A model generated the notes under the pieces. It saw only the letters and a program-made list of their open reading frames with translations, was not told where the DNA came from and ran no database searches. The translations under genes and the position numbers were made by a program. A stretch of 64,000 nt of DNA from Blautia wexlerae DSM 19850. Its GTDB lineage: Bacteria > Bacillota > Clostridia > Lachnospirales > Lachnospiraceae. The stretch spans positions 311,501 to 375,500 of the forward strand of contig NZ_CP102267.1 in the NCBI RefSeq assembly GCF_025148125.1, read 5' to 3'. This document shows positions 1-64,000 of the stretch, in pieces (the stretch's first letter is position 1; each line of letters opens with the position of its first letter).

Positions 1-56
1 TCTTCAAATAAATGATTACAGTCCGTAATGCTGTCTCCCAGACAAATGATTTGCAT
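1..56 (-). CDS. SGNH/GDSL-type hydrolase, N-terminal fragment
   Basis: Only the first 18 codons lie in the window; the gene continues beyond position 1. The start codon is at 54-56 and a perfect AGGAGG ribosome-binding site sits just upstream (complement of 63-68). The translation begins MQIICLGDSITD, which carries the GDS block I motif of SGNH hydrolases, where the Ser is the nucleophile. The family covers esterases, lipases and acyl-carbohydrate deacetylases, so the substrate cannot be given. Divergent from the ATP synthase operon. Family call moderately sure, function unknown. Confidence 0.6.
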   Translation of the reverse strand, partial: MQIICLGDSITDCNHLFE

Positions 57-70
57 AAAAAACCTCCTGT

Positions 71-98
71 TTGGTATTACCAATATAAGGATTGGTAA
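71..98. promoter_or_regulatory. FadR/PdhR-like operator array (TTGGT-N3-ACCAA)
   Basis: TTGGTATTACCAAT at 71-84 is an inverted repeat of the TGGT-N3-ACCA form bound by FadR-subfamily GntR regulators (known for FadR, PdhR and LldR). A further half-site ATTGGTAA at 91-98 makes a second inverted pair with TTACCAAT (77-84). The array lies directly upstream of the ribosome-binding site of the minus-strand GDSL gene, where a bound repressor would block transcription. The regulator is not in the window. Confidence 0.45.
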
Positions 99-290
99 GT
101 GCAGAGATATAAAATTTATATAAAAACCATATAAAATAATATCATCTGCTTACAGTTCGGTCAATGAAAATTGCCTTTTTTTCGTGAAAATGCATTAAAA
201 AAATTATGAAAATCTATTTTTCAATCAAAATATCTGGATGAAATGCACAAAAAGAAAATCTATTTTTGCCAGAAATAGTCAAAATAATTG

Positions 291-318
291 TTGACTTTTT
301 AACGGATTTTAATATAAT
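291..318 (+). promoter_or_regulatory. Promoter of the ATP synthase operon
   Basis: TTGACT at 291-296 and TATAAT at 313-318 with a 16-bp spacer form a near-consensus sigma-A promoter. Transcription would start near 325, giving a leader of about 160 nt before atpB. The rest of 57-487 is AT-rich; apart from the operator array at 71-98, this promoter and the small leader frame at 350-445, nothing else is recognisable there. Confidence 0.6.
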
Positions 319-349
319 AATCTCAAAATCTTGAATCGATGGAAAGCTT

Positions 350-445
350 ATGAAATATTTTACAGACATAAGTTTAGGAATCCTGGCTGAGGCATCTGAG
401 GCAGACAGCATAAAAAGCCAGAATATCTTCCGGAGATTTAAATAG
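350..445 (+). CDS. Possible 31-residue leader ORF upstream of atpB
   Basis: An ATG at 350 opens a 31-codon frame ending with TAG at 445, just before the GGAGGG ribosome-binding site of atpB (451-456). A weak GGAAAG lies 3 nt ahead of the ATG. No homology is recognised; it is not the membrane protein AtpI that usually occupies this place. It lies inside the predicted atp leader, so it may be a leader peptide or a chance frame. Confidence 0.2.
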   Translation: MKYFTDISLGILAEASEADSIKSQNIFRRFK

Positions 446-487
446 AAAAAGGAGGGAAAAGAAACGGGTAATTTAGCAGACACGTTA

Positions 488-1150
488 ATGGAAGAACTTC
501 AATGTAAGACAGTTTTTACCATACCGGTGTTTGGAGGAATACCAGTTGCAGAGTCAGTAGCAGTGACATGGGTGATCATGGCAGTGCTTTTAATTTTGTC
601 ATTGGTGCTCGTAAGAAACCTGAGTGTGGAAAACCCCGGTAAGAAACAGCTTTTGCTGGAAACCGGTGTCAGTTTTCTTCATAACTTCTTTAAGGATATC
701 CTTGGAGAAGAGGGAAAAATGTATATTCCCTATCTGATGACAGTTGTCATTTACATTGGAATTGCAAACATTTTCGGTGTGTTTGGATTTGTACCGCCTA
801 CAAAGGATTTAAACTGTACGATCGGTCTTGCGATCACAAGTATTTTTCTGATCGAGTATGCAGGATTCCATAAGAAAGGTCTGAAAGGCTTTCTTAAAAG
901 CTTCGCAGAGCCGGCACCGATCATGCTGCCGATTAATATTCTGGAGGTCGTTATTCGACCTACATCACTTTGTATGCGACTTTTTGGTAATGTGTTAGGA
1001 AGCTATGTGGTTATGAAACTTCTTGAGTTTATATGCCCGGCAGTTCTTCCTATTCCATTCAGTCTGTATTTTGATTTCTTTGACGGATTCATTCAGGCGT
1101 ATGTATTTGTATTCTTAACTTCTTTATTTATCAAAGAAGCTATTGAATAA
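488..1150 (+). CDS. atpB: F1Fo ATP synthase subunit a
   Basis: Subunit a of the Fo sector, the membrane stator that carries the ion half-channels next to the c-ring. The 220-residue product is hydrophobic with several membrane spans. It carries the essential arginine segment MRLFGNVLG and the C-terminal segment GFIQAYVFVFLTSLFI, both typical of AtpB. It is the first large gene of the operon; no atpI precedes it. The start is uncertain: the ATG at 488 has no nearby Shine-Dalgarno sequence, while GGAGGG at 451-456 is correctly spaced for an in-frame ACG at 464, which would add eight residues (M)GNLADTL. Confidence 0.95.
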   Translation: MEELQCKTVFTIPVFGGIPVAESVAVTWVIMAVLLILSLVLVRNLSVENPGKKQLLLETGVSFLHNFFKDILGEEGKMYIPYLMTVVIYIGIANIFGVFGFVPPTKDLNCTIGLAITSIFLIEYAGFHKKGLKGFLKSFAEPAPIMLPINILEVVIRPTSLCMRLFGNVLGSYVVMKLLEFICPAVLPIPFSLYFDFFDGFIQAYVFVFLTSLFIKEAIE

Positions 1151-1411
1151 AAAGATTACTGTTCATACAGGAATATGACACCTATATAAGACCTGAGACG
1201 CGGGACATAAGGGATAAGACAGCAGTTATGAACAGCACTTAAATGCTGTCCGGATATTCGGTGGGTCATAACGGTCATAAACAACCGTTGGTACAGACAT
1301 CTGTTGCACAGGCATCAAATGATTTCATCGGAATATCGACAGGATAGCATATTGTGAAGAAAGATTTGTAATATTTAGTTTATTTCAGTTAAACAACAGG
1401 AGGAAAAAGTT
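1151..1411 (+). other. Structured atpB-atpE intergenic spacer
   Basis: This 261-nt gap is unusually long for an operon whose other genes overlap or nearly touch. It contains a 6-bp hairpin (ACAGCA 1232-1237 with TGCTGT 1244-1249). A 7-bp long-range stem (GATATTC 1253-1259 with GAATATC 1331-1337) encloses two further hairpins (AACGGT 1270-1275 with ACCGTT 1284-1289; ACAG 1293-1296 with CTGT 1301-1304). This suggests a cis-acting RNA element controlling the c-subunit stoichiometry, but no family is recognised. AACAGGAGG just before atpE is its ribosome-binding site. The segment 1155-1165 resembles the GTTACTGTTCA repeat end. Confidence 0.4.
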
Positions 1412-1630
1412 ATGTTAGTAGCTATTGGAGCAGGAATCGCAGTTTTAACAGGTATTGGCGCTGGTATCGGTATTGGTATGGCAACATCCAAAGCAGTAGA
1501 AGCAATCGCAAGACAGCCGGAAGCAGAAAGCAAGATCAGCAAATCCCTTCTTTTAGGATGTGCCCTTGCCGAGGCAACAGCTATTTACGGTTTCGTTATC
1601 GGTCTTCTGATCGTTATCATGCTTGGCTAA
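1412..1630 (+). CDS. atpE: F1Fo ATP synthase subunit c
   Basis: The 72-residue proteolipid has two membrane helices joined by the conserved polar loop ARQPEA, and forms the rotating c-ring. The ion-binding carboxylate is Glu54 in [10 protein letters not shown]. Residues that mark sodium-binding c subunits are absent: the position of Ilyobacter Gln32 is Ile21, and the residue after the Glu is Ala55 rather than Ser. Proton coupling is therefore inferred. Start ATG with a strong AGGAGG. Confidence 0.96.
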
Positions 1631-1661
1631 TTGATGGATAAAGAATAACTAAGAAAGGCAG

Positions 1662-2171
1662 GTGGGACAGGTGATCGAGATTAACATCAACCTGGTCTTT
1701 ACAATTATTAACCTGATTGTTCTTTATCTTTTAATGAAAAAGTTCTTATTTGGTCCGATCCTCAATGTGATGGAGCAGAGAAAAAACATGATCGACCAGC
1801 AGTTCGCAAGTGCCAAAGATACAGAAGAACAGGCATATGAACTGAAAGGCAAATATGAAGATGCACTGAAATCTGCGAAAGACGAATCCATGCGTATTGT
1901 AAACCAGGCGAAGGATGAGGCAAAAGTACAGGCTGAGCGTATTGTAAAAGATGCAAACACACAGGCTGGTACAATGCTTGACAAAGCAAAGGCAGATATC
2001 AGGACAGAGCAGGAAAATGCTATGAAGGCTATGGAAAGCAGAGTGGCAGAGATCGCGCTGGATGCAGCCTCAAAGATCATGGGAGAGAAAAACAGCAGTC
2101 AGCAGGATTTGTCCCTTTATGACCAGTTTATAAAAGAGGCAGGTGATTCCAATGACGGAAACAAGCATTAA
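1662..2171 (+). CDS. atpF: F1Fo ATP synthase subunit b
   Basis: Peripheral stalk subunit: one N-terminal membrane helix (about residues 8-28) followed by a long charged coiled coil to residue 169, as expected for AtpF. It links the a subunit to delta and alpha. The start is a GTG, either at 1662 or at 1671; the latter has AGGTGGG closer to ideal spacing and would give MIEININLVF. The 3' end overlaps atpH by about 20 nt, indicating coupled translation. Confidence 0.94.
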   Translation: MGQVIEININLVFTIINLIVLYLLMKKFLFGPILNVMEQRKNMIDQQFASAKDTEEQAYELKGKYEDALKSAKDESMRIVNQAKDEAKVQAERIVKDANTQAGTMLDKAKADIRTEQENAMKAMESRVAEIALDAASKIMGEKNSSQQDLSLYDQFIKEAGDSNDGNKH

Positions 2172-2655
2172 TTATGCAAAAGCATTATATGAGCTTTCTG
2201 TCCCGGAAGAAGCTGTTTTGGAGACAGAAAAGATTTTCAGGAGTACCCCGCAGTTAAAGGGTGCTCTTGAGAATCCGCTGGTTTCTTTAAAAGAAAAAGA
2301 ACATGTAATTGACAGGGTATTCCCACAGGAGATGAAAAATTTCCTGAAGGTGACCTGTAAATATCAGAAAATCAGCAGCATTTATGATATCCTGGAAGCA
2401 TATGGCAATTACAGCCGCAAGCAGAAAGGAATCCTGAAAGCTGTTCTCACATATGTAACAAAACCGGAAGAAGCCCAGAAAGAGAAGATGGAAGATTTCC
2501 TTCGCAGGGAATTTGGAGCAAAGGAAGTAATCCTTACTCTCAGAGAAGACAAATCTTTGATCGGAGGCTTCATTCTTTCTGCCGGAGACAAAGAGTTCGA
2601 CTGGAGTCTCCGCGGACGTTATAACAATTTAAGACAGAAATTGACACGGAGGTGA
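2152..2655 (+). CDS. atpH: F1Fo ATP synthase subunit delta
   Basis: OSCP/delta subunit that joins the peripheral stalk to the top of F1. The product begins MTETSINYAKALYELS, a typical AtpH N-terminus, and ends with the family's GGFILSAGDKEFDWSLRGR segment. ATG 2152 is preferred because AGGTGAT (2141-2147) lies just upstream; an in-frame GTG at 2143 would add three residues. It overlaps atpF and is followed by atpA after 7 nt. Confidence 0.94.
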   Translation: MTETSINYAKALYELSVPEEAVLETEKIFRSTPQLKGALENPLVSLKEKEHVIDRVFPQEMKNFLKVTCKYQKISSIYDILEAYGNYSRKQKGILKAVLTYVTKPEEAQKEKMEDFLRREFGAKEVILTLREDKSLIGGFILSAGDKEFDWSLRGRYNNLRQKLTRR

Positions 2656-2662
2656 ATAAAAG

Positions 2663-4171
2663 TTGGCTGCAATGAATCCAGATGAAATCATTTCGATTCT
2701 GAAAGAAGAAATTAAGAATTATGACGAAATCAGCAAGGACCAGGAAGTAGGAACAGTCATCTCCGTCGGAGATGGTATCGCCACGGTACATGGTATTGAT
2801 CATGCTATGTATGGCGAGGTTGTAACCTTTGAGAATGGTCTGAAAGGTATGGTTCAGGATATCCGTGCAAACAGCATCGGATGTATTCTGTTCGGTAAAG
2901 ATACAGGGATTAAAGAAGGAACAAAGGTAGCAAGAACCCAGAAGCAGGCAGGTGTGCCTGTAGGTGACGCTTTTATCGGAAGGATCGTAAACGCTCTGGG
3001 AGCGCCGATCGATGGTAAAGGTGAGATCAAGGCAGACGGGTATCGTCCGGTAGAGAATCCGGCACCTGGAATTATTGACAGAAAATCTGTAACAGTTCCT
3101 CTGGAAACAGGTATTCTTTCTATTGACTCCATGTTCCCCATCGGCCGTGGCCAGCGTGAGCTGATCATCGGTGACAGACAGACAGGTAAGACTTCCGTTG
3201 CACTGGATACCATTCTGAACCAGAAAGGCAAAGATGTAATCTGTATCTATGTTGCAATCGGACAGAAAGCTTCCACAGTAGCTAAGATCGTATCTACTCT
3301 GGAGAAACATGGTGCTATGGACTATACAACAGTATTCTCCTCTACAGCCAGTGACTGTGCACCGCTTCAGTATATTGTTCCTTATGCAGGTACTGCACTT
3401 GCTGAGTACTTTATGTATAAGGGAAAAGATGTATTAATGGTTTATGATGATTTATCCAAGCATGCGGTTGCATATCGTGCACTGTCACTGCTTCTGGAAC
3501 GTTCACCGGGACGTGAGGCTTATCCTGGAGATGTATTCTATCTCCATTCCAGATTACTGGAGCGTTCCAGCCGTCTGAATGAAAAGGCCGGCGGTGGTTC
3601 TATCACTGCACTTCCTATCATTGAGACACAGGCAGGTGACCTTTCCGCTTATATTCCTACAAACGTTATTTCCATCACAGATGGTCAGATCTTCCTGGAG
3701 AGTGATCTGTTTAACTCCGGTATGCGTCCGGCGGTTAACGTAGGTCTTTCCGTATCCCGAGTTGGTGGTGCTGCACAGGCAAAAGCCATGAAGAAAGCAG
3801 CAGGAAGTGTCCGTATCGATCTGGCTCAGTATCGTGAGATGGAAATCTTTACACAGTTCAGTTCTGATCTGGACGAGGCTACAACTCAGCAGCTGAAATA
3901 CGGAAGCGGACTTATGGAGCTTCTGAAACAGCCGCTTTCAAGCCCATTAAGTCTTCATGAGCAGGTCATCACTCTTTGTGCGGCAACACACAAGGCAATG
4001 ATGGATGTGGAAACTAAGAAGATGAAGAAGTATCAGAGAGATATGCTGGACTACTTTGACAGTGCTTATCCGGAAATCGGAAGAGAGATCGAGGAGAAGA
4101 GACAGCTTCCGGATGAACTGGCAGAAAAGATCGTGAAAGTGGCAGAAGAATTTGCAGATAAGAGCAGGTAG
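2663..4171 (+). CDS. atpA: F1Fo ATP synthase subunit alpha
   Basis: Non-catalytic nucleotide-binding subunit of F1, 502 residues. It carries the Walker A motif GDRQTGKTS, the segment [11 protein letters not shown] and the family signature [13 protein letters not shown]. The start is TTG at 2663, placed 7 nt after GGAGGTGA (2648-2655); the next ATG at 2672 is too far from the Shine-Dalgarno sequence. Length and motifs are normal, with no sign of damage. Confidence 0.97.
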
Positions 4172-4179
4172 GTGTTGAT

Positions 4180-6473
<2,294 letters not shown>

Positions 6474-6485
6474 GGAGCGGATTTT

Positions 6486-6899
6486 ATGGCAGATACATTT
6501 GGTCTTGAGATTTATGCCAGTAATAAGCTGGCGTTTGCAGGACGTGCCAAAACCCTGACAATCCCGGCTGTTGACGGTGAGCAGGCCTTTCTGGCACAGC
6601 ATGAGAATATTGTTGCTGCTATCATTCCGGGAGAAATGCGTTTCGAGGAAGCTGATGGCACAAAGCATGTTCTGGCTGTGAGCAGTGGGTTTGTGGAGAT
6701 GATCAATAACCGTGTGAAGCTGTTCTGTCTGACGGCAGAGAGTCCTGAGGAGATTGATATCCGCAGGGCGCAGGAAGCGAAGGAGAGAGCAGAAGAGCAG
6801 ATGAGACAGAAGCAGAGTATTCAGGAGTATCATATGAATCAGCTGGCTCTGTCCAGAGCTATGGCACGACTTAGGGTTACGAGTCATAAAGAAATTTAA
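6486..6899 (+). CDS. atpC: F1Fo ATP synthase subunit epsilon
   Basis: Epsilon subunit, 137 residues: an N-terminal beta sandwich (VDGEQAFLAQHENIVAAI, IPGEMRF) and a C-terminal helical hairpin rich in Glu and Arg, which in this family inhibits ATP hydrolysis. It is the last gene of the operon, 12 nt after atpD, with AAGGAG upstream. A hairpin terminator follows. Confidence 0.94.
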   Translation: MADTFGLEIYASNKLAFAGRAKTLTIPAVDGEQAFLAQHENIVAAIIPGEMRFEEADGTKHVLAVSSGFVEMINNRVKLFCLTAESPEEIDIRRAQEAKERAEEQMRQKQSIQEYHMNQLALSRAMARLRVTSHKEI

Positions 6900-6914
6900 A
6901 GAAACAAAATATAT

Positions 6915-6970
6915 CAATAAAAAGCATCTTTGGATGGTCTGATGAAGGCTTTCCGTAGATGCTTTTATTG
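6915..6970. terminator. Bidirectional hairpin between atpC and the AlbA-type gene
   Basis: AAAAGCATCT (6920-6929) pairs with AGATGCTTTT (6957-6966). The stem extends outward with one bulged A to CAAT/ATTG, about 14 bp in all. The U tracts form part of the stem ends on both strands, so it can end the atp operon and the convergent minus-strand gene at 7011. Confidence 0.6.
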
Positions 6971-7010
6971 CTTTGTACCATGTTCTGACTTGTTTCTTAG
7001 CTGGTGAAAA

Positions 7011-8522
7011 TTATTTTTGCAGAGTCCATTTTCTGTTTGAATTATTTCCAATTGGAGATACATCAGGTATTTCTTTTAAAATAGCCCGGGTTCGCGGAAG
7101 ACTTAATCCAATATATTCAGCAATATCACTGGTTTTTGAGATATTGTTTTTAGATAAATACTCTCTGATTTTTTCTATATTTTCCAAAGTTTTTTGGTTT
7201 TGTTTTTTATGACAGGATTTATTCGCTTGTTTTTTATCGCTTGTTTTTATCGCTTGTTTTTTATCGCTTGTTTTTATCGCTTGTTTTTTATCGAAGCTAA
7301 GAATCAGAAGAGTTCTATCTGGATCAAATTGTTCTTCTATAACTGGTTCAACCCAGCCTTGATCCTCCCATGTGTTAAAAATGTTGGGTACTCCGCTGCC
7401 GGCACGCTCGCCGATATTGATCAGATTAAACATTTTCATGAGTACTTTGTTGCGAGGATCAGAAATTCCCCCTTTTTTCATTTGTTGTTTTCCTGTTCTG
7501 GAATATCCTGGATTTTCAAATACTATTCTGTCAGCTTCTTTTCGGACTACAATGCCTCGAACACCATAAAAGTCTGCATTTATCAAACAGTTTGCGAGGG
7601 CTTCCCTCAATGCTTCATGTACGGGAGTATCATCAATACGGTTTCCATCGATTGTTTTAAAAGGTACCTTGATATCTTTAACAAGTTTATTATATACTCG
7701 GAAGTAAAAATCACATATATTACCGGACCATTCACCGGAACTTGACTGTAAGCGATCGGTCCAGCGTATAGTTGGATCCAGAATTTCACGATAATCTAAA
7801 AAATATTCAGGGAAATGTCGTACAATGTTATATTCATCTCCAAACATTAGCATTCCTGCAGCTGTTGGATGAAGGCATTTATCAATATTGGAAATGGCAG
7901 CAGCTCCTATGCTGCGTAAATATTCAGAATCATTTAAACGGCCAAATGGATGTGCAGGTTTAAGGGCTCGATGTCTGTTGCGATATCCCTGAATGGTTTC
8001 ATAATTTAGGTCGCTTATTGGAACATCATCCAGTACATCCATATCCATAGTGTTGTCTGTCTGGTCGCGGAGCATGGCTTTCACCTGAAGTTTGGTACAA
8101 TGATAGTCTCCTTCGTGATTTCTTCGAAATGTTCCGCCAAATATATCATCATTAATATACACAGGTTTTTGTTCTCTGTTTGCCATAGGAACATAAATCA
8201 CGATGATAGTATCTTCATCCTTCTCATATATCTCTACATCCTGATCAGATAGAAGATTTACGTTGACCTTTTTTCGATTATTGATTGTATCCCAGAAATG
8301 TTTTAACAGCTTGTCCCTGTCTGTACTTTTTAAACCTGTAGTTCTCCAGGTTCCATCTTTGTTTTCGGCAACTCCCAGAATAATTACGCCGCCATAACAA
8401 TTTGCAAAAGCAGAGTAAGTCTCCCATAAAGAAGAAGGAAGGCCGCCATTTGCTTTTTTTACTTCGCGCCGGTTATCTTCTTTATATAAGTTGAACTTTG
8501 TAATATCAAAAAAATGTACCAT
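7011..8522 (-). CDS. AlbA_2/Schlafen-type putative DNA-binding protein with GHKL-like ATPase and winged helix
   Basis: The 503-residue protein has the layout often labelled ATP-dependent helicase RecG-like. Residues 10-140 form an AlbA_2/Schlafen module (EDNRREVKKA, then FANCYGGVIILGV). A GHKL-like ATPase region lies near 290-400 (EALREALANCLINADFYG, IVFENPG, ERAGSGVPNIF). The C-terminus (about 440-503) is a winged helix. Between ATPase and winged helix lies the Lys-rich repeat DKKQAIKTS. The ATG is preceded by AGAGGT. Its role is unknown; related proteins are linked to transcription control or phage defence. It interrupts two housekeeping blocks, which suggests accessory status. Confidence 0.75.
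   Translation of the reverse strand: MVHFFDITKFNLYKEDNRREVKKANGGLPSSLWETYSAFANCYGGVIILGVAENKDGTWRTTGLKSTDRDKLLKHFWDTINNRKKVNVNLLSDQDVEIYEKDEDTIIVIYVPMANREQKPVYINDDIFGGTFRRNHEGDYHCTKLQVKAMLRDQTDNTMDMDVLDDVPISDLNYETIQGYRNRHRALKPAHPFGRLNDSEYLRSIGAAAISNIDKCLHPTAAGMLMFGDEYNIVRHFPEYFLDYREILDPTIRWTDRLQSSSGEWSGNICDFYFRVYNKLVKDIKVPFKTIDGNRIDDTPVHEALREALANCLINADFYGVRGIVVRKEADRIVFENPGYSRTGKQQMKKGGISDPRNKVLMKMFNLINIGERAGSGVPNIFNTWEDQGWVEPVIEEQFDPDRTLLILSFDKKQAIKTSDKKQAIKTSDKKQANKSCHKKQNQKTLENIEKIREYLSKNNISKTSDIAEYIGLSLPRTRAILKEIPDVSPIGNNSNRKWTLQK
7224..7291 (-). repeat. Tandem 13/14-nt repeat inside the AlbA-type gene
   Basis: Five alternating units of 14 and 13 nt (coding strand GATAAAAAACAAGC and GATAAAAACAAGC) run head to tail. 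A pair is 27 nt and encodes DKKQAIKTS in frame. Gain or loss of a single unit, or slippage in the A5/A6 runs, would shift the frame and remove the C-terminal winged helix. Confidence 0.85.
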
Positions 8523-8559
8523 TGTTATTACCTCTTTTTGAAACCAATAATTTGTCTTT

Positions 8560-8589
8560 ATTATACCGTACAGAACTGAAAAATGGCAA
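8560..8589 (-). promoter_or_regulatory. Promoter of the AlbA-type gene
   Basis: On the minus strand TTGCCA (complement of 8584-8589) and TATAAT (complement of 8560-8565) are separated by 18 bp, about 40 nt upstream of the start codon at 8522. This indicates that the gene has its own promoter and is not read from the hydrolase gene upstream. Confidence 0.6.
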
Positions 8590-8644
8590 TGGCTATAATT
8601 AAAGAATATTTGTCGAAATTGCCACAGGTATAGAGTGCTTCACA

Positions 8645-9622
8645 TTAATTCTGGAAACAGATATTCTGTTTTGCGAGTACAGGATATCGGATTAGGACTG
8701 TTGTATCCAGATTTTCACGATGCATATCGACAGCATTGATCTGATGATTTTCATAGGTGGTATAATAATAAATTCCCTTTGTTGTGTTGCAGCAGGAAGT
8801 GTAGAGAGTGATCTCATATTTGCCTTTTGCTACTTCGCAGCAACCACGCTGCTGATCTACGGAGCCGAGGATGTGGAAGAACTGGCTGACGCTTTCGAGT
8901 TCGGAGTCGCCGGATCTGGAGTTCATTTTTGTGAAGGCAACTTTGGCAAAGCGGGAGGCGGAGGAAAGGTCTCCCGGGAGGCCGAGGGCGCCCATACCGC
9001 GGCTGTAGGATTGGAGTTCTAATCCTGGAGCGAAGGTGTTCTCTGGTTGGCGAGGGGAGAGAGACTGGTAGTTGTTAAGCTGGAACATCTGCTGTGGGAA
9101 GGGTGGGTTATTGGTTAGTACCCCTACAGGATTTTCGTAGATATGGAGGCCGTCCTGCATGGATTCGATAACGAGGCAGCCGGAAGCATCTGCGAGGATC
9201 CAGTGGAGCTGAGCACATGGGAAGTTCTCACTGAACTGTGTGTTGGTGAGATTCATAGTTGAGAGTCTCTGGCGGGCTTCTTTTAAGGTGGCACACTGGC
9301 TGAGAATCCATGGGATGAATTCGAACTGGGCTACGTTTTCTTTGTCCGATACTGGTTCTGCATAGACTGCATTTCCTACGAAATTCAGACCTGCCATGCC
9401 GAGACCTTTTTCGTTAATGGCATCATAGTAAAGCGGATAGTCTCCGGCTACATGAGCCATGCCAATGATGGCATAGTGAGAGTTCAGAATTTTGTCAGAA
9501 TGGCGGAAATGAAATGGGTAGTTTCTTGGAGTGATGGTGATTTCGTCTCCGTAGGAAAATTCATAATCAAGGGTTCTGCCGAAATAGAAATCTTTTGTTT
9601 TATAAGTTGCTGCTGTGCACAT
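8645..9622 (-). CDS. Choloylglycine hydrolase family protein, probable bile salt hydrolase
   Basis: A 325-residue Ntn-type amidohydrolase expected to release glycine or taurine from conjugated bile acids in the gut. The start at 9622 is fixed by AGGAGG and by MCTAA: Cys2 becomes the N-terminal nucleophile after Met removal. Other active-site positions are present: Arg16, Asp19, Asn80 (AGLNF), the TNNP segment near 169-172, and Arg223 in SSASRF. No signal peptide is seen, so it is cytoplasmic. The selectivity loop reads SRG at 206-208. Penicillin V acylase is the main alternative within the family. Confidence 0.88.
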   Translation of the reverse strand: MCTAATYKTKDFYFGRTLDYEFSYGDEITITPRNYPFHFRHSDKILNSHYAIIGMAHVAGDYPLYYDAINEKGLGMAGLNFVGNAVYAEPVSDKENVAQFEFIPWILSQCATLKEARQRLSTMNLTNTQFSENFPCAQLHWILADASGCLVIESMQDGLHIYENPVGVLTNNPPFPQQMFQLNNYQSLSPRQPENTFAPGLELQSYSRGMGALGLPGDLSSASRFAKVAFTKMNSRSGDSELESVSQFFHILGSVDQQRGCCEVAKGKYEITLYTSCCNTTKGIYYYTTYENHQINAVDMHRENLDTTVLIRYPVLAKQNICFQN

Positions 9623-9664
9623 AGTTATACCTCCTGCTGTAAAGAATATACACCTGTAAAACAT

Positions 9665-9972
9665 ATATATTTATAACTGTTTATTAGTAGATTGTTTGCT
9701 GTAAGTATAGCACAGTTATATGTTCCTTTATTTTGGAGAATATTACCACAATCTTTTGTTTTTATGCAATATACAGATTTTGCTTTTTGCATAGTTACAG
9801 TTTATAAATATTTTAGAAATTCGACAAAAAATAGGACTGGACAAATGGATTGTCCGGTCCTATAATAATACTCACCAGAGTTCTTCTGGTGATTCAATCC
9901 CGTCAGTTCGGCGGTTAATTCCACTTTTATTTTTTTAAAATACCAAAGAAGAGACTGACTGTTTCCTATTGT
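9665..9972. other. Intergenic region with two hairpins, upstream of the Tad cluster
   Basis: The 308 nt between the divergent hydrolase gene and the first pilus gene hold an AT-rich left half and two hairpins: 9831-9863 (13-bp stem) and CACCAGA 9873-9879 with TCTGGTG 9885-9891. No convincing promoter for the Tad cluster was found here, and no known riboswitch was recognised. Confidence 0.5.
9825..9863 (-). terminator. Intrinsic terminator pointing leftwards
   Basis: A 13-bp stem (9831-9843 with 9851-9863, one G-U pair, 7-nt loop) is followed on the minus strand by TTTTTTG. No minus-strand gene lies to its right, so it would end either an unannotated small RNA or antisense transcription from the Tad region. 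Confidence 0.5.
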
Positions 9973-10533
9973 ATGAACAGTATCGAAACAGTTGCGAAAA
10001 ATATAAGACTGGAGGTGATGCAATATGCATTTTTTCACCTTTTTCCTGTAACGGTTGCCGGGACTGCCATGATCATGGATATCCGTACAGCAAAAGTTGA
10101 TAACGGATGGATTATTTTTTCCATGTCTGTGGGACTGTTTGTCTGTATATGGCAAAAGAATACTACGGGAATTGGATTTTTTATAATGGGAAGCGTAATG
10201 CCGTTATTTCTTATGATCCTCTTTGCTTTTGGGATGATAGGTGCCGGAGATATTAAACTATTCTGCGCACTGGGAGGGATAATGGGCTGTGAATCTATCA
10301 TAAAATGCATCTTTATTTCTTTTCTGACAGGTGCAGGCATTTCGGCCGCACTTCTGATCTTTAACCACAATTTCTGTGAACGTATCCTTTATTTTATTGA
10401 ATATGTGAAATGTACAGTCAGTACGGGAAAGATTAGTTCCTATCGGAGAAAAAATATTGCTGCTCCTGAAAACTTCCATTTTACGATTCCTGTTTTTATA
10501 AGTGTGTTGTTATATGCAGGAGGTATCTATTGA
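9973..10533 (+). CDS. A24 prepilin peptidase (TadV/CpaA type)
   Basis: Multi-spanning membrane protease that cleaves the leader of Flp-type prepilins. The two catalytic aspartates are visible: Asp in MDIRTAKVDN after the first membrane helix, and Asp in GMIGAGDIKLF (the GxGD motif). The start is uncertain. ATG 9973 has no Shine-Dalgarno sequence, while GGAGGTG at 10011-10017 sits directly before an in-frame ATG at 10018. The gene ends with an overlap into the TTG start of the next gene. It is one of two A24 peptidases in this cluster. Confidence 0.82.
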   Translation: MNSIETVAKNIRLEVMQYAFFHLFPVTVAGTAMIMDIRTAKVDNGWIIFSMSVGLFVCIWQKNTTGIGFFIMGSVMPLFLMILFAFGMIGAGDIKLFCALGGIMGCESIIKCIFISFLTGAGISAALLIFNHNFCERILYFIEYVKCTVSTGKISSYRRKNIAAPENFHFTIPVFISVLLYAGGIY

Positions 10534-11555
10534 AAAGAAATATTTTTGCAGTATGCGATCTGGAAGTGGATTATGCGCTGAACTTTATGGACTATATGAA
10601 CCGGAAGAAGAATATTCCCTTTGAGATACAGGCATTTACATCTGTAGAGAACCTGATTGCCTATGGGAAACAAACACATATAGAGTTGCTGTTGATCTCC
10701 GGGCGGGCTATGTGCCGGGAAGTCCGGGATCTGGATATCGGGAAGATCATCATTTTGTCGGAAGGGGTACACCCTCCGGAACTTGACCAGTATCCAAGTG
10801 TGTATAAATATCAGTCTTCTTCTGATGTTCTCCGGGAAGTGATGGCATGTTATGGCGCCGAAAAAAAGACAGTGGCAGATCAGATTGCTGTATTAAAAAA
10901 GACAACAGAAATTATTGGAATATTTTCACCTCTGGGACGTTGTCTGAAAACCTCTTTTGCATTGACACTTGGACAGATACTTGCCAAAGAACGAGCCGTT
11001 CTTTATCTGAATATGGAAGAATATTCCGGATTTGAAGAATTGATGGGAAAAGGTTTTGCCCACAATCTGAGTGATCTTCTTTATTATGTGAGACAGGATA
11101 ACCAGAATCTTCTCTATAAGATGAACAGTATGATACAGACGATCAATAATCTGGATTATGTTCCACCTGTGCAGATGCCGGCAGATATCCGTACAACAGC
11201 CTGGCAGGACTGGGAACGGCTTTTTCAGATGCTTATACTTGACAGTTCTTATGAAGTGATTGTGCTGGATATTGGATGTGGGATTGATGAAAATTTCCAG
11301 CTGCTGGATATGTGTAAGAAGATTTATATGCCTGTATTGTCTGATGCTGTTTCACAGTGTAAGATTGCGCAGTTTGAGAATCTGGTCCGAATCTGGGATT
11401 ATCCTCAGATTCTGGAAAAGACGGAAAAGATAAATCCACCGTTTCATATGGCAACCTGTCTGTCATCTGCGTATGTTGAACAGCTGATGTGGAGTGAACT
11501 GGGAGATTATGTGCGGAACCTTCTGAGGAAAGAAAGCCAGAAAAAAGAAAATTAA
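10530..11555 (+). CDS. TadZ/CpaE-like pilus assembly ATPase of the MinD/ParA type
   Basis: The 341-residue protein has a receiver-like N-terminal domain (about 1-120) and a ParA/MinD-like domain with the deviant P-loop SPLGRCLKTS, in which only the second lysine of the usual KGGxGKT remains. The segment VIVLDIGCGID resembles Walker B. In Tad systems TadZ locates the assembly machine at the membrane. The start is TTG at 10530, 5 nt after AGGAGGT, overlapping the upstream stop codon. Confidence 0.78.
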   Translation: MKRNIFAVCDLEVDYALNFMDYMNRKKNIPFEIQAFTSVENLIAYGKQTHIELLLISGRAMCREVRDLDIGKIIILSEGVHPPELDQYPSVYKYQSSSDVLREVMACYGAEKKTVADQIAVLKKTTEIIGIFSPLGRCLKTSFALTLGQILAKERAVLYLNMEEYSGFEELMGKGFAHNLSDLLYYVRQDNQNLLYKMNSMIQTINNLDYVPPVQMPADIRTTAWQDWERLFQMLILDSSYEVIVLDIGCGIDENFQLLDMCKKIYMPVLSDAVSQCKIAQFENLVRIWDYPQILEKTEKINPPFHMATCLSSAYVEQLMWSELGDYVRNLLRKESQKKEN

Positions 11556-11590
11556 AAAAGTTCCGGAAAGATGCTGTAAAGGGAAAAAGG

Positions 11591-12781
11591 ATGAACAAAG
11601 ATGTATTTAGAAAGCTGCGGCAGATGCTGATGGAAGAACTGGATCTGTCCAGAGAATTATCGGATAAAGAAATCCTTGATGTAATTGATGAGCTGATTCT
11701 GAACCAGATAAAAGATGTCCGTCTTGCGCTGAAAGAAAAGGTACAGCTTCGTCAGGAACTGTTTTATTCTGTCCGCAAACTGGATGTGCTTCAGGAACTG
11801 GTGGATGATGAGACAGTGACTGAGATCATGGTAAACGGGCCGGATACCATTTTTGTAGAACGGGCCGGCAAGCTTATGAAATGGCATAAAAGTTTTACTT
11901 CTGCTGAGAAACTGGAGGATGTGATCCAGCAGATTGTTGGAAAATGTAATCGTGTGATCAATGAATCCATGCCGATCGTGGATGCAAGGCTGGAAAATGG
12001 TTCCAGGGTAAATGCTGTAATTTATCCGGTTGCATTAAATGGTCCGATTCTCACTATAAGGCGTTTTCCTGAACACCCCATTACAATGGAAAAGTTGATC
12101 GCACTGGGAAGTATCACACAGGAATGTGCAGAATTTCTGGAGAAGCTTGTGAAGGCCAGATATTCCATGGTCATAGGAGGCGGAACCGGAAGCGGAAAGA
12201 CTACATTTCTTGCAGCAATGTCGGAATATATCCCCAGGGACGAAAGACTGATCACAATAGAAGATAATGCAGAACTTCGCATCAGGGGAATTGACAATCT
12301 GGTCCGGCTGGAAGCAAAGATGGCAAACATGGAAGGAGCAGTTTCCGTTACGATCAGAGATCTGATCAAATCTGCATTACGAATGCGTCCGGACAGAATC
12401 ATAGTGGGAGAAGTCCGCGGCGGAGAGGCAATGGATATGCTTCAGGCATTGAATACAGGGCATGAAGGGTCGCTGTCTACTGCCCATGCCAATTCTGCCA
12501 GGGATATGTTATCCAGACTGGAAACAATGGTTCTGATGGGCGTTGATCTTCCATTGGAAGCAATCAGAAGACAGATTGCTTCCGGAGTGGATATTCTGGT
12601 ACATCTGGGAAGAATGAGGGATAAATCAAGGAAATTGCTGGAAGTAACTGAGGTGTGCGGCTTTGAAAATGGAGAAATCCGTATCCGGCCGCTGTATCAA
12701 TGGCAGGAAGGGAAAGGTCTTGTAAAGACAGCATCCCTCCTTCATGTGGAAAAACTGGAAAGAGCGGGGATTGAACTATGA
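11591..12781 (+). CDS. TadA/CpaF secretion ATPase
   Basis: Hexameric ATPase that powers Flp pilus assembly, 396 residues. It shows Walker A GGGTGSGKTT, the Asp box ITIEDNAELR, Walker B RPDRIIVGEVRG and the His box TGHEGSLSTAHANS, in the normal order. The N-terminal helical domain carries TEIMVNGPD. It overlaps the next gene by 4 nt (ATGA). It is unrelated to the tRNA deaminase also called TadA at 52163. Confidence 0.93.
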   Translation: MNKDVFRKLRQMLMEELDLSRELSDKEILDVIDELILNQIKDVRLALKEKVQLRQELFYSVRKLDVLQELVDDETVTEIMVNGPDTIFVERAGKLMKWHKSFTSAEKLEDVIQQIVGKCNRVINESMPIVDARLENGSRVNAVIYPVALNGPILTIRRFPEHPITMEKLIALGSITQECAEFLEKLVKARYSMVIGGGTGSGKTTFLAAMSEYIPRDERLITIEDNAELRIRGIDNLVRLEAKMANMEGAVSVTIRDLIKSALRMRPDRIIVGEVRGGEAMDMLQALNTGHEGSLSTAHANSARDMLSRLETMVLMGVDLPLEAIRRQIASGVDILVHLGRMRDKSRKLLEVTEVCGFENGEIRIRPLYQWQEGKGLVKTASLLHVEKLERAGIEL

Positions 12782-13551
12782 AAGGGAAAGAAAAAGAACA
12801 GCTTTATCAGAAACGTAATTATGATCATTATCGTTTTTCTATGAAAGAACTTCTGAAATATATGGTACAGGCACTGGCGTTGTGCATAATGGCAGATTAT
12901 CTTTTTTACAAAAGTAAATGGGTGTTGCTTCTTATGCTTCCCGTTCCTGTGTTTTATCTGAAATGGCAGAAAAATCGTATGATCAGGGAAAGACGGAAGA
13001 ATCTGAATTATCAGTTTAAGGATGCACTTACTTCGCTGAGTGTTGCGGTTCAGGCCGGATATTCGGTGGAAAGCGCGGTAAAAACCTGTGTCAGAGATTT
13101 GGAGAGACTCTACGGAAAGGGAACGGATATTGTGGAGGAATTTCGCTATATTGAAAGCCAGCAGCATATCAGTGTTCCGCTGGAAGAGCTGTTTCTGGAT
13201 CTTGGAGAAAGAAGTCAGATAGAAGATATCGAAAATTTTGCCTCTGTATTTTATACAGCCAAGCGTACAGGTGGTGATATGAACCGGGTAATTCAGAAGG
13301 TGTCTCGTATGCTTGGAGATAAGATTGACGTTAAAAAAGAGATAGAGGCTACACTGGCAGCAAAGAAGTCAGAACAGATGATCATGAGTCTTATGCCTGT
13401 GGGAATTATCCTGTACTTGCAGATGACTTCACCGGGCTTCTTAAGTGTTCTTTATGGAAATCCCTTTGGAATTGCAGCAATGAGTATCTGTCTTGTCATT
13501 TATGCTGCGGCATACTGGCTTGGCAGAAGGATTGTAGATATTGAGGTGTGA
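12778..13551 (+). CDS. TadB-like inner membrane platform protein (type II secretion F domain)
   Basis: A 257-residue membrane protein with two N-terminal helices near 27-60, the cytoplasmic T2SF helical domain (FKDALTSLSVAVQAGYSVESAV), a conserved NFASVFYTAKRTGGDMNRVI segment and two C-terminal helices. In Tad systems it pairs with TadC to form the platform driven by TadA. ATGA overlap upstream and GTGA overlap downstream imply translational coupling. Confidence 0.85.
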   Translation: MKGKEKEQLYQKRNYDHYRFSMKELLKYMVQALALCIMADYLFYKSKWVLLLMLPVPVFYLKWQKNRMIRERRKNLNYQFKDALTSLSVAVQAGYSVESAVKTCVRDLERLYGKGTDIVEEFRYIESQQHISVPLEELFLDLGERSQIEDIENFASVFYTAKRTGGDMNRVIQKVSRMLGDKIDVKKEIEATLAAKKSEQMIMSLMPVGIILYLQMTSPGFLSVLYGNPFGIAAMSICLVIYAAAYWLGRRIVDIEV

Positions 13552-14594
13552 CAGTACAAATGTGGATACATGTTGTCATTTTTGTTATGATCCTGTGTGC
13601 ACTGACCGGCTGGAAAAAAGGATGGATTCCATCTTCCGGAATCGGAGGGAAGGATGGTATCAGACTTTTTGCGGTAGTAGCGATAGCCGGAAATCTGCTG
13701 GGCATGATCCTTACTTTGCAAAACGGTGGACAGGTGTATCCTCAGGGATACCGTCTGGAAAAGGAGGATACAGGATCATATGAGAAGGAATTTATGGTAT
13801 CCGTTGACGGAGAAGAACCGGTCTCCATGTACATTCAGGTACCGGAGAAGGAACTGGAAGAGCAGGAGGAAGAACCGAAACAGAATAAGAAGCTGACCAG
13901 AAAAGAACAGGCACAAAAAAGTATTGCAGAGGCAGTATCCCGGTATAACGAGCAGCGCAGTGATCCGGATTATTATTATCTTCCGGATAAGCTGAATGGA
14001 AAAAAGGTAAAATGGGAAAGTCCGGCAGACACTTCCGGAATGCTTCTGACAGGACTGTTTCTTATTGCGGCAATGGCAATTCTTGTGATGAAAGGGAGAG
14101 AAGAACAGGTTCAGCTTCAGAAACGGTATGAAGAACTTCTTATGGATTATCCGGGACTGATCATGAAATTTACACTTCTGGTTCAGGCCGGGATGACTGT
14201 AAGAAAGGCATTCCAGAAAATTTCTCTGGATTATGGAAGAAAGAGAAAGCGGAATCCAAGACCTGCGTATGAAGAGATACGGATTGTCTGCTATGAGATG
14301 GAAAGCGGAGTTTCTGAAAGTGAAGCATACAGAAGATTTGGAGAAAGATGTGGTCAGGCAAAGTATAAAACATTTGCCACGCTTCTTATCCAGAATCTCC
14401 AGAAGGGCAGCAGACAGATGGCTGATATGCTTGAAAGAGAATCAACCGAAGCATGGGAAGAACGAAAGAGAAAAGCACGTGTTCTTGGAGAGGCTGCAGC
14501 CACAAAACTTCTGGTGCCGATGATCATGATGCTTATTGTCGTTATGGCAATTGTCATGATTCCTGCTTTTATGTCTTTCTACGGAGAAACATGA
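13548..14594 (+). CDS. TadC-like inner membrane platform protein
   Basis: Second T2SF-type platform protein, 348 residues. Two N-terminal membrane helices (about 4-60) are followed by a Glu/Lys-rich insertion (about 70-160), then a helix and the T2SF domain (PGLIMKFTLLVQAGMTVRKAF, ESGVSESEAY) and a final membrane helix. The start is GTG 13548 overlapping the tadB stop, or ATG 13560; the GAGG at 13543-13546 is not ideal for either. Confidence 0.8.
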   Translation: MTVQMWIHVVIFVMILCALTGWKKGWIPSSGIGGKDGIRLFAVVAIAGNLLGMILTLQNGGQVYPQGYRLEKEDTGSYEKEFMVSVDGEEPVSMYIQVPEKELEEQEEEPKQNKKLTRKEQAQKSIAEAVSRYNEQRSDPDYYYLPDKLNGKKVKWESPADTSGMLLTGLFLIAAMAILVMKGREEQVQLQKRYEELLMDYPGLIMKFTLLVQAGMTVRKAFQKISLDYGRKRKRNPRPAYEEIRIVCYEMESGVSESEAYRRFGERCGQAKYKTFATLLIQNLQKGSRQMADMLERESTEAWEERKRKARVLGEAAATKLLVPMIMMLIVVMAIVMIPAFMSFYGET

Positions 14595-14654
14595 TAAGGT
14601 GCTGCAGTAAATTCTGTGCAGCGTAAAGGGTGCTTTTGGATATGGAGGGAAAAA

Positions 14655-14855
14655 ATGGGACAATTGATAAGACAGATAAAAAAGAAAAACGGACTGATAC
14701 GAAGATTCGCAGAGGAAGAAGACGCTGTAGGTGTTGTGGAGATCATTCTGATTCTTGTAGTCCTGATCGGGCTTGTCATTATTTTCAAAGAGCAGCTGAC
14801 CGAACTGGTGCAGAGCATTCTTTCAAAGATCGCCAAACAGAGTAATTCTATTTAA
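14655..14855 (+). CDS. Flp1-type IVb prepilin
   Basis: A 66-residue prepilin with a basic leader, the acidic stretch EEEDAVGVVE and a single hydrophobic helix (IILILVVLIGLVIIF), matching the Flp1-like pilin family of Firmicute Tad loci. It is the likely major pilin and substrate of the A24 peptidases. ATG 14655 is chosen because GGAGGG (14644-14649) is correctly spaced; an in-frame ATG 39 nt upstream has no such site. Confidence 0.85.
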   Translation: MGQLIRQIKKKNGLIRRFAEEEDAVGVVEIILILVVLIGLVIIFKEQLTELVQSILSKIAKQSNSI

Positions 14856-14885
14856 GATGAAAAGAGAAGGAGGTGTACTTCCTGT

Positions 14886-16367
14886 ATGAAATATTGCGGA
14901 AAGGAAAGAGGAAGCATTACATTATTTCTTGCATTAATACTCAGTCTGCTTTTGTCTCTTGTATGTACAAGTATAGAATCTGTACGTATGGCATCGGCCA
15001 GAACCCAAATACTCAACAGTATGGATATCGGACTTTATTCTGTATTTGGACAGTATGACAGGAAACTTCTTGAGGAATATGATCTGTTTGCGCTGGATGG
15101 TTCCATGGGAGGCGGGCAGCTTAATCTCGCAAAGATCTGCGATAATCTGGAATCCTATATGAAACCGGTGTTAAAGCAGAACAGTCAGAAACTTGAACTG
15201 CATCAGAGCGGACTTACCGGTTACCGGCTTCTGACAGATGAGTGCGGAGAGGTTTTTTATCAGCAGATTGTGCAGTATATGCAGGAAACTCTTGGAAGTC
15301 AGGGGGTACAGCTCCTTCTCAACAAAATGTCTGATCGAGAGAGAAAAACAGAAGAGGCGGATCTGAAAGCGAAACAGGCGGAGACAGGAGGCTCCATCGA
15401 CAGATATGATTCAGAAATGAATCAGGCTTCTCAGAAAAGCCGGCAGGCAGCACAGGAAGCTGAAAACAGGCAGCAACAGGAAGGACAAATATCAACCCAG
15501 CCAGCACCGACGCAGCCACAGGCTGACAATCCCATCAGTATTATAAAAAGAATTATGAAAATGGGAATACTGGAGCTGGTTTTGCCACCCGGACGGGAAA
15601 TTTCCACCCGGACAGTCAGCAAAGACACAATGGTTTCGGGAAGACAGCTGCAACAGGGAATGGAGATGCCGGACGGAGTGACAGCAGATAGCAGTTATAC
15701 TTCCGGGGTTTTGTTTCAGCAGTATCTGATGAATCATCTGGGAAATTACACAGATCCGTCAAAAGAAAGTCTTGCATATCAGATGGAATATGTTTTTGGA
15801 GGAAGAGACAATGATATAGATAACCTTAAATCTGTGGCATCAAAGCTCTTGTTCATCAGAGAAGGCGTAAACTTTGCATGTTTGATGGCAGATAATGTAA
15901 AAAGAACAGAGGCACAGGCACTCGCTGCAGCCATTGCGTCGGGATTTCTGGTTCCTCCGGCAGCAGTAGTGATAGAGTCTGCATTGCTTTTATGCTGGGC
16001 ATTTGCGGAGAGCGTACTGGATGTGAGAGAACTTTTTGCAGGAGGGAAGATTCCCCTTGTAAAAACTTCCGCAGACTGGCAGATTTCGCTGTCTAATCTT
16101 TCAAGTCTGATGGAAGGACTGGATTCCATGCGGAAAAACAATGAACATGGATTGTCCTATGAGGATTACCTTCAGGTTCTGATATTGCCTGTTTCAAAGG
16201 AAAAGAAAGTGATGAGAGCTATGGATATGATCGAAGATGCGATAAGAAAGAAAGGCAGGGCAAATTTTTATATGGATTCCTGTGTTGTAGCTCTGGAGGC
16301 ATTTGCGGAGGTAAAAGCAAACAGGAAAAAGGAATTTCAGGTGATACGTCAGTATTGTTATGAATGA
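14886..16367 (+). CDS. DUF5702-like Tad-associated surface protein
   Basis: A 493-residue protein with one N-terminal pilin-like membrane helix after a short basic leader (GSITLFLALILSLLLSLVCTSIESVRMASARTQ, described here in pieces: GSITLFLALIL is the start). A Gln/Ala/Glu-rich segment lies near 150-215 and a long extracytoplasmic domain follows, with a second hydrophobic patch near 345-375. Its place between pilin and TadE genes and its sequence fit DUF5702, a family found next to Tad genes in Lachnospiraceae. Probably a minor pilus or anchoring component; exact role unknown. Confidence 0.7.
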   Translation: MKYCGKERGSITLFLALILSLLLSLVCTSIESVRMASARTQILNSMDIGLYSVFGQYDRKLLEEYDLFALDGSMGGGQLNLAKICDNLESYMKPVLKQNSQKLELHQSGLTGYRLLTDECGEVFYQQIVQYMQETLGSQGVQLLLNKMSDRERKTEEADLKAKQAETGGSIDRYDSEMNQASQKSRQAAQEAENRQQQEGQISTQPAPTQPQADNPISIIKRIMKMGILELVLPPGREISTRTVSKDTMVSGRQLQQGMEMPDGVTADSSYTSGVLFQQYLMNHLGNYTDPSKESLAYQMEYVFGGRDNDIDNLKSVASKLLFIREGVNFACLMADNVKRTEAQALAAAIASGFLVPPAAVVIESALLLCWAFAESVLDVRELFAGGKIPLVKTSADWQISLSNLSSLMEGLDSMRKNNEHGLSYEDYLQVLILPVSKEKKVMRAMDMIEDAIRKKGRANFYMDSCVVALEAFAEVKANRKKEFQVIRQYCYE

Positions 16368-16391
16368 ATTGCTGAAAAGAGGTGTGAAAAG

Positions 16392-17231
16392 ATGCTTTTA
16401 CAGAAAGAAAAACAAAGTATTGAAGAAATCGGAAAAAAAGATAAAAAAATTTATGAAAGGAGAAAAGTCTCTCTAAGCAATATTTACGATCTTTTATTCC
16501 CCCAAAAGAGTCGAAAATATTTTCGGACAAATGCAAAAGAACATATTGGAGAAGTTTCTTCTGTAAAAGTATCTTTCTGCACCTCTTTTCGGGGAAAGAT
16601 TAAGAAGGGAAGTCTGGCAGTAGAAACAGCACTTGTACTGCCGCTGTTCTTCCTGGGAATGGTTACGCTGATTTCGTTTATGGATATATATAAACTGCAG
16701 ACGGAACATCTGACTGCATTGTGTACGAAGGCAAAACAGGCGGGAATGTATGCGTATCTTCCGGGTGGGGACAGTGTTGATGATATTACGCTGCCGGATA
16801 TCTACACGTATAAACCCTTTGGTGGACTGATACCTCTTCCGGATGTTGGAGTTTATAACCATGTAAAAGTCCATGCATGGACAGGAACCGAATTTCCTGA
16901 CAATGGAGGAGAGCAGGGAGAAACAGAACCGATGGTTTATGTAACTGCCTCGGGCAGTGTGTACCATAAAAATCCGGGCTGCAGCTATCTGAATGTTTCA
17001 TTAAAACAAATTCCCGGAAGTTCCGCAAAATCTGCATCCAATAAGTACGGGGAGCATTATTCAGCCTGTGAAATCTGCAGCAGGAATCAGAATCCGGCAG
17101 GAGTGGTATATGTTACGGAACAGGGAAACAGATACCATAATCTGGAGTCCTGCAGTGGGCTGAAACGTTCGGTAAGACTGGTAAAAGCTTCCTCTGTTTC
17201 GGAAATGGGAGCATGTAGCAGGTGTGGCTGA
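16392..17231 (+). CDS. TadE-like pseudopilin with duplicated Cys/His C-terminal motif
   Basis: Residues 72-100 carry the TadE signature GSLAVETALVLPLFFLGMV and a membrane helix. The N-terminus is an unusual 70-residue basic extension. The C-terminus has two copies of a VYVT-x2-G-x2-YH...C-x2-L...C-x2-C pattern (182-229 and 239-278), which looks like a metal-binding repeat. ATG 16392 has GAGGTG upstream. In Tad systems TadE-like proteins are minor pilins; the duplicated motif is not part of the standard family. Confidence 0.75.
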   Translation: MLLQKEKQSIEEIGKKDKKIYERRKVSLSNIYDLLFPQKSRKYFRTNAKEHIGEVSSVKVSFCTSFRGKIKKGSLAVETALVLPLFFLGMVTLISFMDIYKLQTEHLTALCTKAKQAGMYAYLPGGDSVDDITLPDIYTYKPFGGLIPLPDVGVYNHVKVHAWTGTEFPDNGGEQGETEPMVYVTASGSVYHKNPGCSYLNVSLKQIPGSSAKSASNKYGEHYSACEICSRNQNPAGVVYVTEQGNRYHNLESCSGLKRSVRLVKASSVSEMGACSRCG

Positions 17232-17251
17232 ATTTTGCCGGAGAGATGTAT

Positions 17252-17677
17252 ATGGAGATGAATGGCGTAAAAGAAATATGTATACTTGGATTTCTGGGAA
17301 TAAATTCATGGATAGATATCAGAAAAAAGCAGGTTTCTCTTCTGCTGATCATAATATTTGCAGTCTGCGGAACTGTGTGGACAATATATAGCAGAAGAAA
17401 TGTTCCGGAGGTTCTTATGTGCGTGGGGACAGGTTTTCTCTTTGTGCTGATCAGCATCCTTACAGAAGGTACTATGGGAATGGGCGATGGCTGGCTGCTT
17501 ATGGCACTGGGGACAGTGCTGTACCCGGAAGAATTTTTTTCAACACTTTTTATAGGAATGATCTGCAGTGCAGTATGGTCCGGCATCATGATGATGGGAT
17601 TTTGCAGAAAGGGAAGTACGGAAATACCGTTTGTGCCATTTCTGCTGGCAGGATATCTGGGAGGATTTTTGATATGA
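17252..17677 (+). CDS. Second A24 prepilin peptidase
   Basis: A compact membrane peptidase of about 141 residues. Catalytic aspartates are visible in SWIDIRKKQVS and in GMGDGWLLMALG (GxGD). Start ATG 17252 fits GGAGAG at 17240-17245; ATGs at 17246 and 17258 are alternatives. It sits between two TadE-like genes and overlaps the second by an ATGA. It may process TadE-type pseudopilins while the first enzyme handles Flp, but that division is a guess. Confidence 0.8.
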   Translation: MEMNGVKEICILGFLGINSWIDIRKKQVSLLLIIIFAVCGTVWTIYSRRNVPEVLMCVGTGFLFVLISILTEGTMGMGDGWLLMALGTVLYPEEFFSTLFIGMICSAVWSGIMMMGFCRKGSTEIPFVPFLLAGYLGGFLI

Positions 17678-18135
17678 AAGATAATTTTTGTATAACAAAT
17701 GAATACAGTATAATTCGTAAGGGAAGTTTTACAATCGAGACTGCCTGTGTCATGCCGTTGATTCTGCTGGTGTTGATGGGACTTATCTATCTGAGCTTTT
17801 TTGTACATAACAGGGCATGGCTGACAGCGGCAGCTTATGAATCGGCAGTAAGCGGGAGCATGGAAGGGATTAAGAAAAACGGAGAAATATATGATACTGC
17901 AAGGATGCGCAGTGAGGAGCTGGGGAGTATTGGCTTTTTCGGGGCGGAGAATTTAGGTACCCAGACAAATGTGGGAAAAGAAGTGCAGGTAACCTATGAC
18001 CTGGACACGATCTCGTCGTATGGCAATCTGAGCTGGCATTTGAGGACAGAAGGGAAATCCGCAGTGATAAATCCGGTGAAACATATCCGCAGACTGCGGG
18101 CGGCGCAGGCGGTACTGAGAGAAATGGGGGAATAG
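17674..18135 (+). CDS. TadE-like pseudopilin
   Basis: A 153-residue protein with the TadE signature KGSFTIETACVMPLILLVLMG in its N-terminal region (near 17-38), the membrane helix and an extracytoplasmic domain. The ATG overlaps the stop codon of the upstream peptidase and has GGAGG 9 nt before it. The reading frame is open further upstream, but that part is a shadow of the peptidase gene. Likely a minor pilin. Confidence 0.8.
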   Translation: MKDNFCITNEYSIIRKGSFTIETACVMPLILLVLMGLIYLSFFVHNRAWLTAAAYESAVSGSMEGIKKNGEIYDTARMRSEELGSIGFFGAENLGTQTNVGKEVQVTYDLDTISSYGNLSWHLRTEGKSAVINPVKHIRRLRAAQAVLREMGE

Positions 18136-18141
18136 AATAGT

Positions 18142-19635
18142 ATGCGGACAGAATATAAGAGGGATATGAATCATAATTATCTCATTGTCTATGGTGAGAA
18201 TGAGATCAATACAGATTCCTATCAGGTAAGGATGCTTGCGGGAAATGTGATTCCCTCTCTTCTGAAGTGCAGGATACAGGGGATGGATGGCAGATTTCTT
18301 ATCTATTTTGATATTACTTCGAAACAGGCGGTGAATGTGCTGTATGAAGAAAAGAAGATGGGAGTTGAAGATCTCAGGCTTATTTTCGGTGGTTTTGTAA
18401 AGGCTATGGAAGATGCGGCGGAATATCTGATCAATCCCGGACAGTTTATAATGTCGCCGGAATATATTTATACAGATATTGAAAAAAGACAGATTTATTT
18501 CTGTATGATGCCCGGATATGAGAAGGATATTAAAGAACAGTTTCAGCTTCTGACAGAATATATTCTGCCGAAAATAGACCATCAGGATCAGGATGCGGTA
18601 ATCCTTGGATATGGAGTATATAAAAGAGCAATGGAAGACAGTTTTCATCTGGAGCATATTAAAGAAGAATTATATAAAACTCAGAGTTCAGATGTAAATG
18701 GGGAGAAGAAAGAAAAAATAAATGCAAAAAAGACAGAGCAGGAGATGGAGTTTGCAGAAGAAGAGACTTTCCCGGAAGATAATGAAAACCGGAATGAATT
18801 TGTAAGAGAAGGAGAAGATTCAAAAGAACCCGGCCGACTGAACCCGGTCGGTGTTATTGTGCCGGCTGCTGTTCTGATCTGTGGACTGGCAGCTGCTATC
18901 CTGAAGGGATATCTGCCACATGTGGAAATGGAAACCATACTTGGTGTAATTGTTATAGCTATAGCGGGTATCATGCTGGGCCTGCGTATTATAAAGACAA
19001 AAAAAGTTTTGCATCTCCCGGAACAGACGTATGCATCAGGAGAAACAGTGAGACACATAGAAAAAATAAGAAATATGCCATCATGGAATAAAACAGAAAA
19101 GAAAACATCAGGGAAAAAATCAGGATGGAAAGAAGCAGAAGGAAAAGCGTCAGAGCAGAAATGGGAGGACAGATTATATGAAAACCTGTCCCAGACAGTG
19201 GAGAGAAATCAGCAAACAAATCAGAGTCAGCCGGTGAATGGGCAGAAAATGTCAGACTGTGGACAAAAAACTTCCGAATCATCCCGGATACATATGGACT
19301 ATGGTGAAACAGTAGTACTATCTGCCGGAACAGTAAGCGGACCTGCAAGTCTGGTGAGCAAAGAACCGGGAGAACTGGCGACCATTTATCTCAATGAAGA
19401 TCTGACTGTGATCGGAAAGTTGGAAACTGCCTGTGATGCGGTGATCAGCCTGCCTACCGTAAGCCGTATCCATGCAAAAATACGAAAAAAAGAAGAAAAC
19501 TATTTCCTTAGTGATATGAATTCCAGAAACGGAACGTCTGTAAATGGAAGATTACTTCGTCCGGATGAGGAATATCAGCTTGAACCGGAAGATGAAGTGG
19601 ATTTTGCACAGGCAAGATATATATTTCTGGAATAA
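18142..19635 (+). CDS. DUF6382-like protein with FHA domain
   Basis: A 497-residue protein ending the pilus cluster. Residues 1-170 are an unknown domain common to such Tad-linked proteins (DUF6382 is my best label). Two membrane helices lie near 233-280, a Lys/Gln-rich linker follows, and an FHA domain occupies about 400-497 (VIGK, LPTVSRIHAKI, DMNSRNGTSVNG). FHA domains bind phosphothreonine, so pilus assembly may be tied to a Ser/Thr kinase that is not in this window. It lies 6 nt after the TadE-like gene. Confidence 0.75.
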   Translation: MRTEYKRDMNHNYLIVYGENEINTDSYQVRMLAGNVIPSLLKCRIQGMDGRFLIYFDITSKQAVNVLYEEKKMGVEDLRLIFGGFVKAMEDAAEYLINPGQFIMSPEYIYTDIEKRQIYFCMMPGYEKDIKEQFQLLTEYILPKIDHQDQDAVILGYGVYKRAMEDSFHLEHIKEELYKTQSSDVNGEKKEKINAKKTEQEMEFAEEETFPEDNENRNEFVREGEDSKEPGRLNPVGVIVPAAVLICGLAAAILKGYLPHVEMETILGVIVIAIAGIMLGLRIIKTKKVLHLPEQTYASGETVRHIEKIRNMPSWNKTEKKTSGKKSGWKEAEGKASEQKWEDRLYENLSQTVERNQQTNQSQPVNGQKMSDCGQKTSESSRIHMDYGETVVLSAGTVSGPASLVSKEPGELATIYLNEDLTVIGKLETACDAVISLPTVSRIHAKIRKKEENYFLSDMNSRNGTSVNGRLLRPDEEYQLEPEDEVDFAQARYIFLE

Positions 19636-19719
19636 ATGTTTTTACAAAATACAGGAGGTCTGCTACAATTAGTAATGGTACATTGTTTTTGAGATAAAGA
19701 AACAGAAAAGAGGTAAAAC

Positions 19720-20310
19720 TTGGAAGAACTGAAAAAGGCACCGGTTACAGTGCTTCTCATTCTGGCGAATATTCTTGTTTTTACTGCAGTGGAATTTACC
19801 GGAGGATCAGAGGATACCATGCATATGCTTCAGTGCGGAGCGGCATATACTCCCGCCATTATGCAGGGAGAATACTATAGGATCTTTACAAGTATGTTCC
19901 TTCATTTTGGACCGCAGCATCTTGGAAATAACATGCTGGTACTGTTTGTGCTTGGAGGCAGACTGGAGCGTACAGTTGGAAAACTGAAATATCTGCTGAT
20001 CTATCTTCTGGGAGGAATGGGTGGAAATCTGCTGTGTCTGTTCCTGGAACTGGACAGTGCGGATTTTGCAGTTTCGGCAGGTGCATCCGGTGCAGTGTTT
20101 GCTGTGATGGGTGCAATGATCTATGCTGTGATCAGGGGCAGAGGTCATATTGAAGATCTTTCTGCCAGACAGGTAGTGATCATGGCTGCTTTTTCGCTTT
20201 ATTTTGGTTTTACAAGCGAAGGGGTGGACAATGCGGCACATGTAGGCGGTCTTATCTGTGGATTCCTGCTTGCAGTTCTGCTTTATCACCCTTCGCAGCG
20301 TGCAGGATAA
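19720..20310 (+). CDS. Rhomboid family intramembrane serine protease
   Basis: A 196-residue polytopic membrane protein. The rhomboid features are clear: HFGPQHLGNN, the catalytic Ser123 in GASGAVFA and the catalytic His174 in AAHVGG. The start is TTG 19720 after AGAGG. It follows the pilus cluster after 84 nt and could be cotranscribed with it. Substrates are unknown; cleavage of a membrane-anchored pilus or surface protein is possible but unproven. Confidence 0.88.
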   Translation: MEELKKAPVTVLLILANILVFTAVEFTGGSEDTMHMLQCGAAYTPAIMQGEYYRIFTSMFLHFGPQHLGNNMLVLFVLGGRLERTVGKLKYLLIYLLGGMGGNLLCLFLELDSADFAVSAGASGAVFAVMGAMIYAVIRGRGHIEDLSARQVVIMAAFSLYFGFTSEGVDNAAHVGGLICGFLLAVLLYHPSQRAG

Positions 20311-20317
20311 CCGACCT

Positions 20318-21001
20318 TTATTCAGGGGATGCCGGCAGATAAATATAAAAGGCAGAACCCTGACCGGGAGTGCTGGAAACCCTGATCTGACCATGGTGTG
20401 CAGAGATGATTTCTGCTGTTACTGCAAGCCCGAGACCGGTTCCTTCCGGTTTATATGTAATGAAGGGATGAAAGATATTCTCAGTCTGCTTATGCGTCAT
20501 ACCACATCCGTTATCTTTAATACAGATGCAGATGCCGGAATCTGCAGGGGTGAGATTTACAATAATCTTTCCGCCTGGCTGATCGATGGCTTCACAGGAA
20601 TTTTTGATCAGGTTAAATATGACCTGACGCATTTTTATCCGGTCAAGAAAAACAGGTGAAGAAGTATGTTCCACATGTATTTCCAGCCGGATTCCCAGAT
20701 AGTCCAGAGTGTTTTTCTGACAGGATAAAACAGTGGTCAGAAATTCCGCGGGATTTACGGGAACAAGAGTAACTGTCTGCGCATGGCTGAAGTCAGAGAG
20801 TTCTTTCAGCAGTTCTTTTACATATTCAAGGTTATCCATAAGACTGTCCCATTGTCTGTAACTGCACAGTTCCGGGTGAGAGGAAGCCATCAACTGAAGT
20901 TCACTGTTGATCAGCGTGACCGGATTACGGATTTCATGTGAAAGTCTGGATAAAAGAAAACGAAAATCTTTTTCTGATTGTTTTGTTATTTCAATCTGCA
21001 T
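20318..21001 (-). CDS. Soluble histidine kinase without sensor domain
   Basis: A 227-residue kinase. It has a HisKA dimerisation helix with phospho-acceptor His22 (SRLSHEIRNP) and a HATPase domain with the N box (FNLIKNSCEA), G1 (DNGCGM), F box (HPFITYK) and G2 (GTGLGLAV). There is no membrane segment and no recognisable input domain, and no response regulator gene is adjacent. It converges on the rhomboid gene with a 7-nt gap. It may serve as a module for a separate sensor. Confidence 0.88.
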   Translation of the reverse strand: MQIEITKQSEKDFRFLLSRLSHEIRNPVTLINSELQLMASSHPELCSYRQWDSLMDNLEYVKELLKELSDFSHAQTVTLVPVNPAEFLTTVLSCQKNTLDYLGIRLEIHVEHTSSPVFLDRIKMRQVIFNLIKNSCEAIDQPGGKIIVNLTPADSGICICIKDNGCGMTHKQTENIFHPFITYKPEGTGLGLAVTAEIISAHHGQIRVSSTPGQGSAFYIYLPASPE

Positions 21002-21140
21002 ATTATCACCTCAGGAAAAGTGTATCATTGTGAACTTTCAGCCGCAACTGATTTCGTCCTGAAAAATTCGCAATAAAACGACAAGTATTACTGATTATTG
21101 CAAATCAAAATCTTGAATTTTAAGAAAGAAGGATTTAAAG

Positions 21141-21554
21141 ATGGAAAATTGTATTTTTTGTAAAATCGCTAATGGAGAGATTCCTGCTGCAACACTTTAT
21201 GAGGATGAGAATTTCAGGGTAATTCTTGACCTGGGCCCGGCGAGTAAGGGACATGCGCTGATCCTTCCGAAATCGCATGCTGCCAATATTTATGAATTAT
21301 CGGATGAAATGGCTGCAAAGGCAATGATTCTTGCAAAGAAAATGGCGACAGCAATGACAGCAGCACTGAAATGTGACGGATTTAATATTGTACAGAATAA
21401 TGGCGAGTGTGCAGGGCAGACAGTGTTTCATTTTCATATGCATCTGATTCCGAGATATAAAGGAGATCAGGTGGGAATCACATGGCACCCGGGTGAACTC
21501 AGTGATGCAGATAAAGAAGAAATCCTGTTAAAAGTAAAGGAGCAGCTGTCCTGA
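21141..21554 (+). CDS. HIT family nucleotide hydrolase (Hint type)
   Basis: A 137-residue protein beginning with the CIFCKIANGEIPA segment typical of bacterial Hint proteins and carrying the histidine triad HFHMHLIPR, with catalytic His99. The family hydrolyses purine nucleoside phosphoramidates and related AMP conjugates. Start ATG with AAAGAAGGATT upstream. It is followed 26 nt later by a sigma factor gene and may share its transcript. Confidence 0.93.
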   Translation: MENCIFCKIANGEIPAATLYEDENFRVILDLGPASKGHALILPKSHAANIYELSDEMAAKAMILAKKMATAMTAALKCDGFNIVQNNGECAGQTVFHFHMHLIPRYKGDQVGITWHPGELSDADKEEILLKVKEQLS

Positions 21555-21580
21555 TATTCTGATACAGCACATTGCAAAAG

Positions 21581-22114
21581 ATGGAGAATATAGATTTTGT
21601 AAGTATCTACAGGAAATACCGCTCTCGGGCGTTCAATATTGGAAAATTTATCCTTGGCGATGAAGATGAAGCAGAAGATGTCTGTCAGGATGTATTTGAG
21701 ACTTTGTTTCATATGGGCCGGAGTGTGGATTTTTCAGATGAAAAGAAACTGGAGAATCTGATTGTCAGAATCAGCTACCATAAGGCATCCGATCATCGCA
21801 AAAAGGCCTTCAGGAAATATGAATATGCGAACTCAGATGCGATTCTGGAAATGACAGATATGCGGGTAAGAAAAGGTAATCGTGTAGATGAGATTGTTCT
21901 GAATCTGGAGGCAGCAGGATACCTGCAGTCGATATTTGAAAAACTGAGAGAAAAGAACAGGACAAATTATGAAATCTATGTCAGTGTAACGTTATATGAC
22001 ATACCAACGCGTCTCGTTGCCAGACATTATCATATCACAGAAAATAATGTGAATAACAGAGTCATGAGGACGAGACGCTGGCTTGCCAGGGAATATAAGA
22101 AAATAACCCGGTGA
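21581..22114 (+). CDS. ECF-like RNA polymerase sigma factor
   Basis: About 177 residues. The N-terminal region 2 signature is visible (RAFNIGKFILGDEDEAEDVCQDVF, of which DEAEDVCQDVF is the key part), followed by a C-terminal helix-turn-helix region 4 (TRLVARHYHITENNVNNRVMR). ATG 21581 is chosen; TTG 21572 is in frame, and neither has a clear ribosome-binding site. No anti-sigma gene is directly adjacent. The stop codon abuts the convergent murG stop with no spacer. Confidence 0.78.
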   Translation: MENIDFVSIYRKYRSRAFNIGKFILGDEDEAEDVCQDVFETLFHMGRSVDFSDEKKLENLIVRISYHKASDHRKKAFRKYEYANSDAILEMTDMRVRKGNRVDEIVLNLEAAGYLQSIFEKLREKNRTNYEIYVSVTLYDIPTRLVARHYHITENNVNNRVMRTRRWLAREYKKITR

Positions 22115-23185
22115 TTACTGTTTATTTACGCAGTCTTCGATCAGTCCGGTGATTTTTTCAATAGAATTCATATGACTGCTTTCTGACATGGCATGAACAT
22201 AGGACTCTCTGTTCTGGTACAGTTCGCGGATTGCGTTTAAAAGTGTGCTTTCTGTAATCTCTTCTTCCTCAAGTACCATGCTGAATCCCTGACGTTCAAA
22301 TGAACGTGCATTGAGGATCTGGTCACCGCGGCTGGCATTTGCAGAAAGCGGGATCAGAAGATTGGGTTTTTTTAAAGCATTCAGTTCACAGATTGCATTG
22401 GCACCTGCGCGGGAGATAACGATATCAGACAGAGCAAACAGATCGGCAAGCTCCTGTTTAATATATTCATACTGTACATATCCTTTTGTGTCTTTGAGAC
22501 TTTCATCCATTTTTCCCTTACCACACAGGTGGATAACCTGAAACTCTTTTAAAAGTTCCGGAAGGATTTTGCGGATATTTTCATTGACAGATGCAGCACC
22601 AAGACTTCCACCGATCACCATAAGAACCGGTTTGTCATCTGTGAAACCACAGAATTCGCGGGCTGCCTCTTTACTTCCGTTTAATAATTCCTGACGGATA
22701 GGAGTACCTGTAAGTACTGCTTTGTCAGCAGGAAGACTTTTTACAGTCTCAGGGAAGTTACAGCATACTTTTGTGGCAGATGGAATGCAGATCTTATTTG
22801 CAAGTCCGGGAGTCATATCTGATTCATGAATGATGGTAGGAATTTTACGTCGACCGGCAGCGATTACAACCGGGACAGTCACGAAGCCACCCTTGGAGAA
22901 AACCACATCTGGTTTTAATTGTTTCAATAATTTTTTGGCCTCACCGAATCCTTTCAGTACACGAAATGGATCTGTGAAGTTTTTCAGATCAAAATAACGT
23001 CTCAGCTTTCCGGATGAGATTCCGTAATAAGGAATATTCATTTCTTCAATAAGCTTTTTTTCGATTCCATCGTAGGATCCGATATAGGAAATTTCGTATC
23101 CAAGCTCCTTAAGGCGTGGGATCAGAGCAATATTCGGAGTCACATGTCCGGCTGTGCCGCCGCCGGTGAGCACAATATGTTTCAT
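22115..23185 (-). CDS. murG: MurG, lipid II-forming N-acetylglucosaminyltransferase
   Basis: A 356-residue GT28 glycosyltransferase that adds GlcNAc to lipid I at the inner membrane face. Signatures are the N-terminal [12 protein letters not shown] loop, the [15 protein letters not shown] segment and the C-terminal [10 protein letters not shown] and [11 protein letters not shown] nucleotide-sugar region. The start is fixed by AGGAGG. In contrast to the usual dcw cluster, murG stands alone here. It is convergent with the sigma factor gene. Confidence 0.96.
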
Positions 23186-23361
23186 AGAGATTCCTCCTGT
23201 TTTATTCTGAATAGTTACAACAATTCTATAAAAGATTGCAGGGAATCCGGGAATATGTGAAATCCTGCGAAAATGTCCGGATTCATTATTTTATGGAATT
23301 GCTATACGTTACTATTTAATATGAACCCAGGGGGAGAAATTGTCAAGGAAAGTTAAATATT

Positions 23362-23802
23362 ATGAAGAACAAAACAGATATACAGACAAAAAATCAGCAG
23401 ATAGACAAAATACTTCAAGAGCAGTATGATGCTGAAACCAAAATACTTGAATCCGCATTGCTGAACGTAGCAGGCAAAACCTCATGGGATGAATTTCCGG
23501 AAGAATCTGAGGAGAAGATCCGGGCGGGGTATGATCGGCTGATCACCCGACTGAGAGAAACAGGGGATTTCAATGAAGCAGCCAGGGCTGAAAAGACAGG
23601 AAGCACCAGGGCGGCAAAGGAAAAACTTGAAAGTCTTGAGTATGACTGGAACAGGACTCACAGAATCCTGAAATCTGCAGCTGCCGCAGTGGCAGTAGTT
23701 ATGTTGACTGCGCTGGTGGGAATGACTGCTATAGCTGACTGTCGATATCCGGATAAAAATACGCAGACATATCAGAAGACATCCGTTTTTGAAAAAAAAT
23801 AA
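23362..23802 (+). CDS. Uncharacterised single-pass membrane protein, possibly truncated anti-sigma-like
   Basis: A 146-residue protein: a charged cytoplasmic region (1-105) and one membrane helix (about 107-128, SAAAAVAVVMLTALVGMTAIA), then only 18 residues. The layout resembles anti-sigma-like proteins of Lachnospiraceae that normally have a large extracytoplasmic domain, so it may be truncated. It ends in an A/T-rich run where a small-RNA promoter is predicted. No convincing continuation was found in the other frames. The weak ribosome-binding site is AAGGAAAG. Confidence 0.55.
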   Translation: MKNKTDIQTKNQQIDKILQEQYDAETKILESALLNVAGKTSWDEFPEESEEKIRAGYDRLITRLRETGDFNEAARAEKTGSTRAAKEKLESLEYDWNRTHRILKSAAAAVAVVMLTALVGMTAIADCRYPDKNTQTYQKTSVFEKK

Positions 23803-23816
23803 AAAAATTTTATTTT
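23789..23816 (+). promoter_or_regulatory. Candidate promoter for a structured small RNA
   Basis: TTGAAA (23789-23794) and TATTTT (23811-23816) with a 16-bp spacer lie in the last codons and just after the upstream gene. The predicted start, near 23823-23825, coincides with the first paired base of the RNA fold described next. Confidence 0.4.
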
Positions 23817-23823
23817 TTTGTGT

Positions 23824-24058
23824 GATATTTGCCGATTTGATTCGCATAGTATATGTAATGAAAGTTTGCGAAGCAGAAATCCGGCATTTTATTCTTCGGA
23901 TAAGTGTGCGGATCAAAGGCTCGGAACAAAACGTTATATATTTATGCACTGACCGACAGAGAATCATTAAAATATCGGCAAATTTTTAAAATTCTTACGT
24001 GGCAGATGCAAAGAAAGGCAGGAACAGTCGAAAAAAAACTGTTTCTGCTTTTTGTTTT
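23824..24058 (+). ncRNA. Candidate structured non-coding RNA, rod-like fold
   Basis: Nested complementary segments give a long rod. P1 is ATTTGCCGAT (23827-23836) with ATCGGCAAAT (23974-23983). P2 is TGATTC (23838-23843) with GAATCA (23961-23966). P3 is GCATA plus TATAT (23844-23854) with ATATA and TATGC (23936-23947). Interior hairpins include ATCCG (23879-23883) with CGGAT (23897-23901). A promoter precedes it and an intrinsic terminator follows at 24018-24058. The shape resembles 6S RNA, but I do not recognise its consensus. A competing local fold pairs GCCGATTT (23831-23838) with AAATCCGGC (23877-23885). Confidence 0.45.
24018..24058 (+). terminator. Intrinsic terminator
   Basis: GCAGGAACAG (24018-24027) pairs with CTGTTTCTGC (24039-24048), one G-U pair, followed by TTTTTGTTTT. 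It ends transcripts from the 23362 gene and from the candidate small RNA. Confidence 0.8.
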
Positions 24059-24069
24059 CAGAAAAGATA

Positions 24070-24099
24070 TTGTTAATTTGTTTCATTGTAGTGTATAAT
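24070..24099 (+). promoter_or_regulatory. Promoter of the beta-CASP hydrolase gene
   Basis: TTGTTA (24070-24075) and TATAAT (24094-24099) with an 18-bp spacer follow directly after the terminator, giving a leader of about 120 nt before the gene at 24228. No further structure was seen in that leader. Confidence 0.5.
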
Positions 24100-24227
24100 T
24101 AATACAATATAGAAGGATCATAAAAGCAGTAAAAAGTTGCCGGGTTAAACAGGCAAAATGCAGCAAAACAATTGGGGATATCAAAAAGATTCCGAGAGTA
24201 CATCAAAATCTGAAGGGAGGTTTTTAT

Positions 24228-25844
24228 ATGAAGATTACATTTATCGGGGCAACTCATGAGGTTACGGGATCCTGTTATTATCTGGAGGCAGCAGGTCACA
24301 AGTTTCTTGTAGACTGCGGAATGGAGCAGGGACCGGATTATTATGAAAATGCAGAAATACCAGTGGCTTTGGGAGAGATAGAATTTGTTCTTCTGACACA
24401 TGCACATATAGATCACTCAGGTAATCTTCCGGCTATTTATGCAAAGGGGTTCAGGGGACCGGTATATGCCACAGATGCCACCAGCCATTTATGCGATATT
24501 ATGCTCAGAGACAGTGCGCACATTCAGATGTTTGAAGCAGAATGGAGAAACCGTAAAGGCAGACGACAGGGCAAACCGGAATTTGTTCCGGCTTATACAA
24601 TGGAAGATGCCATGGGAGTGATCAGAAACTTTGTGGGATGCCCGTACAATAAGATGATCACTCCTGCAGAGGGAATCTCAGCCCGGTTTATTGATGCAGG
24701 CCATTTGCTGGGCTCTGCAAGTATTGAGCTGACGATCAGGGAGGAGGATACAGAGAAAAAGATTGTATTCTCCGGAGATATTGGAAATACCTGCCAGCCC
24801 TTGATTAAGGATCCTGAGTATCTGCACCATGCAGATTATATAGTTATGGAATCCACTTACGGTGACCGCAGTCATGGAGAAAAGCCTGATTATGTGAAAC
24901 TGTTGTCAGAAATCATCCAGGAAACCTTTGACAGAGGAGGAAATCTTGTGATTCCTTCTTTTGCAGTGGGACGTACGCAGGAAATGCTGTACTTTATCAG
25001 ACAGATCAAGGCAGACGGACTGGTGTATGGACATGACGGATTTAAAGTATATGTGGACAGTCCTCTTGCAAATGAAGCTACCACGATTTTCTCGGAGCAT
25101 CAGTATGACTGTTTTGATGAAGAAGCGATGGAACTGATCAAAAAGGGAATTAATCCAATCAGTTTCCCTGGATTGAAGATTTCCGTCACCAGTGATGATT
25201 CGAAGTCGATCAATTATGATGAGGAGCCCAAGGTAATCATTTCAGCCAGTGGTATGTGTGATGCAGGCCGTATCAAGCACCATCTGAAACATAATCTGTG
25301 GAATGAGAAGAATACGATTCTTTTTGTAGGATATCAGGCGGTCGGTACTCTTGGAAGAGCACTGATCGAGGGGGCTGCAGATGTGAAACTGTTTGGTGAA
25401 CCTGTTCATGTGGCAGCGCATATCTGCCAGATGCCGGGAATCAGCGGTCATGCGGATGTGAATGGCCTTTTAGACTGGGCGAAGGCATTTGAGGAGAAAC
25501 CGCAGAAAGTCTTTGTTACTCATGGAGATGATACAGTTACAGAGATTTTTGCAAAACGTCTGACAGATGAACTGGGGTATGATACAATGGCTCCGTTCAG
25601 CGGTACGGTTTATGATCTGGCAGACGATGTATGTCTGTATGAGGCAAAGGGTGTGAAAATCCAGAAAGCATCTGTATCACCGAAGGCAACAAGAGCAGCC
25701 AGAGCTTTCGAGAAACTTCTGGCACTTGGTTACAGGCTTATTACGGTTATCAGGAAAAATGAAGGAACGCCGAATAAAGATCTGGAAAGATTTTCAAGAG
25801 ATGTTCAGTCCCTGTGTGATAAATGGGACAGGACAGATATGTAA
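24228..25844 (+). CDS. MBL-fold beta-CASP metallo-hydrolase (ribonuclease type)
   Basis: A 538-residue member of the metallo-beta-lactamase family with the beta-CASP insertion and a C-terminal RNA-specificity segment. Zinc ligands are in THAHIDHSG (His58, His60, Asp62, His63), DAGHLLGSA, FSGDIG and the C-terminal SGHAD. Relatives act as endo- or exoribonucleases. About 70 extra residues follow the domain. The start follows GGGAGG. It stands alone with its own promoter and a bidirectional terminator. Confidence 0.88.
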   Translation: MKITFIGATHEVTGSCYYLEAAGHKFLVDCGMEQGPDYYENAEIPVALGEIEFVLLTHAHIDHSGNLPAIYAKGFRGPVYATDATSHLCDIMLRDSAHIQMFEAEWRNRKGRRQGKPEFVPAYTMEDAMGVIRNFVGCPYNKMITPAEGISARFIDAGHLLGSASIELTIREEDTEKKIVFSGDIGNTCQPLIKDPEYLHHADYIVMESTYGDRSHGEKPDYVKLLSEIIQETFDRGGNLVIPSFAVGRTQEMLYFIRQIKADGLVYGHDGFKVYVDSPLANEATTIFSEHQYDCFDEEAMELIKKGINPISFPGLKISVTSDDSKSINYDEEPKVIISASGMCDAGRIKHHLKHNLWNEKNTILFVGYQAVGTLGRALIEGAADVKLFGEPVHVAAHICQMPGISGHADVNGLLDWAKAFEEKPQKVFVTHGDDTVTEIFAKRLTDELGYDTMAPFSGTVYDLADDVCLYEAKGVKIQKASVSPKATRAARAFEKLLALGYRLITVIRKNEGTPNKDLERFSRDVQSLCDKWDRTDM

Positions 25845-25851
25845 ATTAAAA

Positions 25852-25951
25852 AAATATCCCACGAAACTTTATCTATAGCAATCTTTGTAAATAATATATT
25901 GATTCAATTTACATTATTTAAGAGGCTTGCCATAGTTTTCGTGGGATATTT
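25852..25951. terminator. Bidirectional terminator with long loop
   Basis: AAATATCCCACGAAA (25852-25866) pairs perfectly with TTTCGTGGGATATTT (25937-25951). The loop contains a smaller stem GTAAAT/ATTTAC. A and T runs flank the stem on both sides, and it lies between two convergent genes. Confidence 0.75.
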
Positions 25952-25993
25952 TATACGGTCACCTGCGTAACTGTTCAGTATTTCCACAGTTAT

Positions 25994-26239
25994 TTATTTG
26001 TTCAGAACTTCCTCCAGTGCAGTGGAAAGCTGATCCGGACATGAGGTATTCTTAAATCCGCATTTGATTCCTTTTAATCTGCTGATCACTTCCTCTGCAT
26101 CCATTCCCTCTACAAGACTGGCTACACCCTGGGTATTTCCGCTGCATCCGCCGATGAAACGGACATTGTGGACTTTCTTATTGTCATCTACTTCAAATTC
26201 AATATGGCTGGCGCAGACACCTTTTGTTTTATACGTCAT
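25994..26239 (-). CDS. TSCPD domain protein (TIGR03905-like)
   Basis: An 81-residue protein beginning MTYKTKGVCASHIEFEV and ending with the TSCPD motif (KNTSCPDQLSTALEEVL). The domain also occurs at the C-terminus of some ribonucleotide reductases; stand-alone versions are of unknown function. The start at 26239 is fixed by AGGAGG. An upstream in-frame ATG at 26290 would add 17 residues without a ribosome-binding site. Convergent with the beta-CASP gene. Confidence 0.88.
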   Translation of the reverse strand: MTYKTKGVCASHIEFEVDDNKKVHNVRFIGGCSGNTQGVASLVEGMDAEEVISRLKGIKCGFKNTSCPDQLSTALEEVLNK

Positions 26240-26300
26240 GATATGTTTCCTCCTGTGTGAAAAAATGTAACTATAAATGCTGCTGTTCATATACCACTAC

Positions 26301-26443
26301 GTTACTGTTTACTTCGTTCTCAGTAACGTAGCCAAAATTTATTCCAGATTGCCTGCGGCAATGGAATTTTGGCTTGTATGTCTCGGGATTTTGGCATATT
26401 CATGCCAAAACACCTCGCGGAATAGTGATATGTGAACAGTAAC
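26301..26443 (-). repeat. MITE-like 143-bp repeat, copy A
   Basis: On the minus strand this is an almost exact copy of 57714-57856, with about 8 differences in 143 positions by eye. Ends are GTTACTGTTCAC and a matching inverted end ending ACAGTAAC. Inside are palindromes centred on TTTTGGCAT/ATGCCAAAA and AGCCAAAATTCC/GGAAT-AATTTTGGCT. It has no coding capacity. Its flank 26284-26300 itself resembles an element end, suggesting nesting. No direct flanking repeat was found for this copy. Confidence 0.85.
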
Positions 26444-26482
26444 ATAAAATAGCAATTGTATTATAACAGAGGATAAAAAAAG

Positions 26483-26511
26483 TTTCCATATAAATAAAGT
26501 TTTGCTATAAT
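26483..26511 (+). promoter_or_regulatory. Promoter of mtnN
   Basis: TTTCCA (26483-26488) and TATAAT (26506-26511) with a 17-bp spacer, about 90 nt before the mtnN start codon. Confidence 0.6.
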
Positions 26512-26607
26512 AAAGAAATGTCAGGAACATTTGTCACTGTTTACACATCTGAACCTGATACCATGAAAATGAAAAATTACAATATACAAAGAAGAGGTGT
26601 TTTAATA

Positions 26608-27306
26608 ATGAAATGTATCGGAATTATCGGAGCAATGGAACAGGAAGTTGCAAAAATCAAGGAAAAAATGCAGGATGTCACAATTACATCCAGAGCCCGT
26701 ATGGATTTCTATGAGGGAACTCTGGAAGGAAAGAAAGTAGTTGTTGTACGCTCAGGAATCGGAAAAGTAAACGCAGGTATGTGCACACAGATCCTTGCAG
26801 ATGTATTTGGTGTGGAAGCGGTGATCAATACAGGAATTGCAGGAAGTCTGAATAATGATGTAAATATTGGGGATATTGTTCTTTCTACAGATGTTTTGCA
26901 TCATGATATGGATGCGATCGGCTTCGGATATAAGAAAGGTCAGATTCCGCAGATGGATGAATTTTCCTTCCCTGCTGATGAAAAACTTCGTAAACTGGCT
27001 GCAAAAGTATGTAAAGAAGTAAATCCTGAGATCAGTGTATTTGAAGGGAGAATCTGTTCCGGAGATCAGTTTATCTCAGATAAGAGCGTTAAAGATGCCA
27101 TCATTTCAGAATTTGGTGGATTTGCAGTAGAGATGGAAGGTGCTGCTATCGGTCAGGCTGCTTATCTGAACCATATTCCATTCCTTGTAGTAAGAGCAAT
27201 CTCTGATAAGGCAGACGGAAGTGCTCACATGGATTACGCTGAGTTTGAGATGGCGGCAATTGAACACAGTGTCAAATTAACTGTAAGAATGATCCAGGAA
27301 CTGTAA
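26608..27306 (+). CDS. mtnN: 5'-methylthioadenosine/S-adenosylhomocysteine nucleosidase
   Basis: A 232-residue cytoplasmic enzyme that cleaves adenine from methylthioadenosine and S-adenosylhomocysteine, recycling methyl-transfer by-products. It begins MKCIGIIGAMEQEV and shows the family segments INTGIAGSL, GDQFI and EMEGAAIGQ, and the catalytic Asp in VVRAISDKAD. The start at 26608 has AGAGGTG upstream; the frame is open for 30 more codons, which are promoter-proximal sequence and not protein-like. Confidence 0.95.
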   Translation: MKCIGIIGAMEQEVAKIKEKMQDVTITSRARMDFYEGTLEGKKVVVVRSGIGKVNAGMCTQILADVFGVEAVINTGIAGSLNNDVNIGDIVLSTDVLHHDMDAIGFGYKKGQIPQMDEFSFPADEKLRKLAAKVCKEVNPEISVFEGRICSGDQFISDKSVKDAIISEFGGFAVEMEGAAIGQAAYLNHIPFLVVRAISDKADGSAHMDYAEFEMAAIEHSVKLTVRMIQEL

Positions 27307-27400
27307 TCTGCAAGAAGCAGATGAAATAAAGCGGCACGTGAACTGTATTTCGGCACAGTCTGCAGAACTTTGCATATACTGAAATAGACAATCGAAAAGA

Positions 27401-27784
27401 ATGCAGGATCGTACGATGTATCTGAAAGAATATTTTCCGTTTTATACCACATATGCAAATCCTCTTCTGTATGAAGGAGAACGGATGCAGGATAAAGAAT
27501 TTAACCTGATGAAATCCTATTATCCGGGGACTGTACAGCATATTCAGGAGAAAATAGAAGAGGAATGTGATCTCATGGATTATGAGGGAAGCCGCCTTTA
27601 TGATGAATATCCGGATAAATATATGATTTATCATTTAAGCTGCAAGATCAGGGAGAGTATGGAACCGGAAATAAGCACTCAGGCTATCAGGGAGGATTTT
27701 CTGGATGAACTGATACAGGTAATGCTTTGTCAGGAAATATCCAGAAGAAGATGCCGCAGATATCGCTGCAGGAGATACTTTTAA
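27401..27784 (+). CDS. Conserved Lachnospiraceae small protein of unknown function
   Basis: A 127-residue acidic protein with the pattern YYPGTVQHIQEKIEEECDLMDYEGSRLYDEYPDK (key parts: YPGTVQ, EECD, MYDEYPD-like YDEYPDK), a motif I recall from hypothetical proteins of this family of bacteria. The C-terminus is a short Arg/Cys-rich tail (SRRRCRRYRCRRYF). There is no signal peptide or membrane segment. The start is uncertain (ATG 27401 or 27416). It lies between mtnN and a methyltransferase gene. Confidence 0.6.
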   Translation: MQDRTMYLKEYFPFYTTYANPLLYEGERMQDKEFNLMKSYYPGTVQHIQEKIEEECDLMDYEGSRLYDEYPDKYMIYHLSCKIRESMEPEISTQAIREDFLDELIQVMLCQEISRRRCRRYRCRRYF

Positions 27785-27871
27785 AACAGATTGTAATTGC
27801 TCGGGAAATCGGTTTGCTGGTACACCGGACAGTTACAACAGATTATATAACATTAACAGACAGAAAGAGCA

Positions 27872-29035
27872 ATGAAAAATTTAAGAGAATATTTAGAAGA
27901 ACAGATAAATGAAAATCTGATACAGGCTGTTCTGAGTGCCGGCAGAAATAAAGATGGCATATCAAAAATAAAGATTCGTCCGATCCGGCTGAAAGGACAG
28001 ATCTGTTATCAGGCATCTGCCACAGAAGGACAGAAAGTTCTGCATAAAAACTACGGGCGTACGGAACTGATTGAATATGTGGAAAAAGAACTTGCAGAGA
28101 ATTTCAGACAGTTTCAGGCACAGGGTGCAGTAACAGACGGGGTTGTTCTTGTCAGTAAAAAGGGGAAAATGACTATTAAACAGAAACACCATGAACAGAA
28201 AGAAAAAGTTCAGATCCAGGCACATAACCGGGTGAAACAATATATTCTTAAAGAAGGCGTTCCGGTTCCGTTTTTGATCGATCTGGGAGTTATGAATGAA
28301 CAGGGAAAGATTATCCATGCCAGATATGACAAATTCAGACAGATCAATCGTTTCCTTGAATTTATTGAAGATATACTTCCCAGACTTTCCAGAGACAGAG
28401 AAATAACGATTCTGGATTTTGGCTGTGGAAAGAGTTATCTTACCTTTGCCATGTATTATTATTTAAGAGAACTAAAAGGATATGATGTAAATATCATAGG
28501 TCTTGACCTGAAAACAGATGTAATTGAGAAATGTAATTCTCTGGCACTCAGATACGGATATGAGAAGCTGCATTTCTATCATGGTGATATTGCAGATTAT
28601 GAAGGTGTATCCTGTGTGGATATGGTGGTAACGCTTCATGCCTGTGACACAGCTACCGATTATGCACTTGCCAAGGCAGTGGAATGGGGAGCTGAAGTCA
28701 TTCTTTCCGTACCCTACTGTCAGCATGAAGTTAATAAACAGATCAAAAATGAAATGCTGGAGCCGGTTCTGCGCTATGGAATCCTGAAAGAAAGGATGTC
28801 TGCGCTGATCACAGATGCTGTGCGTGCAGATCTTCTGGAGAGCAAAGGTTATGATACCCAGATCCTGGAGTTTATTGATATGGAACATACACCTAAGAAT
28901 CTCCTGATCAGAGCAGTCAGAACAGGGAAAAGATCAGACCAGGGTAAGGTGGAGAAAATGCTTGCAGCCCTGAATATCCATCCCACACTGGACAGGCTTC
29001 TGAATGAAAAAGAACAGGAAGGGAGTGTGCGATGA
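27872..29035 (+). CDS. Class I SAM-dependent methyltransferase (Methyltransf_32-like)
   Basis: A 387-residue protein. The N-terminal 150 residues are of unknown fold; the Rossmann methyltransferase part has motif I LDFGCGKSYLTFAMYYYL and motif II IIGLDLK, then VTLHACDTATDYAL and SVPYCQHEVN. The latter two match the METTL25/RRNAD1-like group, whose bacterial substrates are unknown; rRNA or another nucleic acid is a guess. It overlaps the next gene by 4 nt (ATGA). Confidence 0.8.
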   Translation: MKNLREYLEEQINENLIQAVLSAGRNKDGISKIKIRPIRLKGQICYQASATEGQKVLHKNYGRTELIEYVEKELAENFRQFQAQGAVTDGVVLVSKKGKMTIKQKHHEQKEKVQIQAHNRVKQYILKEGVPVPFLIDLGVMNEQGKIIHARYDKFRQINRFLEFIEDILPRLSRDREITILDFGCGKSYLTFAMYYYLRELKGYDVNIIGLDLKTDVIEKCNSLALRYGYEKLHFYHGDIADYEGVSCVDMVVTLHACDTATDYALAKAVEWGAEVILSVPYCQHEVNKQIKNEMLEPVLRYGILKERMSALITDAVRADLLESKGYDTQILEFIDMEHTPKNLLIRAVRTGKRSDQGKVEKMLAALNIHPTLDRLLNEKEQEGSVR

Positions 29036-31485
29036 AAAGGATACTGAAAAAAGCAGGTATTCTTCTTCTGGTATTTCTGCTTGGTACAGCAGGTACTGCA
29101 TTGCTTCTTAACAGTGAATCCACAGATAACCGTTCTGATTTTAATGACGCAGTGTTTCCGGAAGTCATGGTGGATATGAATGATACGCTGATAAACCGGA
29201 TGTATGGATATGCGCAGCCTATGCAGGCGGATTTTACCAGAGACAGTGTGACTCCTCTGGATACATCAAAAAAACTGACATTTAAAGTGAATCCCTATGA
29301 TTCGGAAGTAAAGAGTTTTTCTTATGAGATCCGTACATCTGATGGAAGTAAAGTCCTTGAAAATAAGAAGATTAAGAATCTTGTAAAAGAAGATCAGTAT
29401 TTGTCCGTAGACGTGGAGATTGGCAGTGATCTGCGCATGAATCAGGAATATTCCATGCAGATTGCCCTGGAACTGGATGAGGGTACAGCATATTATTATA
29501 CGAGAGTTGTTTCCAGGTCACAGGTACATGCATCAGATTATGCAGCTTTTGTAAAATATTTTTATGAAGCGTGTCTTGACAAAGAGTCAGCAGATGCACT
29601 GGGAAGTTATCTGGAACCACAGACAACAGGAGCAGCAACGAATTACTCGGGAATTAATATTAATTCTTCCCTGAGTGAGATCAGTTGGGGGAATCTTGCT
29701 CCGCAGCTGTGTCAGGAGGGAATTCCTGTGATCAAAGAGATCAATGAGACAACTGCCAGCGTTGTGCTGGAATATCAGCTGACTTCGCAGAATGAGGATG
29801 AGGAAACGGAATTATATGACGTAAAAGAATTTTACAGAATGAAATATCAGGATACCAGGATTTATCTGCTGGATTTCCAGCGTTCTGCAAATCAGGTCTT
29901 TGATGGTACACTGCCTGTTTATGAGGATGATGGGATTATCCTTGGAGTGCGCGATAAGAATGTAGAATATATGATGAATGATGCTGCTACTGTGATAGCT
30001 TTTGTGCAGGAGGGAGATCTGTGGTCCTATTCACCGGGCAATGAAAAGGTAAATCAGGTTTTCAGTTTCAGAAAATTGAAGGACGGAGATTTCCGCGATT
30101 CCAGAACTCAGCATGACATCAAGATCGTCAGAGTAACTGATGAAGGAGATATTGATTTCGTACTTTATGGATATATGAACAGAGGAAGCCATGAAGGATA
30201 TGAAGGAATTGCAGTTTACCATTACAATCGTGATAAAAACGTGGCAGAAGAAAGAGCCTTTATCCCTGTTTCGGAATCATTTGAATTTCTGAAAAAAGAT
30301 CTTGAAAAACTGTCCTATGTCAATGAAAAGAATGAGCTGTTTCTGATTCTGGCGAAGAATCTTTACAGGATCAATATCGAAGAGAACTCCAGTGAAATTC
30401 TTGAAAAAGGAATAAAAAATGCGAATTTTGTATCTTCCGATAATAATGACCATGCAGCCTGGCTGGTTTCAGAGGGGGATGAAAAGGGAAATATCAAGGA
30501 AATTGATTTTGATACCTGTAAAACCCGACTGATCGCACCGCAGAAAGGCCAGAGACTTCGTACAGTTGGATTTATGAATGAAGATCTGATTTATGGAATG
30601 CTGAATAAAGAAGATATTCTTACAGATGAGGAGGGACATAAATCTGTTGGGATCCGCATTCTGCGCATTGAAGATTTTGAAGGAAATGTAAAAAAAGAAT
30701 ACCGGAAAGACGGACTTTATATCACTGATATTTCAGTAGGAAATACTCTGATCGAGTTTGAACTTTCTGCAAAATCCGGAGAAACCTCTTATGTTGCCCA
30801 GAAGAAAGATACGATCATGAATAATAAAAAGGCAGCGGCAAATACAGTAAAAATCGAACTTATTTCTGCATCCAGGACAGGTGTTCGTGTGAAACTGGTA
30901 TTTAACACAACCAAACAGACAGATTCTCCGCTGACTATGTATGCAAAGGTAAGCAGTTCCGACCGGAAAGACATTGTTCTGGACACTCAGATTCCTCAGG
31001 AAACAGCATATTATGTTTACGGACAGGGCGGACTGGACGGTATCTATACAGATCCGGCGAAGGCTGTATTGCGTGCAGATACGCTGGGAGGTGTAGTGCT
31101 GAACCGTACACAGCAGTATGTATGGGAACGTGGAAATAAAAAGACAAAAATGCAGATAGATACAGAAGGGATTCCGGAGAGTGTGCTTCAGGGAACCTAT
31201 GATATTAAAACCCTGAAAAAGAGCCTCAAAAAGACCGGAACTGTGATCGATCTTTCCGGCTGCAGTCTGGACAGTGTGCTGTACGAGATAAGTGCACAGC
31301 GTCCGGTAATTGCCAAAACGGGAGCAGATACAAGCGTGGTGATCGTAGGATATGATGAATATAATACCTGGCTGTATGATCCGGTTAAAAAAGAGACCTA
31401 TCCGTATGGAATGAATGACAGTACGGATCTTTTCCAGAAAGCCGGAAATGTGTTTATCACCTATATAGAAACAGTAAATTACTGA
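29032..31485 (+). CDS. Large membrane-anchored extracytoplasmic protein with C39-like C-terminal domain
   Basis: An 817-residue protein. One N-terminal membrane helix (about 7-27) anchors it outside the cell. The middle (about 300-660) is rich in short beta-strand patterns (LWSYSPGNEKV, IDFVLYGYM) suggesting a propeller-like fold. The C-terminal 70 residues (SLDSVLYEISAQRPVIAKTG, VIVGYDEYNTWLYDP) resemble a peptidase C39-like domain, but the catalytic Cys segment is not evident. It is coupled to the methyltransferase gene. Function unknown. Confidence 0.65.
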   Translation: MKRILKKAGILLLVFLLGTAGTALLLNSESTDNRSDFNDAVFPEVMVDMNDTLINRMYGYAQPMQADFTRDSVTPLDTSKKLTFKVNPYDSEVKSFSYEIRTSDGSKVLENKKIKNLVKEDQYLSVDVEIGSDLRMNQEYSMQIALELDEGTAYYYTRVVSRSQVHASDYAAFVKYFYEACLDKESADALGSYLEPQTTGAATNYSGININSSLSEISWGNLAPQLCQEGIPVIKEINETTASVVLEYQLTSQNEDEETELYDVKEFYRMKYQDTRIYLLDFQRSANQVFDGTLPVYEDDGIILGVRDKNVEYMMNDAATVIAFVQEGDLWSYSPGNEKVNQVFSFRKLKDGDFRDSRTQHDIKIVRVTDEGDIDFVLYGYMNRGSHEGYEGIAVYHYNRDKNVAEERAFIPVSESFEFLKKDLEKLSYVNEKNELFLILAKNLYRINIEENSSEILEKGIKNANFVSSDNNDHAAWLVSEGDEKGNIKEIDFDTCKTRLIAPQKGQRLRTVGFMNEDLIYGMLNKEDILTDEEGHKSVGIRILRIEDFEGNVKKEYRKDGLYITDISVGNTLIEFELSAKSGETSYVAQKKDTIMNNKKAAANTVKIELISASRTGVRVKLVFNTTKQTDSPLTMYAKVSSSDRKDIVLDTQIPQETAYYVYGQGGLDGIYTDPAKAVLRADTLGGVVLNRTQQYVWERGNKKTKMQIDTEGIPESVLQGTYDIKTLKKSLKKTGTVIDLSGCSLDSVLYEISAQRPVIAKTGADTSVVIVGYDEYNTWLYDPVKKETYPYGMNDSTDLFQKAGNVFITYIETVNY

Positions 31486-31493
31486 TGAAAAAC

Positions 31494-31553
31494 ATAACCG
31501 GCAGGCAGCTGAGAACGGAGCGAACAGTAACGCGACAGCAACCTGCCGGTTAT
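31494..31553 (+). terminator. Hairpin after the C39-like gene, with repeat fragment in its loop
   Basis: ATAACCGGCAGG (31494-31505) pairs perfectly with CCTGCCGGTTAT (31542-31553). The U-run downstream is poor on the plus strand. The loop contains GAACGGAGCGAACAGTAAC, which matches the end of the MITE-like repeat. Confidence 0.5.
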
Positions 31554-31651
31554 TCATCCAAAAAATTGTAAAAATGCTTCTTTACATTTCACTGATATTT
31601 GAGTATTCTAAAAAGGACAAACAGTGGCAGAGAAATTTATTGTTTAAACAC

Positions 31652-31676
31652 GTTACTGTAAGAGTGAAACAGTAAC
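31652..31676. repeat. Minimal palindromic derivative of the GTTACTGT repeat
   Basis: GTTACTGT (31652-31659) and ACAGTAAC (31669-31676) form an inverted repeat with a 9-nt centre. They match the two ends of the 143-bp element without its interior. It sits just upstream of galT and could act as an operator-like hairpin or be a deletion remnant. Confidence 0.6.
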
Positions 31677-31698
31677 AGCGAAACGGAGGAACGTACAG

Positions 31699-33189
31699 AT
31701 GTTATATGAGAACATTAAAAAATTAGTACAGTACGGAGTAGAAACAGGACTTACACCGGCCTGCGAGAAGAATTATACAATAAATCTTCTTCTGGATGTC
31801 TTTAAAGAAGACGAATATGTGGAACCTGAGGAAGAGTACAGGGATATCGATCTTGAAGAGGTATTAAATGCACTTCTGGATGAGGCTGTGAAGAGAAATC
31901 TCATAGAAGACAGTGTTGTGTACAGAGATCTTTTTGATACCAGACTTATGAACTGTCTGATGCCGCGTCCGGCGCAGGTACAGAATGAGTTCTGGAGCAG
32001 ATATGAGAAAGATCCACAGGAAGCAACCGATTACTTCTATAAACTCAGTCAGGACAGCGATTATATTCGTCGTTATCGTGTAAAGAAAGATCAGAAATGG
32101 ACAGTAGACAGTGAATATGGTAAAATCGATATCACCATCAATCTTTCCAAACCGGAAAAAGATCCGAAGGCAATCGCTGCTGCCAAGCTTGTAAAATCCA
32201 GCAGCTATCCGAAATGTCTTCTTTGCCCGGAGAACGAAGGATATGCAGGAAGAGTTAATCATCCTGCCAGAGAGAATCACAGAATCATTCCTATCACTGT
32301 AAATGACAGTCCCTGGGGATTTCAGTATTCCCCATATGTGTATTACAATGAGCATTGCATCGTCTTTAACAGTCAGCATGTTCCGATGAAGATTGAGAAG
32401 AATACATTTATCAAACTTTTTGATTTTGTAAAACTTTTCCCGCATTACTTCCTGGGATCCAATGCAGACCTGCCTATCGTAGGCGGTTCTATTTTAAGTC
32501 ACGATCATTTCCAGGGCGGACATTATACTTTCGCAATGGCAAAAGCACCGATTGAGAAACATGTGACTATTCCGGGATATGAGGATGTAGAAGCAGGTAT
32601 TGTTAAATGGCCTCTTTCAGTTTTAAGGATCCGTCATAAGGATGAGAAGAGATTGATAGAGCTTGCTACACATGTTCTGGAAGCGTGGAGAGGTTATACA
32701 GACGAAAGTGCGTTTATCTTTGCTGAAACTGATGGAGAACCGCACAATACGATCACACCGATCGCCCGCAGATCCGGAGATATGTTTGAACTGGATCTCA
32801 CACTTAGAAATAACATTACTACTGATGAGCATCCTCTTGGTGTATACCATCCGCATGCAGAGTATCACCATATCAAGAAAGAGAATATTGGTCTGATCGA
32901 AGTAATGGGACTTGCTGTACTTCCGGCAAGATTAAAAGAAGAATTGGAACTTCTGGCAGAATATATTCTGGAGGGAAAAGACATTTCTTCCAATGAGAAG
33001 ATTGAGAAACATGCAGCGTGGGTTGCAGAATTCCTTCCGAAATATGACAACCTTGATAAAGACAACATTCAGGATGTTCTCAGAAAAGAAGTCGGTAATG
33101 TATTCGTTCATGTACTTGAGGATGCCGGCGTATATAAATGTACTGCTGAAGGCAGAGAAGCATTTATGAGGTTTATCAATAAATTATAA
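31699..33189 (+). CDS. galT: UDP-glucose--hexose-1-phosphate uridylyltransferase
   Basis: A 496-residue enzyme of the Firmicute GalT type, which is longer than the E. coli form. It transfers UMP between UDP-glucose and galactose-1-phosphate in the Leloir pathway. Family segments include CLLCPENEGYAGRVNHPARENHR, with CLLCPEN as its core, and GGSILSHDHFQGGHYTF carrying the HxH-type active site. ACGGAGGAACG supplies the ribosome-binding site. No galK or galE is nearby. Confidence 0.95.
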   Translation: MLYENIKKLVQYGVETGLTPACEKNYTINLLLDVFKEDEYVEPEEEYRDIDLEEVLNALLDEAVKRNLIEDSVVYRDLFDTRLMNCLMPRPAQVQNEFWSRYEKDPQEATDYFYKLSQDSDYIRRYRVKKDQKWTVDSEYGKIDITINLSKPEKDPKAIAAAKLVKSSSYPKCLLCPENEGYAGRVNHPARENHRIIPITVNDSPWGFQYSPYVYYNEHCIVFNSQHVPMKIEKNTFIKLFDFVKLFPHYFLGSNADLPIVGGSILSHDHFQGGHYTFAMAKAPIEKHVTIPGYEDVEAGIVKWPLSVLRIRHKDEKRLIELATHVLEAWRGYTDESAFIFAETDGEPHNTITPIARRSGDMFELDLTLRNNITTDEHPLGVYHPHAEYHHIKKENIGLIEVMGLAVLPARLKEELELLAEYILEGKDISSNEKIEKHAAWVAEFLPKYDNLDKDNIQDVLRKEVGNVFVHVLEDAGVYKCTAEGREAFMRFINKL

Positions 33190-33332
33190 GGAATATTTTC
33201 AACCATAAGAAAACAGTGTTTACATAGCAGGATGACAAATCTGGTATTATTTACATATGAGCAGGTTGTGGCGGTTCTGATCAAAAGCCGGGCAGTCTGA
33301 AGATGTTTTTGAATGATTGGGAATGCATAGAG

Positions 33333-33365
33333 AACGTCCCGCATATTTTATGTTGGGACGTTTTT
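33333..33365 (+). terminator. Terminator between galT and the SGNH surface protein gene
   Basis: AACGTCCC (33333-33340) pairs with GGGACGTT (33355-33362), followed by a T run to 33365. The ribosome-binding site of the next gene begins only 8 nt later, so any promoter of that gene must lie upstream of this hairpin. It may therefore act as an attenuator as well as ending galT. Confidence 0.7.
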
Positions 33366-33382
33366 GCAAAATGGAGGTAAAT

Positions 33383-35788
33383 ATGTACAGAAAAAGACAC
33401 AAAAGAGGAAAGCGTCTGGCAAGTGTGTTTCTGACTGTGGCACTGATCACTGCAACAGTTCCCGTACAGGCAGCAGAGTTCGGCACTCCGGACAGTTTTG
33501 AAGAGATTTTCAGTTCAGGGGAAGAAGATTCGTGCATAACTGATACAGAAAATACTTTGCCGGCAGCTTCTGATTCGGAGAAAGTAATGGCATCGGAACT
33601 GTCACCAACACCAACAGTGACTTCGACACCGGAGGGTACACCTGCACTGACAGAAACACCGACTCCTTCGGTCACACCGATGCCGTCTTCAACACCGACT
33701 CCTTCAGTCACACCATCACCATCTCCCACGCCGACGATTAATCCGGAGAAAGAGGTAATGCTCCGGTTTATAGACGGAGAAGGAAATGAATGTGAACAGC
33801 TGCGAACAGTGATGTCCTGGGGTGAATCTTTGATCCTTCCCAATGTACCGGATACAGGTGCACCGGATATGTGGAAACTGGAAAAAAATGAAAAACTTGG
33901 AGATGCGATCACTCTGAAGGGTGGAGATATTCTTACTCTGAAGAAAGGCGAGAGCTGGAATCTGTTTCTCGAAAAAGGCATCCTGAACTTCTATATGCCA
34001 AAGAAATGTACGGTTTCCCTTTATAATAATTCAGGAACCAGTGTGTTTTCCAATGGAATTCTGCAGGCATATGAGACAAAAAACGTCATACTTCCGGATA
34101 TGCCATCATCTAAATACATTAATTATGGATGGACAGATACAAAGGGAAGTTCTGCTGTAAAATATGAACTGAATTCAGAATTTACAGTGACCGGTGACAC
34201 AGATTTTTACATTGTGCGCCGTACAGCACTTCAGGTGAATTTTAAGACCAATACAGGGGCAAGCAACAGTAAATTTACCAGACTGAATCAGAAAGTCGGA
34301 AAAGGACTTACAGTTACAATGCCGCAGGTACCTGTCAAGACAGGATATCAGTCTCTGGGATGGTCAAAGAATAAAAAAGCCTCCAAAGCTGACTATAAAG
34401 CAGGCCAGAATGTGACTATATCAAAAACACTGACTCTCTATGCTGTATATAAGAAATTGCCTTACACAGTTACTTTCAATAACAATAATGGAACAAGTAC
34501 CAGTAAAATTTATACCTCTCTCACCATGTATGCGTCAAAAAATCAGAAAGTGACACTGCCTGATGTGCCGAAAGTAAAGGGCTATACAAACTTGGGCTGG
34601 ACAACTGTAAAGGGAGAAACAGAACCGGAATATTCAGCCGGTGATACAGTAAAGATTACAAAGGCAACTCAGTTCTATGCAGTGTGCAGAAAGAGTAATT
34701 ATTATACGGTCAGCTACTATCTGGGAAATGGAAGCACTAATGCAGCTTATCAAAAACTTACTCAGACAGTAGAAGAGGGAACTGTTGTTACCTTTGCAAA
34801 AGTACCGGCAAGAACCGGTTATGTTAATCAGGGCTGGTCAAGTAAGAAAAATTCCGAGAAAGCAACAGCGAAGGCGAAATGTACAGTTAATAAAAATATC
34901 ACTCTTTATGCGGTACAGAAGAAGGCAGTACAGCTGACTTTCCACAGATGTGACGGCAGCACCTGGCAGAAAACGACTCTGGCAAAAGGAAGTTCTTATT
35001 CTCTTCCGGGCGTAAGGGATGCAGAAGGGTATACTTTTATGGGGTGGTCCACAAAACCGATGCAGAGTGTCTCTCCACAGTATGAGGCAGAAGAAAAAAT
35101 CACGGTAAATGGAAATATGGATCTCTATGCAGTGGTATTTAACAGAACAACGGAAACAGACCTTACAGAGGATCAGCTTCCGCAGGTAGATATCTATAAA
35201 TATAAACAGGTGATTTTTGTAGGTGATTCCCGTACGGAATTTATGGAAAATGTTCTGACAGGAATGGGAGAATCTGCGACTAAGAATGTGAAGTTTGTCT
35301 GCTCGGCAGGAAAGGGACTGGACTGGTTTACCACTACAGGATGGGCTCAGCTTTATTCCATAGTACAGCACGATTCCAACAGTATTCTTTCAAAGAAAAC
35401 CGCAGTGATCTTTAATTTTGGAGTAAACGACTTGTCAAAATCTGCAGATTATGCGGAGTATTATAACTGGATTGCACCACAGCTTAAAAGCAAAGGATGT
35501 GAACTGTACTTCATGTCTGTAAATCCGGTGAATCGTCTGATGCTTCCCAATGCGGGAAGAGCGGACAGAAGTGAGGCGGCAGTCAGATCATTCAATCAGT
35601 ATATGAAAGCAAATCTGTCTTCTGCTTATACTTATATTGATATGTATTCTTATCTGAAATCAACAGGATACAGCTTTGCCAGTGATCATTACGGAACTGG
35701 TACGGTAGATGACGGGCTTCACTATACTACAAGGACATATAAGCGTATTTTTGCAAAATGTATGGATTCATTGAGAGTGCCTGCCTGA
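33383..35788 (+). CDS. Secreted protein with InlB-type repeats and C-terminal SGNH hydrolase domain
   Basis: An 801-residue exported protein. It has a signal peptide (1-31, basic start, cut near VQAAEF), a Pro/Thr-rich linker (about 65-125), then about five Listeria-Bacteroides repeats with the GYxxLGWS/W pattern (about 200-580). A C-terminal SGNH domain has GDS near 613, GVND and DGLHYT near 775-780. It probably acts on a carbohydrate ester or wall substituent at the surface. No LPxTG signal was seen. ATG 33383 is fixed by GGAGGT; an earlier in-frame ATG lies in the terminator region. Confidence 0.83.
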   Translation: MYRKRHKRGKRLASVFLTVALITATVPVQAAEFGTPDSFEEIFSSGEEDSCITDTENTLPAASDSEKVMASELSPTPTVTSTPEGTPALTETPTPSVTPMPSSTPTPSVTPSPSPTPTINPEKEVMLRFIDGEGNECEQLRTVMSWGESLILPNVPDTGAPDMWKLEKNEKLGDAITLKGGDILTLKKGESWNLFLEKGILNFYMPKKCTVSLYNNSGTSVFSNGILQAYETKNVILPDMPSSKYINYGWTDTKGSSAVKYELNSEFTVTGDTDFYIVRRTALQVNFKTNTGASNSKFTRLNQKVGKGLTVTMPQVPVKTGYQSLGWSKNKKASKADYKAGQNVTISKTLTLYAVYKKLPYTVTFNNNNGTSTSKIYTSLTMYASKNQKVTLPDVPKVKGYTNLGWTTVKGETEPEYSAGDTVKITKATQFYAVCRKSNYYTVSYYLGNGSTNAAYQKLTQTVEEGTVVTFAKVPARTGYVNQGWSSKKNSEKATAKAKCTVNKNITLYAVQKKAVQLTFHRCDGSTWQKTTLAKGSSYSLPGVRDAEGYTFMGWSTKPMQSVSPQYEAEEKITVNGNMDLYAVVFNRTTETDLTEDQLPQVDIYKYKQVIFVGDSRTEFMENVLTGMGESATKNVKFVCSAGKGLDWFTTTGWAQLYSIVQHDSNSILSKKTAVIFNFGVNDLSKSADYAEYYNWIAPQLKSKGCELYFMSVNPVNRLMLPNAGRADRSEAAVRSFNQYMKANLSSAYTYIDMYSYLKSTGYSFASDHYGTGTVDDGLHYTTRTYKRIFAKCMDSLRVPA

Positions 35789-35859
35789 CCAAATGGCAGA
35801 GAGCATGATTTTGCTATACCTGACAAAAGAAAAAACATAGTTAAATACCAGATTACTCC

Positions 35860-35888
35860 TTGCGTGAAAACAGGGAATAGTCTATACT
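35860..35888 (+). promoter_or_regulatory. Candidate promoter of asnS
   Basis: TTGCGT (35860-35865) and TATACT (35883-35888) with a 17-bp spacer. The predicted start, near 35894, falls inside the terminator hairpin described next. Confidence 0.45.
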
Positions 35889-35890
35889 AA

Positions 35891-35932
35891 AAGGCGAGAC
35901 GGCTGTTATCTGAAACAGCGTTTCGTCTTTTT
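35891..35932 (+). terminator. Strong intrinsic terminator immediately downstream of the asnS promoter
   Basis: A stem of 12 or more bp (35895-35907 with 35914-35925, one bulge, 6-nt loop) extends outwards through A/T pairs and is followed by a T run to 35932. It can end the SGNH gene. It also lies at the 5' end of the predicted asnS leader. No T-box consensus was found. Confidence 0.7.
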
Positions 35933-35973
35933 GTGTAAGACCAGAACGATGAGGAGAAAGAGGAAACATAGAT

Positions 35974-37365
35974 ATGAAGTTAACAACAGTAAAAGAGATT
36001 TACAAAGAGAGAGAAAAATACCTGGATAAAGAGGTTACAGTAGGTGGATGGGTACGAAGCGTACGTGATTCCAAGACATTTGGATTTATCGTGCTTCACG
36101 ACGGAAGCTTCTTTGAGACTCTTCAGGTAGTTTATCACGATACAATGGAGAACTTTGCTGAGATCAGCAAATTAAACGTAGGTGCAGCGATCATTGTCAA
36201 AGGTACACTGGTAGCAACTCCACAGGCAAAACAGCCATTTGAGATCCAGGCAGCAGAAGTTACAGTAGAGGGTAATTCTGCACCTGATTATCCGCTTCAG
36301 AAGAAACGCCACAGTCTTGAATACTTAAGAACCATCACACATCTCCGTCCGAGAACAAACACATTCCAGGCAGTATTTCGTGTACGTTCTCTGTGTGCCT
36401 ATGCGATTCACCGTTTCTTCCAGGAGCAGGGATTTGTTTATGTGCATACTCCGCTGATCACAGGAAGCGACTGTGAAGGTGCAGGTGAGATGTTCCAGGT
36501 AACTACTCTGGATATGAACAACGTTCCGACAGATGACAAGGGTGCTGTAGATTACTCTCAGGATTTCTTCGGAAAAGAAACTAATCTGACAGTAAGCGGA
36601 CAGTTAAACTGCGAGACTTTTGCACAGGCATTCCGCAATGTTTATACTTTCGGACCAACCTTCCGCGCTGAGAATTCAAACACAACCCGCCATGCGGCAG
36701 AGTTCTGGATGATCGAGCCGGAATGCGCATTTGCAGATTTAAATGACAACATGGATCTTGCAGAGGCAATGCTGAAATATGTGATCCGTTATGTACTGGA
36801 GAATGCACCGGAAGAGATGAATTTCTTCAATTCTTTTGTTGATAAGGGACTTCTGGACAGACTGAACCATGTGATCAATTCTGAGTTTGGTCATGTTACT
36901 TACACAGAAGCAGTAGAGCTTCTGGAGAAGAACAACGATAAATTTGACTACAAAGTATTCTGGGGATGCGATCTGCAGACAGAGCATGAACGTTATCTTA
37001 CAGAAGAAATCTTTAAGAAACCTGTATTTGTAACAGATTATCCGAAAGAGATCAAAGCTTTCTACATGAAGATGAATGAGGATAACAAGACTGTTGCAGC
37101 TATGGACTGTCTGGTGCCTGGAATCGGTGAGATCATCGGTGGAAGCCAGAGAGAGGATGACATTGAGAAACTTGAGAAACGTATGGACGAGCTGGGACTT
37201 AAGAAAGAGGATTATGACTTCTATCTTGATCTTCGTAAATATGGTTCCACACGCCATTCAGGATTTGGTCTTGGATTTGAACGTTGCGTAATGTACCTTA
37301 CCGGCATGGGCAACATCCGCGACGTAATTCCATTCCCAAGAACTGTTAAAAACTGTGATTTATAA
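35974..37365 (+). CDS. asnS: Asparaginyl-tRNA synthetase
   Basis: A 463-residue class IIb synthetase charging tRNA-Asn. It has an N-terminal OB-fold anticodon-binding domain (about 15-110, [18 protein letters not shown], with [10 protein letters not shown] as core) and a catalytic domain with class II motif 2 ([22 protein letters not shown], core [12 protein letters not shown]) and motif 3 ([15 protein letters not shown]). Length and motifs are normal. The ribosome-binding site GAGGAAAG is adequate. Confidence 0.96.
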
Positions 37366-37449
37366 TTTGACTGATATCAGTATTGTGGGAGCATTGAAGC
37401 TGCAGAGCAATCCGCAGATATCAAAAATGTTATAGAAAGAGAGATTGGC

Positions 37450-38502
37450 ATGAGATTTATTCATCTTGCAGATGTACACCTTGGTGCAGTTCCTGACAGG
37501 GGCTGTCCATGGAGCAGCAGGCGGGAGGAAGAAATCTGGGAAACTTTCCGCCGGGTTATTGCGGGTATCCGCGAGAATCCGGTGGATTTGTTATTTATAG
37601 CAGGAGATTTGTTCCACCGCCAGCCTCTTCTACGGGAACTGAAAGAAGTAAATAACCTGTTTTCCACCATCCCGGATACCCGGGTTTATCTGATGGCAGG
37701 AAATCATGACTATATTAAGGCTGATTCTTTTTACCGGGATTTTCAGTGGGAAAAGAATGTGACATTTTTTAAGAATGAACAGCTTACCTGTGTGAAAGAT
37801 GAGAAACTGGATGTTTATGTATATGGACTGAGCTATGAACATCAGGAAATAGAGAATCCTCTGTATGATTCTATACATCCTGCAGAGGGAGAGGGGGTTC
37901 ACATTTTACTGGCTCATGGTGGAGATGCGAAGCATATCCCCATGAATATCAAATCAATTGCTGCGTCAGGATTTGATTATATTGCATTAGGACATATTCA
38001 TAAACCCCAGATTCTGATCCGGGATAATGCAGCTTATGCAGGTGCGTTGGAGCCTGTTGACAGAAATGATCTGGGTGATCATGGATACATAGAAGGACAT
38101 CTGGAAAACGGAAGGCTTAAGACAAATTTTGTTCCTTTTGCCTGCCGTTCCTATGAGCAGATTCTTCTGATGCTGCGTGAAGATTCTACACAGGCATCTC
38201 TGGAAGATATGCTGAAGGCGGATCTGGCGAATAAAGGACGCATGAATATCTACAGGATCGTGATCCAAGGAACCAGGGCACCAGAGCTTCTGCTGCTTCC
38301 CGAGAGACTGAAGTCTTTTGGCTACGTAACAGAGGTTCTGGATGAATCAAAGCCTTCCTATGATCTGGAAGCACTTCAAAAAAAATATAGTGGAACACTG
38401 ATCGGTGACTATATCAGTTATTTTCTTGAAAAAGACAGAAATGCAGTGGAGGAGAAGGCATTATATTATGGTCTTCAGGCTTTACTGGAAACAAGCAGGT
38501 GA
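37450..38502 (+). CDS. SbcD/YhaO-like DNA repair metallophosphoesterase
   Basis: A 350-residue Mre11/SbcD-type calcineurin-like phosphoesterase. Metal-binding motifs in order are HLADVHLGA, FIAGDLFHR, LMAGNHDYI, LLAHGG and ALGHIHKPQ. It pairs with the SMC-like gene directly downstream, as YhaO pairs with YhaN in Bacillus. It probably processes DNA ends in repair. Confidence 0.9.
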   Translation: MRFIHLADVHLGAVPDRGCPWSSRREEEIWETFRRVIAGIRENPVDLLFIAGDLFHRQPLLRELKEVNNLFSTIPDTRVYLMAGNHDYIKADSFYRDFQWEKNVTFFKNEQLTCVKDEKLDVYVYGLSYEHQEIENPLYDSIHPAEGEGVHILLAHGGDAKHIPMNIKSIAASGFDYIALGHIHKPQILIRDNAAYAGALEPVDRNDLGDHGYIEGHLENGRLKTNFVPFACRSYEQILLMLREDSTQASLEDMLKADLANKGRMNIYRIVIQGTRAPELLLLPERLKSFGYVTEVLDESKPSYDLEALQKKYSGTLIGDYISYFLEKDRNAVEEKALYYGLQALLETSR

Positions 38503-38512
38503 CAGACAGAAT

Positions 38513-39838
38513 ATGATTATCAGACAGTTAAATATTAAAAACTCTGGAGAAATCCATGATAAAACTTTAGAGTTTTCTCCGGGAATTAACGTTCTGTATG
38601 GAGAGAATGAAAGCGAAAGAGCGATAGTACATACGTATATTAAAAATATGTTTCTCGGAGATATCAGTGAAGCAATCTACGATAATGCAGTTTTTGCTGC
38701 GAAGTTAAAGAGTCCGACAGAACAGGATCTGGCTCGGGAGCTGCAAAAATTTATGACCGGCTATCAGGGAACTGCAGACAGCTCCATGGATCTGGGACGG
38801 GCCATGCAGATGCTCAAGATGTCCAGAAAGGGTTATCTGGTCCAGGCAGACAGAAAACAGAAAGAGACAGAACAGGAGAGGCAGAAACTTCTGACCAGGA
38901 TGGATGATATCATAAGTGATCTGAATAATCTGAATGGAAAGCTGGATCAGATTAATGAGAAAGAGGAGTCGTTACGGATGCATCCCGGAGATGAAAATGG
39001 TGCGGTTATTCTGGATGAGAGAATGGCACAGGCAAAGGCAAAAAGAAACAGCTTTGCAATGGGAATGCTGATATCGGCCGCTGCCGGCATCTTTGGATTG
39101 ATTCTGACTGCGATTATAGCGGACAGTGTTTCGGTAAGTCTGATCGTAGCGGTTATTGCAGCTGCGTTGGTGGGATTTTGTGGAAAACAGCAGCTGAAGT
39201 ATGCAAGGGAATTTCAGAAGAGAATACGGATGAAGAAACGCTGGGTATCCAGGCAGGAGAAACTCAGATGCAGTAAAGAAAATCTCAGACAGGACTATGA
39301 TGAGAAAGAAACAGAACTTTGTAACCTTAAGGAAGAATACCGGGAATACGAAGAAAATTCTTTTCTGCTTACATCGGAAGAGCGGGAGGTACAGGCTCTG
39401 AATATGGCGATGGAAACCATAGAGAGAATGTCAGGAAATATTCATCTTCAGGTGGGACGAAAGCTGCAGATACGTACTTCTCAGATTTTGAGTGAGATTA
39501 CAGATGGTGAATATCAGGACGTACAGATGGATGCGGCATCCCACATGACAGTAACTACCGGGAACGGAGTGGAAGCACTGGAATGTCTCAGCCGCGGCAC
39601 TCTGGAGCTGATTTATTTTGCCATGCGCATGGCTGCAGGAGAGCTTCTGTGTCAGGAAGAAAGTCTGCCGGTGATACTGGATGATATCTTTGGGATGTAT
39701 GAGGAAGAAGATCTTGAGGCAGTTCTTGGATGGATGTATAAGGAGAAAAAGCAGGTTATCATCAGTACCTGCAGTAAACGCGAGATGGAACTTCTGGACA
39801 GAGAGGGAATCCCTTATGGGAAGCAAATTATTTCCTGA
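38513..39838 (+). CDS. YhaN-like SMC/Rad50-type protein with degenerate Walker A
   Basis: A 441-residue partner of the phosphoesterase, short for the family. The P-loop region reads YGENESERAI (residues 29-38) where relatives have YGxNExGKST, so the catalytic Lys is missing. The signature LSRGTLELIYFAMRMA and Walker B VILDDIFGMY remain. Two coiled-coil stretches flank a hydrophobic double segment (about 175-225) that may enter the membrane. The start at 38513 follows AGGTGAC. Probably inactive in ATP binding or dependent on a partner subunit. Confidence 0.75.
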   Translation: MIIRQLNIKNSGEIHDKTLEFSPGINVLYGENESERAIVHTYIKNMFLGDISEAIYDNAVFAAKLKSPTEQDLARELQKFMTGYQGTADSSMDLGRAMQMLKMSRKGYLVQADRKQKETEQERQKLLTRMDDIISDLNNLNGKLDQINEKEESLRMHPGDENGAVILDERMAQAKAKRNSFAMGMLISAAAGIFGLILTAIIADSVSVSLIVAVIAAALVGFCGKQQLKYAREFQKRIRMKKRWVSRQEKLRCSKENLRQDYDEKETELCNLKEEYREYEENSFLLTSEEREVQALNMAMETIERMSGNIHLQVGRKLQIRTSQILSEITDGEYQDVQMDAASHMTVTTGNGVEALECLSRGTLELIYFAMRMAAGELLCQEESLPVILDDIFGMYEEEDLEAVLGWMYKEKKQVIISTCSKREMELLDREGIPYGKQIIS

Positions 39839-39910
39839 ATTTTTAACCAGACTGCGAAGCAGTTATTCAGTGTAGGGCCGTATAGAAGAGTAGATTGCAT
39901 TATATATAAC

Positions 39911-39981
39911 AAAAAGAGAGATTTCATGTACTGCAGGAATTTCGGATGAAACAGCCGGAACAGAACATGAAATCTCTTTTT
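39911..39981. terminator. Bidirectional terminator between the YhaN-like gene and prs
   Basis: AGAGATTTCATGT (39917-39929) pairs with ACATGAAATCTCT (39965-39977), flanked by an A run on the left and a T run on the right, so it works for both convergent genes. The stretch 39839-39910 before it holds no gene. Confidence 0.8.
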
Positions 39982-40001
39982 ATAAATTTTACAGAAGTTA
40001 T

Positions 40002-41189
40002 TTATTTCTCATCATACTGAGCCATATAATTGCTTACGCAGCGGTTGATCCTGTCAACCGGGTTGAGCAGATAGCTTACGGACTGATCATGATTAAGAGT
40101 ATCAATGATCAGGGCGATATATTTACTCATATCACAGGAGATGTAGTAATCTTTTGCAAGAAGCTCAGGAGACTGATAGATCAGGTTTGTAGTGAGCAGT
40201 TTGTCAAACACTCCTGCCTTATGAGCCTCATCAAATTTCTCGAGTCCGTTTGTAAACAGTCCGAAAGTAGAGCAGATATAAATTCTGCCTGCTCCTCTTT
40301 CCTTGAGGAGAGAAGAAATCTTAAGAACTGTATCACCGGAAGAAATCATATCATCGATCAGGATCATATCTTTGCCCTTAAGGTTTGGACCGAGGAATTC
40401 GTAAGCTGCGATCGGGTGACGTCCGTTGATTCTCTTGGAGTAATCCAGACGTTTGTAATACATACCCATATCAACACCAAGGATATTGGCAAGATAGATT
40501 GCGCGGTTCATGCTTCCCTCATCAGGGCTGATGATCATGAAATGATCGTTGTCGATGTGAAGTCCTTTCTCATGGTTGAGAAGAGCTTTGATAAACTGAT
40601 AGGATGGCTGTACAGTCTCAAATCCATGCAGAGGTGTTGCATTCTGCACGCGCGCGTCATGTGCGTCAAAAGTGATGATGTTTTCCACACCCATACTTAC
40701 AAGCTCCTGAAGTGCTGTTGCACAGTCCAGGGATTCTCTGCCGCTGCGGATATTCTGGCGGCTTTCGTACAGATAAGGCATGATCACGTTTACTCTGCGG
40801 GCTTTGCCGCCGATTGCGCCGATCACACGTTTCAGATCCTGAAAATGGTCATCAGGAGACATAAGATTCTCGTATGGTCCGATGCTGTAGGTAAGACTGT
40901 AGTTACATACATCAACCATCAGATAGATATCGTCACCACGTACAGATTCCATGATCGTACATTTCGCCTCACCGGAACCGAAACGTGCTGTCTGGACCGG
41001 TATCAGATAGGACTCTCTCTGATAACCCTCAAATGCAAAAGAATCAAGCTCTTCGTGGCTGCGCTCTTTACGCCACTGTATCAGCCATTCATTTACTTTT
41101 TCACCCAGATCCTTACAGCTGATCAGAGGGATCAGACCAAGTCTGCCCACCGGAAGTGTAGTTAAATCTTTAGTTGTTGCCTGTGCCAT
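40002..41189 (-). CDS. prs: Ribose-phosphate pyrophosphokinase, long form
   Basis: Makes PRPP from ribose-5-phosphate and ATP for nucleotide, His and Trp synthesis. The PRPP-binding signature MILIDDMISSGDTV and the catalytic loop residues in YESRQNIRSGR are present, together with FDAHDARVQN. At 395 residues it is about 80 longer than typical Prs, with an extended N-terminal part. AGGAGG, lying inside the last codons of the upstream dnaC-like gene, drives its translation 3 nt after that stop, so the two are coupled. Confidence 0.9.
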   Translation of the reverse strand: MAQATTKDLTTLPVGRLGLIPLISCKDLGEKVNEWLIQWRKERSHEELDSFAFEGYQRESYLIPVQTARFGSGEAKCTIMESVRGDDIYLMVDVCNYSLTYSIGPYENLMSPDDHFQDLKRVIGAIGGKARRVNVIMPYLYESRQNIRSGRESLDCATALQELVSMGVENIITFDAHDARVQNATPLHGFETVQPSYQFIKALLNHEKGLHIDNDHFMIISPDEGSMNRAIYLANILGVDMGMYYKRLDYSKRINGRHPIAAYEFLGPNLKGKDMILIDDMISSGDTVLKISSLLKERGAGRIYICSTFGLFTNGLEKFDEAHKAGVFDKLLTTNLIYQSPELLAKDYYISCDMSKYIALIIDTLNHDQSVSYLLNPVDRINRCVSNYMAQYDEK

Positions 41190-41192
41190 GTT

Positions 41193-42176
41193 TTATTTTC
41201 CTCCTAAAAAAATTTTCTGTATACGGATATCCTTTCCTTCCAGCTTCACCATACGGTAGTTGCTGGCGATTCTCGAAAAGGTTCGTTCGGAATAAGTATC
41301 CGAGAAATTTTCCAGTTTCAGATTTGTTGATATGATCGTAGACTTCCTGCGCATGATGCGTTCATTTATGCACAAAAACAACTGGGAAGAGACAAAGCTG
41401 TTTGTAAGTTCAGTTCCCAGGTCGTCGATGATCAGCAGATCGCTGTCAAATACAAATTCCTGTCCTTCTGTTTTATCTCTGGAGAATTTGGAGTCTGCCA
41501 GCAGTTCAAACAGATCAAATGCGGAAAAGTACATAACGCAATGTGCTGATTCCAGAAGATCATGAGCAATACAGTGAGAAAGAAAAGTCTTACCCACACC
41601 GGTATCACCGTAAAGAAACAGATTCTCAAAGGAACTGTCAAAATTTCTCACAAAACCTCTGGCAATATCATAAGCTCTCCGGGCCGTCTCTCTTTCTGTC
41701 AGTCCGGTAGCTTCGTTCTTCATTGTATCAGAATAATAATCAAAAGAAAAGTGGTCAAAGTTTTCTTTTTTGAGAATTTCTTTTAAATTGGACTGCGTAT
41801 AGAGCAGTTCTATCTCTGCTTTCTTAAAACAGGTACATTTTTGGCTTCCGACGTAACCGGTATCCTGACAGACCGGACACTTATATGGAAGTTCCAGATA
41901 ATTCTCCGGATATGAGTTACATACCAGCAGGGCATTGCGCTCCTGGGACAGAAGAGAGATTGCAGCTTTAAGGTCCTCAAGACCTGATGATTCTCCGCTT
42001 AAGAGTGCTCTTGCTTTTTTGGCGCTTAAGGTGGCAACCTCTTCATCTATTTCGTGGATGCGCGGGATTTTTTTATAAATCTCCTGAGTACGCTCCTCCA
42101 GAATACGTCTGTTCTGAGACTGGGTCTTGCTGTATTCCCGCATGATCGTATCATACTGATAATTCTGTAAAGGCAT
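41193..42176 (-). CDS. DnaC/DnaI-type replicative helicase loader
   Basis: A 327-residue AAA+ ATPase. The N-terminus is helical; a zinc-binding segment CPVCQDTGYVGSQKCTCF lies near 100-117 and the ATPase carries Walker A GDTGVGKT and Walker B LLIIDDLG. This matches DnaC-family helicase loaders of Clostridia. It follows the DnaD gene after 68 nt, forming a primosome gene pair, and runs directly into prs. Confidence 0.9.
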   Translation of the reverse strand: MPLQNYQYDTIMREYSKTQSQNRRILEERTQEIYKKIPRIHEIDEEVATLSAKKARALLSGESSGLEDLKAAISLLSQERNALLVCNSYPENYLELPYKCPVCQDTGYVGSQKCTCFKKAEIELLYTQSNLKEILKKENFDHFSFDYYSDTMKNEATGLTERETARRAYDIARGFVRNFDSSFENLFLYGDTGVGKTFLSHCIAHDLLESAHCVMYFSAFDLFELLADSKFSRDKTEGQEFVFDSDLLIIDDLGTELTNSFVSSQLFLCINERIMRRKSTIISTNLKLENFSDTYSERTFSRIASNYRMVKLEGKDIRIQKIFLGGK

Positions 42177-42244
42177 GACTTCACACCCTTTCGTTTGTTT
42201 TTTTGTAGCTGTTCAGTGACTTTCAGACGATTATGTCACTGCCG

Positions 42245-43327
42245 TTACTGATTCAGTAATTTCTTTTCATATTCGTTAAAGTCGTACTGTCGCTGATGGA
42301 AATTGTTAAACCGGTTTGATGTAGCCGGTTTGGAAGCTGCTTTTCGCTGGGTATTCTTTTCCAGCTTCTGGCGCTGATGCTGAGCATCGAGGAGCCGGAC
42401 ATCTGCAAGTGTACGGACATTTTTATCTTTCCATCCGGAAAGGATTTTATCTGCATACTGGAAACTTGGCTGTCCGGTAGAGAGAACTGTACGGCTGCAG
42501 GCTTCCTGGATGATATCCATGGTAAAACCATAATCATTCAGCCAGGTGTTCATAAGAGAAATCTCTGTATCTACCGGATTTCGTCCGCTGATTCCCATTG
42601 ATTTAAAAATAGTAAAGTATTCTTTGGCATAACGGGAATTTGCCTCTTTTGCCATGGTGACAGTGGTGATTCCCTCATCTGCCCAGGCAAGAGCAACGGT
42701 TTCTATGTAACGCATACTCTTATGCCCGCGGCTGACACTGTATTCGATCAGGTACTCGATCAGATCAGGCGAGAATTTCAGCTCATCATAGAAAAACAGG
42801 ATCTTTTTCATCTCGGTAGGAGTGAGCGTTTTGCCGAGATACTGTTCTGCGATATAGAGGAGCTGTACGATCTCATCATTTTGCTTTAATTCTTTTACAC
42901 GGTCAGGAGACAGTGCAGTGGCTGATCTGGTGGTCTGCTTCACAGGCTGTGCCGGCGCAGAAGAAGTCTGGGGTTCTGTTTTTGTAACAGGGGCTGCCGA
43001 AACAGTTGTGTCGGAAGCAGCAGATTTTACAGGTGGTACATTCAATATGATATCTGCTATATCTTCGTTATTTCTGTAGGTTAAAGTAAGGAGTTTTTCT
43101 TTCTCCCAGTATTTCAGAGCGCGGATAATGTCACGTTCTGTACAGAAGAAATGATCAGCCATCTGCTCCAGACTGAAGGGTACAGAGGTGTCAGAAAGAA
43201 GCCTCAGAAGATAGATATATACTTTCACAAATTCTCCATTGGCCCCAGGCATATAGTTGTCTATGAAATTGTTGGTTAATACAGTTACTTCCGCATTGCG
43301 GGAATTCTGTAAAGTGATCATAGCCAT
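42245..43327 (-). CDS. DnaD domain primosome protein
   Basis: A 360-residue protein with an N-terminal winged helix (about 30-90, FSLEQMADHFFCTERDIIRAL, core EQMADHFFCTERDI) and a Thr/Ala/Pro-rich linker (about 100-150). Two DnaD/DnaB2 domains follow (IVQLLYIAEQYLGKTLTPTEM and the later ISLMNTWLNDYGFTMDII), then a basic tail. ATG 43327 is chosen; the frame is open for 75 further codons, which run through the hairpin repeats upstream and read as repeats of LTSYYYE. It helps load the replicative helicase. Confidence 0.88.
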   Translation of the reverse strand: MAMITLQNSRNAEVTVLTNNFIDNYMPGANGEFVKVYIYLLRLLSDTSVPFSLEQMADHFFCTERDIIRALKYWEKEKLLTLTYRNNEDIADIILNVPPVKSAASDTTVSAAPVTKTEPQTSSAPAQPVKQTTRSATALSPDRVKELKQNDEIVQLLYIAEQYLGKTLTPTEMKKILFFYDELKFSPDLIEYLIEYSVSRGHKSMRYIETVALAWADEGITTVTMAKEANSRYAKEYFTIFKSMGISGRNPVDTEISLMNTWLNDYGFTMDIIQEACSRTVLSTGQPSFQYADKILSGWKDKNVRTLADVRLLDAQHQRQKLEKNTQRKAASKPATSNRFNNFHQRQYDFNEYEKKLLNQ

Positions 43328-43342
43328 GAATTTCCACTCTCT

Positions 43343-43496
43343 TTCATAATAATAAGATGTTAGGGTCAAAAGGTATTTTGCCCCTAACCTGATATCCACG
43401 AATTGCTCCGCTGCAAAGCAGCTCCCACAATTCTCATAATAATAAGATGTCAGAGTAAAAAAAGATATTTTTCCTCTGACTTGATATCTATGAATT
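43343..43496 (-). repeat. Two tandem hairpin repeats upstream of dnaD
   Basis: Copies at 43343-43404 and 43435-43496 share the flanks ATAATAATAAGATGT and TGATATC...GAATT. Each holds a hairpin: GTTAGGG (43359-43365) with CCCTAAC (43382-43388), and GTCAGAG (43449-43455) with CTCTGAC (43484-43490). Both differing stem positions change on both arms, so pairing is kept. They lie in the predicted leader of the DnaD gene on the minus strand. Confidence 0.8.
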
Positions 43497-43544
43497 ATAG
43501 CACAACATTTTTTAAAAGAGAATAGGGGATTTTTGTCGAAGATT

Positions 43545-43755
43545 TCATCCACATTTGAATGTGGATAATGTGGATAATGTGGAAAGGTGAAATATGGTAT
43601 ATATTATTGGAAACCTGAAAAATGTTGAATTTCAGGGAAAAACGGAGTATTACGGGGACGAATAATGTCGAATTATGTTAAGTGATTTATGCACATATAC
43701 ATCCACATATGCAGGCAGATGAAAATGTGTATAACGATGTGGAAAATGTGGATAA
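43545..43755. promoter_or_regulatory. DnaA-box cluster upstream of the dnaD-dnaC operon
   Basis: Five perfect TTATNCACA boxes occur in 200 bp: TGTGGATAA at 43560-43568, 43569-43577 and 43747-43755, TTATGCACA at 43687-43695 and TGTGTATAA at 43726-43734. Near matches lie at 43545-43553, 43578-43586 and 43738-43746. The region 43497-43890 has no gene and is AT-rich to its right. It may be a DnaA-controlled regulatory site or a DnaA titration or origin-like site; dnaA itself is not in the window. Confidence 0.75.
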
Positions 43756-43890
43756 GTGATCTGAACTGTTATAAATAAAGGAAGAACTGAGGGGGATAAA
43801 ATGTTTATAACTTTTTAATGGAAATTGTCGACAGAGACACAAGTGTTCAGTATCTTCTATTGCTATAAGTGCTATAAGTTGGGCGGTTGT

Positions 43891-43936
43891 AAAAAACAGG
43901 ACAATTCTGAAAAATTATTTTCCGAATTGTCCTGTG
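43891..43936 (-). terminator. Intrinsic terminator of murC
   Basis: ACAGGACAATTC and GAATTGTCCTGT (43896-43907 with 43924-43935) form a 12-bp stem, followed on the minus strand by TTTTTT. It lies about 33 nt after the murC stop codon. Confidence 0.8.
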
Positions 43937-43968
43937 TAAATTGCTGATATTTATGTCAGGCAGAAACA

Positions 43969-45348
43969 TTATTTACCCAGCAGATGCTCCCCGATATTTA
44001 CAACATCTCCGGCTCCCATGGTGATGAGCAGATCACCCTCCTGGCAGTTGGAGAGCAGATAACTCTCAATCTCATCAAAGGTAGGGAAATACTCGCAGGG
44101 AGTTCCCAGTTCCTGAATACGCTTCTGCAGATCTTCAGAAGAAATTCCCAGAGTATCGGTTTCTCTTGCTGCATAAATATCCGCAACTACCACATGATCT
44201 GCCAGGCTGAGTGCTTTGGCAAACTCCGGAAGCAGAGCTTTGGTACGGGTATATGTATGTGGCTGGAATACACACCATAATTTCTTATGGGGATAATTGT
44301 GTGCGGCATGAAGAGTTGCTTCAATCTCTGTAGGATGATGTGCATAATCGTCTACGATCGTAACCCCTGCAACCTCTCCTTTATACTGGAAACGGCGGTC
44401 TGTACCTGTGAAGCTTCCAAGTCCCTTGATGATCACTTCTTCGGAAAGACCAAGAAGATGACCGAGGGCAATTGCTGCCAGTGCATTGGAAACATTGTGG
44501 ATGCCCGGCACTTTCAGATAATAGCTGCCAACCTTAACGCCATTGCGCAGAACAGAGAAGGAAGCATGTCCATATTTGTCATAAGTGATATCTGCTGCCT
44601 GATAATCTGCATCATGTTCCAGACCATAAGTGATCACATTACATGGAAGATCCCGGATGATATCTTCATATTTCGGAGTATCTGCATTGATGATCAGTGT
44701 ACCGTCAGCAGGAAGAAGCTCTGCAAAGCGGCGGAAGGAATGACGGATATCGTCAATATCCTTAAAGAAATCCAGATGGTCTGCATCCATATTCAGGATA
44801 ATACTGATCTTCGGGAAAAAGCTCAGAAAGCTGTTTGTGTATTCGCAGGCTTCTGTGACAAAAGTCTCAGAATTGCCTACGCGGATGTTTCCGCCGATAG
44901 CAGGAAGAATACCTCCCACACTGATGGTCGGGTCACAGTCTCCTGCAAGAAGAATGTGAGATACCATAGATGTTGTGGTTGTTTTTCCATGAGTTCCGGA
45001 AATGGCAACAGGAGTGTCATAATTCCTCATAATCTGTCCGAGAAGCTCTGCACGTGTGAGCATTGGAAGTCCTTTTTCCTTTGCACAGGCAAATTCCGGG
45101 TTGTCAGGATGGATAGCTGCGGTATATACCACAACATCTACGTCATCGGTAATGTTTGTGGCACGCTGTCCGTAATAGATGGTGGCTCCCTTTTTCTCCA
45201 GTGCCTGCGTAAGAGGACTGGATTTGGAATCGGAACCGGAAATGACAAAATCCTCGCCGAGAAGAATCTCGGCCAGTCCGCTCATGCTGATGCCGCCGAT
45301 ACCGATAAAATGTATATGAAGTGGTTTGTGAAAATCTATCTGATACAT
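43969..45348 (-). CDS. murC: UDP-N-acetylmuramate--L-alanine ligase
   Basis: A 459-residue Mur ligase that adds L-Ala to UDP-MurNAc, the first step of the peptide stem. Visible features are the N-terminal IHFIGIGGISMSGLAEIL Rossmann segment, the ATP-binding SGTHGKTTTTS, the metal site NMDADHLDFF and VDDYAHHPTEI in the C-terminal domain. AAGGAG upstream of the start. As with murG, it lies outside a dcw cluster. It has its own promoter and terminator. Confidence 0.96.
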   Translation of the reverse strand: MYQIDFHKPLHIHFIGIGGISMSGLAEILLGEDFVISGSDSKSSPLTQALEKKGATIYYGQRATNITDDVDVVVYTAAIHPDNPEFACAKEKGLPMLTRAELLGQIMRNYDTPVAISGTHGKTTTTSMVSHILLAGDCDPTISVGGILPAIGGNIRVGNSETFVTEACEYTNSFLSFFPKISIILNMDADHLDFFKDIDDIRHSFRRFAELLPADGTLIINADTPKYEDIIRDLPCNVITYGLEHDADYQAADITYDKYGHASFSVLRNGVKVGSYYLKVPGIHNVSNALAAIALGHLLGLSEEVIIKGLGSFTGTDRRFQYKGEVAGVTIVDDYAHHPTEIEATLHAAHNYPHKKLWCVFQPHTYTRTKALLPEFAKALSLADHVVVADIYAARETDTLGISSEDLQKRIQELGTPCEYFPTFDEIESYLLSNCQEGDLLITMGAGDVVNIGEHLLGK

Positions 45349-45444
45349 AGTATGTTCTCCTTGATTAATTATTTACAAATCTTTATAAATCCGGTAACTG
45401 TAACATATTCGCATAGTTACTGGAACTGTTTTATCTGTCTGTTT

Positions 45445-45473
45445 ATTATACTCCCTGTGCCTTAAAATGAAAA
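45445..45473 (-). promoter_or_regulatory. Promoter of murC
   Basis: On the minus strand TTTTCA (complement of 45468-45473) and TATAAT (complement of 45445-45450) are separated by 17 bp. The start would lie about 90 nt upstream of murC. Confidence 0.5.
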
Positions 45474-45625
45474 GGACTTCTTTTGGTTGATAAAAAATTA
45501 CAAAAAACGACATTGGATATATGAAAAATGCCTAATAATATATCGGTGGAAATACAGACTCAATAAAAAACGTGTGCAAAAATCATAAAAAAACAAAAAA
45601 TGAGAAACAAAAATTGTAAATAATG

Positions 45626-45654
45626 TTCACTAACAGATAAAAGTGTGTTATAAT
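45626..45654 (+). promoter_or_regulatory. Promoter of the glgC-glgD operon
   Basis: TTCACT (45626-45631) and TATAAT (45649-45654) with a 17-bp spacer. The rest of the 393-nt murC-glgC gap is AT-rich. It also holds a partial copy of the GTAACTGTTCA repeat end near 45669-45681 and ATAGTTAC near 45713; nothing else was recognised. Confidence 0.55.
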
Positions 45655-45741
45655 TAAATAATCATAACCTGTAACTGTTCAGTGCCTCGCGAAACAGCAG
45701 ACTGACGAATAGTTACCATAACTACAACAAGAGGTGATTGC

Positions 45742-47016
45742 ATGATTAAGAAAGAAATGATAGCTATGCTTCTGGCCGGCGGTCAGGGCAGCAGACTGGG
45801 TGTACTGACAGAAAAAGTAGCGAAACCTGCAGTTGCTTTTGGCGGGAAATATCGTATCATAGATTTTCCTTTAAGTAACTGTATTAATTCAGGCATTGAT
45901 ACAGTAGGTGTATTGACACAGTATCAGCCATTGCGACTTAATACACATATCGGAATTGGTATTCCATGGGATCTTGACAGAAACGAAGGTGGTGTAACAG
46001 TACTGCCGCCTTACGAGAAGAGTACCAGCAGTGAGTGGTACACAGGAACAGCCAATGCAATCTTCCAGAATATGGATTACATGGAACAGTATAATCCGGA
46101 TTATGTCCTGATCTTATCCGGTGACCATATCTATAAGATGGATTATGAAGTAATGCTTGATTTCCATAAAGCGAATAAAGCGGATGTGACGATTGCCTGT
46201 ATGCCGGTACCTATTGAGGAAGCAAGCCGTTTTGGTATCATGGTAACAGATGACATAGGACGCATTACGGAGTTTGAGGAGAAACCGGAGCATCCAAGCA
46301 GCAATCTGGCGTCCATGGGAATTTATATTTTCAGCTGGCCTGCTTTAAAGGAAGCACTGATGTCTCTGAAGGATCAGAACAGCTGTGATTTTGGCAAACA
46401 TGTTCTTCCATACTGCAAGGAGAAAGGTGAAAGACTTTTCGCCTACGAATACAATGGATACTGGAAGGATGTAGGAACACTGGGTTCTTATTGGGAGGCC
46501 AATATGGAACTGATCGATATTATTCCGGAATTTAATCTCTATGAAGAATTCTGGAAGATTTACACAAAGGGAGATATTATCCCGCCTCAGTATATTTCGG
46601 CAGATGCGGTTACAGACAGATGTCTGATCGGTGAGGGTGCAGAAATTTACGGGGAAATACATAATTCTGTGATCGGACCAAATGTTGTGATCGGAAAAGG
46701 CAGCGTGATCCGTGATTCCATTATCATGCGCAATTCTACCATTGGTGAGGGCGTACAGATGGATAAGGCTATTATTGCCGAGGATGTTACTATTGGAAAC
46801 AATGTTGTACTGGGATGTGGTGAGGAAGCACCGAATGTGCTGAAACCTGCAGTTTATGCATTTGGAATTGCTACGGTTGGTGAACGCAGCGTGATCCCGG
46901 ATAATGTAAGGATCGGAAAGAATACAGCAATCTCAGGTATAACTGTTCCTGAGGATTATCCTGATGGTGAGCTGGCCGGCGGACAGGTAATTACAGCAAA
47001 GGACGGTGACGAATAA
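45742..47016 (+). CDS. glgC: Glucose-1-phosphate adenylyltransferase, catalytic subunit
   Basis: Makes ADP-glucose for glycogen synthesis. The 424-residue protein has the nucleotidyltransferase N-terminus ([29 protein letters not shown], core GGQGSRL and [11 protein letters not shown]), the [10 protein letters not shown] metal site and a C-terminal left-handed beta-helix of hexapeptide repeats (IIRNS-type). Strong AGAGGTGATT precedes the start. It overlaps glgD at TAATG. Confidence 0.96.
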
Positions 47017-48134
47017 TGAGAGCGATAGGTATTATTTTGGCTGGCGGTAATAATAACCGCATGAGAGAATTATCAAATAAGAGGGCAATCGCAGCAATGC
47101 CGATTGCCGGAAGCTACAGAAGTATCGACTTCGCACTGAGCAACATGGCGAGTTCTCATATTCAGAGAGTTGCTGTTCTGACACAGTACAATGCCCGTTC
47201 TCTGAATGAACATTTAAGCTCTTCCAAATGGTGGGATTTCGGAAGAAAACAGGGTGGTCTCTTTGTATTTACACCTACGATCACAAAAGAGAACAGTCTG
47301 TGGTATCAGGGAACAGCAGATGCTATTTATCAGAATCTGGAATTCCTTAAAAGCAGTCATGAACCATATGTAGTGATCGCATCCGGCGACTGCGTTTATA
47401 AGATGGATTACAACAAGGTTCTTGAATATCATATTGCGAAACGTGCAGATGTTACGGTAGTATGCACTACCTGCGATAATCCCAGTGAGATTGAGAGATT
47501 TGGTGTTCTCCGTATGAATGAGGACTGCAGGATTGAGGAATTTGAAGAGAAGCCAATGGTTTCTTCTTATAATACAATTTCAACAGGTATCTATGTTATC
47601 CGAAGAAGACAGCTGATCGAGCTGATCGAGAGAGCTGCGCTGGAAGGCAGACATGATTTTGTAAAGGATATTCTGATCCGCTACAAGAATCTTAAGAGAA
47701 TCTATGGATATAAGATTGACACATACTGGAGCAATATCTCCACAGCAGAAGCATATTATAAGACAAATATGGATTTCCTGAAACCGGAGATCAGAAACTA
47801 TTTCTTCAAACAGGAACCGACAATTAAGACAAAGATTGATGATCTGCCTCCTGCAAAATACAATCCGGGAGCACAGGTGAAGAACAGCCTGGTTGCCAGC
47901 GGATGTATTATCAATGGTACGGTGGAGAATTCCGTTCTTTTTAAAGACGTATTTGTAGGAAATAACTGCGTGATCAAGAACTCTGTGATTTTAAACAATG
48001 TATATCTGGGAGATAATACTCATATTGAGAACTGCATTGTTGAAAGCCGGGATACTATTCGTGCAAATTCGTATTACTGCGGCGACGGTGAAGTGAAGAT
48101 CGTCGTGGAGAAAAATGACAGATATATACTGTAA
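47016..48134 (+). CDS. glgD: GlgD, regulatory subunit of glucose-1-phosphate adenylyltransferase
   Basis: A 372-residue paralogue of GlgC with the same two-domain layout, but with catalytic motifs altered (GGNNNRMRELSNKRAIAAMP in place of GGQGSRL, and ASGDCVYKMDY). In Firmicutes GlgD modulates GlgC in a heteromer. Its start overlaps the glgC stop. No glgA, glgB or glgP is nearby, so the rest of glycogen metabolism must be encoded elsewhere. Confidence 0.93.
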   Translation: MRAIGIILAGGNNNRMRELSNKRAIAAMPIAGSYRSIDFALSNMASSHIQRVAVLTQYNARSLNEHLSSSKWWDFGRKQGGLFVFTPTITKENSLWYQGTADAIYQNLEFLKSSHEPYVVIASGDCVYKMDYNKVLEYHIAKRADVTVVCTTCDNPSEIERFGVLRMNEDCRIEEFEEKPMVSSYNTISTGIYVIRRRQLIELIERAALEGRHDFVKDILIRYKNLKRIYGYKIDTYWSNISTAEAYYKTNMDFLKPEIRNYFFKQEPTIKTKIDDLPPAKYNPGAQVKNSLVASGCIINGTVENSVLFKDVFVGNNCVIKNSVILNNVYLGDNTHIENCIVESRDTIRANSYYCGDGEVKIVVEKNDRYIL

Positions 48135-48183
48135 ATAAAACAGCCGGATAGATTCGGTAAATCGAAAGGAGTAAATTTGTATC

Positions 48184-48471
48184 ATGAATATTACTGACGT
48201 GCGTGTGAGGAAGGTAGCAAAAGAAGGAAAGATGAAAGCGGTTGTTTCCATAACGATCGATGATGAATTTGTAGTACATGATATCAAGGTGATTGAAGGA
48301 GAAAAAGGGTTATTTATCGCTATGCCAAGCCGTAAGGCAACAGACGGAGAATATCGTGATATTGCACATCCGATCAATTCTGCAACACGTGACAGGATCC
48401 AGACGATCATTCTGGACAAGTTCCAGGAAGTTATGGATGCGGAACCGGAAGAAGCTGCAGCTGCGGAATAA
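48184..48471 (+). CDS. spoVG: Septation regulator SpoVG
   Basis: A 95-residue protein beginning [11 protein letters not shown] with the family core FIAMPSRK and a C-terminal acidic Ala/Glu tail. SpoVG is a small nucleic acid-binding regulator linked to asymmetric septation in spore formers, and to capsule and virulence genes elsewhere. AAAGGAG upstream. It sits 49 nt after glgD and ends at an intrinsic terminator, so it may be read with the glg genes. Confidence 0.95.
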
Positions 48472-48504
48472 CCGGTGAATAAAGAACTGTAAACAGATAA
48501 GAAG

Positions 48505-48545
48505 CACAGGCACTGTCTCTGAAAAAGGGGCAGTGCCTGTTTTTG
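48505..48545 (+). terminator. Intrinsic terminator after spoVG
   Basis: ACAGGCACTG (48506-48515) pairs with CAGTGCCTGT (48531-48540), and a T run follows. Confidence 0.85.
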
Positions 48546-48602
48546 CTGAACATTAGTGAAGATAAAATGTTACATAATTATTACATAAATTAATAAAAAG
48601 TG

Positions 48603-48630
48603 TTGATTTTTTTACGAAATATGATATACT
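48603..48630 (+). promoter_or_regulatory. Promoter of the 3D-domain gene
   Basis: TTGATT (48603-48608) and TATACT (48625-48630) with a 16-bp spacer, about 35 nt before the start codon at 48664. Confidence 0.55.
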
Positions 48631-48663
48631 GGGTTTCAGATTAACGAGAAAGGTGATTAATTT

Positions 48664-49986
48664 ATGAAGAAAAAAGTTTTTTCATTACTGCTGGCCGGAA
48701 TGCTTACTTTTTCCATGGGAACAACTGCATATGCAACAGAAGATGCGATTGCTGATATGCAGGCTCAGAAACAGCAGGCAGAAGCCGGACTTGCCCAGAC
48801 ACAGGCGAATATTGACAGCCTTCAGAGCAAGAAGCAGGAGCTGGAGAACTATCTGTCTGATTTGAATACACAGTATGAAGACCTGACTAATGCAATTTCT
48901 GAACTCAGCATACAGGCCGGAGAGAAAGAGAATGAGCTGAAACAGCTTCACACAGAATTAAAGAAAGCCAAGAAGGCATTAAATAAACAATATGATGATA
49001 TGAAGCTCCGCATCCAGTATATGTATGAGAATGGCGGTACATCTGCATTAGAGACTTTGCTGTCATCTAAGGATCTTTCTGAGTTCCTCAACAATGCAGA
49101 GAGTGTTGCGAAGATTTCCCAGTATGACAGGACTATGCTGGAGAAATGCGAGAACCTTCAGAACACTATCAAAGATCAGGAAACAACTGCTGAGGAAGAG
49201 AAGGCTGCTATTGATCAGCTTCTTGAAGAGAGAGCGGCCAAACAGCAGGAGGTTCAGAATCTTGCAGCAAGCACAAGTGATAACATATCTTCCTATGTAA
49301 GCCAGATCAGCGCAAGCCAGGAAGAAGCAGCAGCACTGACTGCAGAAATCAACAATGCAGATAACAGCATTGCTCAGCTTGTGCAGCAGGCAGAAGAGGA
49401 AAAAGCAGCCAGAGAGGCAGCGCAGGCACAGGCCGAAGCAGAGGCGGCAGCGGCACAGGAACAGGATGCAGAAGAGAGTTCTGATGATTATGAAGAAGAT
49501 ACAGATTCCTATGAGGAAGACTCTTCGGACAGTCAGGATTCTTCGGAGACTGAAGGATCTGAGGATACTTCTGAAGATTCAGGGGATTCTGATGATGAAG
49601 ATACATACGAAGAGAACGATGCAGATTTCTATGAGGGAGACTCTGACAGCAATGAATCAGAAGATACATCTGACAGCCAGGCATCCTCAGACAGTTCTTC
49701 CGGTCAGGGAAAATACCTTGGCAACTTTACACTGACTGCATATTGCAACTGTGCACAGTGCTGCGGTACAGCAGGTAACCTGACAGCCAGCGGAACAGTT
49801 CCGACAGCAGGACGTACTGTAGCTATGGCGGGAGTACCCTTTGGAACACAGCTTCTGATCAACGGAAATGTATACACAGTAGAGGATCTGGGAACACCTT
49901 ATGGACATGTTGATATTTATTGTGACAGCCATTCAGAAGCATTAAGCTTCGGACTTCAGTCTGCTGAGGTTTATCAGTTGAACTGA
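48664..49986 (+). CDS. Secreted coiled-coil protein with C-terminal 3D domain (wall hydrolase type)
   Basis: A 440-residue exported protein. It has a signal peptide (1-25, ending AYATEDA) and a long PcsB-like coiled coil (about 26-250). A very acidic Ser/Asp/Glu-rich linker (about 265-345) follows, then a C-terminal 3D domain (about 350-440). The latter shows LTAYC, ASGTVPTAGRTVA and the Asp residues in VEDLGTPYGHVDIYCDSH. 3D domains have an MltA-like fold and are found in lytic transglycosylases and resuscitation factors. Own promoter and terminator. Confidence 0.85.
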   Translation: MKKKVFSLLLAGMLTFSMGTTAYATEDAIADMQAQKQQAEAGLAQTQANIDSLQSKKQELENYLSDLNTQYEDLTNAISELSIQAGEKENELKQLHTELKKAKKALNKQYDDMKLRIQYMYENGGTSALETLLSSKDLSEFLNNAESVAKISQYDRTMLEKCENLQNTIKDQETTAEEEKAAIDQLLEERAAKQQEVQNLAASTSDNISSYVSQISASQEEAAALTAEINNADNSIAQLVQQAEEEKAAREAAQAQAEAEAAAAQEQDAEESSDDYEEDTDSYEEDSSDSQDSSETEGSEDTSEDSGDSDDEDTYEENDADFYEGDSDSNESEDTSDSQASSDSSSGQGKYLGNFTLTAYCNCAQCCGTAGNLTASGTVPTAGRTVAMAGVPFGTQLLINGNVYTVEDLGTPYGHVDIYCDSHSEALSFGLQSAEVYQLN

Positions 49987-50007
49987 TAACAAAACAATAA
50001 TGTGATT

Positions 50008-50038
50008 AAGAACTCTGGTAAAACAGGGTTCTTTTTTT
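50008..50038 (+). terminator. Intrinsic terminator after the 3D-domain gene
   Basis: AAGAACTCTG (50008-50017) pairs with CAGGGTTCTT (50024-50033), with two internal wobble or mismatch positions, followed by a run of T to 50038. Confidence 0.8.
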
Positions 50039-50157
50039 CGGATTTTTGCCCGGATTGCTATAACATAGGTGGTTTAACTTGAGGATTCAGATGCCTGATG
50101 ATAAAATGATATATCAGATTTATATACGGTAAAATATAATTGGAATGGAGATAAACA

Positions 50158-50853
50158 ATGAGAATCTGTGGCTTTAATAAAACGACATTGCTGGACTATC
50201 CGGGAAAGGTAGCCAGTACTATATTTCTGGGTGGATGCAATTTCCGCTGTCCGTTCTGTCAGAATGGTATATTGGTTGTGGCTCCCGGAGAACAGCCGGA
50301 TTACAGTCAGGAGGAACTTTTGACTTTTTTGAAAAAAAGAAAGGGGATTCTGGACGGGGTCTGCATTTCAGGAGGGGAACCTACACTGTCAGATGGTCTG
50401 GAGGAATTTCTGGGAAAAATCAAAGAGCTGGGCTATGCTGTTAAACTGGACACCAATGGCTCACGTCCGAAGATTGTAAAACATCTGGCAGAAGCCGGAC
50501 TGATCGATAAAGTAGCTATGGATATCAAAGCCTGTCCGGATAACTATGGAAATCTGACCGGAATAGAAAAGCCTGATATGGACAGTATTTTTGAGACAGC
50601 AGATTTTCTGCTGCATGGGAATCTGGACTATGAATTCAGAACAACAGTAGTACGGGAACTGCATACGCAGAAGGATTTTGAAGAAATCGCTGGGTGGCTG
50701 GCAGGAGCGAAAGAATATTATCTGCAGGCTTATAAGGACTCAGATGGAGTCCTCAGGCCTGGATATGGAAGCTATACTTTTGAAGAACTTCAGAATTTTC
50801 AGAAGATTCTTCAAAAGACGATTTTATCTGTGGGAATCCGGGGCATCGATTAA
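50158..50853 (+). CDS. nrdG: Anaerobic ribonucleotide reductase activating protein, NrdG2 type
   Basis: A 231-residue radical SAM enzyme that would install the glycyl radical in class III ribonucleotide reductase. The iron-sulfur motif GGCNFRCPFCQNG uses Cys27, Cys31 and Cys34; the SAM-binding SGGEPTL follows. It starts MRICGFNKTTLLDYPG, as in the NrdG2 group. The reductase gene nrdD is not adjacent. Its 3' end overlaps the convergent gene by 30 nt. Confidence 0.88.
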   Translation: MRICGFNKTTLLDYPGKVASTIFLGGCNFRCPFCQNGILVVAPGEQPDYSQEELLTFLKKRKGILDGVCISGGEPTLSDGLEEFLGKIKELGYAVKLDTNGSRPKIVKHLAEAGLIDKVAMDIKACPDNYGNLTGIEKPDMDSIFETADFLLHGNLDYEFRTTVVRELHTQKDFEEIAGWLAGAKEYYLQAYKDSDGVLRPGYGSYTFEELQNFQKILQKTILSVGIRGID

Positions 50854-51867
50854 ACGATACCAGTAACCGCCGCGCATTTTTGGAATCTCTATATAGCTGC
50901 TTTCTTTGAAGTAAGGAAAGCCAAACATATTTGCCATAAAGCGTTCCTGCTGATTATAAACGCCGGGAACGCCGAGGATATACTGTCCGTTATTTCTTTG
51001 TCCTAAAAGCAAATATCCGAAATTATAATGCCCATACTGGAGAAAACGGTTATTGCGCAGTGCACAGTAATGCCGCGGAAAATGCTTCAGGTCATCAAGG
51101 TGTATCTTCCATGCAGAAATCAGTTCGCCATCGGAGAAGGGGGAAAATTCGGCAGAGGTTTTTCTGTTTTCTGCATTTCTTTCCGGGACAGGATTGCCGG
51201 CATTTTCAGAACTATTGGAATCTTCAACAGTATTATCTGAGATATAGGATGACTCTGTTCCTGGCTTGTTATCAGATGTTCTCTGAGCCGGAATGTTGGC
51301 AGACGGTTCAATTGATAAAGAATCGTCAGGAACTTTTGTAAGCGAGGTATCTTCGGGTTTTTCTGAAATATCTTCAAGTTCTTCGGGCATTTCCTGTAAT
51401 ACCATATCTGCCGGAACTTCGGGTTTCTGTGAAGTGATTTTCGCAGATTCAGGAATATCTGCGTCAGGCATAGCTTTTATTTCATGGAAATTCTCCGGAC
51501 GTATAGGCTGATCGTCCCATTCAGTACCAAAGAATCCGCCGGTATCTGAAGTAATGATCATTCCGCCCAACTTACCCATTGCAACGCCGGAGTCATTCAT
51601 ATCTGTTGCATCTGTTATGATCAGGCATTCTACAGTTTCTTTTTCTGTCTCGCAGGTATCCAGAAGAATTCCGTTGATCAGGCCATCCTTTCGTGTAAAT
51701 CCATAAATATTGCATTTTACATTTTCAGGCAGCCCCGGACAATGCAGATGAATCTCAACAGAACATTGCTGATCTTTTACTTCAACTTTAATAAATCCGC
51801 AATTGCTGCCTTTCTTTCCGCTTTCATAGTCATATACATATGCGATAAAACGCCGATATCCAGCCAA
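50824..51867 (-). CDS. DUF6128-like Lachnospiraceae protein
   Basis: A 347-residue protein of unknown function in three parts. The N-terminal beta-rich domain (1-125) begins MAGYRRFIAYVYDY. A low-complexity Pro/Glu/Ser linker covers about 125-235. The C-terminal domain (about 245-347) contains PRHYCALRNNRFLQYGHYNFGYLLLG and VPGVYNQQERFMANMFGFP, of which HYNFGYLLLG and VPGVY are the key parts. I recall this C-terminal pattern as DUF6128. It has no signal peptide and may be a coat-like or envelope-linked cytoplasmic protein. Confidence 0.65.
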   Translation of the reverse strand: MAGYRRFIAYVYDYESGKKGSNCGFIKVEVKDQQCSVEIHLHCPGLPENVKCNIYGFTRKDGLINGILLDTCETEKETVECLIITDATDMNDSGVAMGKLGGMIITSDTGGFFGTEWDDQPIRPENFHEIKAMPDADIPESAKITSQKPEVPADMVLQEMPEELEDISEKPEDTSLTKVPDDSLSIEPSANIPAQRTSDNKPGTESSYISDNTVEDSNSSENAGNPVPERNAENRKTSAEFSPFSDGELISAWKIHLDDLKHFPRHYCALRNNRFLQYGHYNFGYLLLGQRNNGQYILGVPGVYNQQERFMANMFGFPYFKESSYIEIPKMRGGYWYRLIDAPDSHR

Positions 51868-51956
51868 AATCCTTCCTCCGTAAAACCAGATTCAATAATG
51901 TATATGACCATCAGAAGAAAATATTCGAAAAAATTAAAAAAATTTGAAAAAATCTA

Positions 51957-51985
51957 TTGACAAACTGCGATTTTATTAATATAAT
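51957..51985 (+). promoter_or_regulatory. Consensus promoter of tRNA-Pro
   Basis: Perfect TTGACA (51957-51962) and TATAAT (51980-51985) with a 17-bp spacer, 14 nt before the mature tRNA 5' end. Confidence 0.85.
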
Positions 51986-51999
51986 AGCACTTGCATTGA

Positions 52000-52073
52000 C
52001 GAAGCGTGGCTCAGTTTGGTAGAGCGCTGCGTTCGGGACGCAGAGGTCGTGGGTTCGAATCCCGTCGCTTCGA
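52000..52073 (+). tRNA. tRNA-Pro(CGG)
   Basis: Full cloverleaf: acceptor stem CGAAGCG/CGCTTCG, D arm GCTC...GAGC, anticodon stem CTGCG/CGCAG with loop TTCGGGA giving anticodon CGG, and T arm GTGGG-TTCGAAT-CCCGT. CCA is not encoded. A consensus promoter stands directly upstream. The tadA gene, whose product acts on a different tRNA, follows and may be cotranscribed. Confidence 0.96.
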
Positions 52074-52162
52074 CTACGCATAGGAAGTCTGAAACCAATT
52101 GGTTTTCAGGCTTTCTTTTTGCTATTCTGGTAGTGATGCAACAGCAGAAAGGAAAAGAAAAG

Positions 52163-52678
52163 TTGACAGATCAGGAACGTTTTATGAAAGAAGCTATCCG
52201 TCAGGCGAAGAAGGCAGAAGCTCTGGAAGAAGTGCCAATCGGCTGTGTGATCGTGCATGAGGGTAAGATCATCGCACGTGGATATAACAGAAGAAACACA
52301 GATAAAAATACACTCTCCCATGCAGAACTGAATGCAATCCGCAAAGCCAGTAAAAAACTTGGTGACTGGAGACTGGAGGGATGCACTATGTATGTGACGC
52401 TGGAACCATGTCAGATGTGTTCCGGGGCACTTGTCCAGTCCAGAATAGATGAAGTAGTGATCGGCTGTATGAATGCCAAAGCGGGCTGCGCAGGTTCTGT
52501 GATGAATCTTTTACAGGTGGATGGATTTAATCATCAGGTAAAGATTACACAGGGAGTTCTGGAAGAGGAATGTTCTTCTATGTTATCTGAGTTTTTCAGA
52601 AAGCTTCGTGAGAAAAAGAAGCAGGAAAAGGCAGCCCTTAAAGCTGCACAGGAAAATCCGGAGGGAGAACCGGAATAA
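52163..52678 (+). CDS. tadA: tRNA-specific adenosine deaminase
   Basis: Converts A34 to inosine in tRNA-Arg(ACG). The zinc site is HAEL (with the catalytic Glu) and PCQMCSGAL. The start is most likely TTG 52163, giving MTDQERFMKEAIRQAKKA, with AAAGGA 9 nt upstream; an in-frame ATG at 52136 lacks a ribosome-binding site. About 171 residues with a Lys/Glu-rich C-terminal tail. Despite the name it has nothing to do with the pilus ATPase at 11591. Confidence 0.93.
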   Translation: MTDQERFMKEAIRQAKKAEALEEVPIGCVIVHEGKIIARGYNRRNTDKNTLSHAELNAIRKASKKLGDWRLEGCTMYVTLEPCQMCSGALVQSRIDEVVIGCMNAKAGCAGSVMNLLQVDGFNHQVKITQGVLEEECSSMLSEFFRKLREKKKQEKAALKAAQENPEGEPE

Positions 52679-52786
52679 TAAAAGTAAAAGACAGACAAAA
52701 ACAGGAAGAATCTTAAAGGCAATAAGAGTAATAAAAATAACAGAAGTAATGTTACAGGCAGAAATAAAAAGAGGCGAATAAAAAGA

Positions 52787-54154
52787 ATGAAAAAAGATAC
52801 AACAAACGACATGACCGTCGGCAGTCCGGTGAGTCTGATAATAAAATTTATGATTCCAATGTGCCTGGGAAATCTTTTTCAGCAGTTTTATAATATTGCA
52901 GATTCCATTGTTGCCGGAAAATTTATCGGAGTAAATGCCCTTGCAGCTATCGGAAGCACCGGTTCACTGATGTTTTTTGTGACCGGCTGGCTGAATGGAC
53001 TCAGCAGTGGATTTGCGATTATCGTAGCCCAGATGTTCGGAGCGAAAAAATTTGACAGGATGCGCCATTATGTTGCCATGTCCATTTACCTTATGGCTGC
53101 ATTTTCCATTGTCATGACCATAGGATTCAGTCTTGCGAACAAACCAATCCTGCATCTGATGAATTCGCCGGAAGAGGTATTTGGTGATGTAACTGCATAT
53201 ATGGGAATTATTTATGCAGGCCTTATTATCACAGGTGCATATAATGCACTTGCGGCTTTCCTGCGTGCGCTGGGTGACTCCAAGTCGCCATTGTATTTCC
53301 TGATCATTTCGGCTGTGATCAATGTTATTCTGGATGTAGTTTTTATTGTAGTCTTTGGAATGGGTGTAGAAGGATGCGGATATGCCACAGTGATCGCACA
53401 GGGAATTTCGGCAGTGTGCTGCCTGATTTATATTGTAAAAAGATTTCCGATCCTTCATCTGGAACGGAAGGATTTTGAGATATGCTGGGACAGTTTCGGC
53501 AGACTTCTGAAGCTTGGAATTCCTATGGGACTGCAGTTTTCGATTACAGCAATCGGAACCATTATTGTACAGGGCGCGGTCAATATTTACGGACCTGTAC
53601 ATATGGCCGGATTCTCTGCTGCCGGTAAGATCCAGAATATTTTTGCCACAGTATTTACAGCCTTCGGTGCAACCATAGCAACCTATGTAGGTCAGAACAG
53701 GGGCGCAGGAAAAATGGATCGTGTGAAACAGGGAGTCCGTTACACGCAGATGATGGTCCTGGGATGGAGCGTTTTTGTTATGTTCCTGATGTTTTTCTTC
53801 GGAAAATATCTGACATATCTTTTCGTAGATCCATCGGAACAGGACGTAGTAAATGTGTCTGTTACTTATTTCCGGACAGTATTCTGGGCATATCCGTTTC
53901 TCGGAAGTATTTTCCTCTATCGAAATACTCTGCAGGGAATGGGATATGGACTTGTACCAATGCTTGGCGGGGTATTTGAACTGGTGGCGAGAACCGGAAT
54001 TGTCGTATTGATTGCGGGACATACTTCCTTTGCCGGTGTCTGTATGGCTGACCCGACCGCATGGATCGCCGCACTGATCCCACTGATTCCTTATTATTTT
54101 CATGTGATGAAGAAATATAAGAACAAAAGTCAGGTACAGGCAGTGGAGGATTAA
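52787..54154 (+). CDS. MATE family efflux transporter
   Basis: A 455-residue inner membrane protein with 12 predicted helices in two homologous halves. Family patterns include PMCLGNLFQQFYNIADSIVAGKFIG (core NLFQQFYNIADS) near the start and its repeat around GLQFSITAIGTIIVQGAVN. MATE proteins export drugs or metabolites by Na+ or H+ antiport; the substrate is unknown. The upstream gap (52679-52786) is purine-rich with no clear promoter, so it may be read from the tRNA-tadA unit. Confidence 0.92.
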   Translation: MKKDTTNDMTVGSPVSLIIKFMIPMCLGNLFQQFYNIADSIVAGKFIGVNALAAIGSTGSLMFFVTGWLNGLSSGFAIIVAQMFGAKKFDRMRHYVAMSIYLMAAFSIVMTIGFSLANKPILHLMNSPEEVFGDVTAYMGIIYAGLIITGAYNALAAFLRALGDSKSPLYFLIISAVINVILDVVFIVVFGMGVEGCGYATVIAQGISAVCCLIYIVKRFPILHLERKDFEICWDSFGRLLKLGIPMGLQFSITAIGTIIVQGAVNIYGPVHMAGFSAAGKIQNIFATVFTAFGATIATYVGQNRGAGKMDRVKQGVRYTQMMVLGWSVFVMFLMFFFGKYLTYLFVDPSEQDVVNVSVTYFRTVFWAYPFLGSIFLYRNTLQGMGYGLVPMLGGVFELVARTGIVVLIAGHTSFAGVCMADPTAWIAALIPLIPYYFHVMKKYKNKSQVQAVED

Positions 54155-54209
54155 TTATTTTTTCCAACCTTTGTTAATATATGGACTTTTTGCAAATTAC
54201 AAAAATAAG

Positions 54210-54257
54210 AAAAGCATTCAGGAAATTATCAACAGATAAAATTCTGAATGCTTTTTT
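54210..54257. terminator. Terminator between the MATE gene and SRP RNA
   Basis: AAAAGCATTCAG (54210-54221) pairs with CTGAATGCTTTT (54244-54255), followed by further T. The A run on the left lets it also end the leftward SRP RNA transcript. Confidence 0.8.
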
Positions 54258-54286
54258 ATATGATGACCTGCATCATGAATATTCTT

Positions 54287-54548
54287 TTTTGCGCGCCGCA
54301 CTTCGGAATGGTCCCACAGACGTTACCTCTACAGTTAACTCAGCCCAGGCACCCTTACGGCACACAAGAGCTTCTGCTTAGTGCTGCTACATTCCTGTCC
54401 TGACACGGTTCACAGATTCCTGTTGCGTAAGACCCAAACGTCAACGCCACTTATAGAGGGCAGCTCCACAGGATACAAGCCTCGGATTGGCATCACCCCT
54501 GCTGTAGCGGATTGCAGGTACAGGGCACCGCTATCTCCCCGGCTGCGC
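54287..54548 (-). ncRNA. ffs: Signal recognition particle RNA, large bacterial type
   Basis: About 262 nt, read leftwards. The S-domain core GTCAGGACAGGAATGTAGCAGC matches the conserved GUCAGG-GGAA-AGCAGC tip (key parts GTCAGG and GTAGCAGC). The Alu-type half (TGACGTTTGGGTC, GCCTGGGC, AACTG) matches Bacillus subtilis scRNA from memory. A perfect promoter lies upstream. Short open frames on the opposite strand here are not genes. Confidence 0.93.
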
Positions 54549-54555
54549 ATTTCTG

Positions 54556-54584
54556 ATTATATAGGCAGGAGGCTGTTTTGTCAA
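54556..54584 (-). promoter_or_regulatory. Consensus promoter of SRP RNA
   Basis: On the minus strand perfect TTGACA (complement of 54579-54584) and TATAAT (complement of 54556-54561) with a 17-bp spacer; transcription would start near 54548. Confidence 0.88.
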
Positions 54585-54615
54585 TAGTGAATCATTATAG
54601 TAAAACTTATTACTG

Positions 54616-54677
54616 GGAACGGAGTGAACAGTAACAAACGGAGTGAACAGTAACGAACGTAGTGCGTGAATAGTAAC
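54616..54677 (+). repeat. Tandem copies of the GGAGTGAACAGTAAC repeat end
   Basis: Three head-to-tail units of about 19-23 nt, each ending in ACAGTAAC or ATAGTAAC, match the right end of the 143-bp element. They lie just upstream of the SRP RNA promoter, and the 54678-54836 stretch after them holds only the ribosome-binding site of the next gene. Confidence 0.75.
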
Positions 54678-54836
54678 TAAAACTTTTCTAACACTATTGT
54701 ATGAAAACGATAAATATTATATAATAAACAGAAATAAACTATCTTTATTCTGGAAATGGATATGCCAGAGTACACAACATGTCTTGTATGTATGGATATG
54801 GATAATTCTTAAAACACAGAAATGGAGGATACTATC

Positions 54837-55919
54837 ATGATTAAAAGAATAGGTATGCTTACCAGTGGCGGTGACTGTCAGGCTCTTAACGCTACCATGC
54901 GAGGAGTAGTAAAGGGACTGAGTAACAATTTGGATGAACTGGAAGTTTATGGATTTGATGATGGATATAAAGGACTGATCTATGGTAAATACCGTATGCT
55001 CACATCCAAAGATTTTTCCGGAATCCTTACACAGGGCGGCACAATCCTCGGAACATCCAGACAGCCATTCAAACTGATGCGTGTCCCGGATGAGAATGGC
55101 CTGGACAAGGTTGAAGCAATGAAGCAGACTTATTATAAACTCTGCCTGGACTGCCTTGTGATCCTTGGCGGAAATGGTACACAGAAGACAGCAAACCTTC
55201 TGAGAGAAGAAGGACTGAACATTATCCATCTTCCAAAGACTATTGATAATGACATCTATGGCACAGACATGACCTTTGGTTTCCAGAGTGCGGTAAACAT
55301 TGCCACAAATGCCATTGACTGTATCCATACGACAGCATCTTCACATGGACGTGTATTTATCGTAGAGATCATGGGACACAAGGTAGGAAGTCTGACACTT
55401 CATGCAGGTGTTGCAGGCGGTGCGGATATCATCCTGATTCCTGAGATTCCATATGATATCAAAAAAGTTACCGCAGCAATCCAGAAACGCGCCAAAGCAG
55501 GCAAGCGTTTCACAATCCTTGCAGTTGCAGAAGGTGCGATTTCCAAAGAAGACGCAGAACTTCCTAAAAAGAAATACAAAGAGAAACTGGAAGCCCGAGC
55601 AAAGAAATATCCGTCCGTTTCCTATGAGATTGCTGACCAGATCTACAAAGAGATCGGAAGCGAAGTCCGCGTTACAGTTCCGGGACATACACAGAGAGGC
55701 GGAGAACCATGTCCGTATGACCGCGTTCTTTCCACAAGAATCGGTGCAGGTGCAGCGCAGGCAATCATGGATGGTGAATATGGCATCATGATCGGCGTGG
55801 TAAACGGCAAAATTAAACGTGTACCTCTTGAAGAGTGTGCAGGTAAGCTTAAGATGGTATCACCGAAAGATCAGCTTGTAGTTGCTGCCAAACAGATTGG
55901 TATCAGCTTTGGTGACTGA
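54837..55919 (+). CDS. 6-phosphofructokinase, group III-like (mixed ATP/PPi signature)
   Basis: A 360-residue glycolytic kinase. The first loop reads SGGDCQALNATMRG. Position 114 in GGNGT is Gly, as in ATP-dependent enzymes, while PKTIDND carries Lys134 where E. coli PfkA has Gly124, as in PPi-dependent ones. The usual Asp103 is Asn113. This combination is found in a clostridial subgroup. ATG 54837 follows GGAGG. Phosphoryl donor cannot be settled from sequence. Confidence 0.88.
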   Translation: MIKRIGMLTSGGDCQALNATMRGVVKGLSNNLDELEVYGFDDGYKGLIYGKYRMLTSKDFSGILTQGGTILGTSRQPFKLMRVPDENGLDKVEAMKQTYYKLCLDCLVILGGNGTQKTANLLREEGLNIIHLPKTIDNDIYGTDMTFGFQSAVNIATNAIDCIHTTASSHGRVFIVEIMGHKVGSLTLHAGVAGGADIILIPEIPYDIKKVTAAIQKRAKAGKRFTILAVAEGAISKEDAELPKKKYKEKLEARAKKYPSVSYEIADQIYKEIGSEVRVTVPGHTQRGGEPCPYDRVLSTRIGAGAAQAIMDGEYGIMIGVVNGKIKRVPLEECAGKLKMVSPKDQLVVAAKQIGISFGD

Positions 55920-55975
55920 TTAAGTGAAACAGTACTTGACTGACAGATACTTTTTCATATAAGATATGGATGTAA

Positions 55976-56008
55976 AAAAGACCGCCGCGGGAATTTTTTC
56001 CGCGGCGG
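55976..56008. terminator. GC-rich hairpin between pfk and dnaX
   Basis: CCGCCGCGG (55982-55990) pairs with CCGCGGCGG (56000-56008). Its U run lies on the minus-strand side (complement of the A run at 55976-55979) and in the loop, so efficiency as a plus-strand terminator is doubtful. An imperfect pair TAACTATT/AATAGTTA flanks the dnaX leader at 56029-56072. Confidence 0.45.
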
Positions 56009-56088
56009 CTGTGATAATAAGATAGAGATAACTATTTGGCGCGCTGCTGACAGTGGGGGTGCTGAATAGTTACGATAGGAGTTTACTC

Positions 56089-57708
56089 ATGAGTTACACT
56101 GCTCTTTACAGAAAGTTCAGACCGGATAATTTCGCGGATGTCAAAGGTCAGGATCACATAGTGACTACTCTGACAAATCAGATTAAGCATAACCGTATCG
56201 GCCATGCGTATCTGTTCTGCGGCACCAGAGGAACCGGTAAAACAACAGTAGCCAAAATTCTGGCGAAGGCAGTCAACTGTGAGCATCCCGTAAATGGCAG
56301 CCCCTGTAATGAATGTGCCATGTGCAAGGCAATCCAGGCAGGAACTGCAATGAATGTGATCGAGATCGATGCTGCATCCAACAATGGTGTGGATAATATA
56401 CGTGAGATCAGAGAAGAGGTTTCTTACCGCCCTACAGAAGGTAAATATAAAGTATATATTATTGATGAGGTTCATATGCTTTCCACAGGTGCCTTCAATG
56501 CCCTGCTGAAAACACTGGAGGAACCACCGTCTTATGTTATGTTTATCCTGGCAACTACAGAGGCGCACAAGATTCCGATTACGATTTTATCCAGATGCCA
56601 GAGATATGATTTCCACAGGATCACCATAGACACTATCGCGGCCAGACTGGATGAACTGCTCAAAGTTGAAGGTGTAGAAGCTGAGGAAAAAGCAGTCCGA
56701 TATGTAGCGAAAGCGGGAGATGGTTCCATGCGAGATGCGCTCAGCCTTCTCGACCAGTGTATTGCTTTTTATCTTGGACAGGAACTTACCTATGATAAAG
56801 TTCTGGAGGTTCTGGGAGCCGTTGACACCGAAGTGTTTAGCAAGCTTTTGCGAAAAGTGATCCGGGGAGATGTGACAGGTTCCATTCATATCCTGGAGGA
56901 ACTGATCGTAGGAGGCAGGGAACTGAGCCAGTTTGTGGGAGATTTTACCTGGTATATGAGAAATCTTCTTCTCGTTAAGACTTCTGAGAATCCGGAGGAA
57001 GCGATCGATGTCTCATCCGACAACATGAAGCTTCTGAAAGAAGAGAGCACCATGCTGGATGTGGAGACGCTGATGCGGTATATCCGTATTTTTTCGGATT
57101 TGTCCAATCAGATCCGATATGCAACCCAGAAAAGGGTTCTCGTGGAGATTGCACTGATCAAGTTGTGCCGTCCTGCAATGGAGACTAATCTGGATTCTGT
57201 TCTGGACAGACTGCGTGTGCTGGAACAGCGGATGGATGAACGTCCGGTACAGCAGGTGATCGTGCAGCAGGGTTCAGGGAAAATGCCGGCAGAAACCGGA
57301 GCAGTTCAGGAACCGGCGGGAAACAAAGCACCGGCGAAAGCTGCACCGGAAGATTTGCAGAAGATCGTGGCAGGCTGGAGAGTGATCACAGGACAGACAA
57401 CAGGGATGTTTAAACAGATGCTTCAGAAATCTGTTCCGAAGTATAACAGTGAGACAGGAGAACCTGTTCTTTATGTGGAATTTCAGGATTTTCTGGGGCA
57501 GTCCTATGTGGACAATCCGGAAGCGAAGAAAGAGCTTCAGGACATCATCACTGCCCAGACAGGAAAAACAGTAGAGATCCAGATGCTGGTGGCAGATAAG
57601 CGTCAGCATACAAATCTGGCAAATATCACAGTGGACCAGGCGATAAAGAATAATATCCACATGGATGTTGTGATAGAGGAAGATCCTGATGAGGAAAAAG
57701 GAGAATAA
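56089..57708 (+). CDS. dnaX: DNA polymerase III subunit gamma/tau
   Basis: Clamp-loader ATPase, 539 residues. It has Walker A GTRGTGKTT, the zinc-binding Cys cluster CEHPVNGSPCNECAMC, Walker B YIIDEVHML and the sensor SRC motif (LSRCQRYDF). A Pro/Ala-rich stretch precedes the C-terminal tau region. ATG 56089 follows AGGAG; the frame extends 12 codons upstream without support. The stop codon TAA at 57706 is part of an 8-bp repeat flanking a mobile element. First gene of a dnaX-ybaB-recR unit. Confidence 0.95.
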   Translation: MSYTALYRKFRPDNFADVKGQDHIVTTLTNQIKHNRIGHAYLFCGTRGTGKTTVAKILAKAVNCEHPVNGSPCNECAMCKAIQAGTAMNVIEIDAASNNGVDNIREIREEVSYRPTEGKYKVYIIDEVHMLSTGAFNALLKTLEEPPSYVMFILATTEAHKIPITILSRCQRYDFHRITIDTIAARLDELLKVEGVEAEEKAVRYVAKAGDGSMRDALSLLDQCIAFYLGQELTYDKVLEVLGAVDTEVFSKLLRKVIRGDVTGSIHILEELIVGGRELSQFVGDFTWYMRNLLLVKTSENPEEAIDVSSDNMKLLKEESTMLDVETLMRYIRIFSDLSNQIRYATQKRVLVEIALIKLCRPAMETNLDSVLDRLRVLEQRMDERPVQQVIVQQGSGKMPAETGAVQEPAGNKAPAKAAPEDLQKIVAGWRVITGQTTGMFKQMLQKSVPKYNSETGEPVLYVEFQDFLGQSYVDNPEAKKELQDIITAQTGKTVEIQMLVADKRQHTNLANITVDQAIKNNIHMDVVIEEDPDEEKGE

Positions 57709-57713
57709 ATATT

Positions 57714-57856
57714 GTTACTGTTCACACACCACTATCCCGCGAGGTGTTTTGGCATGAATATGCCAAAATCCCGAGACATACAAGCCAAAATTCCATTGCC
57801 ACAGGCAATCTGGAATGAATTTTGGCTACGTTACTGTGAACGGAGTGAACAGTAAC
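57714..57856 (+). repeat. MITE-like 143-bp repeat, copy B, with target-site duplication
   Basis: Perfect terminal inverted repeats GTTACTGTTCAC and GTGAACAGTAAC bound the element. TAAATATT occurs directly on both sides (57706-57713 and 57857-57864), as expected for an 8-bp target-site duplication. The interior contains large palindromes and no reading frame. Copy A at 26301-26443 is about 94% identical by eye. The insertion sits exactly at the dnaX stop codon, inside the dnaX-ybaB transcription unit. Confidence 0.88.
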
Positions 57857-57922
57857 TAAATATTCTCCGGACAGAAAAGGCAGTAAATAATAAGGCAATA
57901 AATAGCAAGGAGGACATCACAA

Positions 57923-58279
57923 ATGGCAAAACGTGGAGGATTCCCGGGAATGGGTATGCCGGGAAATATGAATAATCTTATGAAACAGGCGCAGAAAATG
58001 CAGCGCCAGATGGAAGAGAATCAGAAAGCTCTGGAAGAGAAAGAATTTACGGCTACTGCAGGAGGCGGCGCTGTAGAGGTAACTATCTCAGGTAAGAGAG
58101 AGGTGACAAAAGTAAAGCTTCAGGAGGAAGTTGTAGATCCGGATGACATCGAAATGCTGGAAGATCTCATCGTTGCAGCTACAAACGAAGCACTTCGCAA
58201 AGTGGAAGAAGAATCTACGGCTGTTATGTCTAAACTGACAGGTGGTCTGGGCGGACTTGGCGGAGGTCTTCCATTCTGA
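57923..58279 (+). CDS. ebfC: YbaB/EbfC nucleoid-associated protein
   Basis: A 118-residue DNA-binding protein with a Gly/Met-rich N-terminus ([21 protein letters not shown], core NNLMKQAQ), the helical YbaB core and a Gly-rich C-terminus. It is conserved between dnaX and recR in many bacteria, as here. AAGGAGG upstream. Its stop codon overlaps the recR start. Confidence 0.94.
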
Positions 58280-58878
58280 TGGAATACTACAGCAGTCATA
58301 TCAATAAGCTGATCGAGCAGCTTTCCCATCTTCCGGGAATCGGTGCGAAATCAGCACAGAGACTGGCATTTCACATCATGAATATGCCAAAGGATCAGGT
58401 AGAGCAGCTTACCTCTTCCATTACCGGTGCCAGAGAGAATGTACAGTATTGCAAGTGCTGCTGTACTTTGACAGACAGAGAGATCTGTCCCATCTGCAGC
58501 AATGATAAGCGTGATCATTCAGTGATCATGGTGGTAGAGAATACAAGAGATCTTGCAGCTTATGAAAAAACAGGCAAGTTTGATGGCGTTTATCATGTTC
58601 TTCATGGTGCAATCTCTCCAATGCTTGGAATCGGGCCGGATGATATCAAACTGAAAGAACTCATGCAGCGTCTGGCAAAGGATGAGGTAAAGGAAGTGAT
58701 CATTGCTACCAACTCCAGTCTGGAGGGGGAAACAACGGCAATGTATATCAGTAAGCTGATCAAACCTACCGGGATCAAAGTCAGCAGGATCGCAAGCGGA
58801 GTTCCGGTAGGAGGAGATCTGGAATATATTGACGAAGTGACTCTTTTACGTGCTCTTGAGGGGCGTGTGGAGCTTTAA
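58279..58878 (+). CDS. recR: Recombination mediator RecR
   Basis: A 199-residue protein of RecFOR repair. It has an N-terminal helix-hairpin-helix (LPGIGAKSAQRLAFHI), a C4 zinc finger (CKCCCTLTDREICPIC) and a Toprim domain (IMVVENTRDLAAYE, LEGETTAMYISKLI). Start overlaps the ybaB stop. Normal length. Confidence 0.96.
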   Translation: MEYYSSHINKLIEQLSHLPGIGAKSAQRLAFHIMNMPKDQVEQLTSSITGARENVQYCKCCCTLTDREICPICSNDKRDHSVIMVVENTRDLAAYEKTGKFDGVYHVLHGAISPMLGIGPDDIKLKELMQRLAKDEVKEVIIATNSSLEGETTAMYISKLIKPTGIKVSRIASGVPVGGDLEYIDEVTLLRALEGRVEL

Positions 58879-58905
58879 GGTTACTGTTGAAAAGGAGGCA
58901 TCACT

Positions 58906-60015
58906 TTGTCTAAAAAGAAAGCAACTTCTTCTGACGTGGCAAAGAGGGCAGGAGTCTCCCAGGCAACTGTTTCCATGGTCCTGAATAAGAAATATAATGT
59001 TTCTTTTTCCAGAGAAACAGTGGAGAAGGTAGAGCAGGCAGCCAGAGAATTAGGCTATCATCTTCCCGGACGAAAGAACAGAAAAGAAAGCCGGAAAGAG
59101 AAGCTGATCGTTGTTTTTTGCCCTACGCTTACAAGCCCGTATTATGTATTGCTTCTGCAGGGAATTGAGGCAGTGGCGAACAAACAGGGATATGGTGTCT
59201 TTATCTGTAATACACAGAGAGATCCCCGTCTGGAGGAGAAGTATCTGCGCATGATGGGTACAATAGAGCCGCTTGGCATTATCTACTGCTGTAATCCAAA
59301 TCCGGATTTTCAGCAGCAGGTAGAGGAACTGGCGCAGACAATCCCACTGGTTATCATCAGCAATAAAGAGAAAACTACAACTATAGATGCCATTAATCAG
59401 GATAATACAGTTGTGGGAAGGATGATGGCAAGACATCTGCTTGATCTGGGGCACAGAGATGTAGCGTTTATCACTCCGCCCCTGACAAGGAGACAATGGC
59501 AGAGAACAAAACGTGTAAATGGTTTTGTGAAAGAGTTTGAGAAAGAAGGCCTGAAGGATCATGTGATCATTAAGGCTGCGGATGAAGCTATCGATATGCA
59601 GATCCCACGGATGGATTCGGAATATTCGATGGGTTATGAGCTTACTATGGAGCTTCTGGATGAAGGCAGGGAATTTACAGCTATTGCAGGCCAGAATGAT
59701 ATGATGGCTATTGGTGCGCTGGATGCTCTCCATGAAGCAAGGATTCATGTACCCAAGGATGTATCGGTGATTGGGTGCGATAATATCTTTTATTCGGGAA
59801 TACGGAAGATCTCTCTTACTACGATCGATCATTTCGTAGCCCTTAAAGGCAGAGATGCCTGTGATATTATACTGCGCAAAATCGATGAGCAGGACCGTTT
59901 TCTCACAGATTCTGCTCCTGTCAGTCTCTATAATATTGAATATACCCCCAAGCTGATAGCGAGACGCACTACGGGGTATGTCAGAACCAAAAAAATAATT
60001 AAATACGTCGAATGA
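58906..60015 (+). CDS. LacI family transcriptional regulator
   Basis: A 369-residue repressor-type protein. The N-terminal LacI helix-turn-helix is clear (SSDVAKRAGVSQATVSMVLN), followed by the periplasmic-binding-protein-like effector domain (IVVFCPTLTSPYYVLLLQGIE, DLGHRDVAFITPP, AIAGQNDMMAIGALDAL). The start is TTG 58906, 7 nt after AAGGAGG. It stands before the transaldolase-transketolase operon, so it may regulate pentose phosphate genes; the effector is unknown. Confidence 0.9.
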   Translation: MSKKKATSSDVAKRAGVSQATVSMVLNKKYNVSFSRETVEKVEQAARELGYHLPGRKNRKESRKEKLIVVFCPTLTSPYYVLLLQGIEAVANKQGYGVFICNTQRDPRLEEKYLRMMGTIEPLGIIYCCNPNPDFQQQVEELAQTIPLVIISNKEKTTTIDAINQDNTVVGRMMARHLLDLGHRDVAFITPPLTRRQWQRTKRVNGFVKEFEKEGLKDHVIIKAADEAIDMQIPRMDSEYSMGYELTMELLDEGREFTAIAGQNDMMAIGALDALHEARIHVPKDVSVIGCDNIFYSGIRKISLTTIDHFVALKGRDACDIILRKIDEQDRFLTDSAPVSLYNIEYTPKLIARRTTGYVRTKKIIKYVE

Positions 60016-60306
60016 AAATTATTAATAATAATTTATCGAAACTGCAGAACAGTTATTTGGTATAGAGCTGTGTGGCGAGGTAGATTGCGAATATCTACCC
60101 GGCAGGCATTTTCTGGAAACGTACCAAAATTTCAGGATGTGCGGCTGAAATCCGATATCAGAAATGATTTCTGACGGAGGTTTCCTGCAACAGCAAAGAC
60201 AGCGAACAGTTACGAAAAGAAATGGTTATAAAACATATTGTATATTGCATGTTGATAACAACGAATATATGCTTTGACTGGAAAATAAAGAATTAATAAG
60301 ACATGC

Positions 60307-60335
60307 GATTATTAATAAAGAAATTATTAATAATC
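60307..60335 (+). promoter_or_regulatory. Perfect 12-bp inverted repeat, candidate operator
   Basis: GATTATTAATAA (60307-60318) and TTATTAATAATC (60324-60335) are exact inverses with a 5-nt spacer, ending 11 bp before the -35 box of the transaldolase promoter. The core palindrome TTATTAATAA recurs at 60019-60028, just after the LacI-type gene. Confidence 0.6.
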
Positions 60336-60346
60336 TTTTGCCACGC

Positions 60347-60374
60347 TTGACCTAAATGTAAAGTCTGTTATAAT
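60347..60374 (+). promoter_or_regulatory. Promoter of the transaldolase-transketolase operon
   Basis: TTGACC (60347-60352) and TATAAT (60369-60374) with a 16-bp spacer; the leader to the ATG at 60431 is about 50 nt and contains AGGAGGG. Confidence 0.75.
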
Positions 60375-60430
60375 GAAACCATCAGATCAATGAACGATTA
60401 TGACAAGCAAAAATCAGGAGGGTTAAGAAC

Positions 60431-61084
60431 ATGAAATTTTTTATTGACACAGCAAAAGTAGAAGATATTAAGGCAGCTAATGATATGGGTGTAATCTGTG
60501 GTGTTACCACAAATCCGTCTCTTATCGCAAAAGAAGGAAGGGATTTCAAGGAAGTAATCAAAGAGATCACATCTATCGTAGACGGACCGATCAGCGGTGA
60601 AGTAAAAGCTACTACAACAGATGCAGAAGGAATGATCAAAGAGGGACGTGAGATTGCAGCCATCCATCCGAACATGGTTGTTAAGATTCCTATGACAGTA
60701 GAAGGTCTGAAAGCAGTTAAGGTTCTTCATGCAGAAGGAATCAAGACAAACGTTACTCTGATCTTCACTGCTAACCAGGCACTTCTGGCTGCAAGAGCAG
60801 GTGCTACTTATGTATCTCCGTTCCTTGGAAGACTGGATGACATTTCTACAAGAGGTGTTGATCTGATCCGCGAGATTGCTGAGATTTTTGAAGTGGCAGG
60901 AATCGAGACAGAAATCATCGCAGCAAGCGTAAGAAATCCGATCCATGTAACAGACTGTGCACTTGCAGGTGCTGACATTGCAACTGTTCCGTACAATGTA
61001 ATCGTACAGATGACAAAACATCCTCTGACAGATGCAGGTATTGAGAAATTCCAGAAAGATTATAAAGCAGTATTCGGCGAATAA
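60431..61084 (+). CDS. Transaldolase, small (MipB/TalC) type
   Basis: A 217-residue class I aldolase. The Schiff-base Lys85 lies in VVKIPMT. The family is often labelled fructose-6-phosphate aldolase, but position 57 is Glu (FsaA has Gln59) and position 112 is Phe (FsaA has Tyr131), which are transaldolase-type residues. With the split transketolase genes directly downstream, it most likely works in the non-oxidative pentose phosphate pathway. Confidence 0.92.
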
Positions 61085-61099
61085 GGAGAATTTACCACA

Positions 61100-61939
61100 A
61101 TGGAAAAATTAGAACTTCAGAAAATTGCAAACGAAGTCCGTAAAGACATCGTTACTGCATTACATTCTGCAAAAGCAGGACATCCGGGCGGATCTCTGTC
61201 TGCAGCAGATGTATTCACTTATTTATATTTTGAAGAAATGAATATTGATCCAAAGGATCCTAAGAAGGCTGATCGTGACCGTTTCGTACTTTCCAAAGGC
61301 CACACAGCACCGGGATACTATTCTGCACTTGCAGAAAGAGGCTTTTTCCCAAAAGAAGATCTGAAGACTCTTCGTCATCTGGGTTCCTATTTACAGGGAC
61401 ATCCGGATATGAAACATATCCCGGGTGTTGATATGTCCAGCGGTTCTCTGGGACAGGGAATCTCTGCAGCAGTTGGTATGGCGCTTTCTGCCAAATTAAG
61501 CAATGAAAGCTATCGTGTATATACCTTATTAGGCGACGGCGAAATTCAGGAAGGCCAGGTTTGGGAAGCTGCTATGTTTGCAGGCTTCAGAAAACTGGAC
61601 AATCTTGTAGTGATCGTGGATAATAATGGACTTCAGATCGACGGTAAGGTTGATGAAGTATGTTCTCCATACCCGATTGATAAGAAATTTGAGGCATTTA
61701 ACTTCCATGTGATTAACGTTGCAGACGGAAATGATATGGATCAGTTAAGAGCTGCTTTTGATGAAGCAAAAGCTACTAAGGGAATGCCTACAGCTATCAT
61801 TATGAAAACTGTAAAAGGAAAAGGTGTTTCCTTTATGGAAAATCAGGTTGGATGGCATGGAAAAGCTCCGAATGACGAGCAGTATGCACAGGCAATGGAA
61901 GAGTTAGAAAAGGCAGGTGAAGCATTATGTCAGAAGTAA
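61100..61939 (+). CDS. Transketolase, N-terminal subunit
   Basis: A 279-residue thiamine diphosphate-binding half of transketolase. It carries GHPGGSLSAADV, FVLSKGHTAPGYYSAL and the ThDP/Mg motif GDGEIQEGQVWEAAM...VIVDNNGLQ (GDGEIQEG to NN). The gene ends 13 nt inside the C-terminal subunit gene, so the two are translationally coupled and form one enzyme. Confidence 0.95.
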   Translation: MEKLELQKIANEVRKDIVTALHSAKAGHPGGSLSAADVFTYLYFEEMNIDPKDPKKADRDRFVLSKGHTAPGYYSALAERGFFPKEDLKTLRHLGSYLQGHPDMKHIPGVDMSSGSLGQGISAAVGMALSAKLSNESYRVYTLLGDGEIQEGQVWEAAMFAGFRKLDNLVVIVDNNGLQIDGKVDEVCSPYPIDKKFEAFNFHVINVADGNDMDQLRAAFDEAKATKGMPTAIIMKTVKGKGVSFMENQVGWHGKAPNDEQYAQAMEELEKAGEALCQK

Positions 61940-62865
61940 AGAAGATCGCAACAAGAGCAAGCTACGGTGCTGCGCTGGTTGAATTAGGTAAGAAACATGA
62001 GAACCTGGTCGTTCTGGACGCTGACCTTGCTGCAGCTACTCAGACTGGCGTATTCAAAAAAGAATTTCCGGAGCGTCATATTGACTGCGGTATTGCCGAG
62101 TGTAATATGATGGGCATTGCCGCAGGTCTGGCTACTACAGGAAAAGTTCCATTTGCCAGCACATTTGCAATGTTTGCAGCAGGACGTGCTTTTGAGCAGG
62201 TTCGTAACTCTATTGCATATCCGAAAATCAATGTAAAAATTGGCGCTACTCATGGCGGAATTTCTGTAGGTGAAGATGGTGCTACCCATCAGTGTTGTGA
62301 GGATTTTGCTCTTATGAGAGTAATTCCGGGAATGGTTGTTGCCTGCCCTTCTGATGATATTGAAGCAAAAGCTATGGTAGAAGCAGCTTATGAGCATGTT
62401 GGTCCTGTATATATGAGATTTGGACGTCTGGCAGTTCCGGTTATCAATGACAGACCGGACTATAAATTTGAATTAGGCAAAGGTATTGTCCTTCGTGAAG
62501 GAAAAGACCTTACGATCATTGCAAACGGTCTCTGCGTAGCTCCTGCTCTTGAAGCTGCAGAGAAGCTTGCGGCAGACGGCGTAGATGCAAAAGTAATCAA
62601 TATCCATACGATTAAGCCTCTGGATGAAGAACTTGTAGTTGCAGCAGCCAAAGAAACAGGCAAGGTTGTAACTGTAGAAGAGCATTCAGTAATCGGCGGA
62701 CTTGGAGGAGCAGTATGCGAATGCCTGTCTGAGAAAGCACCTGTACCTGTAAAACGTATCGGTGTAAATGATGTATTCGGAGAATCCGGTCCTGCCACAG
62801 CTCTTCTTGAGAAATATGGTCTTGATGCAGAAGGCATCTACAAACAGATCAAAGAATTTGTATAA
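61927..62865 (+). CDS. Transketolase, C-terminal subunit
   Basis: A 312-residue partner holding the pyrimidine-binding and C-terminal domains. Visible are LDADLAAATQTG, IDCGIAECNMMGIAAGLA (with the cofactor-activating Glu), THGGISVGEDGATHQ and VTVEEHSVIGGLGGAV. It overlaps the N-terminal subunit gene and, at its 3' end, overlaps the convergent yyaC gene by 28 nt. Confidence 0.95.
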   Translation: MSEVKKIATRASYGAALVELGKKHENLVVLDADLAAATQTGVFKKEFPERHIDCGIAECNMMGIAAGLATTGKVPFASTFAMFAAGRAFEQVRNSIAYPKINVKIGATHGGISVGEDGATHQCCEDFALMRVIPGMVVACPSDDIEAKAMVEAAYEHVGPVYMRFGRLAVPVINDRPDYKFELGKGIVLREGKDLTIIANGLCVAPALEAAEKLAADGVDAKVINIHTIKPLDEELVVAAAKETGKVVTVEEHSVIGGLGGAVCECLSEKAPVPVKRIGVNDVFGESGPATALLEKYGLDAEGIYKQIKEFV

Positions 62866-63392
62866 TTTACGATTCCCTGTGTGATGGTATCTGCCAGAGA
62901 GATTACCGTAGACAGGCGGGTAGTCTGAAGGGTTAGCTGTTCCAGTACACCTGCAATGTTTACAATCCCTGTGATATGGATATCACCAACAGGAGGAAGT
63001 TCTTTCTGAACTGCAGCACCTGGGTAAAGTGCACCATCTGCGATGGTCACATACCCCAGGTGCTTTTTTTGTCCAAGAGAGGCATCCACTGCAATAACCA
63101 GACCTTCGGGATGCAGAATTTTGATCTGGCGGGAAATTCTGGAAAGATTTAAAGCATGTACGGGGCTTTTCAGGGTACCGTAAACATAAACGCCATGAGT
63201 GTCCGTATTCAGATGTTCAAGTAACTGGTGTCCGATATAGGGACCGAGACAGTCTCCTGTCACGCGGTCACTTCCGATACACAGAAAAACCAGTTCCGAC
63301 CATCTGCCGGGATATTGAAGAATACATTTATTTAAAAGAAAAGCGATTTCCTCAGCAGAACTGCTTTTCTGTGAGTCCACATAAAATACCAT
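62838..63392 (-). CDS. yyaC: Spore protease YyaC-like (DUF1256)
   Basis: A 184-residue protein with the segments LVFLCIGSDRVTGDCLGPYIG and VIAVDASLG, typical of YyaC, a relative of the germination protease GPR found in spore formers. AGGAGG-type site upstream (GGGAGG). It supports a sporulating lineage. The 3' end overlaps the transketolase gene. The 277-nt gap to the next gene (63393-63669) shows no recognisable RNA or second gene. Confidence 0.88.
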   Translation of the reverse strand: MVFYVDSQKSSSAEEIAFLLNKCILQYPGRWSELVFLCIGSDRVTGDCLGPYIGHQLLEHLNTDTHGVYVYGTLKSPVHALNLSRISRQIKILHPEGLVIAVDASLGQKKHLGYVTIADGALYPGAAVQKELPPVGDIHITGIVNIAGVLEQLTLQTTRLSTVISLADTITQGIVNYTNSLICL

Positions 63393-63669
63393 AAAACCTC
63401 CCTGATCGTATTATGTACTCGCAGAGTCTCTATTGTACCTGCACAAAAAGATTTCGAGAGCACATTATTGATTATATCTTTTAATTGCTATAGTCCCTTT
63501 GCTTCATAACAACAAGCTGCGAAGAGGCTTCTGATAACATCATATCCTTACCGGGATAAAAATATGCACTGTGCAAAATCTGTCGCCAAATTCTGGTAAA
63601 TTCCTCTTACAATGTGATAAAATCTGCAATTTATCTGTGTTATCCTGATACCCGAAGGGGTGATGAGAG

Positions 63670-64000
63670 ATGATAGAAGTAATCTATAAGGACGAATCTC
63701 AGGAAGGACAAAATGGTGAGGAACCGTTTGGATTACCCAGAAATATACGCCAGATCGGCCTGGCAGCCGAAGATTACAGGATTTATATGGAGGACTATGT
63801 GTACACATTTCTGGTAAGACTTGCCAGAACGGAAGACTCTCTGGGAGAAGCAAAAACCAGAGTGGCAGTTCTTACAGGAAATCTTAAATGGCGTTCTCAG
63901 ACAGCTTATCTGTTTATCAAAGGTGCTATTATAGCGGAGGAGATGGAGGCAGCACCTGATCATATCGATTTTTCGGAAAATCAATGGAAGCAGATACAGG
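63670..64000 (+). CDS. Conserved Lachnospiraceae protein, N-terminal part
   Basis: The gene starts with ATG 63670 (GGGGTGATG upstream) and runs off the window after 110 codons. It begins MIEVIYKDES and contains LPRNIRQIGL, YMEDYVYTFLVRLAR and RVAVLTGNLKW...YLFIKGAI. I recall this pattern in uncharacterised proteins of the family, some with a C-terminal LysM domain, which cannot be checked here. No signal peptide. Confidence 0.55.
   Translation, partial: MIEVIYKDESQEGQNGEEPFGLPRNIRQIGLAAEDYRIYMEDYVYTFLVRLARTEDSLGEAKTRVAVLTGNLKWRSQTAYLFIKGAIIAEEMEAAPDHIDFSENQWKQIQ

Follow-up and report, generated by a model that had tools for sequence, protein, structure and literature searches.

A probable non-autonomous transposon beside dnaX in Blautia wexlerae, its candidate IS66-type partner and its conserved core

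The dnaX–ybaB locus and related insertions in the window

The stretch of 64,000 nucleotides from Blautia wexlerae DSM 19850 analysed here (the window) contains a dnaX-like ORF (56053–57708, plus strand) and, downstream of it, a ybaB-like ORF (57923–58279, plus strand), both gene names being putative. Between the two ORFs lies a 143-bp unit at 57714–57856, just as the preliminary description had placed it, and its ends GTTACTGTTCAC and GTGAACAGTAAC are indeed exact 12-bp reverse complements of each other. The direct repeat TAAATATT reported on either side is also present, at 57706–57713 and 57857–57864. The first triplet of this duplicated 8-mer is TAA (57706–57708), the stop codon of dnaX, so that the stop is kept by both repeat copies and, as had been claimed, is intact after the insertion. 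In agreement with its description as non-coding, no ORF of at least 80 aa was found over the 143-bp element. The dnaX target itself is near-palindromic, with GGAGAATA and TATTCTCC at 57700–57707 and 57861–57868.

We oriented the unit by the core CGCGAGG...CCCGAG, which reads on the plus strand. From left to right, it consists of the terminal inverted repeat GTTACTGTTCAC (57714–57725), the conserved core (57738–57781) composed of CGCGAGG, hairpin 1 (arms 57747–57755 and 57760–57768) and CCCGAGACATAC, a second hairpin (57783–57827, with arms 57783–57793 and 57817–57827), and a 27-bp terminal palindrome (57830–57856), all on the plus strand. The left end GTTACTGT, the first 8 bases of the left inverted repeat, recurs in direct orientation at 57830–57837, 116 bp downstream. 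The terminal palindrome contains this second direct copy as well as the right inverted repeat (57845–57856), and the two direct copies are the putative repeats used in the collapse described below, of which the palindrome would be the remnant.

A second copy of 143 bp had been noted on the opposite strand at 26301–26443, and it was found there on the minus strand with 8 differences from the dnaX copy. It has no target duplication, as its flanks ACCACTAC and ATAAAATA do not match. Directly outside this copy, at 26281–26300, part of its other end recurs in inverted form (CTGTTCATATACCACTA), so that the copy resembles the outcome of a rearrangement involving two units.

Besides these two copies, a 69-bp rearranged insertion made of three terminal-hairpin arms was found at 54609–54677 on the minus strand, bounded by exact 8-bp copies of TAAAACTT at 54601–54608 and 54678–54685. 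This third insertion of the same system within the window is missing from the preliminary description. The array lies immediately upstream of the SRP RNA gene (54289–54550, minus strand), and a similar start of a terminal-hairpin array was seen in the near relative G082 (L417). Furthermore, a 46-bp unit at 45671–45716 has GTAACTGTTCAG-type ends and flanks CATAACCT and CATAACTA, which match at 6 of 8 positions; it is perhaps a small relic of a GTAAC-end subfamily.

Copies, target duplications and empty sites

The DSM 19850 genome is a single contig of 4,685,728 bp. A search of this genome with the 143-bp unit scored at least 40 copies among 202 first-look candidates, and the exact core pattern occurs 72 times, with none in the control. 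For the end pattern GTWACTRTTCAS, 252 occurrences were counted versus 9 for the backward-read control, and paired ends at a total length of 127–157 bp were found 43 times versus none in the control, which argues that the end pattern is not a product of chance. Among 61 genomes searched, the 143-bp unit was found in 16, namely DSM 19850 itself and 15 of the 36 others of the genus, with none in the 24 genomes outside the genus. Nothing similar to the unit was detected in the plasmid records searched.

The duplication claimed at dnaX has counterparts at other copies. At the best 30 copies of the genome, with copy boundaries set by alignment, the flanking 8-mers matched exactly in 18 and with at most one mismatch in 26, as compared with 0/870 exact and 2/870 with at most one mismatch for mispaired flanks. 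The length of the duplication is 8 bp: an exact repeat of 8 bp was present at 18 of the 30 copies, one of 9 bp at a single copy (L006, where it stands in place of the 8-bp one), and repeats of 5, 6, 7 or 10 bp at none. Four copies (L006, L014, L023 and L027) have 8-bp flanks with two or more mismatches. In other genomes, exact 8-bp flanks were observed at 16 of 24 loci, taken one per genome from a search by the ends alone. The best copies are mostly intergenic, 27 of the 30 having no overlap with an ORF of at least 90 aa by a crude ORF caller, and the same caller gave no clear pattern of orientation relative to the neighbouring genes among the 30.

The view of the unit as an insertion also predicted empty sites in related strains, and the near relative G082, in which the flanks at the compared sites are 96–98% identical to those of DSM 19850, has an empty dnaX–ybaB site (L224) that reads GGAGAATAAATATTCTCC with one TAAATATT. 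A second empty site was found at the position of the DSM 19850 copy L022, which is missing in G082 (L070); at L019, L024, L025 and L028, the element is present in both genomes. The search for the empty site at dnaX was anchored on ybaB and returned 30 loci, for 29 of which the 330-base stretch beside the ybaB match was examined. Seventeen of the 29 stretches cover the dnaX side, and no element was found there in the 16 loci besides DSM 19850; the remaining 12 represent the far side of ybaB and are uninformative for the site. Among all these loci, only L224 could be aligned base by base at the site. We infer that the insertion at dnaX postdates the split from G082, an exact loss in G082 being the alternative.

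The conserved core and the 27-bp palindromes

A search with the core pattern returned at least 120 stretches from Blautia, Oliverpabstia, Anaerocolumna, Anaerobium and other Lachnospiraceae or Clostridia. A covariance model of the core had matches (E <= 1e-4) in 21 of 299 genomes of the family, corresponding to 20 of 298 genera, and six of the 21 genomes had at least 20 scored copies each. Among 30 listed loci of the core model, a script found a duplication with at most one mismatch in 11, none in 13 and an unmatched core in 6; in six of the 11, all from genomes of other genera, the repeat is exact. The Oliverpabstia units L072, L085, L100, L143, L165 and L167 are 223–233 bp long, their hairpin 2 being enlarged by an insert of about 90 bp.

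We collected 116 core-bearing units, chosen for a duplication with at most one mismatch (87 exact), and these fell into 11 groups by shared 8-mers. The ends vary between the groups, being of the GTTACTGTTCAC, GTAACTATTCAG and GTTACAGTTCAG types, and hairpins 1 and 2 vary too, and the motifs CGCGAGG(T/C)G and CCCGAG are retained across the aligned representatives. In a search that used only the ends, with a single unit taken from each genome, the core was present in 15 of 24 and absent in 9. In addition, the genome G085 has 32 paired-end units of another kind among the matches listed; they represent another MITE family of about 145 bp with GTAACTGTTCAG ends, and the example at L290 (109–252) lacks the core and is flanked by an exact 8-bp repeat. 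Because of these nine end-only units and those of G085, the core family is common but not the sole interior that uses these ends; the nine coreless units also indicate that movement does not need the core.

We considered two accounts of the core. Tentatively, it could be a working structured module, likely an RNA with three stems at a junction in several subfamilies, which is carried on IS66-type MITEs through the Lachnospiraceae, whose end repeats would have been switched between at least three transposase specificities with the fold kept, and whose subterminal direct end copy would allow an insertion to be reduced to a scar of 27 bp. According to the other account, to which we give an even chance, the core is functionless: its arms would match by self-correction of palindromes in replication, and the core would simply reflect the ancestry of one successful MITE. 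The core bases remain constant across subfamilies and genera whose hairpin and ends are not alike, which speaks against a functionless core, as do its presence in 15 of the 24 end-only units and the model matches in 20 genera; its absence from the other nine, in other genomes, is what a functionless core would lead one to expect, and the exactness of the core in the pattern-searched set is in part a consequence of having searched with that pattern.

The covariation analysis was based on 24 hand-chosen sequences, from which five of the GTGTGAG type were removed for a misaligned hairpin, leaving 19. In these 19 sequences, 98.9% of the cells of the core hairpin pair. Doubly changed cells numbered 35, as against 11.1 for shuffled alignments. 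The covariation score was 0.360, compared with 0.147 for shuffled and at most 0.057 for slid controls; neither the count nor the score was reached by any of 500 shuffles. Of the 500 shuffles, 38 reached the observed count of 6 doubly changed pairs among 14, and 499 reached the observed 8 further pair types. These two of the five covariation measures, as well as the 8 of 14 pairs that are invariant, fit a functionless core.

By our reading of single-sequence predictions, a three-way junction is formed by 9 of the 12 representatives whose hairpin 2 is of the other kind, and none is predicted for the subfamily of the window. The strand that folds better is inconsistent between subfamilies, being the minus strand for the window copy and the plus strand for several others, which again favours the functionless account; folding energies did not single out a working strand of the core. 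Likewise in its favour, Rfam gave no match at gathering score over the element or in 8 loci with other subfamilies, and a permissive search of 57600–57960 returned only DsrA at E = 3.2, which is not credible. In our main reading, the core may be under selection for its fold.

The terminal palindrome also occurs alone. The DSM 19850 genome has 152 places that resemble it, with none in the control. We inspected 34 stretches, chosen from the first 100 palindrome matches listed and from nearby core matches. By eye, 13 of these contain the 27-mer without MITE sequence beside it (solos); 21 were set aside, having an adjoining MITE sequence or array or no match to the 27-mer. All 13 hand-picked solos have duplication-like flanks, five of them exact: 11 have 8-bp flanks with 0–2 mismatches (4 exact), and two have 9-bp flanks, a length chosen after inspection, with 0 and 1 mismatch. 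Mispaired solo flanks were exact in 0/156 cases and within two mismatches in 6/156.

Such flanks at 13 of 13 solos, each carrying both ends, would also be seen if the 27-bp solos were transposed units themselves rather than collapsed 143-bp units, and the genome G023 is empty at the solo L358, with one GATTACTT. We regard this origin of the solos as unlikely. At L346, a relative holds the full 143-bp unit, flanked by CCTACAGC, at the site of a DSM 19850 solo with the same flank, and the solo 27-mer is identical to the relative's unit once exactly the 116 bp that separate the direct GTTACTG copies are taken out. At L358, the G082 contig starts inside a longer copy with the same right flank, the left part lying outside the contig. 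Moreover, an element of 27 bp would be hard to bend into a synapse, which counts against solos as transposed units. Collapse in place from 143 to 27 bp can, as far as the aligned sequences tell, be followed in full at one site, L346.

A script applied to 48 loci of G082 identified 16 27-mers without a core or MITE piece detected nearby, of which four have exact duplications, three more have duplications with at most two mismatches, and nine have none, some of these being MITE remnants by eye. Among the examined loci of the GTAAC-type subfamily no collapse was seen: 7 of 39 terminal hairpins have no core within 125 bp, and none of them stands directly between target repeats.

A candidate partner transposon and comparison with known systems

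Transposases of the IS256 type (PF00872) and the IS66 type (PF03050) were sought in 12 genomes, and 16 and 30 loci, respectively, were inspected. MITE-like ends with an exact 8-bp duplication were found only at IS66 loci among them. An IS256-type partner was rejected, as no matching ends were present at the 16 loci; the IS256-type copies L178 and L185 of the DSM 19850 genome have ends of another kind, GAGGGTGTAAAA and GGTAGTGTAAAA, with an 8-bp repeat. The preliminary description had proposed mobilisation in trans, and a transposase gene with the same kind of ends does exist, in IS66-type elements of the same genome and of relatives.

The element in the DSM 19850 genome (L207/L254) is 2242 bp long and has ends GTTACTGTTCAA, an exact duplication TTTTGGTT and one large ORF, which spans 557 aa when counted from the ATG and is preceded by a small ORF of about 54 codons. 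Its protein matches PF03050 at 2e-19 with 70.6 bits (cut-off 23.1) and scores 143.4 bits with the NCBIfam IS66 model NF033517, under the cut-off of 180. The genome contains a second copy of this type with a protein 99% identical and a third one, 82% identical, with an internal stop codon. Exact 8-bp duplications were also present at the IS66-type elements L255, L270 and L280, at L260 with GTTACTTTTCAC ends, at L261 with ends GTTACTGTTCAC and GTTACAGTTCAC, at L265 and L274 with GTAACAGTTCAG ends, and at L199, which has GTAACTATTCAG ends and a gene with an internal stop; the IS66-type elements of relatives include some with GTTACTGTTCAA ends and an exact 8-bp duplication. The ends of IS66-type elements match those of the MITE at 11 of 12 bases in the DSM 19850 genome and at 12 of 12 at one end of L261. 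The remaining IS66 matches have no such end pair in the examined stretch, or have classical GTAAGCG ends (L195 and the like). Within the window, an apparent IS66 fragment at 40008–40637 was a false lead; we take the ORF there, by reading, to be a phosphoribosyl-pyrophosphate-synthetase-like gene.

The interior and core of the MITE were absent from all seven IS66-type elements tested, with 2–4 mismatches per half-motif at best, and the MITE is therefore not a simple internal deletion of these elements. In 64 genomes of the genus, a relative of the L207 protein (E <= 1e-20) was found in 15 and paired MITE ends in 25; 8 genomes had both, 17 the ends only, 7 the transposase only and 32 neither. 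This association is not significant (one-sided Fisher p = 0.16), in a test blurred by draft genomes and other transposase lineages. Such a result, with PF00872 and PF03050 as the families examined, would suit a MITE whose transposase belongs to a different family and makes an 8-bp duplication by coincidence. We consider this very unlikely, as the end variants GTTACTGTTCAC, GTTACTTTTCAC and GTAACTATTCAG of MITE subfamilies have counterparts in IS66-type elements whose duplications are exact, and such ends are missing from the 16 IS256-type loci.

A fixed, non-mobile family of REP-like or terminator-like palindromes, spread by recombination and flanked by a chance repeat, would share the high copy number, the strong palindromes and the position of 27 of the 30 best copies outside ORFs of at least 90 aa, but is extremely improbable in the face of length-specific 8-bp duplications with no exact match in 870 controls, two empty sites in a near relative where a single target 8-mer was found, and IS66-type elements that have this type of ends and an 8-bp duplication too.

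The unit at dnaX is thus very probably a non-autonomous DNA transposon (MITE). The ends, the duplications, the empty sites, the copy number, the near-identical IS66-type ends, the shared covarying core and one collapse can be read directly from the sequences. We infer that the unit is moved by an IS66-family transposase of the ISBst12 type, encoded by separate elements of the same genome. Weighing against this reading are the 11-of-12 rather than full match of the IS66-type ends in DSM 19850, the absence of the MITE interior from the seven elements tested, the non-significant association over the genus, the NCBIfam score under its cut-off, and the lack of a near-exact 8-bp repeat at four of the 30 best copies and of a duplication at the second copy in the window. 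Acting in trans, this transposase would recognise the 12-bp ends and insert the unit, at dnaX into GGAGAATAAATATTCTCC, leaving the 8-bp duplication. After insertion, a copy would either drift or be reduced to the 27-bp palindrome by deletion between the direct end copies, presumably by slippage that is possibly helped by the hairpins. The element is ordinary in kind, being a MITE, and both checks proposed in the preliminary description spoke for it. It has two unusual features: the folded core under different ends across genera, and the in-place collapse.

These results describe a high-copy MITE family with its likely transposase in gut bacteria, and two closely related sequenced genomes in which sites occur in the full, the empty and the collapsed state. 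They make it testable whether ISBst12-type transposases act in trans, what causes a single folded core to turn up with differing ends in about 20 genera, and whether the direct repeats inside these elements make insertions shrink to scars that resemble ordinary palindromic repeats. The insertion beside the dnaX stop codon is also a natural test of the effect of such elements inside an operon.

REPs depend on tyrosine (RAYT) transposases and are not known to leave a duplication. The Blautia family shares with REP and REPIN sequences the short high-copy palindromes, and the 27-bp solos are superficially alike; unlike them, it has fixed 8-bp duplications and a candidate DDE-type partner. Among the titles and abstract openings listed in our literature search, none concerns a MITE in Blautia or other Lachnospiraceae, which is weak evidence of absence, and the review PMC10969869 has no match for IS66, Clostridi or Lachnospir.

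For the partner elements, the closest comparison is ISDge4, placed in the ISBst12 group of IS66 in the consulted portion of PMC12898284, where it is given ends GTGACTACTCAGCA and GTAACTGCTCAGCA, one gene and an 8-bp repeat, a description that fits the partner-transposon picture. The partner elements resemble the ISDge4/ISBst12 group in their one large ORF for a transposase, in ends of the GTAAC/GTTAC type and in duplications of 8 bp. Unlike this group, the MITE has no gene, the partner protein stays under the NCBIfam cut-off for IS66, and the transposase ORF follows a small one.

Among prokaryotic MITEs with an identified parent, MITEPsy1 of Pseudomonas syringae, as presented in PMC3189936, is likewise short and gene-less, with ends common to an autonomous element, a target duplication, several copies and presumed movement in trans. 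The Blautia unit differs from MITEPsy1 in its 8-bp duplication, IS66-type partner and far higher copy number, as well as in an interior absent from the partners tested, a core that covaries across genera, and the 27-bp collapse.

The bcr1–bcr18 repeats of the Bacillus cereus group, according to excerpts of PMC3446304, comprise MITE-like families (bcr1–bcr3) and families with conserved RNA structure (bcr10 and bcr18). Like the Blautia unit, they are high-copy and intergenic, some being MITE-like, some RNA-structured, and they often lie inside transcripts. They differ in sequence and host, and in these excerpts MITE-like repeats and structured-RNA repeats are separate families, whereas the Blautia unit would join both.
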